Below the pieces are notes generated by a model, which was given only the letters and a program-made list of their open reading frames with translations, was not told the origin of the DNA and searched no databases. The position numbers and the translations under genes are program-made. From positions 1-40,460 of IMG/VR virus record IMGVR_UViG_3300047550_004626: a DNA stretch of 40,460 nt; one strand, 5' to 3'. Below are positions 1 to 40,460 of the stretch, one piece after another; within the stretch, counting starts at the first letter, position 1, and the number at the start of each line of letters is the position of its first letter. Source of the DNA: a virus.

Positions 1-677
1 GTGGAAAGCAATCCGCTGAGGCTCCCAAGGCTTCTGGTTCCAAGAATTCAGGTGCTCAGTCGGCCGAGAAAGTCAAGAACACGGCACCTGATGGTAAGCT
101 GAATGCCGCAGAACCTACGGCGAAACAGAAGGGCTCGGAGCCTATGCCAAAGGGTCTGAAGGAGTCCGCTCTGGCGGCTCTGCTTGGCGAGGAATGCATG
201 TCCAGCTTCGATAAGCAATATGCGGATGATAATAAGAAGGCTCTGATTCAATTGATCACCGGTCAAGGCACCGAAGGCATTGATAAGAAACTTTTGACGC
301 AACTCAATAAGTTCATCTCTTCGTATAGTGCTGAGTTGAAGAAACATCTGGATCTGCCGGTTCTGGATGATAAGAAAAAAGAAGACGTCAAGGAATCACT
401 CAATCAACGAGTCAAGTCAGTTACGGAAGCCCGTGAGAAGGTATTCATGACTGATCTCGAAAATAAGTTTGGTTCTACAATTTCGCTCAATGGTCCTGGT
501 CCTGAACCCTTCTTGGTCATCACGGATCATGGTTATGATGGTTTCACATTCCATGGCTTCAAAGATGCTCAATCCGCCAAAGGATTCGTTCAAGCCGTCC
601 GGACGGTCTCTAAGGAAGTCGATTTCGTCGATGGTCCGGAAAACATCTATGGTCCGTTTCAGACCAAGAAGATCTAA
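1..677 (+). CDS. Phage protein of unknown function, 5' end outside window
   Basis: The reading frame is open from the left edge (first full codon at 3) to the stop at 675-677. A Met at 144 exists, but the 47 codons before it are stop-free and encode a Lys/Ala/Ser/Pro-rich linker, so the gene very likely begins upstream of the window. After the low-complexity linker comes a mostly helical charged segment, then a compact C-terminus rich in Gly/Phe/His (ITDHGYDGFTFHGF) that looks like a small folded domain. I do not recognise the family. It is followed closely by another unknown gene in the same direction, perhaps co-transcribed. Confidence 0.75.
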   Translation, partial: GKQSAEAPKASGSKNSGAQSAEKVKNTAPDGKLNAAEPTAKQKGSEPMPKGLKESALAALLGEECMSSFDKQYADDNKKALIQLITGQGTEGIDKKLLTQLNKFISSYSAELKKHLDLPVLDDKKKEDVKESLNQRVKSVTEAREKVFMTDLENKFGSTISLNGPGPEPFLVITDHGYDGFTFHGFKDAQSAKGFVQAVRTVSKEVDFVDGPENIYGPFQTKKI

Positions 678-688
678 TTTTTACTAAT

Positions 689-1267
689 ATGCCATCCTTT
701 TACTCCACCGTAAAAAAGACGCTTTTGAGTGAAGTGACTTCTGCAGAAGGAGAAGCCTTTGATAAATTCGATGAACTGTACTTGCAGAATCATCTGGATA
801 TTCTTACAAAGCTTGCCAATGGTGTGACCAAGGATGAGCTCGGCTTGGATGATTCGGCCAAGACCGAAGAGATCTTTCAGTTCTGGGATATGCATCAGAA
901 GCAGATCTCAGACCGTGTAAAAGGATCGAATCTTAAAGAAGGTCGTGGTTATGGCGGTTGGCTCTCTCCTTCTGGCAAGGAGACGTCAGTTTCTGGTCGC
1001 ATGGATCACGGACCGGTCGCGGAGAACATCCTTGGTGATGAATGGGAAGAACGTAAGGGCCAAGGGCTCGAAGCTGCGGAGATCCTCGGCAAGCGCGGTT
1101 ATGCGCGTCTGGTCCATGAACCCAATCGTACCTTTGTTGATATGGACACCAATGCCAAGTTGTCTCATCGTCAGCTGGCATATCTTAAGGATCTGGGCAT
1201 CGAGAACAATGTCGATGTGTTTCTGGATGTCGGACAAGGCAGATATCTCTATAAAGCTGGAGAATAG
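689..1267 (+). CDS. Conserved-looking phage protein of unknown function
   Basis: 192-residue protein beginning MPSFYSTVKK, 11 nt after the preceding stop, with no Shine-Dalgarno sequence. The N-terminal half is acidic and helical; a Gly-rich middle (EGRGYGGWLSPSGK) leads to a C-terminal segment with the pattern T-x-x-K-L-S-x-x-Q-L-x-x-L, seen in several phage proteins that end in a short beta hairpin. No catalytic motif or membrane segment is visible. It lies between a long unknown gene and two small paralogues, a position compatible with a virion or assembly role, but that is inference only. Confidence 0.8.
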   Translation: MPSFYSTVKKTLLSEVTSAEGEAFDKFDELYLQNHLDILTKLANGVTKDELGLDDSAKTEEIFQFWDMHQKQISDRVKGSNLKEGRGYGGWLSPSGKETSVSGRMDHGPVAENILGDEWEERKGQGLEAAEILGKRGYARLVHEPNRTFVDMDTNAKLSHRQLAYLKDLGIENNVDVFLDVGQGRYLYKAGE

Positions 1268-1275
1268 ATAATATC

Positions 1276-1569
1276 ATGCGAGCTATCAATGTCATCGGCA
1301 CGGAAGAGAATCTGGTAGCTAATACTAGCTCTGCAACTGCGACGAGTGTGCAGAATGCGATCCTACTTCGCATAATCCATGTAGATACGGCCAATAGAGA
1401 TTCGGCGAAGATATATCGCATCAACGCGGCGGGTACCGAACTAGGTTCATTCACGATCGATCATCTGAATACTCCAGTGTATCTTTTCAAAGATCCGAGT
1501 GATAAGATCTATGGTGTCGGCGCCGGATTAGCAGATATGTATGCCACACCTATCACTTTCATGTATTGA
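1276..1569 (+). CDS. Small paralogous protein A (MRAIN...ITFMY family)
   Basis: 97-residue, mostly beta-strand protein. It shares its N-terminus (MRAIN), an internal F-K-D-P-S-D motif and the terminal ITFMY with the next gene, so the two are tandem duplicates. Small proteins of this shape (an Ala/Thr/Val-rich beta fold with a K-D-P-x-D motif near the C-terminus) occur among virion-associated proteins of T4-like phages of aquatic bacteria; this link is from memory and untested. It starts at ATG 1276 with no Shine-Dalgarno sequence, 8 nt after the preceding stop. Confidence 0.8.
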   Translation: MRAINVIGTEENLVANTSSATATSVQNAILLRIIHVDTANRDSAKIYRINAAGTELGSFTIDHLNTPVYLFKDPSDKIYGVGAGLADMYATPITFMY

Positions 1570-1577
1570 GATAAATA
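1570..1577 (+). promoter_or_regulatory. T4-type late promoter element, variant GATAAATA
   Basis: GATAAATA differs from the T4 late consensus TATAAATA at the first base. It sits between the two paralogues, and its last base is 6 nt before the ATG at 1584, so a transcript started here would have almost no leader. Confidence 0.45.
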
Positions 1578-1583
1578 ACAAAT

Positions 1584-1835
1584 ATGCGCGCAATCAATCT
1601 TTTAGCCCCTGAGGTTTCATTGACATCCGCAACGGATGTGTCCAGTGCTTTGCTTGTCCGATGTGTCACTACACTCTCGGCTGGTACTATCGTAACTCGT
1701 AAGACTGTCGGTAATGTAATCATCGGATCATGCACGGTCATTCCAACTGAACCGACTTATATTTTCAAAGATCCTTCCGATACACTTACATCAGCAGGTG
1801 CTTGTTCCGGATCATCGATTACTTTCATGTATTAA
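1584..1835 (+). CDS. Small paralogous protein B (MRAIN...ITFMY family)
   Basis: 83-residue paralogue of the preceding gene: same MRAIN start, same Y-x-F-K-D-P-S-D motif and same ITFMY end, with a divergent middle and a shorter linker. It contains four Cys that the neighbour lacks. The conserved ends and variable middle suggest a small beta-sandwich whose exposed part has diverged. A late promoter variant directly precedes it, which favours expression with structural genes. The exact function is unknown. Confidence 0.8.
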   Translation: MRAINLLAPEVSLTSATDVSSALLVRCVTTLSAGTIVTRKTVGNVIIGSCTVIPTEPTYIFKDPSDTLTSAGACSGSSITFMY

Positions 1836-1839
1836 AGGT

Positions 1840-1847
1840 AATAAATA
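1840..1847 (+). promoter_or_regulatory. T4-type late promoter element, variant AATAAATA
   Basis: AATAAATACC immediately follows the stop of the preceding gene and ends 9 nt before the ATG at 1857. It is one mismatch from TATAAATA. Confidence 0.45.
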
Positions 1848-1856
1848 CCTTTTGTT

Positions 1857-2228
1857 ATGATGAGAGTATTTGATAAACTGAATGATACCAATTTTAGGGA
1901 CTTTGCTATACGGAATTATGATAATCCGCATTGTCTATCAATTCAAGAATTTGATGAAGACATTGCCAGATTCAAGTATATTAAGCGTCTCTTAAAAAAG
2001 TATCAAGAGACCGGTGAAATCAAAGAGCGATTAGTGTTAAATCATTTGATTGTTCTGTATAATGTGTTTCCAATACAGATCGCAAATAGAATGCTAATGT
2101 TAAAAATGGAAAAAGAACTTTGGCCGGCATTGAAATCATTTTTGATATTCTTGTCGTATTTGCCAGATGGTATGATGATGGATGTAACGGCCGATATGTT
2201 TATAGCTAAGAAATTGCAAAGCATCTGA
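1857..2228 (+). CDS. Conserved T4-like phage protein of unknown function
   Basis: 123 residues. The layout I recognise from T4-like phages of marine and freshwater bacteria is visible: F-R-x-F-A-x-x-x-Y-x-N-P near the N-terminus, a central F-K-Y-I-K-R-L-x-x-K-Y-x-x-T-G-E-x-x-E-R-L-x-L-N-H-L segment, then a hydrophobic W-P-A-L-K-S-F-L-x-F-L region and a D-V-T-A-D tail. The role is not known to me. Two adjacent ATGs exist (1857 and 1860); the first is used here. The stop TGA overlaps the next ATG by one base, implying translational coupling. Confidence 0.85.
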   Translation: MMRVFDKLNDTNFRDFAIRNYDNPHCLSIQEFDEDIARFKYIKRLLKKYQETGEIKERLVLNHLIVLYNVFPIQIANRMLMLKMEKELWPALKSFLIFLSYLPDGMMMDVTADMFIAKKLQSI

Positions 2229-2395
2229 TGAAATCACTTAGAGACATATTTCCAATTCGTGAAGATGTAGGAACCGGTGCAATCTCTGGTGGCAGTCATG
2301 ATCTTGGTACCGGTGCTATTCAAAACTTTGATCCGGTCATTTCCTTTCAAGTTAGAAATCCTAAAAAGAAAAAACGTATAAATAAGAACAAATGA
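2228..2395 (+). CDS. Small coupled phage protein, 55 aa
   Basis: ATG at 2228 overlaps the preceding TGA, and the TGA at 2393-2395 overlaps the next ATG (2392), so three genes are translationally coupled. The 55-residue product begins MKSLRDIFPI, has two G-T-G-A-I repeats (VGTGAISGG and LGTGAIQNF) and ends in a Lys/Arg-rich tail (NPKKKKRINKNK). The basic tail could bind nucleic acid or a capsid/scaffold surface. Tight coupling on both sides is the main support for its reality. Confidence 0.7.
   Translation: MKSLRDIFPIREDVGTGAISGGSHDLGTGAIQNFDPVISFQVRNPKKKKRINKNK
2377..2384 (+). promoter_or_regulatory. T4-type late promoter, perfect TATAAATA
   Basis: A perfect TATAAATA followed by AG lies inside the 3' end of the 55-aa gene and ends 7 nt before the ATG at 2392. 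Confidence 0.55.
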
Positions 2396-2745
2396 AAACA
2401 TCTACTTTCAAATCAATTTGCGAATCCGCCAAACGCGTAATGCTCGGTGAAGCTGAAGCCCCAGTGGCTCCTGAAGCCGAAGCACCTGTAGCCCCTGAAG
2501 CTGATGCGGCTCCTACTCCTGAAGCCCCTGAAGCCCCTGAAGCTGAAGAGTCTGAAGAAGCTCCTAAGGCTTCGAAAGGTGGTAAGCCTAAGTATGTGGC
2601 TCAGTGCTCCAAGGATGGGGAGGACACGGTACTTTTGCTCTCCAAAGAAGATCTTGAAACTCTGATTCATGAGCAGGGCGCCAAGTGCATTGTTAAGCTA
2701 TATGAACTTGGCAAAGAAGCCAAGGTCCCTGAAGTCAAAGTTTAA
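2392..2745 (+). CDS. Ala/Pro/Glu-repeat protein, possible head-core or scaffold-type protein
   Basis: 117 residues. A short amphipathic N-terminus (MKTSTFKSICESAKRVML) is followed by a low-complexity A-P-E repeat at about residues 20-58 (EAEAPVAP units) and then a folded-looking 55-residue C-terminus with K-Y-V-A-Q-C-S and a helix-rich end. Acidic Ala/Glu repeats recall the small prohead-core proteins of T4-like phages, but no specific family is recognised. It is preceded by a perfect late promoter and followed by a strong terminator, so it ends a transcription unit. Confidence 0.8.
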   Translation: MKTSTFKSICESAKRVMLGEAEAPVAPEAEAPVAPEADAAPTPEAPEAPEAEESEEAPKASKGGKPKYVAQCSKDGEDTVLLLSKEDLETLIHEQGAKCIVKLYELGKEAKVPEVKV

Positions 2746-2771
2746 TCGATATTTAGCGCAAATCCTTTCTC

Positions 2772-2805
2772 AAAATGCACAGATTAACGTCTGTGCATTT
2801 TTTTT
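2772..2805 (+). terminator. Rho-independent terminator
   Basis: A perfect 12-bp stem (AAAATGCACAGA / TCTGTGCATTTT) with a TTAACG loop is followed by a T tract. It separates the late-type small genes from the nrd region. Confidence 0.92.
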
Positions 2806-2806
2806 G

Positions 2807-2835
2807 TTTACTCCTGAAACTTCTTATAGTATAAA
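2807..2835 (+). promoter_or_regulatory. Sigma70-like promoter of the nrd genes
   Basis: TTTACT (2807-2812), 17-nt spacer, TATAAA (2830-2835), directly after the terminator and 21 nt before the nrdB ATG. It resembles the other TTTAC(A/T) promoters in this window. The string TATAAATG also partly matches the late element, so the timing is uncertain. Confidence 0.6.
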
Positions 2836-2856
2836 TGGTGATAGTACAAAACTATT

Positions 2857-3834
2857 ATGTCTATCTTCGAAGAACAAATCTCTCGCAAACCAGATCGTTA
2901 TCCATGGACCAAAGAATTCATTGACGCCATGCATAATGGGTTTTGGACGGACAAAGAATTTAACTTTCAATCGGATATTCAAGATTTCAAGGTAAATCTA
3001 AATCCACAAGAACGAGAAATGATCACACGATCATTATCCGCGATTGCACAGATTGAGGTTGCCGTCAAGACATTCTGGGCCAAGGTCGGCGAGAATCTTC
3101 CACATCCTTCTATAACCGATCTAGGTTATGTGATGGCTAACGTTGAAGTCATTCATAATAATGCTTATGAACGTTTGCTCAAGGTGCTTGATATGGAACA
3201 TATCTTTGAGGAGAATCTGAAGCTCGATGTGATTCAGAATCGTGTGAAGTACCTACGCAAGTATCTGAAACGGCATTACAAAGATGCACAAAAACAATAT
3301 GTGTATTCGCTGATTCTCTTTACGTTATATGTTGAGAATGTGAGTCTGTTCTCTCAGTTCTATACGATCAACTACTTCAATCGTTTTAGGAACATGCTCA
3401 AGGATACGGCACAGCAGGTTGCATATACCTCACGTGAGGAATTGGTTCATGCTTTGTGTGGAATAAAGCTTATCAATACGATTCGTGAAGAGCATCCGGA
3501 ACTCTTTGATGAAGAACTCACGGAGCGGATTCGTTCGGAATGCATTGAAGCATATGAAGCCGAAGCCAAGATTATTGATTGGTCTATCAATGGTTATGCA
3601 TCTGAACATTTGACATCTGATATTGCCAAGGCTTTTATCAAAGAGCGTTTGAATGATTCTCTGATTCAAATCGGCATCAAGCCAGTGTTTGACGATATAG
3701 ATAAAGAAGCAATAGAAAAGACTATCTGGTTTTCCGAAGATGTGCTTGGAAATACGGCCACGGACTTTTTCAAGTCAAGGCCCGTGGAATATTCCAAATC
3801 AGATAAATCTTATGGAGAAGAAGATCTATTTTAA
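2857..3834 (+). CDS. nrdB: Ribonucleotide reductase class I, small (R2) subunit
   Basis: 325 residues, the usual R2 length. It holds the di-metal site and tyrosyl radical that start nucleotide reduction in the R1 subunit, supplying dNTPs for phage DNA synthesis. Visible ligands: E67 (AQIEVAVK), E97 and H100 with the radical Tyr at Y104 (E-V-I-H-N-N-A-Y), a Glu in L-Y-V-E-N-V-S-L, and E-x-x-H in SREELVHAL. The C-terminal tail (GEEDLF) is the expected R1-docking peptide. Start ATG 2857 has no Shine-Dalgarno sequence. The nrdA gene follows after 2 nt. Confidence 0.97.
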   Translation: MSIFEEQISRKPDRYPWTKEFIDAMHNGFWTDKEFNFQSDIQDFKVNLNPQEREMITRSLSAIAQIEVAVKTFWAKVGENLPHPSITDLGYVMANVEVIHNNAYERLLKVLDMEHIFEENLKLDVIQNRVKYLRKYLKRHYKDAQKQYVYSLILFTLYVENVSLFSQFYTINYFNRFRNMLKDTAQQVAYTSREELVHALCGIKLINTIREEHPELFDEELTERIRSECIEAYEAEAKIIDWSINGYASEHLTSDIAKAFIKERLNDSLIQIGIKPVFDDIDKEAIEKTIWFSEDVLGNTATDFFKSRPVEYSKSDKSYGEEDLF

Positions 3835-3836
3835 TT

Positions 3837-5489
3837 ATGCAGGCAAAACCTTATTATTGGCTGAATTCGGAATCTGAATTGTTTTTGGAAAGAGGGTATC
3901 TGGAGAATGGACAGACGGCCAAACAACGTATTCATCAAATTGCATTGGCCGCCGAGAAGATCTTGAAATCCGACGGCTTTGCCGAGAAATTCGAGAAATA
4001 CATGGCTCTGGGATGGTATTCTTTATCGTCTCCGATCTGGGCAAACTTTGGCACTAATCGTGGATTGCCTATCTCGTGCTTTGGTTCATATATCGATGAC
4101 ACAATGGATTCCATTCTGGGCAAGACCGCCGAGGTTGGAATGATGACCAAGATGGGCGGAGGAACTTCGGCTTATTTTGGTGCTCTTCGCAAACGCGGAG
4201 CCAAGATTGGCACAGGTGGAGAATCCAATGGGCCAATTCATTTCATGGAGCTTTTTGAGACCATGACTAATGTGATTTCTCAATCCAATGTCAGACGGGG
4301 TTCATTTGCCGCATATCTTCCGATCGATCATGCGGATATTCTTGAATTCCTGCAGATTCGAGATGATGGCAATCCTATTCAGCATATTTCCCTTGGAGTC
4401 ACGGTTCCAGACAAATGGATGAAGTCCATGATTGATGGAGATAAAGATAAACGTAAAGTCTGGGGCAAGGTACTTCAGAAGCGCTTTGAATCTGGCTATC
4501 CATACATCTTTTTCTCGGATACGGTGAACAAAGGGGCTCCCAAGGTGTATAAGGACAAAGAGATGAAGATCTATGCATCTAATCTGTGCAGCGAGATCGC
4601 CCTCTCCTCCTCTCCAGATGAATCATTCGTATGCAACCTTTCATCCATGAATCTGCTGCACTATGATGAATGGAAGAGCACGGACGCGGTTCAGACGCTT
4701 ACCATGTTCCTAGATGCGGTCATGACGGAGTTTATTGATAAGACCGAGGGAGTTTCATACATGGAAGCCCCTCGTAAGTTTGCTATGAATCAGCGGGCGC
4801 TTGGTATCGGAGTCCTTGGATGGCATTCATATCTTCAATCCAAGCTTATTCCATTCGAGTCTATGGAAGCCAAGTTGCTCAATGTGCAGATTCATAAGTG
4901 CATTCATGAGAAGGCCGAAGAGGCTACCAAAGCTTTGGCCGTTATGCTTGGAGAACCGGCCTTGCTGAAAGGTACTGGCCGCCGGAATGTGACTCTGATG
5001 GCGATTGCTCCGACCACTTCTTCGTCATTCATTCTTGGTCAGGTATCTCCATCCGTTGAGCCTTTGAATTCGAATTACTTTGTCAAAGATCTGGCCAAGG
5101 GTAAGTTCACATATAAGAATCCTTTTCTGGCCTGTGTGCTTGAAGGTCATAAGAAAAATGATCGTGAAACATGGAATTCAATTCTGACCAAGGGTGGTTC
5201 GGTTCAGCATCTGAAATTCTTGACTCAACAAGAAAAAGATGTATTCAAGACATTTGGTGAGATCTCTCAGAAAGAGATTATCATTCAGGCCGCGGCTCGT
5301 CAAAAATATGTTGATCAGGCACAGTCGATCAATCTTATGATTCATCCAAAGACTCCGGTTAAGGATGTAAATCAGCTGCTCATCTTTGCTTGGGAGCAAG
5401 GAGTAAAGACACTGTATTATCAAAGAGGTACAAATCCTGCACAGGAACTATCTCGCAATCTATTAACCTGTGCATCCTGCGAAGCATGA
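3837..5489 (+). CDS. nrdA: Ribonucleotide reductase class I, large (R1) subunit
   Basis: 550 residues; catalyses reduction of ribonucleoside diphosphates. Active-site residues are visible: C81 (PISCFG), N249-L-C251-S-E253, C266 (VCNLSS), the paired tyrosines in K-T-L-Y-Y-Q, and a C-terminal redox C545-A-S-C548. It is much shorter than the E. coli NrdA of about 760 residues because the N-terminal ATP-cone is absent, so overall activity is probably not shut down by dATP. It lies 2 nt after nrdB, and its stop overlaps the start of a small zinc-ribbon gene (ATGA). Confidence 0.97.
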   Translation: MQAKPYYWLNSESELFLERGYLENGQTAKQRIHQIALAAEKILKSDGFAEKFEKYMALGWYSLSSPIWANFGTNRGLPISCFGSYIDDTMDSILGKTAEVGMMTKMGGGTSAYFGALRKRGAKIGTGGESNGPIHFMELFETMTNVISQSNVRRGSFAAYLPIDHADILEFLQIRDDGNPIQHISLGVTVPDKWMKSMIDGDKDKRKVWGKVLQKRFESGYPYIFFSDTVNKGAPKVYKDKEMKIYASNLCSEIALSSSPDESFVCNLSSMNLLHYDEWKSTDAVQTLTMFLDAVMTEFIDKTEGVSYMEAPRKFAMNQRALGIGVLGWHSYLQSKLIPFESMEAKLLNVQIHKCIHEKAEEATKALAVMLGEPALLKGTGRRNVTLMAIAPTTSSSFILGQVSPSVEPLNSNYFVKDLAKGKFTYKNPFLACVLEGHKKNDRETWNSILTKGGSVQHLKFLTQQEKDVFKTFGEISQKEIIIQAAARQKYVDQAQSINLMIHPKTPVKDVNQLLIFAWEQGVKTLYYQRGTNPAQELSRNLLTCASCEA

Positions 5490-5656
5490 AATCAGACTTT
5501 TATTGTTCTCACTGTGAGATCTCGTACTTTGTCCGTTGGAATCCAATGGACTTTGATGATGGCGGTCATGATCTTCTCGATGAAGAAATTGAGAATAAGG
5601 AAGAATCGTGGCCTATGTACTGTCCATTCTGTGCTTCAATAGCTGATGAGGAATAG
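5486..5656 (+). CDS. Small zinc-ribbon protein coupled to nrdA
   Basis: The start is taken at ATG 5486, which overlaps the nrdA stop (ATGA), giving 56 residues. An upstream extension of the same frame would lie wholly inside nrdA and is not believed. The sequence is C-S-H-C near the N-terminus (residues 7-10) and C-P-F-C near the C-terminus, with an acidic middle: a four-Cys zinc ribbon. A role in redox or in binding the reductase is possible from position only. Confidence 0.75.
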   Translation: MKSDFYCSHCEISYFVRWNPMDFDDGGHDLLDEEIENKEESWPMYCPFCASIADEE

Positions 5657-5671
5657 AGTATACATATATTC

Positions 5672-6115
5672 ATGGCATTGAATCCATGGATATATCAAGG
5701 CAAAGAGTTTGTCCTTCCGGAAGGATCTGATCCATCTACAATTCAAGGATTTGTGTATTGCCTGACCAATCGAGTAACCGGTCGTAAGTACTTGGGAAAG
5801 AAGTTTTTCTGGTCCGCGAAATCCAAACAGGTCAAAGGTAAACGAAAGAAGTTCAAGGTGGAGTCGGACTGGAAAGAATATGCCGGATCATCCGAGTACG
5901 TTCAGCAGTCCATCAAGGAGCATGGAGAGAATGCCTTTGATCGTGAGATCCTTCATATCTGTGCTTCGAAGGCCGAGTGCACCTATTGGGAGACATACGA
6001 GATTTTCTCTCGTCATTGCCTTCTGAAGCCCGATGAGTACTTCAATGAATGGGTTTCTGGCCGTGTTCGCAGGGCTCATCTTAGAGCTCTAATCGAGACT
6101 CGTATAAGCCCATGA
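5672..6115 (+). CDS. GIY-YIG family endonuclease-like protein
   Basis: 147 residues. The N-terminal half carries a GIY-YIG-type core: G-F-V-Y (in place of GIY), about ten residues later K-Y-L-G (in place of YIG), then the conserved Y-A-G-S-S, a G-E-N-A-F-D-R-E-I-L strand and a Glu-rich E-C-T-Y-W-E-T-Y-E helix that would supply the catalytic Glu. This matches the short Seg-like proteins common in T4-like phages. No separate DNA-binding domain is present, so it may be a nicking or repair enzyme or a degenerate homing endonuclease rather than an active mobile element. Confidence 0.8.
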   Translation: MALNPWIYQGKEFVLPEGSDPSTIQGFVYCLTNRVTGRKYLGKKFFWSAKSKQVKGKRKKFKVESDWKEYAGSSEYVQQSIKEHGENAFDREILHICASKAECTYWETYEIFSRHCLLKPDEYFNEWVSGRVRRAHLRALIETRISP

Positions 6116-6145
6116 TAATCAATATGATTTTCTAGTGTTTTTTTA

Positions 6146-6173
6146 TTTACAAATGAAAGCTTTGAAGTAATAT
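6146..6173 (+). promoter_or_regulatory. Sigma70-like early promoter
   Basis: TTTACA (6146-6151), 16-nt spacer, TAATAT (6168-6173). The downstream sequence TCTCAGAATGAA and an AAGYAATTAA block are shared with the promoter at 11476. The ATG at 6184 in this copy is followed at once by a stop (ATG AAA TAA), so the shared block is promoter/leader sequence, not a gene start. It would serve the 56-aa gene at 6237. Confidence 0.6.
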
Positions 6174-6236
6174 ATTCTCAGAATGAAATAAGCAATTAAA
6201 GCTCGCCAGAGCTTAATTTTAAGACTCATGTAATTT

Positions 6237-6407
6237 ATGAAAAACAAAAAATCATTCACGCGCGAAGCGTACGATTCGATTCGTAAACCAATGCCTCCAT
6301 CTGGTCATGCACATCCATCAAGGGATGAATATATTCGGAAGCCTAAGTATAAAAAGTCATACGATGATATCATCGATGATGACAATGACTATGACGAACA
6401 GGAATAA
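6237..6407 (+). CDS. Small charged phage protein, 56 aa
   Basis: ATG 6237, 56 residues beginning MKNKKSFTRE and ending in a strongly acidic run (DDIIDDDNDYDEQE). The N-terminal two thirds are basic with Tyr and Pro. This charge-split layout is common in small early takeover or nucleoid-binding proteins of phages, but no family is recognised. It follows an early promoter with a leader of roughly 60 nt. Next gene 19 nt downstream. Confidence 0.65.
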   Translation: MKNKKSFTREAYDSIRKPMPPSGHAHPSRDEYIRKPKYKKSYDDIIDDDNDYDEQE

Positions 6408-6426
6408 TTCACATCACATATAAATT

Positions 6427-7128
6427 ATGCCAACACACGCATTTGGAAATCCGCTGCCACAACAACCTCGTAAACCTATTTCGGTCATGACTCTGGTTCC
6501 ATCTGGAGATCAGGTTCATTCACAGTTTGCTTACTATCTGGCCATGGCTTCATCGACACTCGTAGCCAATGGCATTGGAGTGGCATCGACCTTTGAGACT
6601 TCATCGGTCATTACAATTGCCCGGCGAAATCTTGTAGGCCATTTTCTAAGGTCAAATTGCGATTTTGCATGGTGGATTGATTCGGACATGGCATTTCCTC
6701 CAGATGCCGGCATAAAGCTTTTGAATCGCGGAGTGCCTATTGTCGGAGCCAATTATCGAAAAAGGTATTTTCCAAATCCTCATTTCACGGCCATGAATGG
6801 GCAACCGGGTTCTACGACTGAATTCAAAACCACAGAAGATTCTCCTCCTCTCGAGAAAGTCGATTGTTTGCCGCAAGGCATGATGATGGTTCATCGCTCT
6901 GTGTATGAGAAGGTACCAGCTCCTCATTACATTTTCGAATATTCAAACAATCATCAGGTTGAAATCGGCGAGGACTATTATTTTTGTGACAAGGCTCGCA
7001 AGAACGGTTTTGATATCTGGTGCGATCATGATCTCTCTAAACAGGTTGCTCATATTGGAATCTTCAACTATAATTGGAATTTAGATTCTGCCGTGCAAGC
7101 CGTGAAGGATGGAATCATCAAGGTGTGA
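6427..7128 (+). CDS. Glycosyltransferase-like protein (GT-A fold)
   Basis: 233 residues. It shows a GT-A type layout: an N-terminal strand (ISVMTLVPSG), a helix with A-R-R-N-L-V, then F-A-W-W-I-D85-S-D87-M-A-F, the DxD motif that binds the metal and nucleotide-sugar. Later come V-G-A-N-Y-R-K-R, G-M-M-M-V-H-R, an acidic acceptor-side motif G-E-D-Y-Y-F and a final H-x-G. Similar proteins are frequent in large tailed phages and may glycosylate phage DNA, virion protein or host surface sugars. The substrate cannot be told from the sequence. The early-region location favours DNA or a host target. Confidence 0.82.
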   Translation: MPTHAFGNPLPQQPRKPISVMTLVPSGDQVHSQFAYYLAMASSTLVANGIGVASTFETSSVITIARRNLVGHFLRSNCDFAWWIDSDMAFPPDAGIKLLNRGVPIVGANYRKRYFPNPHFTAMNGQPGSTTEFKTTEDSPPLEKVDCLPQGMMMVHRSVYEKVPAPHYIFEYSNNHQVEIGEDYYFCDKARKNGFDIWCDHDLSKQVAHIGIFNYNWNLDSAVQAVKDGIIKV

Positions 7129-7146
7129 TAGTTTGGTACTTATATT

Positions 7147-8028
7147 ATGATACTTGTAGACTATTCCGGTATAGCTATATCAGCGATTCATCAAGGACTA
7201 GCTTTCTCTAAGAAGCCACTCGATGAAGGTCTGATTCGGCACATGATTCTGAATACGCTCAGAATGTATAATGTCAAGTTTCGTAATGACTATGGGCGTA
7301 TGATTCTATGCTGTGATGGTGGTTCTGTCTGGCGTAAGAAGATCTTTCCGGAATATAAAGCTTCACGGGCCAAGGGACGTGAGGAATCCTCGATGGACTG
7401 GAATGAAGTCTTTCGTATCTTGAATCTGGTGCGTGAAGAGGTCCGTGAGAACCTCTCATTTGAGGTCATTCATATTCAAGGTGCGGAGGCGGATGATGTC
7501 ATTGCCACATTGGCCGAGATGACACAGGAGTTTGGTAAGAACGAGCCTGTTATGATAATCTCGGCAGATCATGACTTCATTCAACTTCAGAAGTACTCGA
7601 ATGTGAAGCAATTTTCTCCTCGGACCAAGCAACTCATAACACATGAAGACCCAATACGTCATTTACGCGAGAAGATTCTTCGAGGTGATTCAGGTGATGG
7701 TGTGCCTAATGTGCTTTCACACAATGAATCCTTTGTAAAAGAAGGTGCTCGACAGACACCATTGCGTACTAAGCAAGTCAATGAATGGCTGGAACGATGG
7801 AATGAATTGCTCGAATACGATGATGACACGGTCTTAAAATCCAATTTCAATCGCAATCGGGAATTGATTGATCTTTCATGCATACCAGCCCAGATAAAGA
7901 ATGAGATTCAGAAAGCCCATGGTATGCACAATCAAAATGAATCGTCGAAGATTCTTCCATACTTTATGCAAAAACGATGCTCGGCTTTGACATCGCTGAT
8001 TTCGGATTTTATGCCTATTGGTGTATAG
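7147..8028 (+). CDS. rnh: RNase H / FEN-1 family 5'-3' nuclease (T4 rnh-like)
   Basis: 293 residues (T4 RNase H has 305). It removes RNA primers from Okazaki fragments at the phage replication fork. The acidic two-metal site is complete: D5 (LVDYSG), D57 (CCDGG), E114-A-D116-D117, D141-H-D143 and D181-x-x-D184 (GDSGDGVPN). The helical arch motif W-R-K-K-x-F-P-E-Y-K-A-S-R is present. It belongs with gp59 and gp32 functionally, although here it is about 9 kb away from them. Confidence 0.95.
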   Translation: MILVDYSGIAISAIHQGLAFSKKPLDEGLIRHMILNTLRMYNVKFRNDYGRMILCCDGGSVWRKKIFPEYKASRAKGREESSMDWNEVFRILNLVREEVRENLSFEVIHIQGAEADDVIATLAEMTQEFGKNEPVMIISADHDFIQLQKYSNVKQFSPRTKQLITHEDPIRHLREKILRGDSGDGVPNVLSHNESFVKEGARQTPLRTKQVNEWLERWNELLEYDDDTVLKSNFNRNRELIDLSCIPAQIKNEIQKAHGMHNQNESSKILPYFMQKRCSALTSLISDFMPIGV

Positions 8029-8037
8029 ATATTAAAT

Positions 8038-8472
8038 ATGAATCCACTTAGACAAAAGCCGACTTTGATATTCGAGATGCTTGACATCATTGAAAAGGCG
8101 CCTACGCGCAATGATAAGATTGAGGCGCTTCGCTATATGCGATGTTTGGAACTTGAAGCTATTCTTCAAATTAACTATCATCCTGATGTTCAACTTGATC
8201 TTCCAAGTTGGCCAATTGATTTTGAAAAGGATAACGGCGATCCTGATATGTCTGCTATGCGGACACGAAATGTCATTCCTTATTTTCGAGATCTGATCAA
8301 ATCCAGTCCATTATCACAATCGCAGAAACTTAAAAAATTCATTGGAATACTTGAATCCGTCAATGAGCGTGAGGCAGAAGTCTTCATGCTTGCCAAAGAT
8401 CGCAAACTGATTCATAAATGGCCTTCTATAACAATTGATCTTGTTCGTGAAGCTATTCCCAATATCGTGTAA
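8038..8472 (+). CDS. Conserved T4-like phage protein (DUF6433-like)
   Basis: 144 residues. The order E-K-A-P-T-R-x-D-K-I-E-A-L-R, a degenerate Pro-rich middle, R-x-R-N-V-I-P-Y-F, then F-I-x-I-L-E-S-V-x-x-x-E-A and a final K-W-P-S-I-T-x-D-L-V-R-E-A-I-P matches a helical protein family I associate with T4-like phages of marine bacteria, usually found among replication genes. Function unknown. The stop overlaps the next start (TAATG), indicating coupling. Confidence 0.8.
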   Translation: MNPLRQKPTLIFEMLDIIEKAPTRNDKIEALRYMRCLELEAILQINYHPDVQLDLPSWPIDFEKDNGDPDMSAMRTRNVIPYFRDLIKSSPLSQSQKLKKFIGILESVNEREAEVFMLAKDRKLIHKWPSITIDLVREAIPNIV

Positions 8473-8678
8473 TGAATGAGACCATCAAATTTGGTTCACT
8501 CTGGGTACCTAAAGATTCGTCACTGAAGCGTGAAATCTATAAAGTCATATTAGATTCAGACTATGAAGGAGTGGTCGCTTCTACGGTGATTCGAATCAAT
8601 ACAAATCAGCCAGATTCGTTTATCTGGTTCAGTTCAATAGAAGAATTTCTAGACACTTTTATTCCAGTAAAACAATGA
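8472..8678 (+). CDS. Small phage protein, SH3-like beta fold likely
   Basis: 68 residues starting at ATG 8472, one base into the previous stop codon. The pattern is beta-rich: G-S-L-W-V-P near the N-terminus, R-E-I-Y-K-V-I-L-D, and an F-I-W-F-S-S-I-E-E-F-L-D-x-F end. Phage small proteins of this type describe a value or expression cue in a beta barrel; no assigned function is recognised. It overlaps the following start by 4 nt (ATGA). Confidence 0.75.
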   Translation: MNETIKFGSLWVPKDSSLKREIYKVILDSDYEGVVASTVIRINTNQPDSFIWFSSIEEFLDTFIPVKQ

Positions 8679-9202
8679 AAAATCAAGACTCCAATCAAAC
8701 GGTTTTAGACAATTTGAAGCATTATAGAAAAGATCTATCTGATAGATTGTGGTATGCTCTTCCATATAAAGTCCGTGATTATTATTATGATATTCATGAC
8801 TGGCTTTTTCCTAAAAATAAATGGGCCAGTAAGATCATTCCTAATCATTGGACTGACAAGAAGGATTTGATACCAGAATTTCTATATGCGGCAATCATCG
8901 ATTTCGTTGAAAATGAAAGGGCTTTAGAACTATTCGAATGGGATAAAAAAGACAAAGGCAAAATTGAAAAGATCTATAATTGGGCCAAGTTCGAACGGTT
9001 TGCCTTTCAGAAAGACATTGAGGATAGTTATCCTTCAATTGACATCGATGGCATTGAAGCTATGTTCAATTCGAATGAGTATGACGTGGCTTCGAGTAAA
9101 GAATTGTATGCTAAGACAAAAAAATTGAAAGCTCAATTTGAAAAGATTGAGACTCAGCATTTGACATGGATAGTGCAGAATCGCAGTAAGCTTTGGACTT
9201 GA
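8675..9202 (+). CDS. Phage protein of unknown function, 175 aa
   Basis: Begins with an ATGA overlap. Aromatic-rich N-terminus (LSDRLWYALPYKVRDYYYD), then K-I-I-P-x-x-W-x-D-K, a helix (FLYAAIIDFVENE) and a Lys/Glu-rich C-terminal helix ending W-I-V-Q-N-R-S-K-L-W-T. Similar W-rich proteins with a W-x-D-K-x-x-L-I motif occur in large myoviruses. No enzyme motif is visible. It ends the run of four closely packed or overlapping genes beginning at 8038. Confidence 0.78.
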   Translation: MKNQDSNQTVLDNLKHYRKDLSDRLWYALPYKVRDYYYDIHDWLFPKNKWASKIIPNHWTDKKDLIPEFLYAAIIDFVENERALELFEWDKKDKGKIEKIYNWAKFERFAFQKDIEDSYPSIDIDGIEAMFNSNEYDVASSKELYAKTKKLKAQFEKIETQHLTWIVQNRSKLWT

Positions 9203-9217
9203 TTTGAAATTTAGCGA

Positions 9218-9246
9218 TTTACTTTGTGCTATTGATAGCGTATAAT
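9218..9246 (+). promoter_or_regulatory. Sigma70-like promoter with perfect -10
   Basis: TTTACT (9218-9223), 17-nt spacer, TATAAT (9241-9246). The -10 lies in the centre of a perfect palindrome, AGCGTA-TAAT-TACGCT (9237-9252), a possible operator. Upstream TTTGAAATTTAG is shared with the promoter at 12395. The ATG at 9261 is only about 8 nt beyond the expected start site. Confidence 0.7.
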
Positions 9247-9260
9247 TACGCTCATATATT

Positions 9261-9827
9261 ATGAATATATTCGTACTAGACAAAGACCCAATCAGCGCGG
9301 CCAAACAGCATTGCGATAAACACGTAATAAAAATGATTGTCGAAGCGGCTCAGATGCTTTCGACGGCACATCGAATATTAGACGGTGTTGAAATTAGAGA
9401 ATCCCGCACTCTGGCCAATGGCACCGTACGTTCAGTCAAAGTATGGAAACATTTCGATCAGACCATGGATTCCGCTTTATATCAGGCTACACATGCCAAT
9501 CATCCTTCGAATCTATGGACACGCCATACGCGTGAAAACTATAAGTGGCATTATGAACTCTTTCGGGCATTATGCGACGAATATACACACCGGTATGGCA
9601 AGATTCATGCCACAGATACAAAGCTTCGTACGCTTCTAGGCCAATTTCCGGCAAAGCTTAGTGACGGTCCACTTACACCATTTGCGTTAGCCATGAAGTC
9701 CCAACCTGAATGCATAGATGCTAACGATCCGGTTGGTTCATATCGTAAGTTCTATCAAACCAAGCAAGACAAATTTAGCATGAAATGGACCAATCGTGAG
9801 GTGCCATCTTGGTTTGTTTATAAATGA
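9261..9827 (+). CDS. Conserved phage/bacterial protein (HCDKHVxKM family)
   Basis: 188 residues. Recognisable by the N-terminal M-N-I-F-V-L-D-x-D-P, H-C-D-K-H-V-I-K-M-I-x-E-x-x-Q-M-L, N-H-P-x-x-L-W-x-R, N-Y-x-W, E-Y-x-H-R-Y-G-K-x-H, T-P-F-A-L-A-M and a final Y-x-x-K-x-x-x-x-M-x-W-T-N-R-x-x-P-x-W-F. Clustered His/Asp/Lys residues suggest an enzyme. Some annotations liken this family to pyrimidine-dimer glycosylases, but I see no clear DenV signature, so the function is left open. It is the first gene after a strong sigma70-like promoter. Confidence 0.82.
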   Translation: MNIFVLDKDPISAAKQHCDKHVIKMIVEAAQMLSTAHRILDGVEIRESRTLANGTVRSVKVWKHFDQTMDSALYQATHANHPSNLWTRHTRENYKWHYELFRALCDEYTHRYGKIHATDTKLRTLLGQFPAKLSDGPLTPFALAMKSQPECIDANDPVGSYRKFYQTKQDKFSMKWTNREVPSWFVYK

Positions 9828-9834
9828 TATCAGT

Positions 9835-10092
9835 ATGACATACAATTATCATTGTGATTCATGTGATGGTTTTTTTGAAAAGAACATTTCCATCTCAGAT
9901 CGCGAAAAGCCAATTAAGCGTCCGTGTCCTATCTGTAAAAAGAAAGGGCAGATCATTCGTATTTTCGAAGCTCCCTCAATCAATTATGAGGGTGCCATTT
10001 CAGACCTTAAGCGAGCTGGTTCCGGTTGGAATGACGTTCTGAACCGCGTCAAAAAATATGGCGGTCGTCATTCCACCGTAGAAACCAGATGA
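9835..10092 (+). CDS. FmdB-type zinc-ribbon protein
   Basis: Start chosen at ATG 9835, because the family begins with a short M-x-Y-x-Y-x-C segment; a longer frame would run into the preceding gene. 85 residues. It has the FmdB-like pattern Y-x-C-D-x-C near the N-terminus, C-P-I-C about 25 residues later, then a tail ending in G-G-R. FmdB-like proteins are small putative transcription regulators, also seen in T4-like phages. It overlaps the next gene by 4 nt. Confidence 0.85.
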   Translation: MTYNYHCDSCDGFFEKNISISDREKPIKRPCPICKKKGQIIRIFEAPSINYEGAISDLKRAGSGWNDVLNRVKKYGGRHSTVETR

Positions 10093-10814
10093 TTAGTCCT
10101 ACCATAGAATTCATTCGAGAGCGTGAATTCGAGCATACTTCCATTGACTTGGGGTATGCTGATCTTTCTACAATTGAGATTGATGGAAAACGACGATACG
10201 TTATTCCTACCAATACGCTCAAGCTAATCACGTATCCTTCTATCACAACGGTCCTTTCACATGGCAAGAATTATGCTCTTGAGAATTGGAAAAGACGTGT
10301 AGGCGAAGAAGAATCAAATCGTATTTCCCGTATTGCCTGTGATCGAGGTTCTGCCCTCCATTCATTGATGGAACGATACATCAACAATGAAAATATTGTT
10401 TTTGATGCTTCGATAATGCCCGATGCTGTTGCTATGTTTCGTGGAATCGTTCCGGAAATAAATATGCACATAGGGAAAGTTTTTCTACAAGAAAAACCCC
10501 TATATTCGAATCATTTGAAAGTTGCTGGTCGGACGGATTTGATCGCTGAATTTGATGGAAGACTATCGGTCATAGACTTCAAAACTTCAAAGCGAATCAA
10601 GACGCGATCCGAGATTGATAACTATTTCATTCAAACATGTGCATATTGCATAATGTTTGAAGAAAGAACCGGAATTCCGGTAGATAAATTGGTCATAATC
10701 ATGGCCGTCGATGGTCAAAGAAAACCTATTGTCTTTACAGACAATAGAGACAATTGGATAGATAGTTTACATAAGGCGATAACTAAATATGAAAAAGATC
10801 ACGGCTCCAATTAG
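10089..10814 (+). CDS. PD-(D/E)XK exonuclease, Cas4/RecB-MGME1-like
   Basis: 241 residues. Contains Y-P-S-I-T-T-V-L, R-V-G-E-E-E-x-N-R-I-S, a helix with R-G-S-A-L-H91, a Glu in F-L-Q-E135-K-P-L-Y-S, A-G-R-T-D150, I-D163-F-K165-T-S and a Q182-x-x-x-Y186 pair. These are motifs I-III and the QxxxY motif of RecB/Cas4-type nucleases, closest to the single-domain exonucleases of aquatic T4-like phages and mitochondrial MGME1. Probable role: processing ssDNA ends in replication or recombination. No iron-sulphur Cys cluster, so not true Cas4. Overlaps the ClpP-like gene by 26 nt. Confidence 0.9.
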   Translation: MISPTIEFIREREFEHTSIDLGYADLSTIEIDGKRRYVIPTNTLKLITYPSITTVLSHGKNYALENWKRRVGEEESNRISRIACDRGSALHSLMERYINNENIVFDASIMPDAVAMFRGIVPEINMHIGKVFLQEKPLYSNHLKVAGRTDLIAEFDGRLSVIDFKTSKRIKTRSEIDNYFIQTCAYCIMFEERTGIPVDKLVIIMAVDGQRKPIVFTDNRDNWIDSLHKAITKYEKDHGSN

Positions 10815-11415
10815 TAATGACACGGTCATCGATATTACAGATATCGCCGACATGAAAAAGAATACCAATAAGCCTTCCTTCTCAGAAAAAAACGCTGGAA
10901 GAATTTTGGAATACTATATTCTAGGTGAAATAGATGAAGCCGAAGAATACGCCGAATGGTTCAATCAGATTCGGAATTGCGGGCCAAATGATGTAGTGAT
11001 CTTTCATTTCAATTCTCCCGGTGGAGATCTATTCACGGCAATTCAGTTCATGCGTGTCATCAATGAATGCCAAGCATTAACCGTAGCCTCAATTGAAGGT
11101 GCATGCATGTCTGCGGCTACTTTGATCTTTCTGGCATGTGACACCTTTGAAGTATCTGCTCATTCCGCCATGATGATTCATAATTATTCCGGAGCAGCCT
11201 TTGGCAAAGGTGGAGAAATGCATTCTCAAATCACATTCGAATCCAAATGGATTGAAACTCTCTTCAAAGAAGTCTATATCAATTTTCTATCACAGGAAGA
11301 GATTCAGAATACGCTTAAAGGACAGGACCTATGGTTGACATCCTCTGAGATCGTACAGCGCCTAAATGAGCGGAAGGAGCTCAAAAAGGTATCAGAAGCC
11401 GCTTCCAAGCAATAA
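10789..11415 (+). CDS. ClpP-like serine protease (S14 family)
   Basis: 208 residues. The S14 catalytic triad is readable: S108 in G-A-C-M-S-A-A-T, H131 in M-M-I-H-N-Y-S-G, and D180 in K-G-Q-D-L-W-L-T. F-N-S-P-G-G-D (residues 74-80) is the oxyanion strand. An N-terminal extension of about 35 residues precedes the fold. The gene starts inside the exonuclease gene (26-nt overlap; an internal Met at codon 22 is an alternative). In many phages a ClpP-fold protease matures the capsid, but T4-like phages use a different prohead protease and this copy sits among DNA-metabolism genes, so a role in host or phage protein turnover is more likely. Confidence 0.9.
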   Translation: MKKITAPISNDTVIDITDIADMKKNTNKPSFSEKNAGRILEYYILGEIDEAEEYAEWFNQIRNCGPNDVVIFHFNSPGGDLFTAIQFMRVINECQALTVASIEGACMSAATLIFLACDTFEVSAHSAMMIHNYSGAAFGKGGEMHSQITFESKWIETLFKEVYINFLSQEEIQNTLKGQDLWLTSSEIVQRLNERKELKKVSEAASKQ

Positions 11416-11475
11416 GAATAATTAGCTTAGTGTGTAAGTAGCTGATTATCAGGCTGATTTTCTTTCATTTTCTTA

Positions 11476-11503
11476 TTTACAAACTGGGATTCTATGGTAT
11501 TAT
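11476..11503 (+). promoter_or_regulatory. Sigma70-like early promoter, extended -10
   Basis: TTTACA (11476-11481), 16-nt spacer ending TGG, TATTAT (11498-11503), so an extended -10 (TGn). Downstream TCTCAGAATGAA matches the copy at 6146. The ATG at 11513 lies about where transcription should begin. Confidence 0.65.
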
Positions 11504-11512
11504 TATCTCAGA

Positions 11513-11872
11513 ATGAATCAAGTAATTAAGAATAAAACCAAGCATTGGACCGGAAACGACCTGGTCAACATCCCGCGCGCGGCCTGTTCAACCTGTGGCG
11601 GCTGGACTTCAGGGGGTGGAATGAGTCACTATAGTCATTCCGATACTCCAATCCAAGGCCGGACTGGCTGCGTCTGCAAGGAGAACAGGCCTGTTGACAG
11701 TGCAAAGATCAAACTCAATCGCCTCAAGGACGAGGTTCTAAGCAACCTCAATGACGTCATCAGACATGACTCCCACTGGTTGGATTCCGAGTTTGACGGT
11801 AAGGACCTGATCATCAAAGAGATGATCACCAGTACCAAGCTCTTCCGCGTCACCCTCACTCCCATCGAATAA
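11513..11872 (+). CDS. Phage protein of unknown function with a Cys motif
   Basis: 119 residues if ATG 11513 is the start. This ATG lies in a block conserved in another promoter where it is not coding, so the true start could be further in; the frame becomes clearly coding by residue 10. Features: C-S-T-C-G-G-W-T near residue 25, C-V-C-K near residue 54 (possible zinc site), then a helical charged C-terminus (FDGKDLIIKEMITS). No family recognised. The region from 11550 to 11870 is noticeably more GC-rich than its neighbours. Confidence 0.7.
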   Translation: MNQVIKNKTKHWTGNDLVNIPRAACSTCGGWTSGGGMSHYSHSDTPIQGRTGCVCKENRPVDSAKIKLNRLKDEVLSNLNDVIRHDSHWLDSEFDGKDLIIKEMITSTKLFRVTLTPIE

Positions 11873-11877
11873 CGATT

Positions 11878-12141
11878 ATGAACTACGCTAAGCATATCCT
11901 ATCACCTAAGTGCGACGTGCACTTGGACGTTCAAAATACGCTCGAATGCATGATGGTACCGGCCGGTTCACTCCTTGATTATCAGTATGCGTTTACCGGC
12001 ACTGGCGAGCAGACGACTCAAAAATTTTATAGTTATCGAATCATTCGTCATGGTTTGCACGATGAAATCAAGGATGGCATCAGTGTTGTGCTCAATGAAA
12101 GCCAATGCCATGATGACGAACAATTTGACGAACTTGACTAA
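11878..12141 (+). CDS. Small phage protein of unknown function
   Basis: 87 residues starting 5 nt after the preceding stop. Mixed alpha/beta with three Cys and an acidic C-terminus (DDEQFDELD). The likely folded part includes a beta stretch (YQYAFTGTG, KFYSYRIIRH). No motif that allows a function call. Confidence 0.65.
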   Translation: MNYAKHILSPKCDVHLDVQNTLECMMVPAGSLLDYQYAFTGTGEQTTQKFYSYRIIRHGLHDEIKDGISVVLNESQCHDDEQFDELD

Positions 12142-12160
12142 CACCAGGCAAACTCTAGTT

Positions 12161-12346
12161 ATGAAAACAAAAAACACGATAAAAGGTTTTAACATCCTGC
12201 CTCACTACGCTGCCCGAAACATTGTCGCGGATTTGCTGGTTTTAGATGGGAAATATAATTGGAAATCGATTTGCATCGTGGCAGGCGAGCGCGAAAACAT
12301 TTTGGCAATCGCCCGCGAATGGGCAAAGAAAACTGGCCGGGATTAA
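12161..12346 (+). CDS. Small phage protein, 61 aa
   Basis: Start taken at ATG 12161, because a longer frame would lie inside the preceding gene. The product begins MKTKNTIKGF, contains N-I-V-A-D-L-L-V-L and ends in a helix (ENILAIAREWAKKTGRD). It could be an HTH-sized or adaptor protein. No family recognised; reality rests on spacing and direction. Confidence 0.55.
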   Translation: MKTKNTIKGFNILPHYAARNIVADLLVLDGKYNWKSICIVAGERENILAIAREWAKKTGRD

Positions 12347-12394
12347 ATAATCCTTGACTAATACTATAGCTACAACAAACTTTGAAATTTAGTG

Positions 12395-12423
12395 TTGTAC
12401 AATTTCAATAACTATGGTATGTT
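12395..12423 (+). promoter_or_regulatory. Sigma70-like promoter, extended -10
   Basis: TTGTAC (12395-12400), 17-nt spacer ending TGG, TATGTT (12418-12423). The -10 is flanked by an inverted repeat CTATG (12412-12416) and CATAG (12427-12431). The upstream TTTGAAATTTAG matches the one near 9205. The leader contains GGTT-GAGA-AACC, a small tetraloop hairpin (12432-12443). Confidence 0.6.
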
Positions 12424-12464
12424 AATCATAGGTTGAGAAACCAACAGAAACGAAGTAATACATT

Positions 12465-12815
12465 ATGAACAAAAGTAACATCACGCCTGTGGCCGTCAAG
12501 CCGGCAATAACCACCACAACTCCAACTGCCGTAAAGGCACAGACTTCCAATCGCCCTGTCGAAAAGATTCTGTCACGCGTTCAGGAAATGAACGACAAGA
12601 AAACCGTGCATTGGCTCAGCAAAACTTCGCGCACGATCGTGAATCATTATGATCTCACGGCCAAGAAACGCAAATGCACGGAAGCATATTGGAATGGTCT
12701 TATGACTCGCTATGAATCGTTGAGCGAGCATGCAAAGTCATTGAAGGCTTGGGATACCTATTGCAAATCCATCAATAAGTCTGAGAATCACACTGGTATC
12801 ACATTTGTAAGCTAA
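12465..12815 (+). CDS. Phage protein of unknown function, 116 aa
   Basis: First gene behind the promoter at 12395. The Thr/Ala/Val/Pro-rich N-terminal 30 residues look disordered; the rest is basic, helical and aromatic (HWLSKTSRTIVNHYDL, EAYWNGLMTRYESL), which suggests a nucleic-acid or protein-binding helical bundle. No motif identifies it. The next gene, 9 nt on, has one of the few clear Shine-Dalgarno sequences here. Confidence 0.72.
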   Translation: MNKSNITPVAVKPAITTTTPTAVKAQTSNRPVEKILSRVQEMNDKKTVHWLSKTSRTIVNHYDLTAKKRKCTEAYWNGLMTRYESLSEHAKSLKAWDTYCKSINKSENHTGITFVS

Positions 12816-12830
12816 TCATAAGGAATGACT

Positions 12831-13082
12831 ATGCCTAAAACAGGAACTGCAATCTATAACGAAAAGACTAATGAACTTGAAGTCACGCGTGCTGGATATA
12901 GTCAGCGCCATACGATTAAGTGCACAAACTTGAATCGTAATTCTGATCAGGTTCACGGTGTCGAGATCGATGGTGATAAGATCAACGTATTGACTTCTCC
13001 TCGAGGCAATAAGTCTGGTCCTCAGCGAAAGATTCAATATTCAATGAATTCGCTGTCCGGTGGTGGTTCCACTGGAATGTAA
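12831..13082 (+). CDS. Small phage protein, beta-rich with Gly-rich tail
   Basis: Two ATGs are possible, at 12825 and 12831. The AAGGA at 12820-12824 touches the first but is 6 nt from the second, so 12831 is chosen, giving 83 residues beginning MPKTGTAIYN. Beta-strand pattern (TKELEV-like NELEVTRAGYSQ, HGVEIDGDKINVL) and a final S-G-G-G-S-T-G-M tail. Unknown function. A strong terminator follows at once. Confidence 0.72.
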   Translation: MPKTGTAIYNEKTNELEVTRAGYSQRHTIKCTNLNRNSDQVHGVEIDGDKINVLTSPRGNKSGPQRKIQYSMNSLSGGGSTGM

Positions 13083-13088
13083 TCCATG

Positions 13089-13130
13089 AAGGAGAGTAGT
13101 AGTGTCATGCTGCTACTCTCCTTTATTTTT
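13089..13130 (+). terminator. Rho-independent terminator
   Basis: A 14-bp stem (AAGGAGAGTAGTAG / CTGCTACTCTCCTT, one G-T wobble) with a TGTCATG loop is followed by a T-rich tract. It ends the unit begun at 12395. Confidence 0.9.
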
Positions 13131-13131
13131 T

Positions 13132-13139
13132 CATAAATA
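13132..13139 (+). promoter_or_regulatory. T4-type late promoter element, variant CATAAATA
   Basis: CATAAATATC begins right after the terminator T-tract and ends 5 nt before ATG 13145. An isolated late unit for the zinc-repeat protein is therefore plausible, with an essentially leaderless transcript. Confidence 0.5.
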
Positions 13140-13144
13140 TCATT

Positions 13145-13402
13145 ATGAAAAATTCTACCTGCACATTCTGTGGTGCTTCGAACTATGGCTATTCGTGTGT
13201 CTTTTCACCGACCAAGAGGCATCGGCATTCCGCTGATTCAGATGCTTGTGTCTGGTGTGGCTCGAAAAACTATGGGCCATGTATTTTCTCTCCGGAAGGA
13301 TATCATGAACACGGACATGGTTCCAAGGGATGCGTCTGGTGCGGCTCAAAGCTACGTGGGAACAATTGTGTTTTCTCTCCTTCTGGTCGTCACGAATGGT
13401 AA
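13145..13402 (+). CDS. Triple zinc-binding repeat protein
   Basis: 85 residues made of three near-identical units of about 28 residues. Each has C-x2-C-G-(A/S), a short N-Y-G-type loop, C-x-F-S-P and a His pair. The ligands are C6/C9/C18/H26/H28, C35/C38/C46/H54/H56 and C63/C66/C75/H83. The third unit ends H-E-W. The pattern predicts three small independent zinc sites with almost no sequence outside the repeats. I associate related C-x-x-C-G...C-x-x-S-P modules with aquatic phages, but the function is unknown to me. It is preceded by a terminator and a late-type element. Confidence 0.85.
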   Translation: MKNSTCTFCGASNYGYSCVFSPTKRHRHSADSDACVWCGSKNYGPCIFSPEGYHEHGHGSKGCVWCGSKLRGNNCVFSPSGRHEW

Positions 13403-13417
13403 GATCGGTTTTATATT

Positions 13418-13795
13418 ATGAAAACGGCCACTATTGAAGCGAATCAATGGAATCAGGAATACATTCTAAGAATTTCTTCGGGATTTGAAATTCCATTAGA
13501 TATTAACGATAGACCAAATCCAGAAGCGTGGACATGGACCAATCGACCCAAAAAGGGTGTGGATGACTATTATCCCATGATTGTAACGGGGCAGCCTATT
13601 GTTCGTCACTTTTCTAAATCTACTCATACATGGTATGATTCAGAACATGCTAAATATGTTCCGTTCAATGATATGTCACACAGTATCACTGAGACTAAGA
13701 CAACAGCAATAAAGAAAGAACTAAAATTAGAATCAAATAAATTCGGTGACAATGCCGAAATAGGCTTTTCAAGCATAGAAAACTTTTTTGCATAA
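13418..13795 (+). CDS. Phage protein of unknown function, 125 aa
   Basis: Begins MKTATIEANQ, 15 nt after the preceding stop. Aromatic and Pro-rich N-terminal half (RPNPEAWTWTNRPKK, VDDYYPMIVTGQPI) suggests beta structure; the C-terminal third is charged and helical. No motif or membrane segment. The next start lies 1 nt after its stop, so co-translation is likely. Confidence 0.72.
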   Translation: MKTATIEANQWNQEYILRISSGFEIPLDINDRPNPEAWTWTNRPKKGVDDYYPMIVTGQPIVRHFSKSTHTWYDSEHAKYVPFNDMSHSITETKTTAIKKELKLESNKFGDNAEIGFSSIENFFA

Positions 13796-13796
13796 T

Positions 13797-14015
13797 ATGA
13801 TTCACTATAAAGATATGACATTTTGTACCGGTGCAGGTTGCACTAAATTTTCCCGGTGTCCTAAAGCACTCACGGAAAATGTTATGAAAGAAGCTCGTCA
13901 ATGGTTGGGCAATACCGATGTTTCTATTCGTCGATATGAGAATCCGACGCTTCTGGATTGTTATGATGGAGGAATCAAAACTCAAGTATTTCTACGTGAA
14001 AATAAAGGAGAATAA
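13797..14015 (+). CDS. Conserved small phage protein (MxHYKDxTFC type)
   Basis: Start at ATG 13797, 1 nt after the preceding stop (an upstream TTG at 13788 is rejected). 72 residues beginning MIHYKDMTFC, with C-x4-C-x4-C spacing in the first 25 residues and an A-R-Q-W-L-G helix. Small proteins with H-Y-K-D-x-T-F-C and three clustered Cys are widespread in phages; they may bind zinc. Function unknown. Confidence 0.78.
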   Translation: MIHYKDMTFCTGAGCTKFSRCPKALTENVMKEARQWLGNTDVSIRRYENPTLLDCYDGGIKTQVFLRENKGE

Positions 14016-14023
14016 AGGTTACT

Positions 14024-14203
14024 ATGAAAATGAATACTGCTTTGAAAGATGAACCGGTGTATGAACATGTTCTGATTGATGCCGACAGCGGCCGTGTGAT
14101 ATCAGAGAAACATTTCTTTACACTGAATGAAGTGTATCATAAGAACAATGGATTCGGCTTAAACAATATTCGAATCAAATATGTCCGTGTCAATAAAGAT
14201 TAA
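14024..14203 (+). CDS. Small phage protein, 59 aa
   Basis: ATG 14024, preceded by AAAGG at a 6-nt spacing, one of the rare Shine-Dalgarno matches in the window. 59 residues beginning MKMNTALKDE, with a beta-like segment E-H-V-L-I-D-A-D-S-G and a Tyr/Arg/Lys end. Its TAA directly abuts the next ATG. No family recognised. Confidence 0.7.
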   Translation: MKMNTALKDEPVYEHVLIDADSGRVISEKHFFTLNEVYHKNNGFGLNNIRIKYVRVNKD

Positions 14204-14422
14204 ATGAATACAATCCTTCCATGGATTATTGTCGCAATGACATTGACATCCTCCGTCTTAATCATGAATTTTAGGCGTGAAGGTTGGCTTGTCGGATTCT
14301 GTGCCTCATTTCTTGGAATGACTCATTTTACGTTAACAAATCAAATAGCCATGTGCACATTAAATGCAATATATGTCATTATCAATGTGCATGGTTATCT
14401 AAAATGGAAAAAGATCAAGTAA
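14204..14422 (+). CDS. Small integral membrane protein, three predicted TM segments
   Basis: 72 residues with hydrophobic stretches at about 4-20, 28-42 and 46-63 and a basic end (LKWKKIK). The last segment (IYVIINVHGYLKWKK) resembles the G-Y-x-x-W-K end of PnuC-type nicotinamide-riboside transporters, so a half-size PnuC-like or holin-like membrane protein is possible. Neither is firm. The start abuts the previous stop. Confidence 0.72.
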   Translation: MNTILPWIIVAMTLTSSVLIMNFRREGWLVGFCASFLGMTHFTLTNQIAMCTLNAIYVIINVHGYLKWKKIK

Positions 14423-14428
14423 TAGACA

Positions 14429-14587
14429 ATGACTACTTCAAATGCTCCACAGTATGGCAAAGGTTCCAAGCCTCGTCCATTTTCCATAAAGTACACTGAA
14501 TTCGATCAGCGTTGGAATGCGATCTTCAATAAGAAGCAGAAGAAGCCCAAGATATCTCATCCGGCAAAGACATTGCCAGAACCTTGA
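14429..14587 (+). CDS. Small phage protein (GKGSKPRPF type), 52 aa
   Basis: ATG 14429. The product contains Y-G-K-G-S-K-P-R-P-F, K-Y-T-E-F-D-Q-R-W-N-A-I-F and a Lys-rich tail. This matches a small phage family with the layout G-x-G-D-K-P-R-P...Y...W-x-x-I-F that I recognise from many tailed phages. Function unknown. It overlaps the PAAR gene tail-to-tail by 31 nt. Confidence 0.72.
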   Translation: MTTSNAPQYGKGSKPRPFSIKYTEFDQRWNAIFNKKQKKPKISHPAKTLPEP

Positions 14588-14847
14588 GCGATCGATGCTC
14601 CACAATTAATCTGATCACCAATTCGGGCGATCGGATCATTATCAATATAAACCGTTCCAGAACCTCCAATGGTTGTACGATTTGTATGAATAGTAGATCC
14701 ACACCTGTGTTCTTCCCAAGTATCGTTTTTGCAATGCACTTTTATATTATTACAATATACTTCCTTAATATTTGCTCCAGTTGATGGTCTAGAGGGTAAG
14801 CATCCATCACCGGTACATTTGTCTCCTAATCTGGTTACGGCTGGCAT
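14557..14847 (-). CDS. PAAR-domain spike-tip protein (T4 gp5.4-like)
   Basis: 96 residues: M-P-A-V-T-R-L-G-D-K-C-T-G at the N-terminus, three beta repeats, H-C and C-G-S pairs, then A-R-I-G-D-Q-I-N-C-G and N-V-F-A-G at the end. This is the PAAR layout: a small cone whose His/Cys bind a metal ion and which caps the tip of the tail spike formed by gp5. It is transcribed opposite to the early genes around it, with a structural-looking gene 3 nt upstream. The late promoter at 15438 probably drives both. Confidence 0.92.
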   Translation of the reverse strand: MPAVTRLGDKCTGDGCLPSRPSTGANIKEVYCNNIKVHCKNDTWEEHRCGSTIHTNRTTIGGSGTVYIDNDPIARIGDQINCGASIAQGSGNVFAG

Positions 14848-14850
14848 AGA

Positions 14851-15429
14851 TTAAACGTATTGATTAAGTGGTGTGGTATTCCATCCCGGATAGTTGTCCT
14901 TCTGAACTTGTATAGACGCAGAATGTGAAGTGATCGTCGTTGTCGAAGGATACGTTGTACTCCATCTCCAGACCGCATATACCGTATCGTGCACTCTGGG
15001 TACAAAAGAATACATAGCATAGCTTGTCGTATTCGATGCATACGAAGTCAATGAACCAGTATACACAAGCTTCGTATCAGGTTTAAGATCAGAACCGTCT
15101 GGTCTCTTCACGGCTAATATCTCAGATTCAAGATTATCTGCAAATGTCACGGATGTAAAGACGACATTCCATGTATATGTGTACGAGGGCGAAGAACCGC
15201 CTCGTGTTGAGGAAGTCGTAATATTATAAGATACCAATGAAGAAGTAGTAGAAATATCTAGACGAGATCCGGTGCCATTCGAATCTAGATAAAATCCTTC
15301 TAAATATGGAAGTGTAGGAAATGAATAATGATCATTAGCTGAAGAGACACCCGTTCTAGTTTGCGTAATTGTACTTCCTATAGACGTAGCTTTTCCTTCA
15401 TAAGCAATTGTACTTATATTGGTATGCAT
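14851..15429 (-). CDS. Putative virion protein upstream of PAAR gene
   Basis: 192 residues, Ser/Thr-rich and beta-strand-rich (SYNITTSSTRGG, YTYTWNVVFTSVTF), ending W-N-T-T-P-L-N-Q-Y-V. No enzyme motif. A late promoter precedes it, and it is followed by the PAAR gene after 3 nt, so it is most likely a tail, baseplate or capsid surface protein. I cannot name it. Confidence 0.78.
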   Translation of the reverse strand: MHTNISTIAYEGKATSIGSTITQTRTGVSSANDHYSFPTLPYLEGFYLDSNGTGSRLDISTTSSLVSYNITTSSTRGGSSPSYTYTWNVVFTSVTFADNLESEILAVKRPDGSDLKPDTKLVYTGSLTSYASNTTSYAMYSFVPRVHDTVYAVWRWSTTYPSTTTITSHSASIQVQKDNYPGWNTTPLNQYV

Positions 15430-15437
15430 CTCTACAC

Positions 15438-15445
15438 TATTTATG
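15438..15445 (-). promoter_or_regulatory. T4-type late promoter element, variant CATAAATA
   Basis: On the minus strand CATAAATAG lies 8 nt upstream of the ATG at 15429. It is well placed for the structural/PAAR pair. Confidence 0.5.
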
Positions 15446-15749
15446 ATACATATCGATATATTCTCTTTGTAATTATTATCAACTATTTTACGATATGAGC
15501 TCTTTTGTACCTCTAATTCTGTATAGATAAATACAGTATCTCTTCAAGGCAAGCTTCTGAAAAACAAAAACAAGGAATAAAGAAGGCAGAAAGTCAGAAG
15601 GAAAAAAGAAGCAAATAAAGGAAATATACCTGACCTTGATAATCCAATACACACCAGATAGAACAGAAATAAAGAGAGATATGCTCACACACCATTAAGG
15701 TAAGCTTTGTAATTATGTCATAAAAAGAAGTATACAAAGCTGAAAACAT

Positions 15750-15771
15750 ATGTTAGATTGCCGTCTAACAT
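15750..15771 (+). other. Perfect RNA hairpin in the leader of the 15793 gene
   Basis: ATGTTAGA (15750-15757), loop TTGCCG, TCTAACAT (15764-15771). There is no T tract, so it is not a terminator. It lies 21 nt before the ATG at 15793 and could be a protein-binding or mRNA-stability element. Confidence 0.55.
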
Positions 15772-15792
15772 GAATGAACTTATAACTACATT

Positions 15793-16071
15793 ATGAAATT
15801 GGACACTTATACTGACACAGAGCTTGAAAGATTTGCTCTACTTCAAAAACTCAGAGAGTCAGCCTTGACTCGCCTTGTCTTCGAAAAGACTGATGGTACT
15901 CTTCGACAAATGAATTGCACACTCAAAGATGGCGCATATCCAGCCCTAAAACAGAGAGATTTAATGGAGCAAATTCAGCCTCGTAATCCCAATGTGTTAT
16001 GTGTATATGATCTTGATAAGAACGCATGGAGATCTTTCCGTCTGAATTCCATAAAGAGTGTTGCTTGGTAA
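15793..16071 (+). CDS. DUF2693-like phage protein
   Basis: 92 residues. L-R-E-S-A-L-T-R-L-V-F-E-K-T-D-G-T-L-R-Q-M-N-C-T-L followed by N-V-L-C-V-Y-D-L-x-x-N-A-W-R-S-F-R-L is the small beta-rich DUF2693 pattern, well known from T4-like phages. It probably acts as a small nucleic-acid or protein-binding regulator. It precedes the gp33-like gene by 1 nt and so belongs to the gp33/59/32 unit. Confidence 0.85.
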   Translation: MKLDTYTDTELERFALLQKLRESALTRLVFEKTDGTLRQMNCTLKDGAYPALKQRDLMEQIQPRNPNVLCVYDLDKNAWRSFRLNSIKSVAW

Positions 16072-16072
16072 T

Positions 16073-16333
16073 ATGATTATGACATCTAGAACACTTCGTG
16101 ATATTCCAATTTTGAATAAGCGTACGTTGGCCGAACGCGTTGAGCTCCTTGTTAGAAAGGAAAATATGCGCTATTCTGAAGCCATTATTCACATCTGCGA
16201 TGAACTAGGCCTCGATCCTGTTGATCTTAAAGACATGATAATCACTTCTCCACTCAAGTCGAAAATCGAAAATCAATCAATTCAACTCAATACGGTCTAT
16301 GGCAAAAAACGTTTAACAACCGCTACACTATAA
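16073..16333 (+). CDS. 33: Late-transcription co-activator, gp33-like
   Basis: ATG 16073 (second ATG at 16079) gives 86 residues. The core L-A-E-R-V-E-L-L-V-R...R-Y-S-E-A-I-I-H-I-C-D-E-L-G-L-D-P-x-D-L-K-D, followed by P-L-K-S-K-I-E-N-Q, matches the short gp33-type proteins of T4-like phages. In T4, gp33 binds RNA polymerase and connects it to the sliding clamp for late transcription from TATAAATA promoters, elements that recur in this window. Order gp33, small gene, gp59, gp32 matches T4. The assignment is by pattern and context. Confidence 0.78.
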   Translation: MIMTSRTLRDIPILNKRTLAERVELLVRKENMRYSEAIIHICDELGLDPVDLKDMIITSPLKSKIENQSIQLNTVYGKKRLTTATL

Positions 16334-16334
16334 T

Positions 16335-16664
16335 ATGAATAATCAAACATACGCAAACTCCGACATGGATCCAGCCGATAGAGCTCTGATTCAATCTTAT
16401 GTCGAGAAATACATCAATACTGGTGTTCAGCCTACCGAAAAAGACAAGGTTCAAATGCTTGAACTGACTAAAAAGTATAACATCAAGATCAACAATAATC
16501 CTCGCCCTATCTTATCCAGAGCCATTCGTATTCATCGAAATCAAACTGATGAGAACGGTCGAATCATTCCATACGTTCGTCAAGAAGCTAAAAAGGCATC
16601 TCAAGGGGCTATGAAGAAAGAATTGGCTCGTCTGAGGAAACAAGACAATCGTGACAATCGCTGA
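16335..16664 (+). CDS. Phage protein between gp33-like and gp59
   Basis: 109 residues, strongly basic C-terminal half (QEAKKASQGAMKKELARLRKQDNRDNR) and a K-K-Y-N-I-K-I-N segment in the middle. Sits where T4 carries dsbA between rnh and 33, but no similarity to it is visible. DNA binding is plausible from charge alone. Its end overlaps the gp59 GTG start by 14 nt. Confidence 0.72.
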   Translation: MNNQTYANSDMDPADRALIQSYVEKYINTGVQPTEKDKVQMLELTKKYNIKINNNPRPILSRAIRIHRNQTDENGRIIPYVRQEAKKASQGAMKKELARLRKQDNRDNR

Positions 16665-17262
16665 GAAGATAGCGCCTCTTCAGGCATGGCATATTGCCAC
16701 GTCCATTCGTCTTCATTTCGAAGACAAACTTGATGCGGTCAAGTACCGCTTTAAGATGGCAAGTTTGACTCAGAAGGCTTTCGAGATTCGAAAAGATCGA
16801 TATCATTTCGAGAAGTTGTCTCGCAAGCATTCAGATTTGAATGACGCTATATGGTATTGTGTGGCAAACGTATTGGCCGGCAATAAGTGGATTGGTGATA
16901 TGAACGAAGAGCCTTTTATTGAATTAAAGGCATATCATGAATCGATGAAGTACCGCTTTGAACAAGAGCTAAAGGTAATTCGGGATAAGCATGGTAATGT
17001 ATTCGATGAATTGATGAAAGGTTCAGATCGTCCTCCTAGAATATTGATGGCCTATGTGGCTTCAGAGGTTTCAATTCATGCTCTGAGTATCATTCAATGC
17101 CTGACAGGATTCCTGAATAATGAGATGAAAAATGTCTCAGATCCGCTTGGATTGTGGAATGAACATGCAATTCGTGTCAAAAAATATGCTCAGATTCTAT
17201 CACGCGATTTGCATGTGCCAGCATATCGCGATATCGTAATTTCGGTATTTACATCCACATAA
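16651..17262 (+). CDS. 59: gp59-like helicase loader
   Basis: 203 residues (T4 gp59 has 217). GTG start at 16651, overlapping the previous gene. Signature elements: R-L-H-F-x-x-x-x-D-A-V-K-Y, A-F-E-I-R-K-D-R-Y-H-F-E-K-L-S-R-K, a W-I-G-D strand and a two-lobed helical body. gp59 binds fork DNA and gp32 and loads the gp41 helicase, and it lies directly before gp32, as expected for partners. Confidence 0.9.
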   Translation: MTIAEKIAPLQAWHIATSIRLHFEDKLDAVKYRFKMASLTQKAFEIRKDRYHFEKLSRKHSDLNDAIWYCVANVLAGNKWIGDMNEEPFIELKAYHESMKYRFEQELKVIRDKHGNVFDELMKGSDRPPRILMAYVASEVSIHALSIIQCLTGFLNNEMKNVSDPLGLWNEHAIRVKKYAQILSRDLHVPAYRDIVISVFTST

Positions 17263-17275
17263 TCCGTGATAGTAT
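17248..17275 (+). promoter_or_regulatory. Sigma70-like promoter of the gp32 gene
   Basis: TTTACA (17248-17253), 16-nt spacer, TAGTAT (17270-17275), inside and just after the gp59 end. The 16-nt spacing matches the copies at 6146 and 11476. An alternative -10 is TATACA at 17273. Confidence 0.55.
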
Positions 17276-17280
17276 ACATA

Positions 17281-17342
17281 TAGTTGCAGTTGAGAACAAT
17301 ATTCAACTACACGAACAATACAAACAAACAAAATAAACATAC
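17281..17342 (+). promoter_or_regulatory. Structured gp32 mRNA leader, candidate autoregulatory operator
   Basis: Two alternative stems: TAGTTG (17281-17286) with CAACTA (17304-17309), or GTTGA (17289-17293) with TCAAC (17303-17307). Then about 30 nt of unstructured A/C-rich sequence up to the ATG with no Shine-Dalgarno. T4 gene 32 mRNA is repressed by gp32, which nucleates at a 5' fold and spreads over an unstructured start region; this layout is similar. Inference only. Confidence 0.5.
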
Positions 17343-18260
17343 ATGTCATTCGAAACATTAAAACAAAATCGTACGGCCTCCATGAGCAAACTTCTTGCGG
17401 CGGCTGATAAACTTAAGACATCGACCTCATATGAAGTCGATGATCGCTTCTGGTCACCTACGGTTGATAAAGCCGGAAATGGTTACGCGGTCATTCGTTT
17501 TCTTCCAGCCAAAGGTGAGGATGTTTCTTGGATTCGTTATTGGGATCATGGATTCAAAGGTTCTACCGGCCGTTGGTATATTGAAAACTCCTTGACTTCG
17601 ATTGGCCAGCAAGATCCGGTATCCGAACTTAATACCAAGCTTTGGAATACCAGTACGGATGATAATTCGCCGGAACGTAAGCAGGCTCGTAATCAGAAAC
17701 GTCGTCTTCATTATGTGTCCAATATCTTGGTCATTGCCGATCCGGGTAATCCGGCCAATGAAGGAAAAACGTTTCTTTTCAAGTTTGGTAAGAAGATCTG
17801 GGATAAGATTGACGATTTGATGCATCCTCAGTTTCCGGGTGAACAGCCTATCAATCCATTTGATTTCTGGGGCGGTGCCAACTTTAAGCTCAAGATTCGT
17901 AATGTTGAAGGCTATCGCAATTACGACAAATCTGAATTCGAAGCGGCTTCTCAACTCTTCGAAGGTAATGATGACAAGCTTAAAGCCTTATATGAAAAGC
18001 TGCAACCGCTCCAACCCTTCCTTGATCCGAAGAACTTTAAGTCTTATGCGGATCTTAAGAAGAAGCTGATTGAGGTGCTTGGTTCTGATTCTGTCAATGG
18101 TCCTATCACGGCTGAAGACGTTCCAGCGCCTACTCCTTATCGCTCTGAGCCTACTCCGGATGTTGGAGCTACGGATGAAGGAGCACTGACAGAATCTGAC
18201 GATGATGAAACTCCAAGTGGTAAAGATATTTCGTATTTTGCTAAGTTAGCTCAGAGCTAA
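17343..18260 (+). CDS. 32: Single-stranded DNA-binding protein, gp32-like
   Basis: 305 residues (T4 gp32 has 301). Coats ssDNA in replication, recombination and repair. Visible: a basic N-terminal motif (KQNRTASMSKL) for cooperative binding, R-R-L-H-Y-V-S-N-I-L-V-I-x-D-P, G-K-T-F-L-F-K-F-G-K-K-I-W-D-K-I, N-P-F-D-F-W-G-G-A-N-F-K-L-K-I-R and N-Y-D-K-S-E-F. The C-terminal tail is acidic (ESDDDET) for partner binding. The zinc ligands of T4 gp32 (H64, C77, C87, C90) are not retained: the protein contains no Cys at all. Confidence 0.95.
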   Translation: MSFETLKQNRTASMSKLLAAADKLKTSTSYEVDDRFWSPTVDKAGNGYAVIRFLPAKGEDVSWIRYWDHGFKGSTGRWYIENSLTSIGQQDPVSELNTKLWNTSTDDNSPERKQARNQKRRLHYVSNILVIADPGNPANEGKTFLFKFGKKIWDKIDDLMHPQFPGEQPINPFDFWGGANFKLKIRNVEGYRNYDKSEFEAASQLFEGNDDKLKALYEKLQPLQPFLDPKNFKSYADLKKKLIEVLGSDSVNGPITAEDVPAPTPYRSEPTPDVGATDEGALTESDDDETPSGKDISYFAKLAQS

Positions 18261-18285
18261 TCTAACGAATATCAATTAAATCACG

Positions 18286-18316
18286 AGCCTCGGAATGAAA
18301 ATTCCGAGGCTTTTTT
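18286..18316 (+). terminator. Rho-independent terminator after gp32
   Basis: Perfect 11-bp stem (AGCCTCGGAAT / ATTCCGAGGCT) with a stable GAAA tetraloop and a T6 tract. The tape-measure gene on the other strand ends at the T tract, so the two units converge here. Confidence 0.95.
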
Positions 18317-18317
18317 A

Positions 18318-19937
18318 TTAGATAGCCGGAGCCAGAATCAGAGCCATTGAACGATCTGGCATCCAATGATTATTCACAACCGTTGTAGATATCTTATTAG
18401 ACACTGGAGCTGATATATTCTTTCCACCAGCTGTCACGGTAGCAACGCCTCGTTGTGAGGAGAGACTCGCGGCTTCTTCATTGGCGACTGATAGTTCCGT
18501 GCCAGATTTGGATGGCATGTCTCTGATAGCCGCATTGATTCTCTCTAAAGCATTAGCTGTTTTTTCCAATTTGTCACCGGCTTCGGCTAACTTCAATATC
18601 TGATCAATTGGACTTGTACCGGTAACTTTGCCAATCAAACCACCAATGGCTCCGCCAATGCCAGATGCAACTGAAGCATAAGAGAATGCTACCAATGCGG
18701 CAGATATCGCCGCAATCCCCGCGGCGGCTTTGAATAGACCATCTGATTCATCGGCCAGCTTTATTAGTTGTGAGACTCCTTCGACGGCAGATTCCACCAT
18801 CATTTTGAAGCCCTTGGCCAGATACATGACACCTTTGCCTGCCCATTCTGCGGCTTTGCCAAATGTCATCAAAGTCAATCCTAATGCGGCCAGGCCGGCT
18901 ATGCCAACCCAAAATAATGGATTTGCCGCGGCCTGACCAATAGCCGTGACAAACATGCCAATTGCACGGCCTGCTCCAGATGCGGCTCTCTGTAAAACTT
19001 GGACACCTTTATCTAAAGGCCCGGCCAATTCTGACATTGTCTTAAAGGCGCCACCAAATATTTTCATCATGAAGACACCAAAGATGATGCTTCCCCATTT
19101 TACATTGCTAAATTCGACTAATGCTGAAACGAATTTGTGAAATGATTCAATTGTATTTTGAGCAGTTTTGGTACCAATTGTATTTCCAAGTGATTGAACC
19201 GCTTTACCAAATCCTGTAAAGAGAGGAGATATTATTCGAAGAACCACCAAACCTAATGTGACAGCCCCCCATGGTATCTCTCCGAAACTTTTGAAAGCCA
19301 TAGACAGCGTATTAAAAGCTTCAAATCCCTTGGCGCAACTTTGCAAACCATTCAAAGCCTTGCCGACTTCATCAAATCCCTTGGCTGATTTTTTAATAAG
19401 CCAAGGCAATACGGACATCATGGTAAATCCCAATGTCACACGCGCCCAACTAATCTCGCTAAATGTCTTTAGAGATTCTGATAGAACATTAAAAGCATTA
19501 AAGTTGTCTGAATGCTCATCTAAGTCTTTAACGGCTTTAGTAAATGCTTTAAGGCCTGGAATGGCAGATTTGATTGTTTGACTAATATGACTCAATTCAT
19601 TAAAGCCAAAGGATATGGCATTCCAATCAATATCCGCAAATCTATTGAGTGATGAACCAAGGACACCTAAAGCTTGTATATCTTTACCAGAAGCACCAAG
19701 ACCCTTAAAGGATGTTAATATATTCTTGAATGGATCATCTTTGATTGAATCGGCGAAATTTTTAAGACCCTCAGCCGCGCCTTTGCCAAATATGTTCCAA
19801 TCAATCTTTGAAAATTGACTTAATCCATGAGCAATATCGCTGAATTGCTTTGCGCCAGGTAATTCTTTAAGCTTATCTCCTGTTTCGTTTAAAGCATCTA
19901 TTATGGCTTTAATGTTTTCTTTAATATCGCCTGGCAT
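18318..19937 (-). CDS. Tail tape measure protein
   Basis: 539 residues. Repeated unit of about 60 residues over the N-terminal two thirds (forms of L-x-x-F-S-E-I-S-W-x-x-V-x-L-G-F at four to five positions), then strongly hydrophobic segments (VGIAGLAALGLTLMTFG; GIAAISAALVAFSYASVASGIGG) and a Ser/Ala-rich C-terminus. This is how tape measure proteins look: helical repeats lining the tube and a membrane-active stretch released at infection. It directly follows the gp26/gp51 pair on the minus strand, the classic place for a tape measure gene after its assembly chaperones. Late promoter at 19951. Confidence 0.85.
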   Translation of the reverse strand: MPGDIKENIKAIIDALNETGDKLKELPGAKQFSDIAHGLSQFSKIDWNIFGKGAAEGLKNFADSIKDDPFKNILTSFKGLGASGKDIQALGVLGSSLNRFADIDWNAISFGFNELSHISQTIKSAIPGLKAFTKAVKDLDEHSDNFNAFNVLSESLKTFSEISWARVTLGFTMMSVLPWLIKKSAKGFDEVGKALNGLQSCAKGFEAFNTLSMAFKSFGEIPWGAVTLGLVVLRIISPLFTGFGKAVQSLGNTIGTKTAQNTIESFHKFVSALVEFSNVKWGSIIFGVFMMKIFGGAFKTMSELAGPLDKGVQVLQRAASGAGRAIGMFVTAIGQAAANPLFWVGIAGLAALGLTLMTFGKAAEWAGKGVMYLAKGFKMMVESAVEGVSQLIKLADESDGLFKAAAGIAAISAALVAFSYASVASGIGGAIGGLIGKVTGTSPIDQILKLAEAGDKLEKTANALERINAAIRDMPSKSGTELSVANEEAASLSSQRGVATVTAGGKNISAPVSNKISTTVVNNHWMPDRSMALILAPAI

Positions 19938-19942
19938 AAATT

Positions 19943-20089
19943 CTATTTTCTATTTATAGCATCGATATCTTGTTTATGCCTTTCATTCTCCTTTTTGACA
20001 TGGTCGATCAGCAAGGATACATAGATATCCCTCTCCCACGGCAACATGTCATTTAGTTCGGTCAGACTATATCCATGCCGCTGAGCCAT
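19943..20089 (-). CDS. 51: gp51-like baseplate hub/tail assembly protein, probably made by frameshift
   Basis: Minimum form 48 residues from ATG 20089, beginning MAQRHGYSLT, with the core M-L-P-W-E-R-D-I-Y-V-S-L-L-I-D-H and a charged tail. The same frame is open upstream to 20143 (18 more codons encoding H-Y-I-T-N-F-E before the Met) with no ATG, GTG or TTG, although the family pattern appears to include that part. It overlaps the end of the gp26-like gene in the -1 frame behind a slippery heptamer, so a gp26-gp51 fusion may be the main product. Stop 5 nt before the tape-measure start. Confidence 0.75.
   Translation of the reverse strand: MAQRHGYSLTELNDMLPWERDIYVSLLIDHVKKENERHKQDIDAINRK
19951..19958 (-). 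promoter_or_regulatory. T4-type late promoter, TATAAATA
   Basis: On the minus strand, TATAAATAG lies inside the 3' end of the gp51-like frame, 13 nt upstream of the tape-measure ATG (19937). Confidence 0.6.
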
Positions 20090-20136
20090 TTCAAAATTTG
20101 TGATATAGTGATTACTCAGCGTATCGTGTGAGAGGC

Positions 20137-20859
20137 CTAGACGAAAAAACTTTGCAGGCCTTTAAGAGTCAGACTATGCTTCTTCTTACACTTAGGACAG
20201 GTATAATTGACTACTTTGGATAATTGTGGTTGAGTCTCAATATAGCTCTGAATCTGCTTGACATGAGCCGCGGAAAGGGAATCCACGAATTTGGTCATAT
20301 CTGAGATGGAATAGTCCTCCGCACGATACACACCCTTGTCGTCATAGATTGTATCAATTGTGGCAATGATTGCATTGGTGATTCGCTGCCCTTTGTCATC
20401 GTCTTTAGTATTGGCATTCAACTTACCTAATGTGCGAACCGTGATAGGACGCAGAGTCATTCCAATGGTATTACTCAATTCAATCTTATTGGAAGTAAAA
20501 CCATTACCGGTCGAAACAGGCTCAATGGAATCCAGATCGATGTCCATTTCTATTTGACCAATGCAATCCTTTTCTTGGCATTTGAGTGTTATGGCAACAT
20601 TTTCGCCGACCGATTTGGCTCGAAGTTTAAGAAAAAGATATTCCAGATCCGTAGTGGTCAATTCATCTGGATTTACCTTATCAAAGGTGCATCCTCGAAT
20701 GATATCCTTTACGGCCATCATTATCTGTTTTTCATCCGCAGATTCAATCGCAATCATGAGGATCTTCTCCTCTTTGACACGATATGGCCGAATTTCGACG
20801 GTCTTTTTGGTTGACGGAATGGTTACGGTATACTTAGGTGTTTCGATTGTTGGTAGCAT
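20137..20859 (-). CDS. 26: gp26-like baseplate hub / tail assembly protein
   Basis: 240 residues. R-P-Y-R-V-K-E-E-K-I-L-M-I-A-I-E-S-A-D and the L-x-x-T-D-L-E-Y-L-F-L-K-L-R-A-K-S-V-G-E block are the gp26-type signature of T4-like phages. Four Cys form a split zinc site: C94/C99 and C221/C224 (C-P-K-C). The protein ends L-K-G-L-Q-S-F-F-V, encoded by A-GTT-TTT-TC-type sequence that carries a -1 slippery site. In T4 this protein takes part in hub assembly; here it precedes gp51-like and tape measure genes, the position of frameshifted tail chaperones in other phages. Confidence 0.87.
   Translation of the reverse strand: MLPTIETPKYTVTIPSTKKTVEIRPYRVKEEKILMIAIESADEKQIMMAVKDIIRGCTFDKVNPDELTTTDLEYLFLKLRAKSVGENVAITLKCQEKDCIGQIEMDIDLDSIEPVSTGNGFTSNKIELSNTIGMTLRPITVRTLGKLNANTKDDDKGQRITNAIIATIDTIYDDKGVYRAEDYSISDMTKFVDSLSAAHVKQIQSYIETQPQLSKVVNYTCPKCKKKHSLTLKGLQSFFV
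20143..20149 (-). promoter_or_regulatory. Candidate -1 programmed frameshift heptamer (T TTT TTC)
   Basis: In gp26 codon phase the sequence reads AGT TTT TTC GTC TAG, giving the canonical heptamer U-UUU-UUC. SD-like AAAGG (20163-20159) lies 9 nt upstream, the distance seen to stimulate -1 slippage in dnaX. Slippage enters the gp51-like frame at CGT (20143). Confidence 0.65.
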
Positions 20860-20890
20860 AATAAACTTTAATAATATGTATATGTGTTAA

Positions 20891-21430
20891 CTATTTCTTC
20901 TGAACATCCAAATTCAATATGTCGTAATACGAGAATGTAACGGACAACTTTTGAGCCGTATCATTTGAACCTTGACCGTATTCTAATGCCTGTATTTGTG
21001 TTGGAAAAGCCTGTTGCAATTGAATACCATATATTCGTTCCATGTTATTATCCAATTGATAGATGTTGATATTTGTCGAATAGTCTTTGACATATCTGAT
21101 TCGATATGTCACTGGATCAACAATCAAACTCGTCCAACGATCAAACAGATTCTTTGGAAAGAAATCACCTGTCATTAGAAAAACACATGTCACATCGACA
21201 TTCGAATATCCATTCGGAATCTTATATGAATGACGATATGTGGAAAAATCAATGGTTGAAATCTGCCGACTTGGCATACTGACCGATTCACAAAGAATAG
21301 AAAGATCCTGATTGTTTGAATTCAATTCTCCAGGAGGCATGAATTCCACATCAAACTTGTTAGGTTTGGAAATGCCTTTACGCTTGGCAATAACTGATTT
21401 TAGATTTTCTATTGAACCGGTTTCTGGCAT
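20891..21430 (-). CDS. Tail-tube-fold protein (gp19/gp54-like)
   Basis: 179 residues. The tube-protein layout is visible: L-S-I-L-C-E-S-V-S-M-P-S near residue 45, V-D-V-T-C-V-F-L-M in the centre, and F-P-T-Q-I-Q-A-L-E-Y-G-Q...Q-K-L-S-V-T-F-S-Y-Y-D at the end, as in gp19-type tail tube and gp54-type tube initiator proteins. Length is nearer gp19 (163 in T4) than gp54 (320). Position beside gp48-, gp26- and gp4-like genes leaves both options open. Late promoter element 6 nt upstream. Confidence 0.82.
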   Translation of the reverse strand: MPETGSIENLKSVIAKRKGISKPNKFDVEFMPPGELNSNNQDLSILCESVSMPSRQISTIDFSTYRHSYKIPNGYSNVDVTCVFLMTGDFFPKNLFDRWTSLIVDPVTYRIRYVKDYSTNINIYQLDNNMERIYGIQLQQAFPTQIQALEYGQGSNDTAQKLSVTFSYYDILNLDVQKK

Positions 21431-21436
21431 AATACT

Positions 21437-21444
21437 TATTTATG
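21437..21444 (-). promoter_or_regulatory. T4-type late promoter element, variant CATAAATA
   Basis: Minus-strand CATAAATAAG at the end of the gp4 gene, 6 nt upstream of the ATG at 21430. Confidence 0.5.
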
Positions 21445-21886
21445 ATGTCAATATCCGTATTCCAAGATTCTTTAAGGTTTCCTCTGTCCACACTTGAAAT
21501 TCGTATCCTTGAGATTTTGCATATTGACTGGCCGCTTCCCATTTAGAAAGATTTTTGGCATAAGTCATGACTTCCGTGATATACTTCTGTGTCTTTCTTT
21601 TAGGCTGTAATGGTGGAATTGTCTGACTTTTAGGCTTAATCTCTATCAAATAGGTCTTTCCATTGCTCATTGAAATCTTAAGATCTACAAAATATCTATG
21701 AATCCTACCATCGGTTTTGCAGATATAAGGAATGACAACCTCTTCAGAAGACCAGATTTTTACATCTGAATTGGAATCAATCCAGCGAAAAACCTGTCGT
21801 TCCCATAAAGAGCGAAAGAAGACTTTTGTCGGATCACCATTATATTTGGCCGTATTTTGTATTGTGTATCGGCCTGAATAAGCCAT
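21440..21886 (-). CDS. 4: Head completion nuclease-fold protein, gp4-like
   Basis: 148 residues (T4 gp4 has 150). N-G-D-P-T-K-V-F-F-R-S-L-W-E-R opens the fold, then S-S-E-E-V-V-I-P-Y, H-R-Y-F-V-D-L-K and Y-L-I-E-I-K-P-K. The catalytic-type set E29, D68, E82-x-K84 of TnsA/PD-(D/E)XK nucleases is intact. In T4 gp4 acts in finishing filled heads before tail joining, perhaps trimming DNA. It starts from the divergent late promoter it shares with the gp48-like gene. Confidence 0.93.
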   Translation of the reverse strand: MAYSGRYTIQNTAKYNGDPTKVFFRSLWERQVFRWIDSNSDVKIWSSEEVVIPYICKTDGRIHRYFVDLKISMSNGKTYLIEIKPKSQTIPPLQPKRKTQKYITEVMTYAKNLSKWEAASQYAKSQGYEFQVWTEETLKNLGIRILTS

Positions 21887-21915
21887 ATAAATAGTTTCAA
21901 ACGTTATTTATATGG
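21883..21915. promoter_or_regulatory. Divergent, palindromic pair of late promoters
   Basis: CCATATAAATA (21883-21893) and its exact inverted copy TATTTATATGG (21905-21915) flank an 11-nt centre. Plus-strand TATAAATA 21886-21893 serves the gene at 21912; minus-strand TATAAATA 21912-21905 serves gp4 at 21886. Each promoter overlaps the other gene's start codon. Confidence 0.75.
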
Positions 21916-22853
21916 CTACACCTATTGTCTTTCCATCTGATCTAAGATCACTGAGTGGAGATCAATCATATCCTCAGATTGAATTCACCGTCATGGAGGA
22001 TAAAGTAGGCGGAAATTCTTTTACTTCAATATATCTTCCTATGCCTGCTGGAGTGAATTTTTCTGATGGAGGCACATATTCAGAATTGTTTCTCGGTGAC
22101 ATTGCCGGAGGTGGTGGATTGGAAGCTCTGAGTGGTGCGATGGAAGGCGATATTGGAGGAGTTGTCCAGGGTTTAGGAAATACTTTGAAGCAGCAGGTTA
22201 GTTCTATCAAACCTCGAATCAAAGCCGCCGCGGCCAAATCACTTTTGGCTTCGGCTGGAGTCACGGAAGAAATGGCAATGTTTGCTCAGAAAAAGATCAA
22301 AGCGCCAAATCAAAATACTACTTTTACTGGTAATAAATTGCGCACATTTTCATTTAGCTTTAAGCTTATTGCCCGCTCTGAAGAAGATACTCGTACTATT
22401 GATACGATGCAACGAACATTTCGTCGATACACATATGCGGGTTCTTCGGACGATGCTCCTAACGTGGTCTTAGATTATCCGCCTCTTTGGCAGATTAAAT
22501 TTTTGTTGGGTGATAGGGAAAATCCATTTTTACCTAAAATATTTGCCTGTTATCTTGAAACCTTTGATTGTTCATTTAATAATGAAACCAGCGTATTTAG
22601 ATATGATGGTTCTCCATTTTCTACGGCATTTTCACTGTCATTCAAAGAAACCAGAACGCTTACTCGTAAAGATATTGACTTACTATCAGCCAATATATCT
22701 GATCGAGGTATTGATCCTAAAACTGGTATGGCCACATCGAGTATTCCAAAAGGAATTCAAGTCCCATCGATGGTACCATCCGCAACGGTTGAATCTGGTA
22801 GAAATGGTAATGTAAATGCGCCAAATAACAGTTCAGGACAATTCCCTGGTTAA
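21912..22853 (+). CDS. 48: Baseplate tail-tube cap protein, gp48-like
   Basis: 313 residues (T4 gp48 has 364). Signature: an N-terminal strand pattern with I-Y-L-P-M-P-A-G, a Gly/Ala-rich helical insert (about 60-120), then L-R-T-F-S-F-S-F-K-L-I-A-R-S-E-x-D...I-D-T-M-Q-R-T-F-R-R-Y, and the tube-like F-S-L-S-F-K-E-T-R. gp48 joins the tail tube to the baseplate hub. Starts at ATG 21912, 18 nt after TATAAATA. Confidence 0.9.
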   Translation: MATPIVFPSDLRSLSGDQSYPQIEFTVMEDKVGGNSFTSIYLPMPAGVNFSDGGTYSELFLGDIAGGGGLEALSGAMEGDIGGVVQGLGNTLKQQVSSIKPRIKAAAAKSLLASAGVTEEMAMFAQKKIKAPNQNTTFTGNKLRTFSFSFKLIARSEEDTRTIDTMQRTFRRYTYAGSSDDAPNVVLDYPPLWQIKFLLGDRENPFLPKIFACYLETFDCSFNNETSVFRYDGSPFSTAFSLSFKETRTLTRKDIDLLSANISDRGIDPKTGMATSSIPKGIQVPSMVPSATVESGRNGNVNAPNNSSGQFPG

Positions 22854-22863
22854 ATTTTAAGAT

Positions 22864-24072
22864 ATGTCATTCTTTAGACAATTTCCATTGGCCGAATATG
22901 ATTTGCAGAAGACTGGCACTCTGAATCGAATAACAGATCTTTTTCGAAATGTCACGTCTCCACAGATCAAGCTTGATCCGAGTATTTCGTACATAAATTA
23001 TCAGATTCAGAATGGCGATCGTCCTGATATCGTATCTGAAAAACTGTATGGTGATCCGGATTACTATTGGACATTTTTCATCATTAATGATCATCTGAAA
23101 TATGGTCATGTGACATGGCCTAAGTCGCAATACCAAATGGAACGGTATTTGACACAGGAATATGATGCTTATTCCGTGATACAAATGGCAGATGATCCTG
23201 CAGATCATTATACGACTTATGACAAACCAGTGACGGCTGATTCAATGGATTTTTCCGTAGACTCAGAAAGCGTAACGGTAGATATTATCTCTGAAAAAAT
23301 TGAAGTATCCACATCAATTGTTGATAGGGATAATTCCATTATTTTTACCGGTTCTCATTATGTGTATAATCGATGGAATGATACGGTTCGAAAGATCATG
23401 AAATATGATCCATATATGCAACAATTGTGGATTAAAAATGAAGGTGCATCAGATGATTTTTTAAGCATTCTAGAACAAAAAGCCTTTAGCGTTTTTGAAT
23501 TGACGTTATCGCTCAATCGACCAATATCTCCAGCAACCGTAACACATAATGAGGGCTCTACTAAAAAGATTTTTGATCGTTTCATTCCAATAACCAATGA
23601 TATTTCTAGTAAAATCCAATATGGATTAAATGCGTTTGCATCACAAGGAAGGAATGCGATTCATCATTTTATTTTCTCTCCACAAGTAGGAGATTATGTT
23701 CAATTTGAAAGCACCTTTAAGGCAAATGAATTATGTGACGGTATCAAAGGAATGGTCACGGCAATGATTCCACCATATGGAACCGCATATGGCGGAATTA
23801 CGGTTGACAATAAAAGGCATTTTTATTTCACCGAACCGGAAGGATTTTTGGTGACAATGAATGATGTTATGACTACTTTATATAGTCCAGATGTTGCTGG
23901 TGGAAATACTGAAGTTTGTCATGATATCATAGCACCACTTAATCGAATTCGTCCGGTGACCTATGCTGAATATGAAAATCAATTGAATGAAACAAGATCA
24001 TCAATTCGCGTTATCAATCCAACTCATATACGGGCGTTTGTCAAGCAATATAGGAATTTGATCAATGCCTAG
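22864..24072 (+). CDS. 53: Baseplate wedge subunit, gp53-like
   Basis: 402 residues, about twice T4 gp53 (196). The N-terminal 120 residues carry the gp53 core: Y-Q-I-Q-N-G-D-R-P-D-I-V-S-E-K-L-Y-G-D-P-D-Y-Y-W (a LysM-like fold), while the last 50 (V-T-Y-A-E-Y-E-N-Q-L-N-E-x-R-S-S-I-R-V) match the usual end. The insertion between them is beta-rich and would add a domain at the baseplate periphery, as in other aquatic T4-like phages. Overlaps the next gene by 8 nt. Confidence 0.9.
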   Translation: MSFFRQFPLAEYDLQKTGTLNRITDLFRNVTSPQIKLDPSISYINYQIQNGDRPDIVSEKLYGDPDYYWTFFIINDHLKYGHVTWPKSQYQMERYLTQEYDAYSVIQMADDPADHYTTYDKPVTADSMDFSVDSESVTVDIISEKIEVSTSIVDRDNSIIFTGSHYVYNRWNDTVRKIMKYDPYMQQLWIKNEGASDDFLSILEQKAFSVFELTLSLNRPISPATVTHNEGSTKKIFDRFIPITNDISSKIQYGLNAFASQGRNAIHHFIFSPQVGDYVQFESTFKANELCDGIKGMVTAMIPPYGTAYGGITVDNKRHFYFTEPEGFLVTMNDVMTTLYSPDVAGGNTEVCHDIIAPLNRIRPVTYAEYENQLNETRSSIRVINPTHIRAFVKQYRNLINA

Positions 24073-25456
24073 TATACGCGCTAATGTAAAGCCAAATACG
24101 GATAAGGCACTAACGGCTTTATCATATACCATTGATGGCATTGTTCTGACCAATCATAAAGGTCAAACGGCCGATATACAAAACATTGTTGCTGATTTTA
24201 CAATCACGGAAAGTCTATACACGGCATCGATGATTTTGCAATTGAATATCAAAGATGCGGCCAATTTCATTGAAGAATATCAATTAGTTGGGCAAGAAAC
24301 AATCCGTGTAAAGATTGGAAGACACGATTTTACTAGAACAGATTGGACAAATATTGATCTGATGTTCTATGTGACTGAATATCCCATATTTGGTCGTGAT
24401 AATAGTCAACAAAATACTCAGATCTATTCCATCACGGCCGTCTCAAAACAGGCTTACGTATCCGCATTCAAACGATTGTCAAAGGCCGTAGTTGCTCCAA
24501 TCTCAACGGAAATTGAAAAGCTTTTGAAGAGCGAATTGTTGGTCGATCCAAAAAGAATATCCGTCATTGAATCTACGGTCGATCGAGTCAATGCGGTTCT
24601 TCCATACATGAATCCATTGGATTCGTGCTATTGGCTTTTGCGCCGAGCCTATGATTTTAATAGCCGGCCATTCTTTCTGTATGAATCGATGATTGATGGC
24701 ATTCGCATGGAATCATTGACTACGCTGATTGATGAGAAAAAGAATCCGACCTATAGAACATATCGTGATGCCAAGGTATATGCAAATGCACCAGGAACGG
24801 CTGACTTTTTTGAAGAGCAAATAAGCCGTATATTTGATTTGACATCAGATTTCAAACTATCTAAAGTCATTCCAACCGTAAGCAATGGTGCATATGCTTC
24901 AAAATCTGTATTGCTTGATCTGTGCACCAAGACAATCAAAAATGAGCTTTTTAGCTATAACTCAATCAATCCAAAAACGACATTAAATTCCAATCTGGTT
25001 CTATCGAAAAAATACGGCATTCCATATACCTCTAATGTAGATATCAGAGATATAGGTACGATTCATGATGCGTTTACGGAATATCTGCCTATCAATTCAT
25101 TGGCTTATTCTATCAATGGAACTGCCAAAAGCTATCATGACATGATGGTGAATCGCCTTGGAACATATAATTCTACTACGGAAACACTCGATACGATCAC
25201 ACATGAGCTTCAGGTGGCTGGCGATTTTAGCCTAAGGCCCGGCCGCAAAATCATTCTGGAAATTCCTAAGGCAATCGATTTGAAATTGTTTACTAAGCTT
25301 AAAGCAAAGATGAAAGGAAATTATGATGATTTGTTTGATCGTACGGTTTCAGGTAAATACTTAGTGACATCGGTCATTCATCAGTTTGACGAGGAATATC
25401 ATTGCCGCATGCGCATCAAGCGTGATTCGTTTACATTTGATCTAAACAATTCTTAA
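24065..25456 (+). CDS. Baseplate hub protein, gp27-like
   Basis: 463 residues (T4 gp27 has 391). Between gp53 and gp5. Two beta-barrel-like halves: N-terminal D-F-T-I-T-E-S-L-Y-T-A-S, a middle P-L-D-S-C-Y-W-L-L-R-R-A-Y-D-F, and a C-terminal S-G-K-Y-L-V-T-S-V-I-H-Q-F-D...Y-H-C-R-M-R-I-K-R-D-S, the typical end of gp27/gpD-like hub proteins. gp27 forms the trimeric torus on which gp5 sits. Order fits a hub gene. Confidence 0.82.
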   Translation: MPSIRANVKPNTDKALTALSYTIDGIVLTNHKGQTADIQNIVADFTITESLYTASMILQLNIKDAANFIEEYQLVGQETIRVKIGRHDFTRTDWTNIDLMFYVTEYPIFGRDNSQQNTQIYSITAVSKQAYVSAFKRLSKAVVAPISTEIEKLLKSELLVDPKRISVIESTVDRVNAVLPYMNPLDSCYWLLRRAYDFNSRPFFLYESMIDGIRMESLTTLIDEKKNPTYRTYRDAKVYANAPGTADFFEEQISRIFDLTSDFKLSKVIPTVSNGAYASKSVLLDLCTKTIKNELFSYNSINPKTTLNSNLVLSKKYGIPYTSNVDIRDIGTIHDAFTEYLPINSLAYSINGTAKSYHDMMVNRLGTYNSTTETLDTITHELQVAGDFSLRPGRKIILEIPKAIDLKLFTKLKAKMKGNYDDLFDRTVSGKYLVTSVIHQFDEEYHCRMRIKRDSFTFDLNNS

Positions 25457-25457
25457 T

Positions 25458-26147
25458 ATGATAGCTACACATCACAAAGATGATTTTGCAAGCAATGGAG
25501 GAGGATTCTATTGGTTTCATGGAGTGATTGAAGATGTGATGGATCCAATGCAACTCGGAAGAGTCAGAGTTCGTTGTATCGGATATCATACAGACGATCG
25601 TGGTCTTCTTCCTACCTCTTCATTGCCTTGGGCATTATGTCTTCTTCCAACTACCTCGCCATCTACAATTGGTGCTGGTAATTTGAAAGGCATTGGACAA
25701 TCCGCAACTGGCATGGTTCCTGGAACATGGGTTATTGGCTTCTTCCGCGATGGTCCTTCAGCACAGGATCCTATCATCCTTGGCTCGATAGCATCTAAGA
25801 CGGCAAGTAAACCTGATAAAGCCAAAGGGTTCTCAGATCCATCCGGCACATATCCTGGAAATACTGGTTCTGATATACCGGCTGAGGCAATAAGTGGTAC
25901 GGCTACACCAAAGGCTACATATGGTTCTTCAGTAAGTCCAAGCTCATATATTGCTCCGACCTATCCATACAATCAAGTCTTAAAGACTCGCTCAGGGCAT
26001 GTGATTGAATATGATGATACTCCTGGAAAAGAACGCGTATCATTTATGCATAAGTCTGGAGCATTTATTGAAATTGATCCTTCTGGAAATATCAATATTT
26101 GCGGTAATCAAATTCGCATTAAAGGTAGTCGAATCGATTTGAATTGA
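25458..26147 (+). CDS. 5: Baseplate spike protein, gp5-like, without lysozyme domain
   Basis: 229 residues against 575 in T4. N-terminal OB-fold: D-P-M-Q-L-G-R-V-R-V-R-C-I-G, M-V-P-G-T-W-V-I-G-F-F-R-D-G, Q-D-P-I-I-L-G-S. Middle is a Ser/Pro-rich linker (about 115-180). C-terminus is a short VgrG/gp5C-like needle start (T-R-S-G-H-V-I-E-Y-D-D-T-P-G-K-E-R-V, I-E-I-D-P-S-G-N-I). No lysozyme catalytic E-D-T triad and no long beta-helix, so cell-wall cutting must be done elsewhere. The PAAR protein at 14557 would cap it. Confidence 0.92.
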   Translation: MIATHHKDDFASNGGGFYWFHGVIEDVMDPMQLGRVRVRCIGYHTDDRGLLPTSSLPWALCLLPTTSPSTIGAGNLKGIGQSATGMVPGTWVIGFFRDGPSAQDPIILGSIASKTASKPDKAKGFSDPSGTYPGNTGSDIPAEAISGTATPKATYGSSVSPSSYIAPTYPYNQVLKTRSGHVIEYDDTPGKERVSFMHKSGAFIEIDPSGNINICGNQIRIKGSRIDLN

Positions 26148-26150
26148 CGC

Positions 26151-26158
26151 TATAAATA
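26151..26158 (+). promoter_or_regulatory. T4-type late promoter, perfect TATAAATA
   Basis: TATAAATAG, 9 nt upstream of the gp25 ATG (26168), in a 20-nt gap between genes. Confidence 0.6.
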
Positions 26159-26167
26159 GATTCAACG

Positions 26168-26599
26168 ATGAGCTATTCCGATTACAATTCACCAAATTCA
26201 CGTATTGTTGCTCCAGTACAGAAATACTCGGATTTGGATTTGCGTGATCCTTTCATCTCTCCTCTCAATAAGGATGTCAATCCTGTCATTGATATAGAAG
26301 CGGTCAAAAATTCCGTGCGCAATCTGGTTTTGACCAATTTCTATGAAGTGCCATTTGATCCATATAAAGGCTCAAACATTCGAGCTCTATTATTTGAAAA
26401 CGCGGATTCATATACGGCAATGGCCATAAATAAAGAAATCACGCGTGTGATTGCTCAATATGAACCTCGAGTCAATGTATCTGTAGTCAATGTGATCGAT
26501 CAGGCCGATATAAATTCATATGCGATCACGATCAATTTCAATGTTATTCAATTGAATATTGAGACGGAAGTCAATTTTTATCTGGAAAGAATTCGCTAA
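26168..26599 (+). CDS. 25: Baseplate wedge subunit, gp25-like
   Basis: 143 residues (T4 gp25 has 132). Pattern: N-S-V-R-N-L-V-L-T-N-x-x-E-x-P-F-D-P-x-x-G-S-N-I-R-A-L-L-F-E, then Y-E99-P-R101-V-N-V, the EPR motif conserved in gp25 and T6SS TssE proteins, which latches sheath to baseplate. Late promoter just upstream; gp6 follows. Confidence 0.96.
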   Translation: MSYSDYNSPNSRIVAPVQKYSDLDLRDPFISPLNKDVNPVIDIEAVKNSVRNLVLTNFYEVPFDPYKGSNIRALLFENADSYTAMAINKEITRVIAQYEPRVNVSVVNVIDQADINSYAITINFNVIQLNIETEVNFYLERIR

Positions 26600-26605
26600 T
26601 AAGCA

Positions 26606-26613
26606 TATAAATT
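26606..26613 (+). promoter_or_regulatory. Possible late promoter element, TATAAATT
   Basis: TATAAATT, 14 nt upstream of the gp6 ATG (26628). One mismatch at the last base. Weaker candidate. Confidence 0.35.
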
Positions 26614-26627
26614 AAATTTAGAACGAT

Positions 26628-29150
26628 ATGGCACAACCACTTTTGAATGTAACAGAACTTGATGCGGATCAGATCAAGGCCAATATGAAGGCCTATTTCA
26701 CTCGTCAGGATTCACCGATCAAGGATTGGAACTTTGAAGGTTCTGGCTTAAACATGCTCTTGGATGTCTTGGCCTATAATACACATTACAATGCAATTTT
26801 GGCTCACTTGAATCTGAATGAAAGCTTTATTGATACGGCGCAATTGCGCTCATCCGTAATATCACAGGCCAAATTGCTCGGTTATATTCCAACATCTATC
26901 ACGGCCGCAACGGCTAAGGTTTCGGCCTCATTTGTCTCTTCGAAATCTTTAACAGCTGGTTCTGATATAACAATCAAAATTGGAAGTAAATTTACCGGTA
27001 CTTCTCCAAATGGCTCATTCACGTTTGTCAATACTCAGGATACCAAAGCTATTGCAACTTCGAGCAATAGCGGATATACGTGCAATTTGAATCTGATTCA
27101 AGGCATACTTAGATCTCAGACATATCAAGTTGACAATTCTTATGCAGGTCAAAAGTTTGTGATTGATGATCCTTCCGCGGATATTTCAACTCTTAAGGTT
27201 CTGGTATATGATACGGTAGACAATACTAATTATAGTGTTTTCATTCCGATCACGACATATATTTCAAGCGGATTCAATGATCTGGCAAACGTCAATTCGG
27301 AATCTCAGATCTATTATCTGTCTTTGAACAGCCAAGGCAAATATGAAATCAAATTTGGTGATGGTGTCCTTGGAAAAGCATTGAATAGCTTGAATATCGT
27401 AAAGCTGACATACTATTCCACTGAAGGCCCATTGGCCAATGGAATAACGGATTTTCAGTTTGCTGATTCGGCAACCGATACTAATAATAATGTACCTATT
27501 GATAAAGTCAATGTGACATTGATATCCGAATCATCTGGAGGTAAAAATCCTGAATCGACCGAATCAATCCGATTGAATGCTCCAGCATCATTGATAACAC
27601 AGCGTCGTGCCGTCACGGCCAATGATTATATTACACTTCTCAGAGATAATTATGATGCCATAGGAGACGGTGGTGTCAACGTATGGGGTGGAGAAGATGA
27701 AGTTCCATTTGATCCAATCAATGCGGCTCAATATGCAGGTAAGGTTTTCATTTCATTTGTCAATGACAGTATCGATAAGAATGATGCACTTTCATTTCTT
27801 AAGAAATACAAAGTCATGTCCGTGACTCCTCAGATTATCGCAAAGGATACAATTAAAGTAGCCTTGAATGTCAATTTTAGATATGATCCAAATCTGACAA
27901 GCAAATCTGCATCTGAATTGATAACGGATGTTGAGAACACTATTAACGCATATAACAATACGTCTCTTAATAGTTTTACTGGTATATTTCGTCATTCGAA
28001 TCTACTAACCAATATTGATAATACAAATCCGGCGATATTAAATTCGGATATTCAAGTGTCATTCTATAAGACATACAGCATCAATCCATTGACTGCAAAT
28101 CTTGATGTTGTTGATAAAGGTATAGCCAGCATTCCAAATGGATTGGTCACATCATTTGGCAATAAGCTTTTTGGATCTGTAGATCAGGCTAATTCAATGG
28201 TATCGTCATCTGGATTCTATTTGAATACCGCATCAATGGGAGTTATTATGCCATCACAGAAATCTGTGATTATGACGGCTACTTGGAGTGCAAATACCAC
28301 ATCGATGACGATTCTATCGAGTCCTGGCACATCGACCAGTTCTTCTGTTGGATATAATTTAACCAATGCATATTTGGTTCGTAATGCGGTGGTTACTTCT
28401 TCAGTAGCCGGATATACCACTTCGCCGATTTCGATTTCTTCAATCAATAACACCGGTACGGTGAGTGTAATTACATTGACTGGAAATATTAGTACTACTG
28501 CTACTGCTTCTGCAGAGGTATATGTTACTCCACCTGATGGAACATATTATGTGAAAGATGCGGATGATCCGCTTTCGACTACTTCACGGCGTCTATTCAT
28601 GTCGCCTAACGTTGCTACTGTGCCTGTCTCAGATCCTAAATTTAGTTCAACTGGCACGGACATTCATATTGGCACATTATATCCAGATACTGGAAAGCTT
28701 GAAATGTATCGGTACATAACTGGTGCGGCCGCTTCAAGTGGTAATACGACTACTGATATTAAAGTTGCATCTATAAAACGCGATGATGGTACAAATACAT
28801 CTTCAATCAACTTTCTTACAAATCAATTTAAGAATTGTGTGATCTATATTACGGGTGGTGTCAATTATCAACAAAAGAAGGTCATATCATCTAATAGTAC
28901 TGATACTATAACCGTAGAAAGCGCCTTTCCTTCAGCGTGCGATAATTCTTCGCAATTCATGATTATTCGCTCATGTATTGACATAACGTCGGCTTCTACG
29001 ATTGACATCTTTTCTAGGCCTGCATCAAATGATATTTCTCCCAATCGTCAGCAGCTGTTGAACATCGTTTCAAAGAATGTAACAGGTACGATTGACATTG
29101 GAGTGATAGGAAATACTTCTTATACAACTTTCCCACGTGATCCATCATGA
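26628..29150 (+). CDS. 6: Baseplate wedge subunit, gp6-like
   Basis: 840 residues (T4 gp6 has 660). N-terminus: M-L-L-D-V-L-A-Y-N-T-H-Y-N-A, S-F-I-D-T-A-Q-L-R-S-S-V-I-S-Q-A-K-L-L-G-Y, then a beta-rich gpJ-like core with I-K-F-G-D-G-V-L-G-K, A-V-T-A-N-D-Y-I-T-L-L-R. gp6 dimers form the inner ring of the wedge and rearrange at contraction. Extra C-terminal beta segments (about 560-840) are Ser/Thr-rich. Overlaps the next gene by 4 nt (ATGA). Confidence 0.95.
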   Translation: MAQPLLNVTELDADQIKANMKAYFTRQDSPIKDWNFEGSGLNMLLDVLAYNTHYNAILAHLNLNESFIDTAQLRSSVISQAKLLGYIPTSITAATAKVSASFVSSKSLTAGSDITIKIGSKFTGTSPNGSFTFVNTQDTKAIATSSNSGYTCNLNLIQGILRSQTYQVDNSYAGQKFVIDDPSADISTLKVLVYDTVDNTNYSVFIPITTYISSGFNDLANVNSESQIYYLSLNSQGKYEIKFGDGVLGKALNSLNIVKLTYYSTEGPLANGITDFQFADSATDTNNNVPIDKVNVTLISESSGGKNPESTESIRLNAPASLITQRRAVTANDYITLLRDNYDAIGDGGVNVWGGEDEVPFDPINAAQYAGKVFISFVNDSIDKNDALSFLKKYKVMSVTPQIIAKDTIKVALNVNFRYDPNLTSKSASELITDVENTINAYNNTSLNSFTGIFRHSNLLTNIDNTNPAILNSDIQVSFYKTYSINPLTANLDVVDKGIASIPNGLVTSFGNKLFGSVDQANSMVSSSGFYLNTASMGVIMPSQKSVIMTATWSANTTSMTILSSPGTSTSSSVGYNLTNAYLVRNAVVTSSVAGYTTSPISISSINNTGTVSVITLTGNISTTATASAEVYVTPPDGTYYVKDADDPLSTTSRRLFMSPNVATVPVSDPKFSSTGTDIHIGTLYPDTGKLEMYRYITGAAASSGNTTTDIKVASIKRDDGTNTSSINFLTNQFKNCVIYITGGVNYQQKKVISSNSTDTITVESAFPSACDNSSQFMIIRSCIDITSASTIDIFSRPASNDISPNRQQLLNIVSKNVTGTIDIGVIGNTSYTTFPRDPS

Positions 29151-32100
29151 CATCCACATTAGGAATCAATGATACACAGCCTCGTAATCTAGAGGCGCCG
29201 CGATCGGCTGAACTAGTTCCAGATCAGATACGTTCTGGAGCAAATAATTTCCTTATTCTTCTTGAGGAATACTATAAGTTCATGAATGCGGCCGAATTGA
29301 CCACGGCAAATACGGCACGGCCTACCACTACGGTTTTGAGTGGAAAGAATTCTTCTGGACCGTCAAATATTATTCATTCCATTTTGGCTGAGCTTGATAT
29401 TGATCAGGTCAATCTGGATTATTTGCCACATATTCAGACTGCCGTGGCTCCGCATATTCCGATTCCGACATACATGTCGTCAGATCGTACGGATTTTTAT
29501 AAAAAGCTGAATGATATACAATTGGCCACCTATCGGGCAAGTCTATATCAAAAAATCGTCAAATATTTCTATAACACACGGGGTTCTCGGAATTCCGTGT
29601 ATAGCTTTTTTAGGCTTCTCTATAATGATACTATCAACGTATTTGATATATCAGATTATCCGATCATTACGGATGAACTGATGTATTCTTTTATTGGTGA
29701 ATGGCTATTAACATCTGGATGTACTGCACAAAGCATTGATGCATCTGTCGAAATTTCATTGTCTGATGTAAAATATACCAGAACACCAAAGCAAGCTTGG
29801 TTGCCTTTTACATATGTAATTCAAACGTCTATTCCAGAGTCTGATTTTGCGCGTGCATATAAGACTCTGGTTCATCCGGTCGGATTTAAGTATATTGTTG
29901 ATCCGATTGGAAAAACTGCCGCAACTGATCGCAATATCATTGTAGCCGATACTGGAATATCTGATAGTCGAATGATATGCGCACGAAGAGACTATCAAAA
30001 TTCACTTTGGTTTTTAGATCAAACTCCACTCCAAGAGTTTGGTGGTACTACATCTGGTTATACGATAATCGATGCAGTGAACAACTATAATCAGGCGTTT
30101 CAGAATACAATCGATTATACCTATGCGGATTGGTCGAATATCGGAGCATTTTTGAAATATAGAATCAATCCTGGAAATGCATTAGGATTATATGGAAATC
30201 AGCTGCCAACGTCTGCGACAACGTTGTCGACCGAGACGATGATAGCAGGTATTACTAGTATAAGTCAAGTTAATGTTGCAGGAACTACAATAATTTCAAC
30301 TACTCCGCTCACTTATAAAACTGGGCAGAACGATTTTAATAATACGACACCACTTTATGGTGGTAAGTCAATTTGGTTTAATGGAAAACGTTCTTTTGAA
30401 GCAGGACAGTATCGACTTACTTATTTGGGTGGTGTTTATACTTTGTATACCTTTAATGTGCCCATCAACGGTTTATTATGGCGTTGGGGTAATACTGTTT
30501 TTCCAATAGCCGATGTACAAAATATTTCAACCACATCTGATGGCGCTATAACTGTCTCAGCAATACCACCTGGGCCTTACTATTTCACCTCAACTTCACA
30601 ATCAGGTTTTGAAATAGCAAATATAGGAACAACATTCGAATTTTATCATCCTGGTGGTGCTTTAGGATTTTGTATTGGAGATACCGGCGTAAACTTTTCT
30701 GATAACGTTATCGGTGCTATCGGTGGTTCATCAGCCTATGCCGGACCGCACTTTCGATTGGATGCTGTACCTTCCTCTGGTAAAGCAATCGTAAAGATTC
30801 CAAATCTTATAACTCAATTTAATAATTCTGATCATTTGCAAGTTGGTGCGGTTGTCACAGGAGCCAATCTAGCGACAATCTCATCGACGTCGACTGTTAC
30901 AGTATCATCGATCGATGTTAGTAATGATATAGTGACATTGGTTCAGACGAATAATGTCGGATTGACAAATATCATATCAGGTTCATCTCTGACTCAGTCG
31001 AATCTTTCGATCACATTCAGAATGAATTCGCTGAGCTATGATTATTTGACATCACCAGGTGGCATTAGCATAGTGACTAATGAAAGTGCGATCAAGAATA
31101 TAACCAGCTCTTCGGCTATAGCAGATTCAACGAAAGTTTCCGGAGTATCATATTCGACATTATCATCGCAGATTTACAGTACCGCCAGTATTGGAACAAC
31201 AAGTTTGGATTTTTACACATTGAGTTCCAATGTAATTCCTGGATTATTCGTATCTTGTTCTGGCGCTATTACGACTGCGTCCAAAACGTATATTAAAAAT
31301 ATTAAAAAATCAAATAAATCATATGAATCGATCGTAGGATGGGCATATAGTGGTTCAAATTCGTTTTTCTATACTAATTCATCTATAGTCAGTTCATCAA
31401 ATGTTATTGTAGGCAGCGCATTCGATTCGAATAAACAACTATTTGCATCCGATGGGACAGTTTCGTCAATTTCATCATTATCTTTACCACAACCGACCGT
31501 AATTTGTACATGGATCACAACTAGTGCTTTGCAAAACGGTAATACAGAAATGGCGATTAAGGTTTCGAATAGTCAGATCAATACAACATCTACTGCTGGT
31601 ATTAATGTATTTAATAATTTATTTAACTTATGGAATAATGGAGCTGTACCGATATATGTAAGTACTGGTGGTGATGGAGTAAATAATAACTATAAACAAT
31701 CAGATGGGTATCATATATCAGTTTCATCAATGGTTTCGGCGAGCTCGACAATAGTTTTGAAAAAATCAAATGGTGCTACTTGGACTAGTGCTCTTCCTAG
31801 CGGCAACATTGGCTCAACAAATAATAGTGTTATTATTTTTACCACTGTAGAACCTGGAACTACCGTACAAGATTGGTATCCATACGATGACCGTGTATCT
31901 TATTTTGGTGGCGGAAAATCATATTCTGCCGGTTGGTATAAAGTGACTTATCAAGGTGGAGCGTTTAATCAACGTAGTAGTTTTACTGCAAATACAGGTA
32001 TTAGATGTAACGGTGCGAGTCGTGACGGGAATCAACCACCACTTATCGTTGACTATAATAATAATATAGTAACAATCGAGTCCTATCAGCCCGGCGATGG

Positions 32101-32470
32101 TGAACGAAATGTTTTTGCTGAGTTTGCGGCATTTCAGAATAATAAGTATGCTTATTTTTGGCATCCAGGTGGAACAATAGGAATTTGTATATCGGATTAT
32201 TTAGGCTGGGGTGATAATGGTTGGGGCTTTCCTCTGCCTATAATAACCTTAAGCCGTCCTCCTTTTATTGAACTTTCATCAATAGCTAATAATACTGGAT
32301 ATGGAAAAATCAATTTTTCAAATCCAGTATTAACCATGTTGATTTCAAATGTAACTACGGCTTCTATTAGTGCCGGTTCAACGGTCAATTTCTATGGTCA
32401 AGTCATCGATCTTGATAAATCAAATACAGGATTTACGGCCTTAACAGATACACTAGAGATTGAACCGTAA
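29147..32470 (+). CDS. 7: Large baseplate wedge protein (gp7-like) with duplicated lectin-like domain
   Basis: 1107 residues. The N-terminus (L-V-P-D-Q-I-R-S-G-A-N-N-F-L-I-L-L-E-E-Y-Y-K-F-M-N; Y-N-T-R-G-S-R-N-S-V-Y-S-F-F-R-L-L-Y-N-D) and the gp6-gp7-gp8 order match the gp7-like wedge initiators of aquatic T4-like phages. The rest is Ser/Thr/Asn-rich beta structure. Two related domains at about 395-540 and 908-1042 share G-G-K-S, A-G-x-Y-x-x-T-Y-x-G-G, H-P-G-G-x-x-G-x-C-I-x-D; these look like surface-exposed sugar- or receptor-binding modules. Identification is firm for the N-terminus, open for the repeats. Confidence 0.83.
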   Translation: MTSTLGINDTQPRNLEAPRSAELVPDQIRSGANNFLILLEEYYKFMNAAELTTANTARPTTTVLSGKNSSGPSNIIHSILAELDIDQVNLDYLPHIQTAVAPHIPIPTYMSSDRTDFYKKLNDIQLATYRASLYQKIVKYFYNTRGSRNSVYSFFRLLYNDTINVFDISDYPIITDELMYSFIGEWLLTSGCTAQSIDASVEISLSDVKYTRTPKQAWLPFTYVIQTSIPESDFARAYKTLVHPVGFKYIVDPIGKTAATDRNIIVADTGISDSRMICARRDYQNSLWFLDQTPLQEFGGTTSGYTIIDAVNNYNQAFQNTIDYTYADWSNIGAFLKYRINPGNALGLYGNQLPTSATTLSTETMIAGITSISQVNVAGTTIISTTPLTYKTGQNDFNNTTPLYGGKSIWFNGKRSFEAGQYRLTYLGGVYTLYTFNVPINGLLWRWGNTVFPIADVQNISTTSDGAITVSAIPPGPYYFTSTSQSGFEIANIGTTFEFYHPGGALGFCIGDTGVNFSDNVIGAIGGSSAYAGPHFRLDAVPSSGKAIVKIPNLITQFNNSDHLQVGAVVTGANLATISSTSTVTVSSIDVSNDIVTLVQTNNVGLTNIISGSSLTQSNLSITFRMNSLSYDYLTSPGGISIVTNESAIKNITSSSAIADSTKVSGVSYSTLSSQIYSTASIGTTSLDFYTLSSNVIPGLFVSCSGAITTASKTYIKNIKKSNKSYESIVGWAYSGSNSFFYTNSSIVSSSNVIVGSAFDSNKQLFASDGTVSSISSLSLPQPTVICTWITTSALQNGNTEMAIKVSNSQINTTSTAGINVFNNLFNLWNNGAVPIYVSTGGDGVNNNYKQSDGYHISVSSMVSASSTIVLKKSNGATWTSALPSGNIGSTNNSVIIFTTVEPGTTVQDWYPYDDRVSYFGGGKSYSAGWYKVTYQGGAFNQRSSFTANTGIRCNGASRDGNQPPLIVDYNNNIVTIESYQPGDGERNVFAEFAAFQNNKYAYFWHPGGTIGICISDYLGWGDNGWGFPLPIITLSRPPFIELSSIANNTGYGKINFSNPVLTMLISNVTTASISAGSTVNFYGQVIDLDKSNTGFTALTDTLEIEP
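30350..30770 (+). repeat. Protein-level domain repeat, copy 1 (HPGG domain)
   Basis: Encodes about residues 400-540 of the gp7-like protein. Shares with copy 2 the string G-G-K-S, A-G-Q-Y-R-L-T-Y-L-G-G and F-Y-H-P-G-G-A-L-G-F-C-I-G-D. Identity at DNA level is limited, so the duplication is old. Confidence 0.65.
31880..32275 (+). repeat. Protein-level domain repeat, copy 2 (HPGG domain)
   Basis: Encodes about residues 911-1042. Shares G-G-G-K-S, A-G-W-Y-K-V-T-Y-Q-G-G and F-W-H-P-G-G-T-I-G-I-C-I-S-D with copy 1, in the same order and spacing class. Placed at the distal end of the protein. Confidence 0.65.
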
Positions 32471-32489
32471 TACTGGTTTTCAAATTCAG

Positions 32490-32497
32490 CATAAATA
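32490..32497 (+). promoter_or_regulatory. T4-type late promoter element, variant CATAAATA
   Basis: CATAAATAAATAATATAG in the 40-nt gap before the gp8 ATG (32511), 13 nt upstream. Confidence 0.5.
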
Positions 32498-32510
32498 AAT
32501 AATATAGACA

Positions 32511-34334
32511 ATGTCAGCGATCATTACACATCAATTTAGAAAGAACCACGTCACCGATGCCTTGAATGACATGGTTCTTCCCGAGGTGACATTATTCAAT
32601 TGTACATCTTCTGGAACCGGCTATACAATATATCCAGGACCCTTACACCAACCTCCTCCTTCAAATTTCAAAGTTGGAATGCTATGTACATTATCAGCTG
32701 GTACTGGTACAGCATCGCTATCATCGCCGACCATAGTCACTTCAATATCAACCAATAGCTTTACGGTCTATCCAGCACCAATCGGTACGCTCAGTGCGGC
32801 GCGGATCTCATTTACCTCGCAGTATTATATCGGTATTGGAAAATCCAATCCATATAATGGTCCATTTGAAGGCTCGGATAGTTATCCTGCATCTCCGGTT
32901 CCGACACGATATACGGAAAGTGAAGTTAGAAATAATCTGATTGCATTACAAAAAATATCCGTAAATACATTTACTGGAAGTTCTACCATATATGGCAATG
33001 CTGGATATGTGCTTCCACGATATACATGGAGTAATGGCAATTATTACAAAGCATGGGATTCTACGGATTCCAGCTGCTTTGAGCCGACAACTACACCAGA
33101 TAACAAATCGACGGTCTATCCATGTTATGTGACTCATACGGTTGGAACACAGACTCGAGTCTATGTTTGTGTTGCTTCTGGATATGAACTGAGTCCCACT
33201 CCAAAAACATCAACCGTTGAACCTAGTACTAATGCTACCGTACTTGGAACGGTTGGTAGTGCATCGACAGATGGATATCGATGGGTCTATGTATCAGATT
33301 TGGGATTGGATACTCAAGAGACTCTAACGAAATTGGGTTTGACTTCAAGTGTCAATACCATATCGACTCTTGATTCGAATCGATTTTTTAAGATATACCG
33401 CCGTTCCACTACAACTGGCACATCTTCTACGATTTCAACACCCATGTCTTCGTCTGGCGCGATCTATTCATGCCGAGTTGCATATGGTGGAACCGGCTAT
33501 AAAGTCGGTGATACTTTTAATATCATTGGAGATGGCACTACTACCGCATCTGGCACCGTAACAAACATTGAACAATCTAATGGCGCTATTCGTTCCGTGA
33601 ATATTTCCGTATCTGGAGCCAATTATCAATTTGGAAATGTTAAATTTACTTCTGGAAATGGTTCTAAAGCAATCATTCTTCCTCGTATAGCTCCAAAGGA
33701 AGGATTTGGATATGATGTCGGAAATGATCTTCCGGCATTCTATTCCGGATATCATGCTAAATTTTCATATGATTCGGTCTATCCAGGAGCGGCCGACGTA
33801 CCTTCTAAGAACACTATTCGTCAGGTATCATTGATTCGGAATCCAGTTGTTTTTATTTCCGCATCAACCGGTTCGATTGTTACCACACGATGCTTAAAAT
33901 ACATCATTCTGAATACGGCGTCAATATCTGCAACTGAAGGAGATGTCATTGAAGTTACTTCTGGCACTGAAAATGGTGCCAATGGATATATTGATTTTAT
34001 CAATGCTAATATTCCGACGAGTAAAACTACCGTGTATTATCATCAGAATAGTAGTACGGTGGGATCAGGATCAGATTATATGCCATTGAATCCAAAACCA
34101 ATTACGGCTGCTTCAGTAGGAGCTACATTTGGAATACGTTTGGCGAGTGGCAATTATTCAAGCTTAAATTCATCCACTTCAACAATCAGCTCAGTTTCTA
34201 TAACTCCAGCTGGAACATATGGTTCTGATGAATATGAATCTGGAACCGGTGAAGTGATTTTTGTACAAAATCGCAATCCTATCATTCAGACTCCTGGGCA
34301 AATAACGGCGCTTACGATCGTAACACAATTCTAA
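32511..34334 (+). CDS. 8: Baseplate wedge subunit, gp8-like
   Basis: 607 residues (T4 gp8 has 334). Keys: Y-Y-I-G-I-G-K-S-N-P-Y, an R-N-N-L-I-A-L-Q-K-I segment, V-L-P-R-Y-T-W-S-N-G-N-Y-Y-K-A-W-D, Y-P-C-Y-V-T and Y-V-C-V-A-S-G-Y-E-L-S-P, D-G-Y-R-W-V-Y-V-S-D, and the end G-E-V-I-F-V-Q-N-R-N-P-I. gp8 bridges the wedge. Extra length is in the beta-rich middle (about 300-500, Y-G-G-T-G-Y-K-V-G-D type repeats typical of phage structural proteins). Confidence 0.93.
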   Translation: MSAIITHQFRKNHVTDALNDMVLPEVTLFNCTSSGTGYTIYPGPLHQPPPSNFKVGMLCTLSAGTGTASLSSPTIVTSISTNSFTVYPAPIGTLSAARISFTSQYYIGIGKSNPYNGPFEGSDSYPASPVPTRYTESEVRNNLIALQKISVNTFTGSSTIYGNAGYVLPRYTWSNGNYYKAWDSTDSSCFEPTTTPDNKSTVYPCYVTHTVGTQTRVYVCVASGYELSPTPKTSTVEPSTNATVLGTVGSASTDGYRWVYVSDLGLDTQETLTKLGLTSSVNTISTLDSNRFFKIYRRSTTTGTSSTISTPMSSSGAIYSCRVAYGGTGYKVGDTFNIIGDGTTTASGTVTNIEQSNGAIRSVNISVSGANYQFGNVKFTSGNGSKAIILPRIAPKEGFGYDVGNDLPAFYSGYHAKFSYDSVYPGAADVPSKNTIRQVSLIRNPVVFISASTGSIVTTRCLKYIILNTASISATEGDVIEVTSGTENGANGYIDFINANIPTSKTTVYYHQNSSTVGSGSDYMPLNPKPITAASVGATFGIRLASGNYSSLNSSTSTISSVSITPAGTYGSDEYESGTGEVIFVQNRNPIIQTPGQITALTIVTQF

Positions 34335-34340
34335 TAAATA
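34333..34340 (+). promoter_or_regulatory. T4-type late promoter element, variant AATAAATA
   Basis: AATAAATAATC overlaps the gp8 stop region and ends 6 nt before ATG 34347. Confidence 0.45.
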
Positions 34341-34346
34341 ATCATC

Positions 34347-34826
34347 ATGGCTACTCTTTTACCACCAGTTTTACAAAGCGATACCTTTGAGATTCAGAGA
34401 CAGAAGATCAATAATCTTGCTGAAGATCTTACTAAATTGATTGGACTTACTGCTGGATATCCACCTCAATATATTTTGGCCATGTCGGCGGGTAGTACTA
34501 ACGCAATCTCAATGAAAGTTAAGTTAGCCATAGGAACATGGCAATTAAGCCTAGATTCTAGATATCGATTTGAAGACGGCGTCGGCGGCAACGGTACGTT
34601 TACTCAAACAGCGCAAGCTGGAGGACTAAAGACCGTATCAACATATGTGTCTCTCTACCGTAACGGAGGTGCTGGATATGGCCGTAATGTATACGGTTCC
34701 TATATTAGTGCATCAACTTTCACAATTACATCACCAACAGAAGTAACTTTAACTATAAACGCATCTACACAGACAGATAATCGATTTTATATGGGAAGTC
34801 TGACTACGCTAAGTAAAATAGCATAA
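34347..34826 (+). CDS. Small tail/baseplate protein
   Basis: 159 residues. N-terminal helix F-E-I-Q-R-Q-K-I-N-N-L-A-E-D-L resembles the short attachment helices at the start of tail-fibre-type proteins; the rest is beta-rich with Gly/Thr/Ser (GGVGGNGTFTQTAQAGG). Located between gp8 and a BppU-like gene, so a distal baseplate or fibre-linker role is likely. The beta part has no enzymatic motif. Confidence 0.75.
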   Translation: MATLLPPVLQSDTFEIQRQKINNLAEDLTKLIGLTAGYPPQYILAMSAGSTNAISMKVKLAIGTWQLSLDSRYRFEDGVGGNGTFTQTAQAGGLKTVSTYVSLYRNGGAGYGRNVYGSYISASTFTITSPTEVTLTINASTQTDNRFYMGSLTTLSKIA

Positions 34827-34827
34827 T

Positions 34828-35343
34828 ATGGCCATCATCTCCAATCTTATTGCAGATCAAGGATCCGCATTCAATGCAATCATTGATTTGGTTGATTCGA
34901 ATGGCGAGCCGTTGAATCTGACTGGTCAATCATTTCGTGGTCAATTCAGAAAGAACTACACTTCTTCGACGGCCAGTGGAGATTTCATATGCGAGATAAT
35001 GAATGCCAGTACCGGGCAGATTATCATCTCATTGCCAGCAAATATCACTCGATATGTCAAACCAGGACGATACGTGTATGACATTGAAATGAATAATGAA
35101 AATGACACAGATGAGGCTAATACTATTCGAGTCATTGAAGGTCAGATTGAATTCACGCCAGGCGCAACGTCAACAAATATTGCTCCACCGCCAGTGATAC
35201 ATCGCTTATTTGGCGCAGGTTCACCTGAAGGAATAGTTTCTGCTTCTCCAGGATATTCATATATTGATACTACCAATGGTACTCTATATTTTAAGATAAC
35301 AGGAAATGGTTCTACTGGATGGCAATCATTTGTTCAGCTTTAA
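34828..35343 (+). CDS. Phage tail/baseplate accessory protein, Ig-like N-domain
   Basis: 171 residues. N-terminal domain (about 1-115): I-A-D-Q-G-S-A-F-N-A-I-I-D-L-x-D-S-N-G-E-P-L-N-L-T-G, Y-V-K-P-G-R-Y-V-Y-D-I-E and a V-I-E-G-Q-I-E-F-T-P-G end; this immunoglobulin-like pattern occurs in BppU-type and myovirus virion proteins. The C-terminal 45 residues carry G-S-P-E-G...S-Y-I-D-T-T-N-G-T-L-Y-F-K-I-T-G-N-G-S-T-G-W, a motif found near the tips of fibre-associated proteins. Starts one base after the previous stop. Confidence 0.8.
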   Translation: MAIISNLIADQGSAFNAIIDLVDSNGEPLNLTGQSFRGQFRKNYTSSTASGDFICEIMNASTGQIIISLPANITRYVKPGRYVYDIEMNNENDTDEANTIRVIEGQIEFTPGATSTNIAPPPVIHRLFGAGSPEGIVSASPGYSYIDTTNGTLYFKITGNGSTGWQSFVQL

Positions 35344-35347
35344 TGCG

Positions 35348-35355
35348 AATAAATA
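35348..35355 (+). promoter_or_regulatory. T4-type late promoter element, variant AATAAATA
   Basis: AATAAATACTC, 6 nt upstream of ATG 35362; one mismatch from consensus in an otherwise short gap. Confidence 0.5.
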
Positions 35356-35361
35356 CTCAGT

Positions 35362-38300
35362 ATGAGAAAAATACCATTGCTGTTTCTTTTTATCTTCTGC
35401 CTATCTTTGATTCAAGGATGGGCATATGGTACCAATCCAGTTGTGGCAACGCCATGGACTACTACAACAAATCCTACAACGGCTCGAGCAGGTCTGAGTG
35501 TCTATTCGATCAGTCAAATAAATTCGCTAATTGCAGGTGGCGGTGGCACAAATATAGGCACGGCAATTTATACCAATACTACGGAAATTGCTGGAAAGAT
35601 CAATGCTACTGAAACCGGGATTGGTACTAATACCAGTCACCTTGTCACCACCAATAACTTTAGCATAGCCACTAATACACTCTGGTTAGTGTTAAGTAAT
35701 GCCGACTGGAATACAGGACAATCCGTCATTTCGCTTTCTAACAGCCTTACCGTGGTTAGCAATGCGAACCTTGTGACCTCTAACTATGCGCGAACAGGAC
35801 TGATCGATCTTACTAATCGTTTTGTCTGGCAAGGACAGAGTAACACGGTGTTCCAAGCAACTCTAACCGGATTGCAAACCGACAGTAACTTCACAACGGT
35901 CTCACGCTTAGTGTCGTCTAATTATGTTCCATTTGCCACTCTTGATACGACTACTAATACCGTATGGTTGACTGCTAGTAATTATACCTCTGACGTAAGT
36001 AATTATGCCCGTGCTGGATTGATAGAGTTTACTAATCTTAGCGTTAGCTTAGGCACTGCAGCCTATTCCAATTCATCGGCCTTTGTCGGTACAAATGCCT
36101 TTGTTACCACCAATGCGCTATTTCAAGCGACCTTGACTGGCTTGCAAACTGGTAGCAACTTTGTGACGGCTACTGTGACTAATGGATTGCTCGCGGCGAC
36201 AAATGGAGTGGCTGAAAATTTAACTATCTCTTCTGGCAATGGTGGTGGACTGACCAACGTACAATCTACTAATATTGTCGGTGGCAATCTCACTCTCATA
36301 GGCACCAATACGGCAGGCTATTTTGTTGGAAATGGCTCGCTACTCACTGGTACGCTAACCAATAGTATCTCCACCACCAACGGGACGCTGAACTGGCCTG
36401 ATAAGCCAAATGTCGCATGGCATTGGCGAAAGTTTTTTTCAAAGGCTTATGATGGAATTTACATGGGAACAAATGGTATTTTTGCTAATGTGATGTTTAC
36501 TGGGGACAGTATGGCAAATACAAAGTCTTGGGCGTTGATGTTTCAACTGACCAATGTGCTTCCTATTTCCGCCGTCGGCTTAGATGCGGTTTCGATGGAT
36601 GGTACTGGTATTCAAGGCGAACTCGGTGGCAATGGATTGGCCTATGGTAGTGGCGGTAATCGTGGTGGCGCGTTCGCTACGGACACCAATTACAACATTG
36701 TTATCAATGGCCAACTTACCTACCTCCCGCCAGGCACTACGGCACGATTCTATCCTGGCCCGGTATTCATGCAAGGAACTCCATGGTGGAACGGACAAGT
36801 GCTATCGGTTTGCACCCTAACCGAGCCGGGCGGTGGCACGGCGGATGTTTATGCCCAGCAATATGGCAATGGTTCGCCCTACTACAAACTTGGCAGTATT
36901 AATGCGAGTGGGGTGAGTATCACTAACGCCTACTGGACGAATTTCTATGCGACTAACTTTACGGCATGGAATCTTGTGGTCAGTAACACTTCCACATCAT
37001 TGGTGCGATTGGTCGGCGCGTCTTTCGCCAACACCAATCAATCCGGCTTAGGCTTATGGATGACCAAGCGGGGCGGTGGAAGTCTCTACGAGGGAACGAA
37101 CTGCTTACCCAATGTGTTCTCCAACATCTACGCTTCGCTTGATCTTGACCTTGCCTTCAGTGAATGGAAGGAAGGCAATCCTCCTGGATATGTCACTGCC
37201 TATTCAAATTCGTTGGAAGCTGCGCGCATATTATGGACAAATGCCAGTCCGAAACTAAATTGGTGCTTTATTGGGACGCATAATGATCGATTGGAAGACT
37301 ACACGGAACAAAACTTGGCAACATGGAACTTCGCCAAGAAATACAATTTTGGCTATCTGGACTACAATCGAATTTTCCTGAACTGGACGAACATGGATCA
37401 AGCCGATATGACCGAGGCGGGCGTCCACGGCAATTTCAAGGGCGATATGTATGGCGCGATGCTGGCGAGCGCGGACTTAGGATTTGCCTCGCTTCAACAC
37501 CTGCTTGACCGGAAGAATCTGGAAATCAAAGTTCCACTCTATGCCTTCACCAAAACGAATGGCTTGGGATCGAACTCCACTTTCGTCGGTAGCACCCGTA
37601 TCGGGGTTGGTTCAATCCTGACAAACGCATGGCTAGAAGGCACAAATACGATTGATAGCTTTGCTACCAAGTCGAGCACCACGGTAACAAATGCCATCAA
37701 TAATCCAACGACATTTTCACAACCGTTCACTCATAATGCTGTCAATCCGCCTTTGTATCAAGGCAGCGCAGGTTATATCTGGAAAGTCAATCAGAACGGC
37801 ACCAGCACGAATCGATGGAGTGAATATGCTGCCGGTGATTCACTTTATACTTATTTTGAAAACGAAGGCACTAATGGCACAATGTTTCAAAGTAATATTG
37901 TATTGCGGTTACAGGTTTCGGCTACCAACACCACCGTTTTTAGTGTGGGGCAATCTCCCGTCACAGGTGGCTCGGCGACATTTAGTCCGCGAGGAGTACA
38001 AGCCGCTAATTTTTATTCAGGTTTGAACAAAGAGTATTTCTGGGGTGATGGTAATCGCACTTGGTATATGTTCACTGGCACGATTTATCCGTATTCCGTC
38101 ACGGGTAAGCGAGTGATTGGTTTGCGCCGTGGAGATATAATTGGTTGGAGTCCAACCGATACCGCGGGCGATGCTTCCACTGGCGGCATTATGGGAACGA
38201 ATAGCCTCGGTGGCGTAAACGGCATGATTATCTCTGCTGTGGGCACCAGTGCGAACAATCTTACAAACTTTGCCGCTCAATCAATTTACATCAATACCAA

Positions 38301-38412
38301 CGCTATTTGCCCGAATCCAATCGGCACTGGCGGTTGGCTCTGGAACTCCAATAGCGTGCTTTATTGGGTCACCAGCTCCAAGACCAATCTAATTAGTGAC
38401 GGTAGACCATAA
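35362..38412 (+). CDS. Large adhesin/tail-fibre protein with signal peptide and SGNH hydrolase core
   Basis: 1016 residues. Signal-peptide-like start: MRKIP, a hydrophobic run (LLFLFIFCLSLI), then W-A-Y-G. Residues about 30-350 are Asn/Thr-rich repeats: two copies of F-Q-A-T-L-T-G-L-Q-T, two of S-N-Y-A-R-x-G-L, and N-G-G-G-L-T-N-V-Q-S-T-N-I. The centre has SGNH/GDSL features: G381-D382-S383, G638-T-H-N641-D642 (block III GxND) and a candidate His689, without a textbook DxxH. The enzyme may remove acyl groups from host surface polysaccharide. The C-terminus (700-1016) is beta-rich. Host adsorption protein is the best guess; secretion is unexplained. Confidence 0.8.
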   Translation: MRKIPLLFLFIFCLSLIQGWAYGTNPVVATPWTTTTNPTTARAGLSVYSISQINSLIAGGGGTNIGTAIYTNTTEIAGKINATETGIGTNTSHLVTTNNFSIATNTLWLVLSNADWNTGQSVISLSNSLTVVSNANLVTSNYARTGLIDLTNRFVWQGQSNTVFQATLTGLQTDSNFTTVSRLVSSNYVPFATLDTTTNTVWLTASNYTSDVSNYARAGLIEFTNLSVSLGTAAYSNSSAFVGTNAFVTTNALFQATLTGLQTGSNFVTATVTNGLLAATNGVAENLTISSGNGGGLTNVQSTNIVGGNLTLIGTNTAGYFVGNGSLLTGTLTNSISTTNGTLNWPDKPNVAWHWRKFFSKAYDGIYMGTNGIFANVMFTGDSMANTKSWALMFQLTNVLPISAVGLDAVSMDGTGIQGELGGNGLAYGSGGNRGGAFATDTNYNIVINGQLTYLPPGTTARFYPGPVFMQGTPWWNGQVLSVCTLTEPGGGTADVYAQQYGNGSPYYKLGSINASGVSITNAYWTNFYATNFTAWNLVVSNTSTSLVRLVGASFANTNQSGLGLWMTKRGGGSLYEGTNCLPNVFSNIYASLDLDLAFSEWKEGNPPGYVTAYSNSLEAARILWTNASPKLNWCFIGTHNDRLEDYTEQNLATWNFAKKYNFGYLDYNRIFLNWTNMDQADMTEAGVHGNFKGDMYGAMLASADLGFASLQHLLDRKNLEIKVPLYAFTKTNGLGSNSTFVGSTRIGVGSILTNAWLEGTNTIDSFATKSSTTVTNAINNPTTFSQPFTHNAVNPPLYQGSAGYIWKVNQNGTSTNRWSEYAAGDSLYTYFENEGTNGTMFQSNIVLRLQVSATNTTVFSVGQSPVTGGSATFSPRGVQAANFYSGLNKEYFWGDGNRTWYMFTGTIYPYSVTGKRVIGLRRGDIIGWSPTDTAGDASTGGIMGTNSLGGVNGMIISAVGTSANNLTNFAAQSIYINTNAICPNPIGTGGWLWNSNSVLYWVTSSKTNLISDGRP

Positions 38413-38416
38413 AAAT

Positions 38417-38899
38417 ATGAAAATGAAAAATTTTATCTTTGGATTAACTTTAATCGTGGCGGCAACCACCTTTGCTAATGTTCTTGTCGAGCGCTTTGCT
38501 GAAAAAGTCATTACTGCAGAGCAATTGGATGCGGTGTTTGATGCGGCTCGTGCTGGTGGCATCTCAACTGCAACTCGCGTTACAAGCACAAACCTGCAAG
38601 CTCTTTCTATTGTGCCGAGTGATACGAATTATAACATTCATATTAGTTACGTACCGAGTGTCGTCAATAATACCGTGACTAGCACCAATGGGACTGTTCT
38701 AGTCACTCGAATAGAGACACAAGCTCCTGATGAAACACTGACCATTCCGCCTATTGTGATGCAGGGCTTATTCGATGCTGGCATTGGTATGGCGGGAGAC
38801 ATTTATCCACAGGTCACGATTAGCAATTTCCATTTTGTCGTTGTCGGTCGCAGATGTATGGACTGCACGGACTGGGAAATTAGAATCCGAGTGAAATAA
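38417..38899 (+). CDS. Exported small protein, unknown function
   Basis: 160 residues from ATG 38417. Signal-peptide-like N-terminus (MKMKNFIFGLTLIVAATTFA), then a helical segment (ERFAEKVITAEQLDAVFDAA) and beta strands rich in Thr/Asn/Ser (S-T-N-L, T-S-T-N-G-T). The end has C-M-D-C. It stands between two adhesin-type genes and shares their style. A fibre chaperone or accessory adhesin is possible. Confidence 0.72.
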   Translation: MKMKNFIFGLTLIVAATTFANVLVERFAEKVITAEQLDAVFDAARAGGISTATRVTSTNLQALSIVPSDTNYNIHISYVPSVVNNTVTSTNGTVLVTRIETQAPDETLTIPPIVMQGLFDAGIGMAGDIYPQVTISNFHFVVVGRRCMDCTDWEIRIRVK

Positions 38900-38902
38900 A
38901 TA
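38895..38902 (+). promoter_or_regulatory. T4-type late promoter element, variant AATAAATA
   Basis: AATAAATAT overlaps the preceding stop and ends 9 nt before ATG 38912. Confidence 0.45.
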
Positions 38903-38911
38903 TATTATAAT

Positions 38912-39121
38912 ATGCCAATACAAGCTAAAGTTAAATCTATCAGTAATATAAACATTGCAAATGTGCAAGTTGCAACTGGAGGAATTTATGCTAAAGCTCA
39001 GCATGGAAATGGTACTCCAATTGAATTGGAATTGCCTCCTGTTGCTGGCGCAATGTATGTCAATGATACCGATTCTACACTTTGGATTGCTGTCAGTGGT
39101 ATTTGGAAACAACTGGTATGA
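38912..39121 (+). CDS. Small virion-type protein, 69 aa
   Basis: 69 residues: K-V-K-S-I-S-N-I-N-I-A-N-V-Q-V-A-T, G-A-M-Y-V-N-D-T-D-S-T-L-W-I-A-V-S-G-I-W-K-Q-L. The second half resembles the G-x-L-Y-V-N-x-x-x-x-x-L-Y-V-C-x-x-G-x-W fibre-tip motif common in phage tail proteins. Without a signal peptide, in contrast to its neighbours. Stop overlaps the next ATG (ATGA). Confidence 0.75.
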   Translation: MPIQAKVKSISNINIANVQVATGGIYAKAQHGNGTPIELELPPVAGAMYVNDTDSTLWIAVSGIWKQLV

Positions 39122-40460
39122 AAAAATTTTATTTTGCTGCAGTTCTATTTTGCCTGCTTATTACCAGTATTGTATATGCTGGTAATAATCCTATTACGCA
39201 ATCTCCATATACAACAAATAATACGGTAAATGCAAATCTTTACGTATCTAATATTGTACTTCAGGTCATTACTGATACGAATAGGATAATCGTCTACAAT
39301 GGTGCTGGACTAACCAATCTTCAATCGACTAATATCGTTGGCCTTGGCTCAGCTGCCTATTCTAATGCAGCATCTTTTGTTGGAACAAATGCCTTTGTTA
39401 CTACTAATGCACTCAAGGCCGACTTAGCCAGCCTGACCATTGCCGCGACCAATCCGACCGCGTATGTGGCGGCGACGAATGGTGTGGTATATGGAACGCT
39501 CGCGGTCAATCAATATATTGACTATCCAGCCACAGTGACTGGGCCTGATGCCCAGTTTTATGCGGGCACTTACTATTATAGCTACACGGAATACACGGAA
39601 TCTGGTGTCTATCAAGTGGCAACAAACCATAATGGATGCGCATTGAAGTGGGATTGGCAAGGAATCTATGAAGGACGTTGGACGCTTTCAGCATCCGTGA
39701 ATGCAGTCAATGCGACGTATCATTTTGATGAGTATTGGAAGTCAGGCATTAATCAAGTAAATATTACAACTAGCGTGGATGGTGCGCCCGGGAACACACA
39801 ATATTTTCCTTTTCGTGTTACAATCGGGTCAGGAAATTTGCTAATAGCCGGCACAAACACAGCAGCCTATTTTTCCGGCAACGGAGGCGGGCTCGCCAAC
39901 CTACAAGCCACTAATATTGCCGGTCTTGGCACCTCTTTGGGACAGGCCATGAGCGCAAACGCAGCATATGTGGTTAGCGGGGCGGGTGTAGCCGGGGCGA
40001 ACGGTATCTATAACTTCCAAGCAGGGGTAGTCTACACCAACGGCACCTTCTACCTCTACTCTAATGCCGTTCCGAATGGCACGTGGGCGTTCTACGGCGA
40101 GGAAGGCATCTACTACACCAACGACAACGCGCTAGCGCCAATTGGCAACTGGGGCGCCGTAAACCCGAGATACGCGCCCGCGCCCACCGTGCTCCTCGGC
40201 CTCTCCAATCAGTTCGCGCTCAAAACCGACCTTGCCAACCTGACCATCGCCGCGACGAACTCCGGCGCGTATGTGGCGGCGACGAATGGGACGGCTTACA
40301 ATTTGACCATCGCTTCCGGCAATGGCGGCGGGCTGACCAACTTGCAATCCACCAACATCGTCACCGAGCTTATCACGCTTACTCCTGAGCTTATTCCATA
40401 CATCGCTCTTTATGGAACGAATACGATAAAATTCACTATGGCTTTTTTGGGAGCTGTTAA
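39118..40460 (+). CDS. Adhesin/tail-fibre-like protein with signal peptide, 3' end outside window
   Basis: Open from ATG 39118 to the right edge: 447 complete codons, no stop. The start overlaps the preceding stop (ATGA). Signal-peptide-like N-terminus (MKKFYFAAVLFCLLI, then V-Y-A-G). Asn/Thr-rich repeats shared with the 1016-aa protein: N-G-A-G-L-T-N-L-Q-S-T-N-I-V-G, S-A-A-Y-S-N, F-V-G-T-N-A-F-V-T-T-N-A-L, and later N-G-G-G-L-A-N-L-Q. A beta domain at about 130-240 (Y-A-G-T-Y-Y-Y-S-Y) separates repeat blocks. GC content climbs toward the right end, markedly after 39850. Role: likely adhesin; mechanism unknown. Confidence 0.8.
   Translation, partial: MKKFYFAAVLFCLLITSIVYAGNNPITQSPYTTNNTVNANLYVSNIVLQVITDTNRIIVYNGAGLTNLQSTNIVGLGSAAYSNAASFVGTNAFVTTNALKADLASLTIAATNPTAYVAATNGVVYGTLAVNQYIDYPATVTGPDAQFYAGTYYYSYTEYTESGVYQVATNHNGCALKWDWQGIYEGRWTLSASVNAVNATYHFDEYWKSGINQVNITTSVDGAPGNTQYFPFRVTIGSGNLLIAGTNTAAYFSGNGGGLANLQATNIAGLGTSLGQAMSANAAYVVSGAGVAGANGIYNFQAGVVYTNGTFYLYSNAVPNGTWAFYGEEGIYYTNDNALAPIGNWGAVNPRYAPAPTVLLGLSNQFALKTDLANLTIAATNSGAYVAATNGTAYNLTIASGNGGGLTNLQSTNIVTELITLTPELIPYIALYGTNTIKFTMAFLGAV
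39412..39486 (+). repeat. Internal adhesin DNA repeat, copy 1
   Basis: A 75-nt segment encoding L-K-A-D-L-A-S-L-T-I-A-A-T-N...Y-V-A-A-T-N-G. It is closely similar at the DNA level to 40219-40293, with mostly third-position differences and a few coding changes. Confidence 0.8.
40219..40293 (+). repeat. Internal adhesin DNA repeat, copy 2
   Basis: Encodes L-K-T-D-L-A-N-L-T-I-A-A-T-N...Y-V-A-A-T-N-G, the partner of 39412-39486, about 807 nt downstream. Confidence 0.8.

Follow-up and report, generated by a model that had tools for sequence, protein, structure and literature searches.

The tail-assembly chaperones of T4-like phages were reportedly identified by Vladimirov, Gautam and Davidson in 2022 (Virology 566:9-15, PMID 34826709). 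Poly-T slippery signals for -1 frameshifting are known in the TAC-N genes of T4-like phages (PMC12846349, citing Vladimirov et al. 2022), and in some of these phages a short gene is accompanied instead by a longer gene that encodes the fusion (PMC10885494, citing the same work). As far as that work is reflected in the citing papers, and from the comparison with T4 given below, the chaperone genes concerned would be gp26 and gp51. Both T4 products were long listed as hub proteins, gp51 as one "of unknown function" that is required yet absent from the particle (PMC3004832). Short and long forms are also made by phage lambda (gpG and gpGT), and G-T frameshifting has been described as widespread "except T4" (reviewed in PMC5009743). 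The TAC loci of Vandenendeviridae and Andersonviridae likewise have a -1 slip at a T-run near the end of TAC-N and upstream of the tape measure, but with the motif GTTTTT (PMC12846349); they are likened to the present locus by layout. No paper describing the frameshift specifically in cyanophages was found in the literature search. A frameshifted chaperone gene is already known in T4-like phages, and the locus reported here, first noticed in a preliminary description, is a correct, previously unannotated further case. To the extent that the citing papers convey it, the locus follows the same short/long chaperone logic as the set of Vladimirov et al.; it differs from that set in belonging to an uncultured phage, whose gp26 is <60% identical to that of any named phage.

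The window is the whole stretch of 40,460 nt of IMG/VR record IMGVR_UViG_3300047550_004626, which stems from an uncultured T4-like virus and carries the gp26/gp51 locus on its minus strand (Table 1). The 3' end of the gp26-like gene reads AAA GGC CTG CAA AGT TTT TTC GTC TAG. The preliminary description had pointed to the heptamer in AGT TTT TTC GTC TAG, to AAAGG 9 nt upstream of it, to a -1 frame open as far as a stop 5 nt short of the tape measure and to a fusion of 305 residues, and all four were recovered from the sequence: no stop interrupts the -1 frame between 20161 and the one that closes it at 19945-19943, the gap to the next ORF is 5 nt, and a slip at the heptamer joins the gp26 and gp51 frames into a predicted 305-aa product. 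The first ATG, GTG or TTG of the -1 frame after the slip lies at 20089 (codon 21 from the first slip-site TTT, or residue 19 after the slip), also as described, and no Shine-Dalgarno sequence was found before this start candidate. The locus thus holds an overlapping ORF pair, the second member in -1 phase and directly upstream of the putative tape-measure gene, with an X_XXY_YYZ heptamer near the end of the first, as in G/GT-type systems.

Table 1. Features of the gp26/gp51 locus and its neighbours (positions in the window).
Feature	Position	Strand	Basis or remark
Tail-tube-like protein upstream of gp26	21430-20891	-	phrog_45, E 1e-35
gp26-like predicted short tail-assembly chaperone (TAC-N, "G" form), 240 aa, 0-frame	20859-20137	-	PF12322, phrog_150, AlphaFold2 N-domain
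SD-like AAAGG, possible weak stimulator	20163-20159	-	9 nt upstream of heptamer
Predicted slippery heptamer T_TTT_TTC (TTTTTTC)	20149-20143	-	in-phase conservation (96/96) and codon-choice test
gp51-like segment, -1 frame (TAC-C, predicted "T" part), slip-site Phe-Phe to stop	20149-19943	-	phrog_634, selection, T4 gp51 alignment
gp26 0-frame stop TAG	20139-20137	-	one codon past heptamer
Putative tape-measure protein, 539 aa	19937-18318	-	position next to -1-frame stop, size, variable repeats

We consider gp26 and gp51 of this phage to be, very probably, one tail-assembly chaperone gene in which -1 slippage gives rise to a short and a long form. This agrees with the earlier equation of the pair with G and GT, which is supported by phase, heptamer, position and gp51 homology from the slip site onward; by the conservation of the site and selection on the -1 frame; and by colinearity with T4 gp51, PF12322 copy number and the chaperone-like predicted fold of the gp26 N-domain. 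Most ribosomes would terminate at the gp26 TAG and release the 240-aa short form, and a fraction would slip by -1 on T_TTT_TTC through tandem re-pairing of tRNA-Phe on TTT TTT, giving a long form of 305 aa that ends in the gp51 domain. If the pair works like gpG/gpGT of lambda, the short form may coat the neighbouring tape-measure protein, the gp51 extension may recruit tube or hub subunits, and both forms may depart before the virion is completed. That slippage occurs, how efficient it is and what the two forms do during assembly are what we infer here. The lambda heptamer differs from T_TTT_TTC, and the gp26 of the window is much longer than lambda gpG, with an added C-terminal part containing two Cys pairs.

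The gp26-like product matched PF12322 (T4_baseplate, the T4 gp26 family; E 5e-53) and phrog_150 (E 1e-59). For the -1 product the match was phrog_634 ("baseplate hub assembly catalyst", gp51) with E 3e-25; it begins at residue 2 of the query peptide, i.e. at the slip-site Phe-Phe, and the gp51-like nature of the product had been correctly recognised. A PF12322 domain followed by a gp51 C-terminal domain, as encoded here, is the arrangement of the T4-like gp26/gp51 family. Annotated phage records with the -1 product numbered 605 and those with the gp26 part 655, none at 80% identity or above. In the GenBank regions viewed that have this layout or its Ackermannviridae variant, gp51 is separate or unannotated and is joined to gp26 in none; no gp51 was found in GTDB genome contigs. 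When the gp26 profile was run against PDB sequences, no relevant match appeared (best E 0.017). Structure prediction with AlphaFold2 was performed for gp26 alone (pLDDT 88.6). In structure the N-terminal ~90 residues came closest to 3FGX (Z 7.9), with 2OB9 second (Z 7.1) and the third match at 4.8, and 2OB9 was also the first PDB match of the model in Foldseek, with a non-significant E-value. Both entries are listed as tail-assembly chaperones (PMC9603447). The resemblance of the predicted N-domain fold to these solved chaperones is, with all Z scores below 8, no more than suggestive when taken alone. The two Cys pairs of gp26 are conserved (C94, C99 and C221 invariant, C224 nearly invariant); they resemble zinc-ribbon knuckles and are located outside the chaperone-like N-domain.

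Conservation of the site was scored in 96 loci, made up of 15 named phages, the window itself and its 80 nearest relatives in IMG/VR; the Ackermannviridae and Vibrio D509-like branches, which are distant and lack the heptamer, were excluded from the count. T_TTT_TT[C/T/G] was present 7-13 nt before the gp26 stop, with gp51 in -1 phase, in 96/96 loci, including 80/80 of the closest IMG/VR relatives. The named phages retaining it are P-SSM2, S-PM2, S-SZBM1, phiM9, Cr30, Aeromonas 65, Ah1, VH7D, D481, phiM12, OC, Ps15, phiW-14, OLIVR6 and Astolliot, to which RHph_I9 (beyond the 96) can be added; with Tevenvirinae and Ackermannviridae set aside, most of the named T4-like phages checked have T_TTT_TTN in the same phase. 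The comparison of junctions proposed in the preliminary description showed the heptamer, the -1 phase, the place ahead of a tape-measure ORF and a gp51 homology starting right at the slip site to be conserved at >90 loci, and loss of the heptamer was seen in no close relative, only in distant Ackermannviridae-type phages. Codon choice was evaluated with 46 representatives (<80% identity). In 46/46, T is the last base of the codon preceding Phe-Phe, and the first Phe is encoded by TTT (background 55%). Multiplying the synonymous-choice probabilities gives ~10^-26, a figure that is overstated by treating the representatives as independent, although its direction is clear. Judged from these sequence comparisons, the heptamer at the end of gp26 is more than a chance occurrence.

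The Ackermannviridae-type phages lack the full heptamer but have retained the -1 phase, along with a T-run that is shorter, as in GAG ATT TTC ATT TAA. Here gp51 lies in -1 phase right after gp26 (L009 1459-1483, L098, L105-L109), the replacement sites include G_GTT_TTC, G_ATT_TTC and A_CTT_TTT, and some have an ATG overlapping the stop. In other relatives (L016, L019, L020, L023, L044 and others) the gp26 stop abuts the heptamer (TTTTTTC TAA); the post-slippage A-site therefore borders the terminator, and stop-assisted slippage is possible in these phages.

T4 gp51 (249 aa) contains a complete PF12322 domain at 1-201 and then a gp51 tail at 200-243, the same order as in the predicted 305-aa fusion, with which it is thus colinear; the -1-frame segment of the window aligns to residues 200-243, and T4 gp26 (208 aa) corresponds to the short form. 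T4 differs in that gp26 and gp51 are separate genes on opposite strands, with two PF12322 copies, and in that its gp26 has no slippery site (GAG TTC TTT). Two PF12322 genes each were counted in T4, Acinetobacter 133 and IME13, as against one in 18/18 named records of the frameshift layout or Ackermannviridae type and in the window fragment; these copy numbers are in line with a duplication having replaced the frameshift. Overall, the locus lends independent support to T4 gp26 and gp51 as short and long tail-assembly chaperones, and the codon-level conservation offers a simple rule for re-annotating gp26/gp51 records in GenBank. It is conceivable, though we hold it with some doubt, that one family uses interchangeable routes to the long chaperone: slippage on a full T_TTT_TTN, slippage on a degenerate pre-stop site (Ackermannviridae), slippage backed up by an overlapping ATG, from which gp51 is also made on its own as a third product, or duplication (Tevenvirinae). 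If so, the window would exemplify the purely slippage-dependent state.

Selection on the -1 frame was measured over codons 3-19 in 29 representatives that have no start codon before codon 20, single differences being counted. The -1 frame gave 2339 synonymous versus 821 nonsynonymous differences and no stops, and the other two frames gave 309/2725 and 200/2873 (synonymous/nonsynonymous) with ~10% stops. Purifying selection at the protein level on codons 3-19 is confined to the -1 frame and acts ahead of any possible start, so translation of the -1 frame would set in at the slip site or close to it, before any ordinary start. This bears on the proposal that gp51 is made separately by termination-reinitiation after the gp26 stop, the T-run being incidental. 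An ATG in the -1 frame does overlap the gp26 stop in phiM9, RHph_I9, Cr30, Ps15, phiW-14, VH7D and D481, or follows it by 5 nt in P-SSM2 and S-PM2, and GenBank annotates gp51 at such ATGs in several of these phages, so coupled reinitiation could add free gp51 there. The window and most IMG/VR relatives, however, have no ATG, GTG or TTG before codon 20-22, and the selection described above nevertheless acts on the codons that precede it; none of the homologues examined starts gp51 with ATG or GTG at H-Y-I-T-N; and reinitiation explains neither the invariant heptamer nor the fact that T4 gp51 is a full fusion. We regard it as very improbable as the source of gp51.

Slightly less probable still is a mixed frame produced by transcriptional rather than ribosomal slippage. 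A run of 6-8 T, the range found at the site in relatives, makes polymerase slippage conceivable, but six T are short for an efficient event of this kind, and the X_XXY_YYZ phase needed for ribosomal slippage is kept at every site, although this phase is also fixed by the conserved Phe-Phe. A chance T-run, or a sequencing error splitting one gene, is refuted by conservation and scarcely credible: heptamers of the X-XXY-YYZ type are frequent elsewhere in the AT-rich window (~80 per strand), but the same site and phase recur in the 96 loci, the codon test gives ~1e-26, and one locus (L011) is identical to the window over 3,376 nt.

For -1 slippage on the heptamer, two candidate stimulators were considered. 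The anti-SD energy of AAAGG is -3.2 kcal/mol in the window, and the family mean at the same spacing is -5.0 versus a background of 0.05 kcal/mol. The spacing is constant across the family, but the element is weak in the window and the signal is confounded by a conserved Gly codon; AAAGG is a weak candidate for a stimulator of slippage. Downstream of the heptamer no conserved stem-loop was found across relatives, whether 45 nt (mean z -0.7) or 70 nt (mean z -1.4) were folded, and the 70-nt fold of the window has a z of -0.8.

The putative tape-measure ORF lies directly downstream of the -1 stop in nearly all relatives. In the window (18318-19937) it gave no confident match among Pfam and PHROG families, and its identity is proposed from its position, its size and its repeats of ~59 aa, whose copy number varies between near-identical phages. 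The window and L011 encode a protein of 539 aa, as against 716 aa in L010 (3423 onward), the DNA of which is ~98% identical over the flanking stretch. The difference of 177 aa equals three copies of the ~59-aa repeat; it would predict a longer tail for L010 or else reflect an assembly collapse in one of the records.
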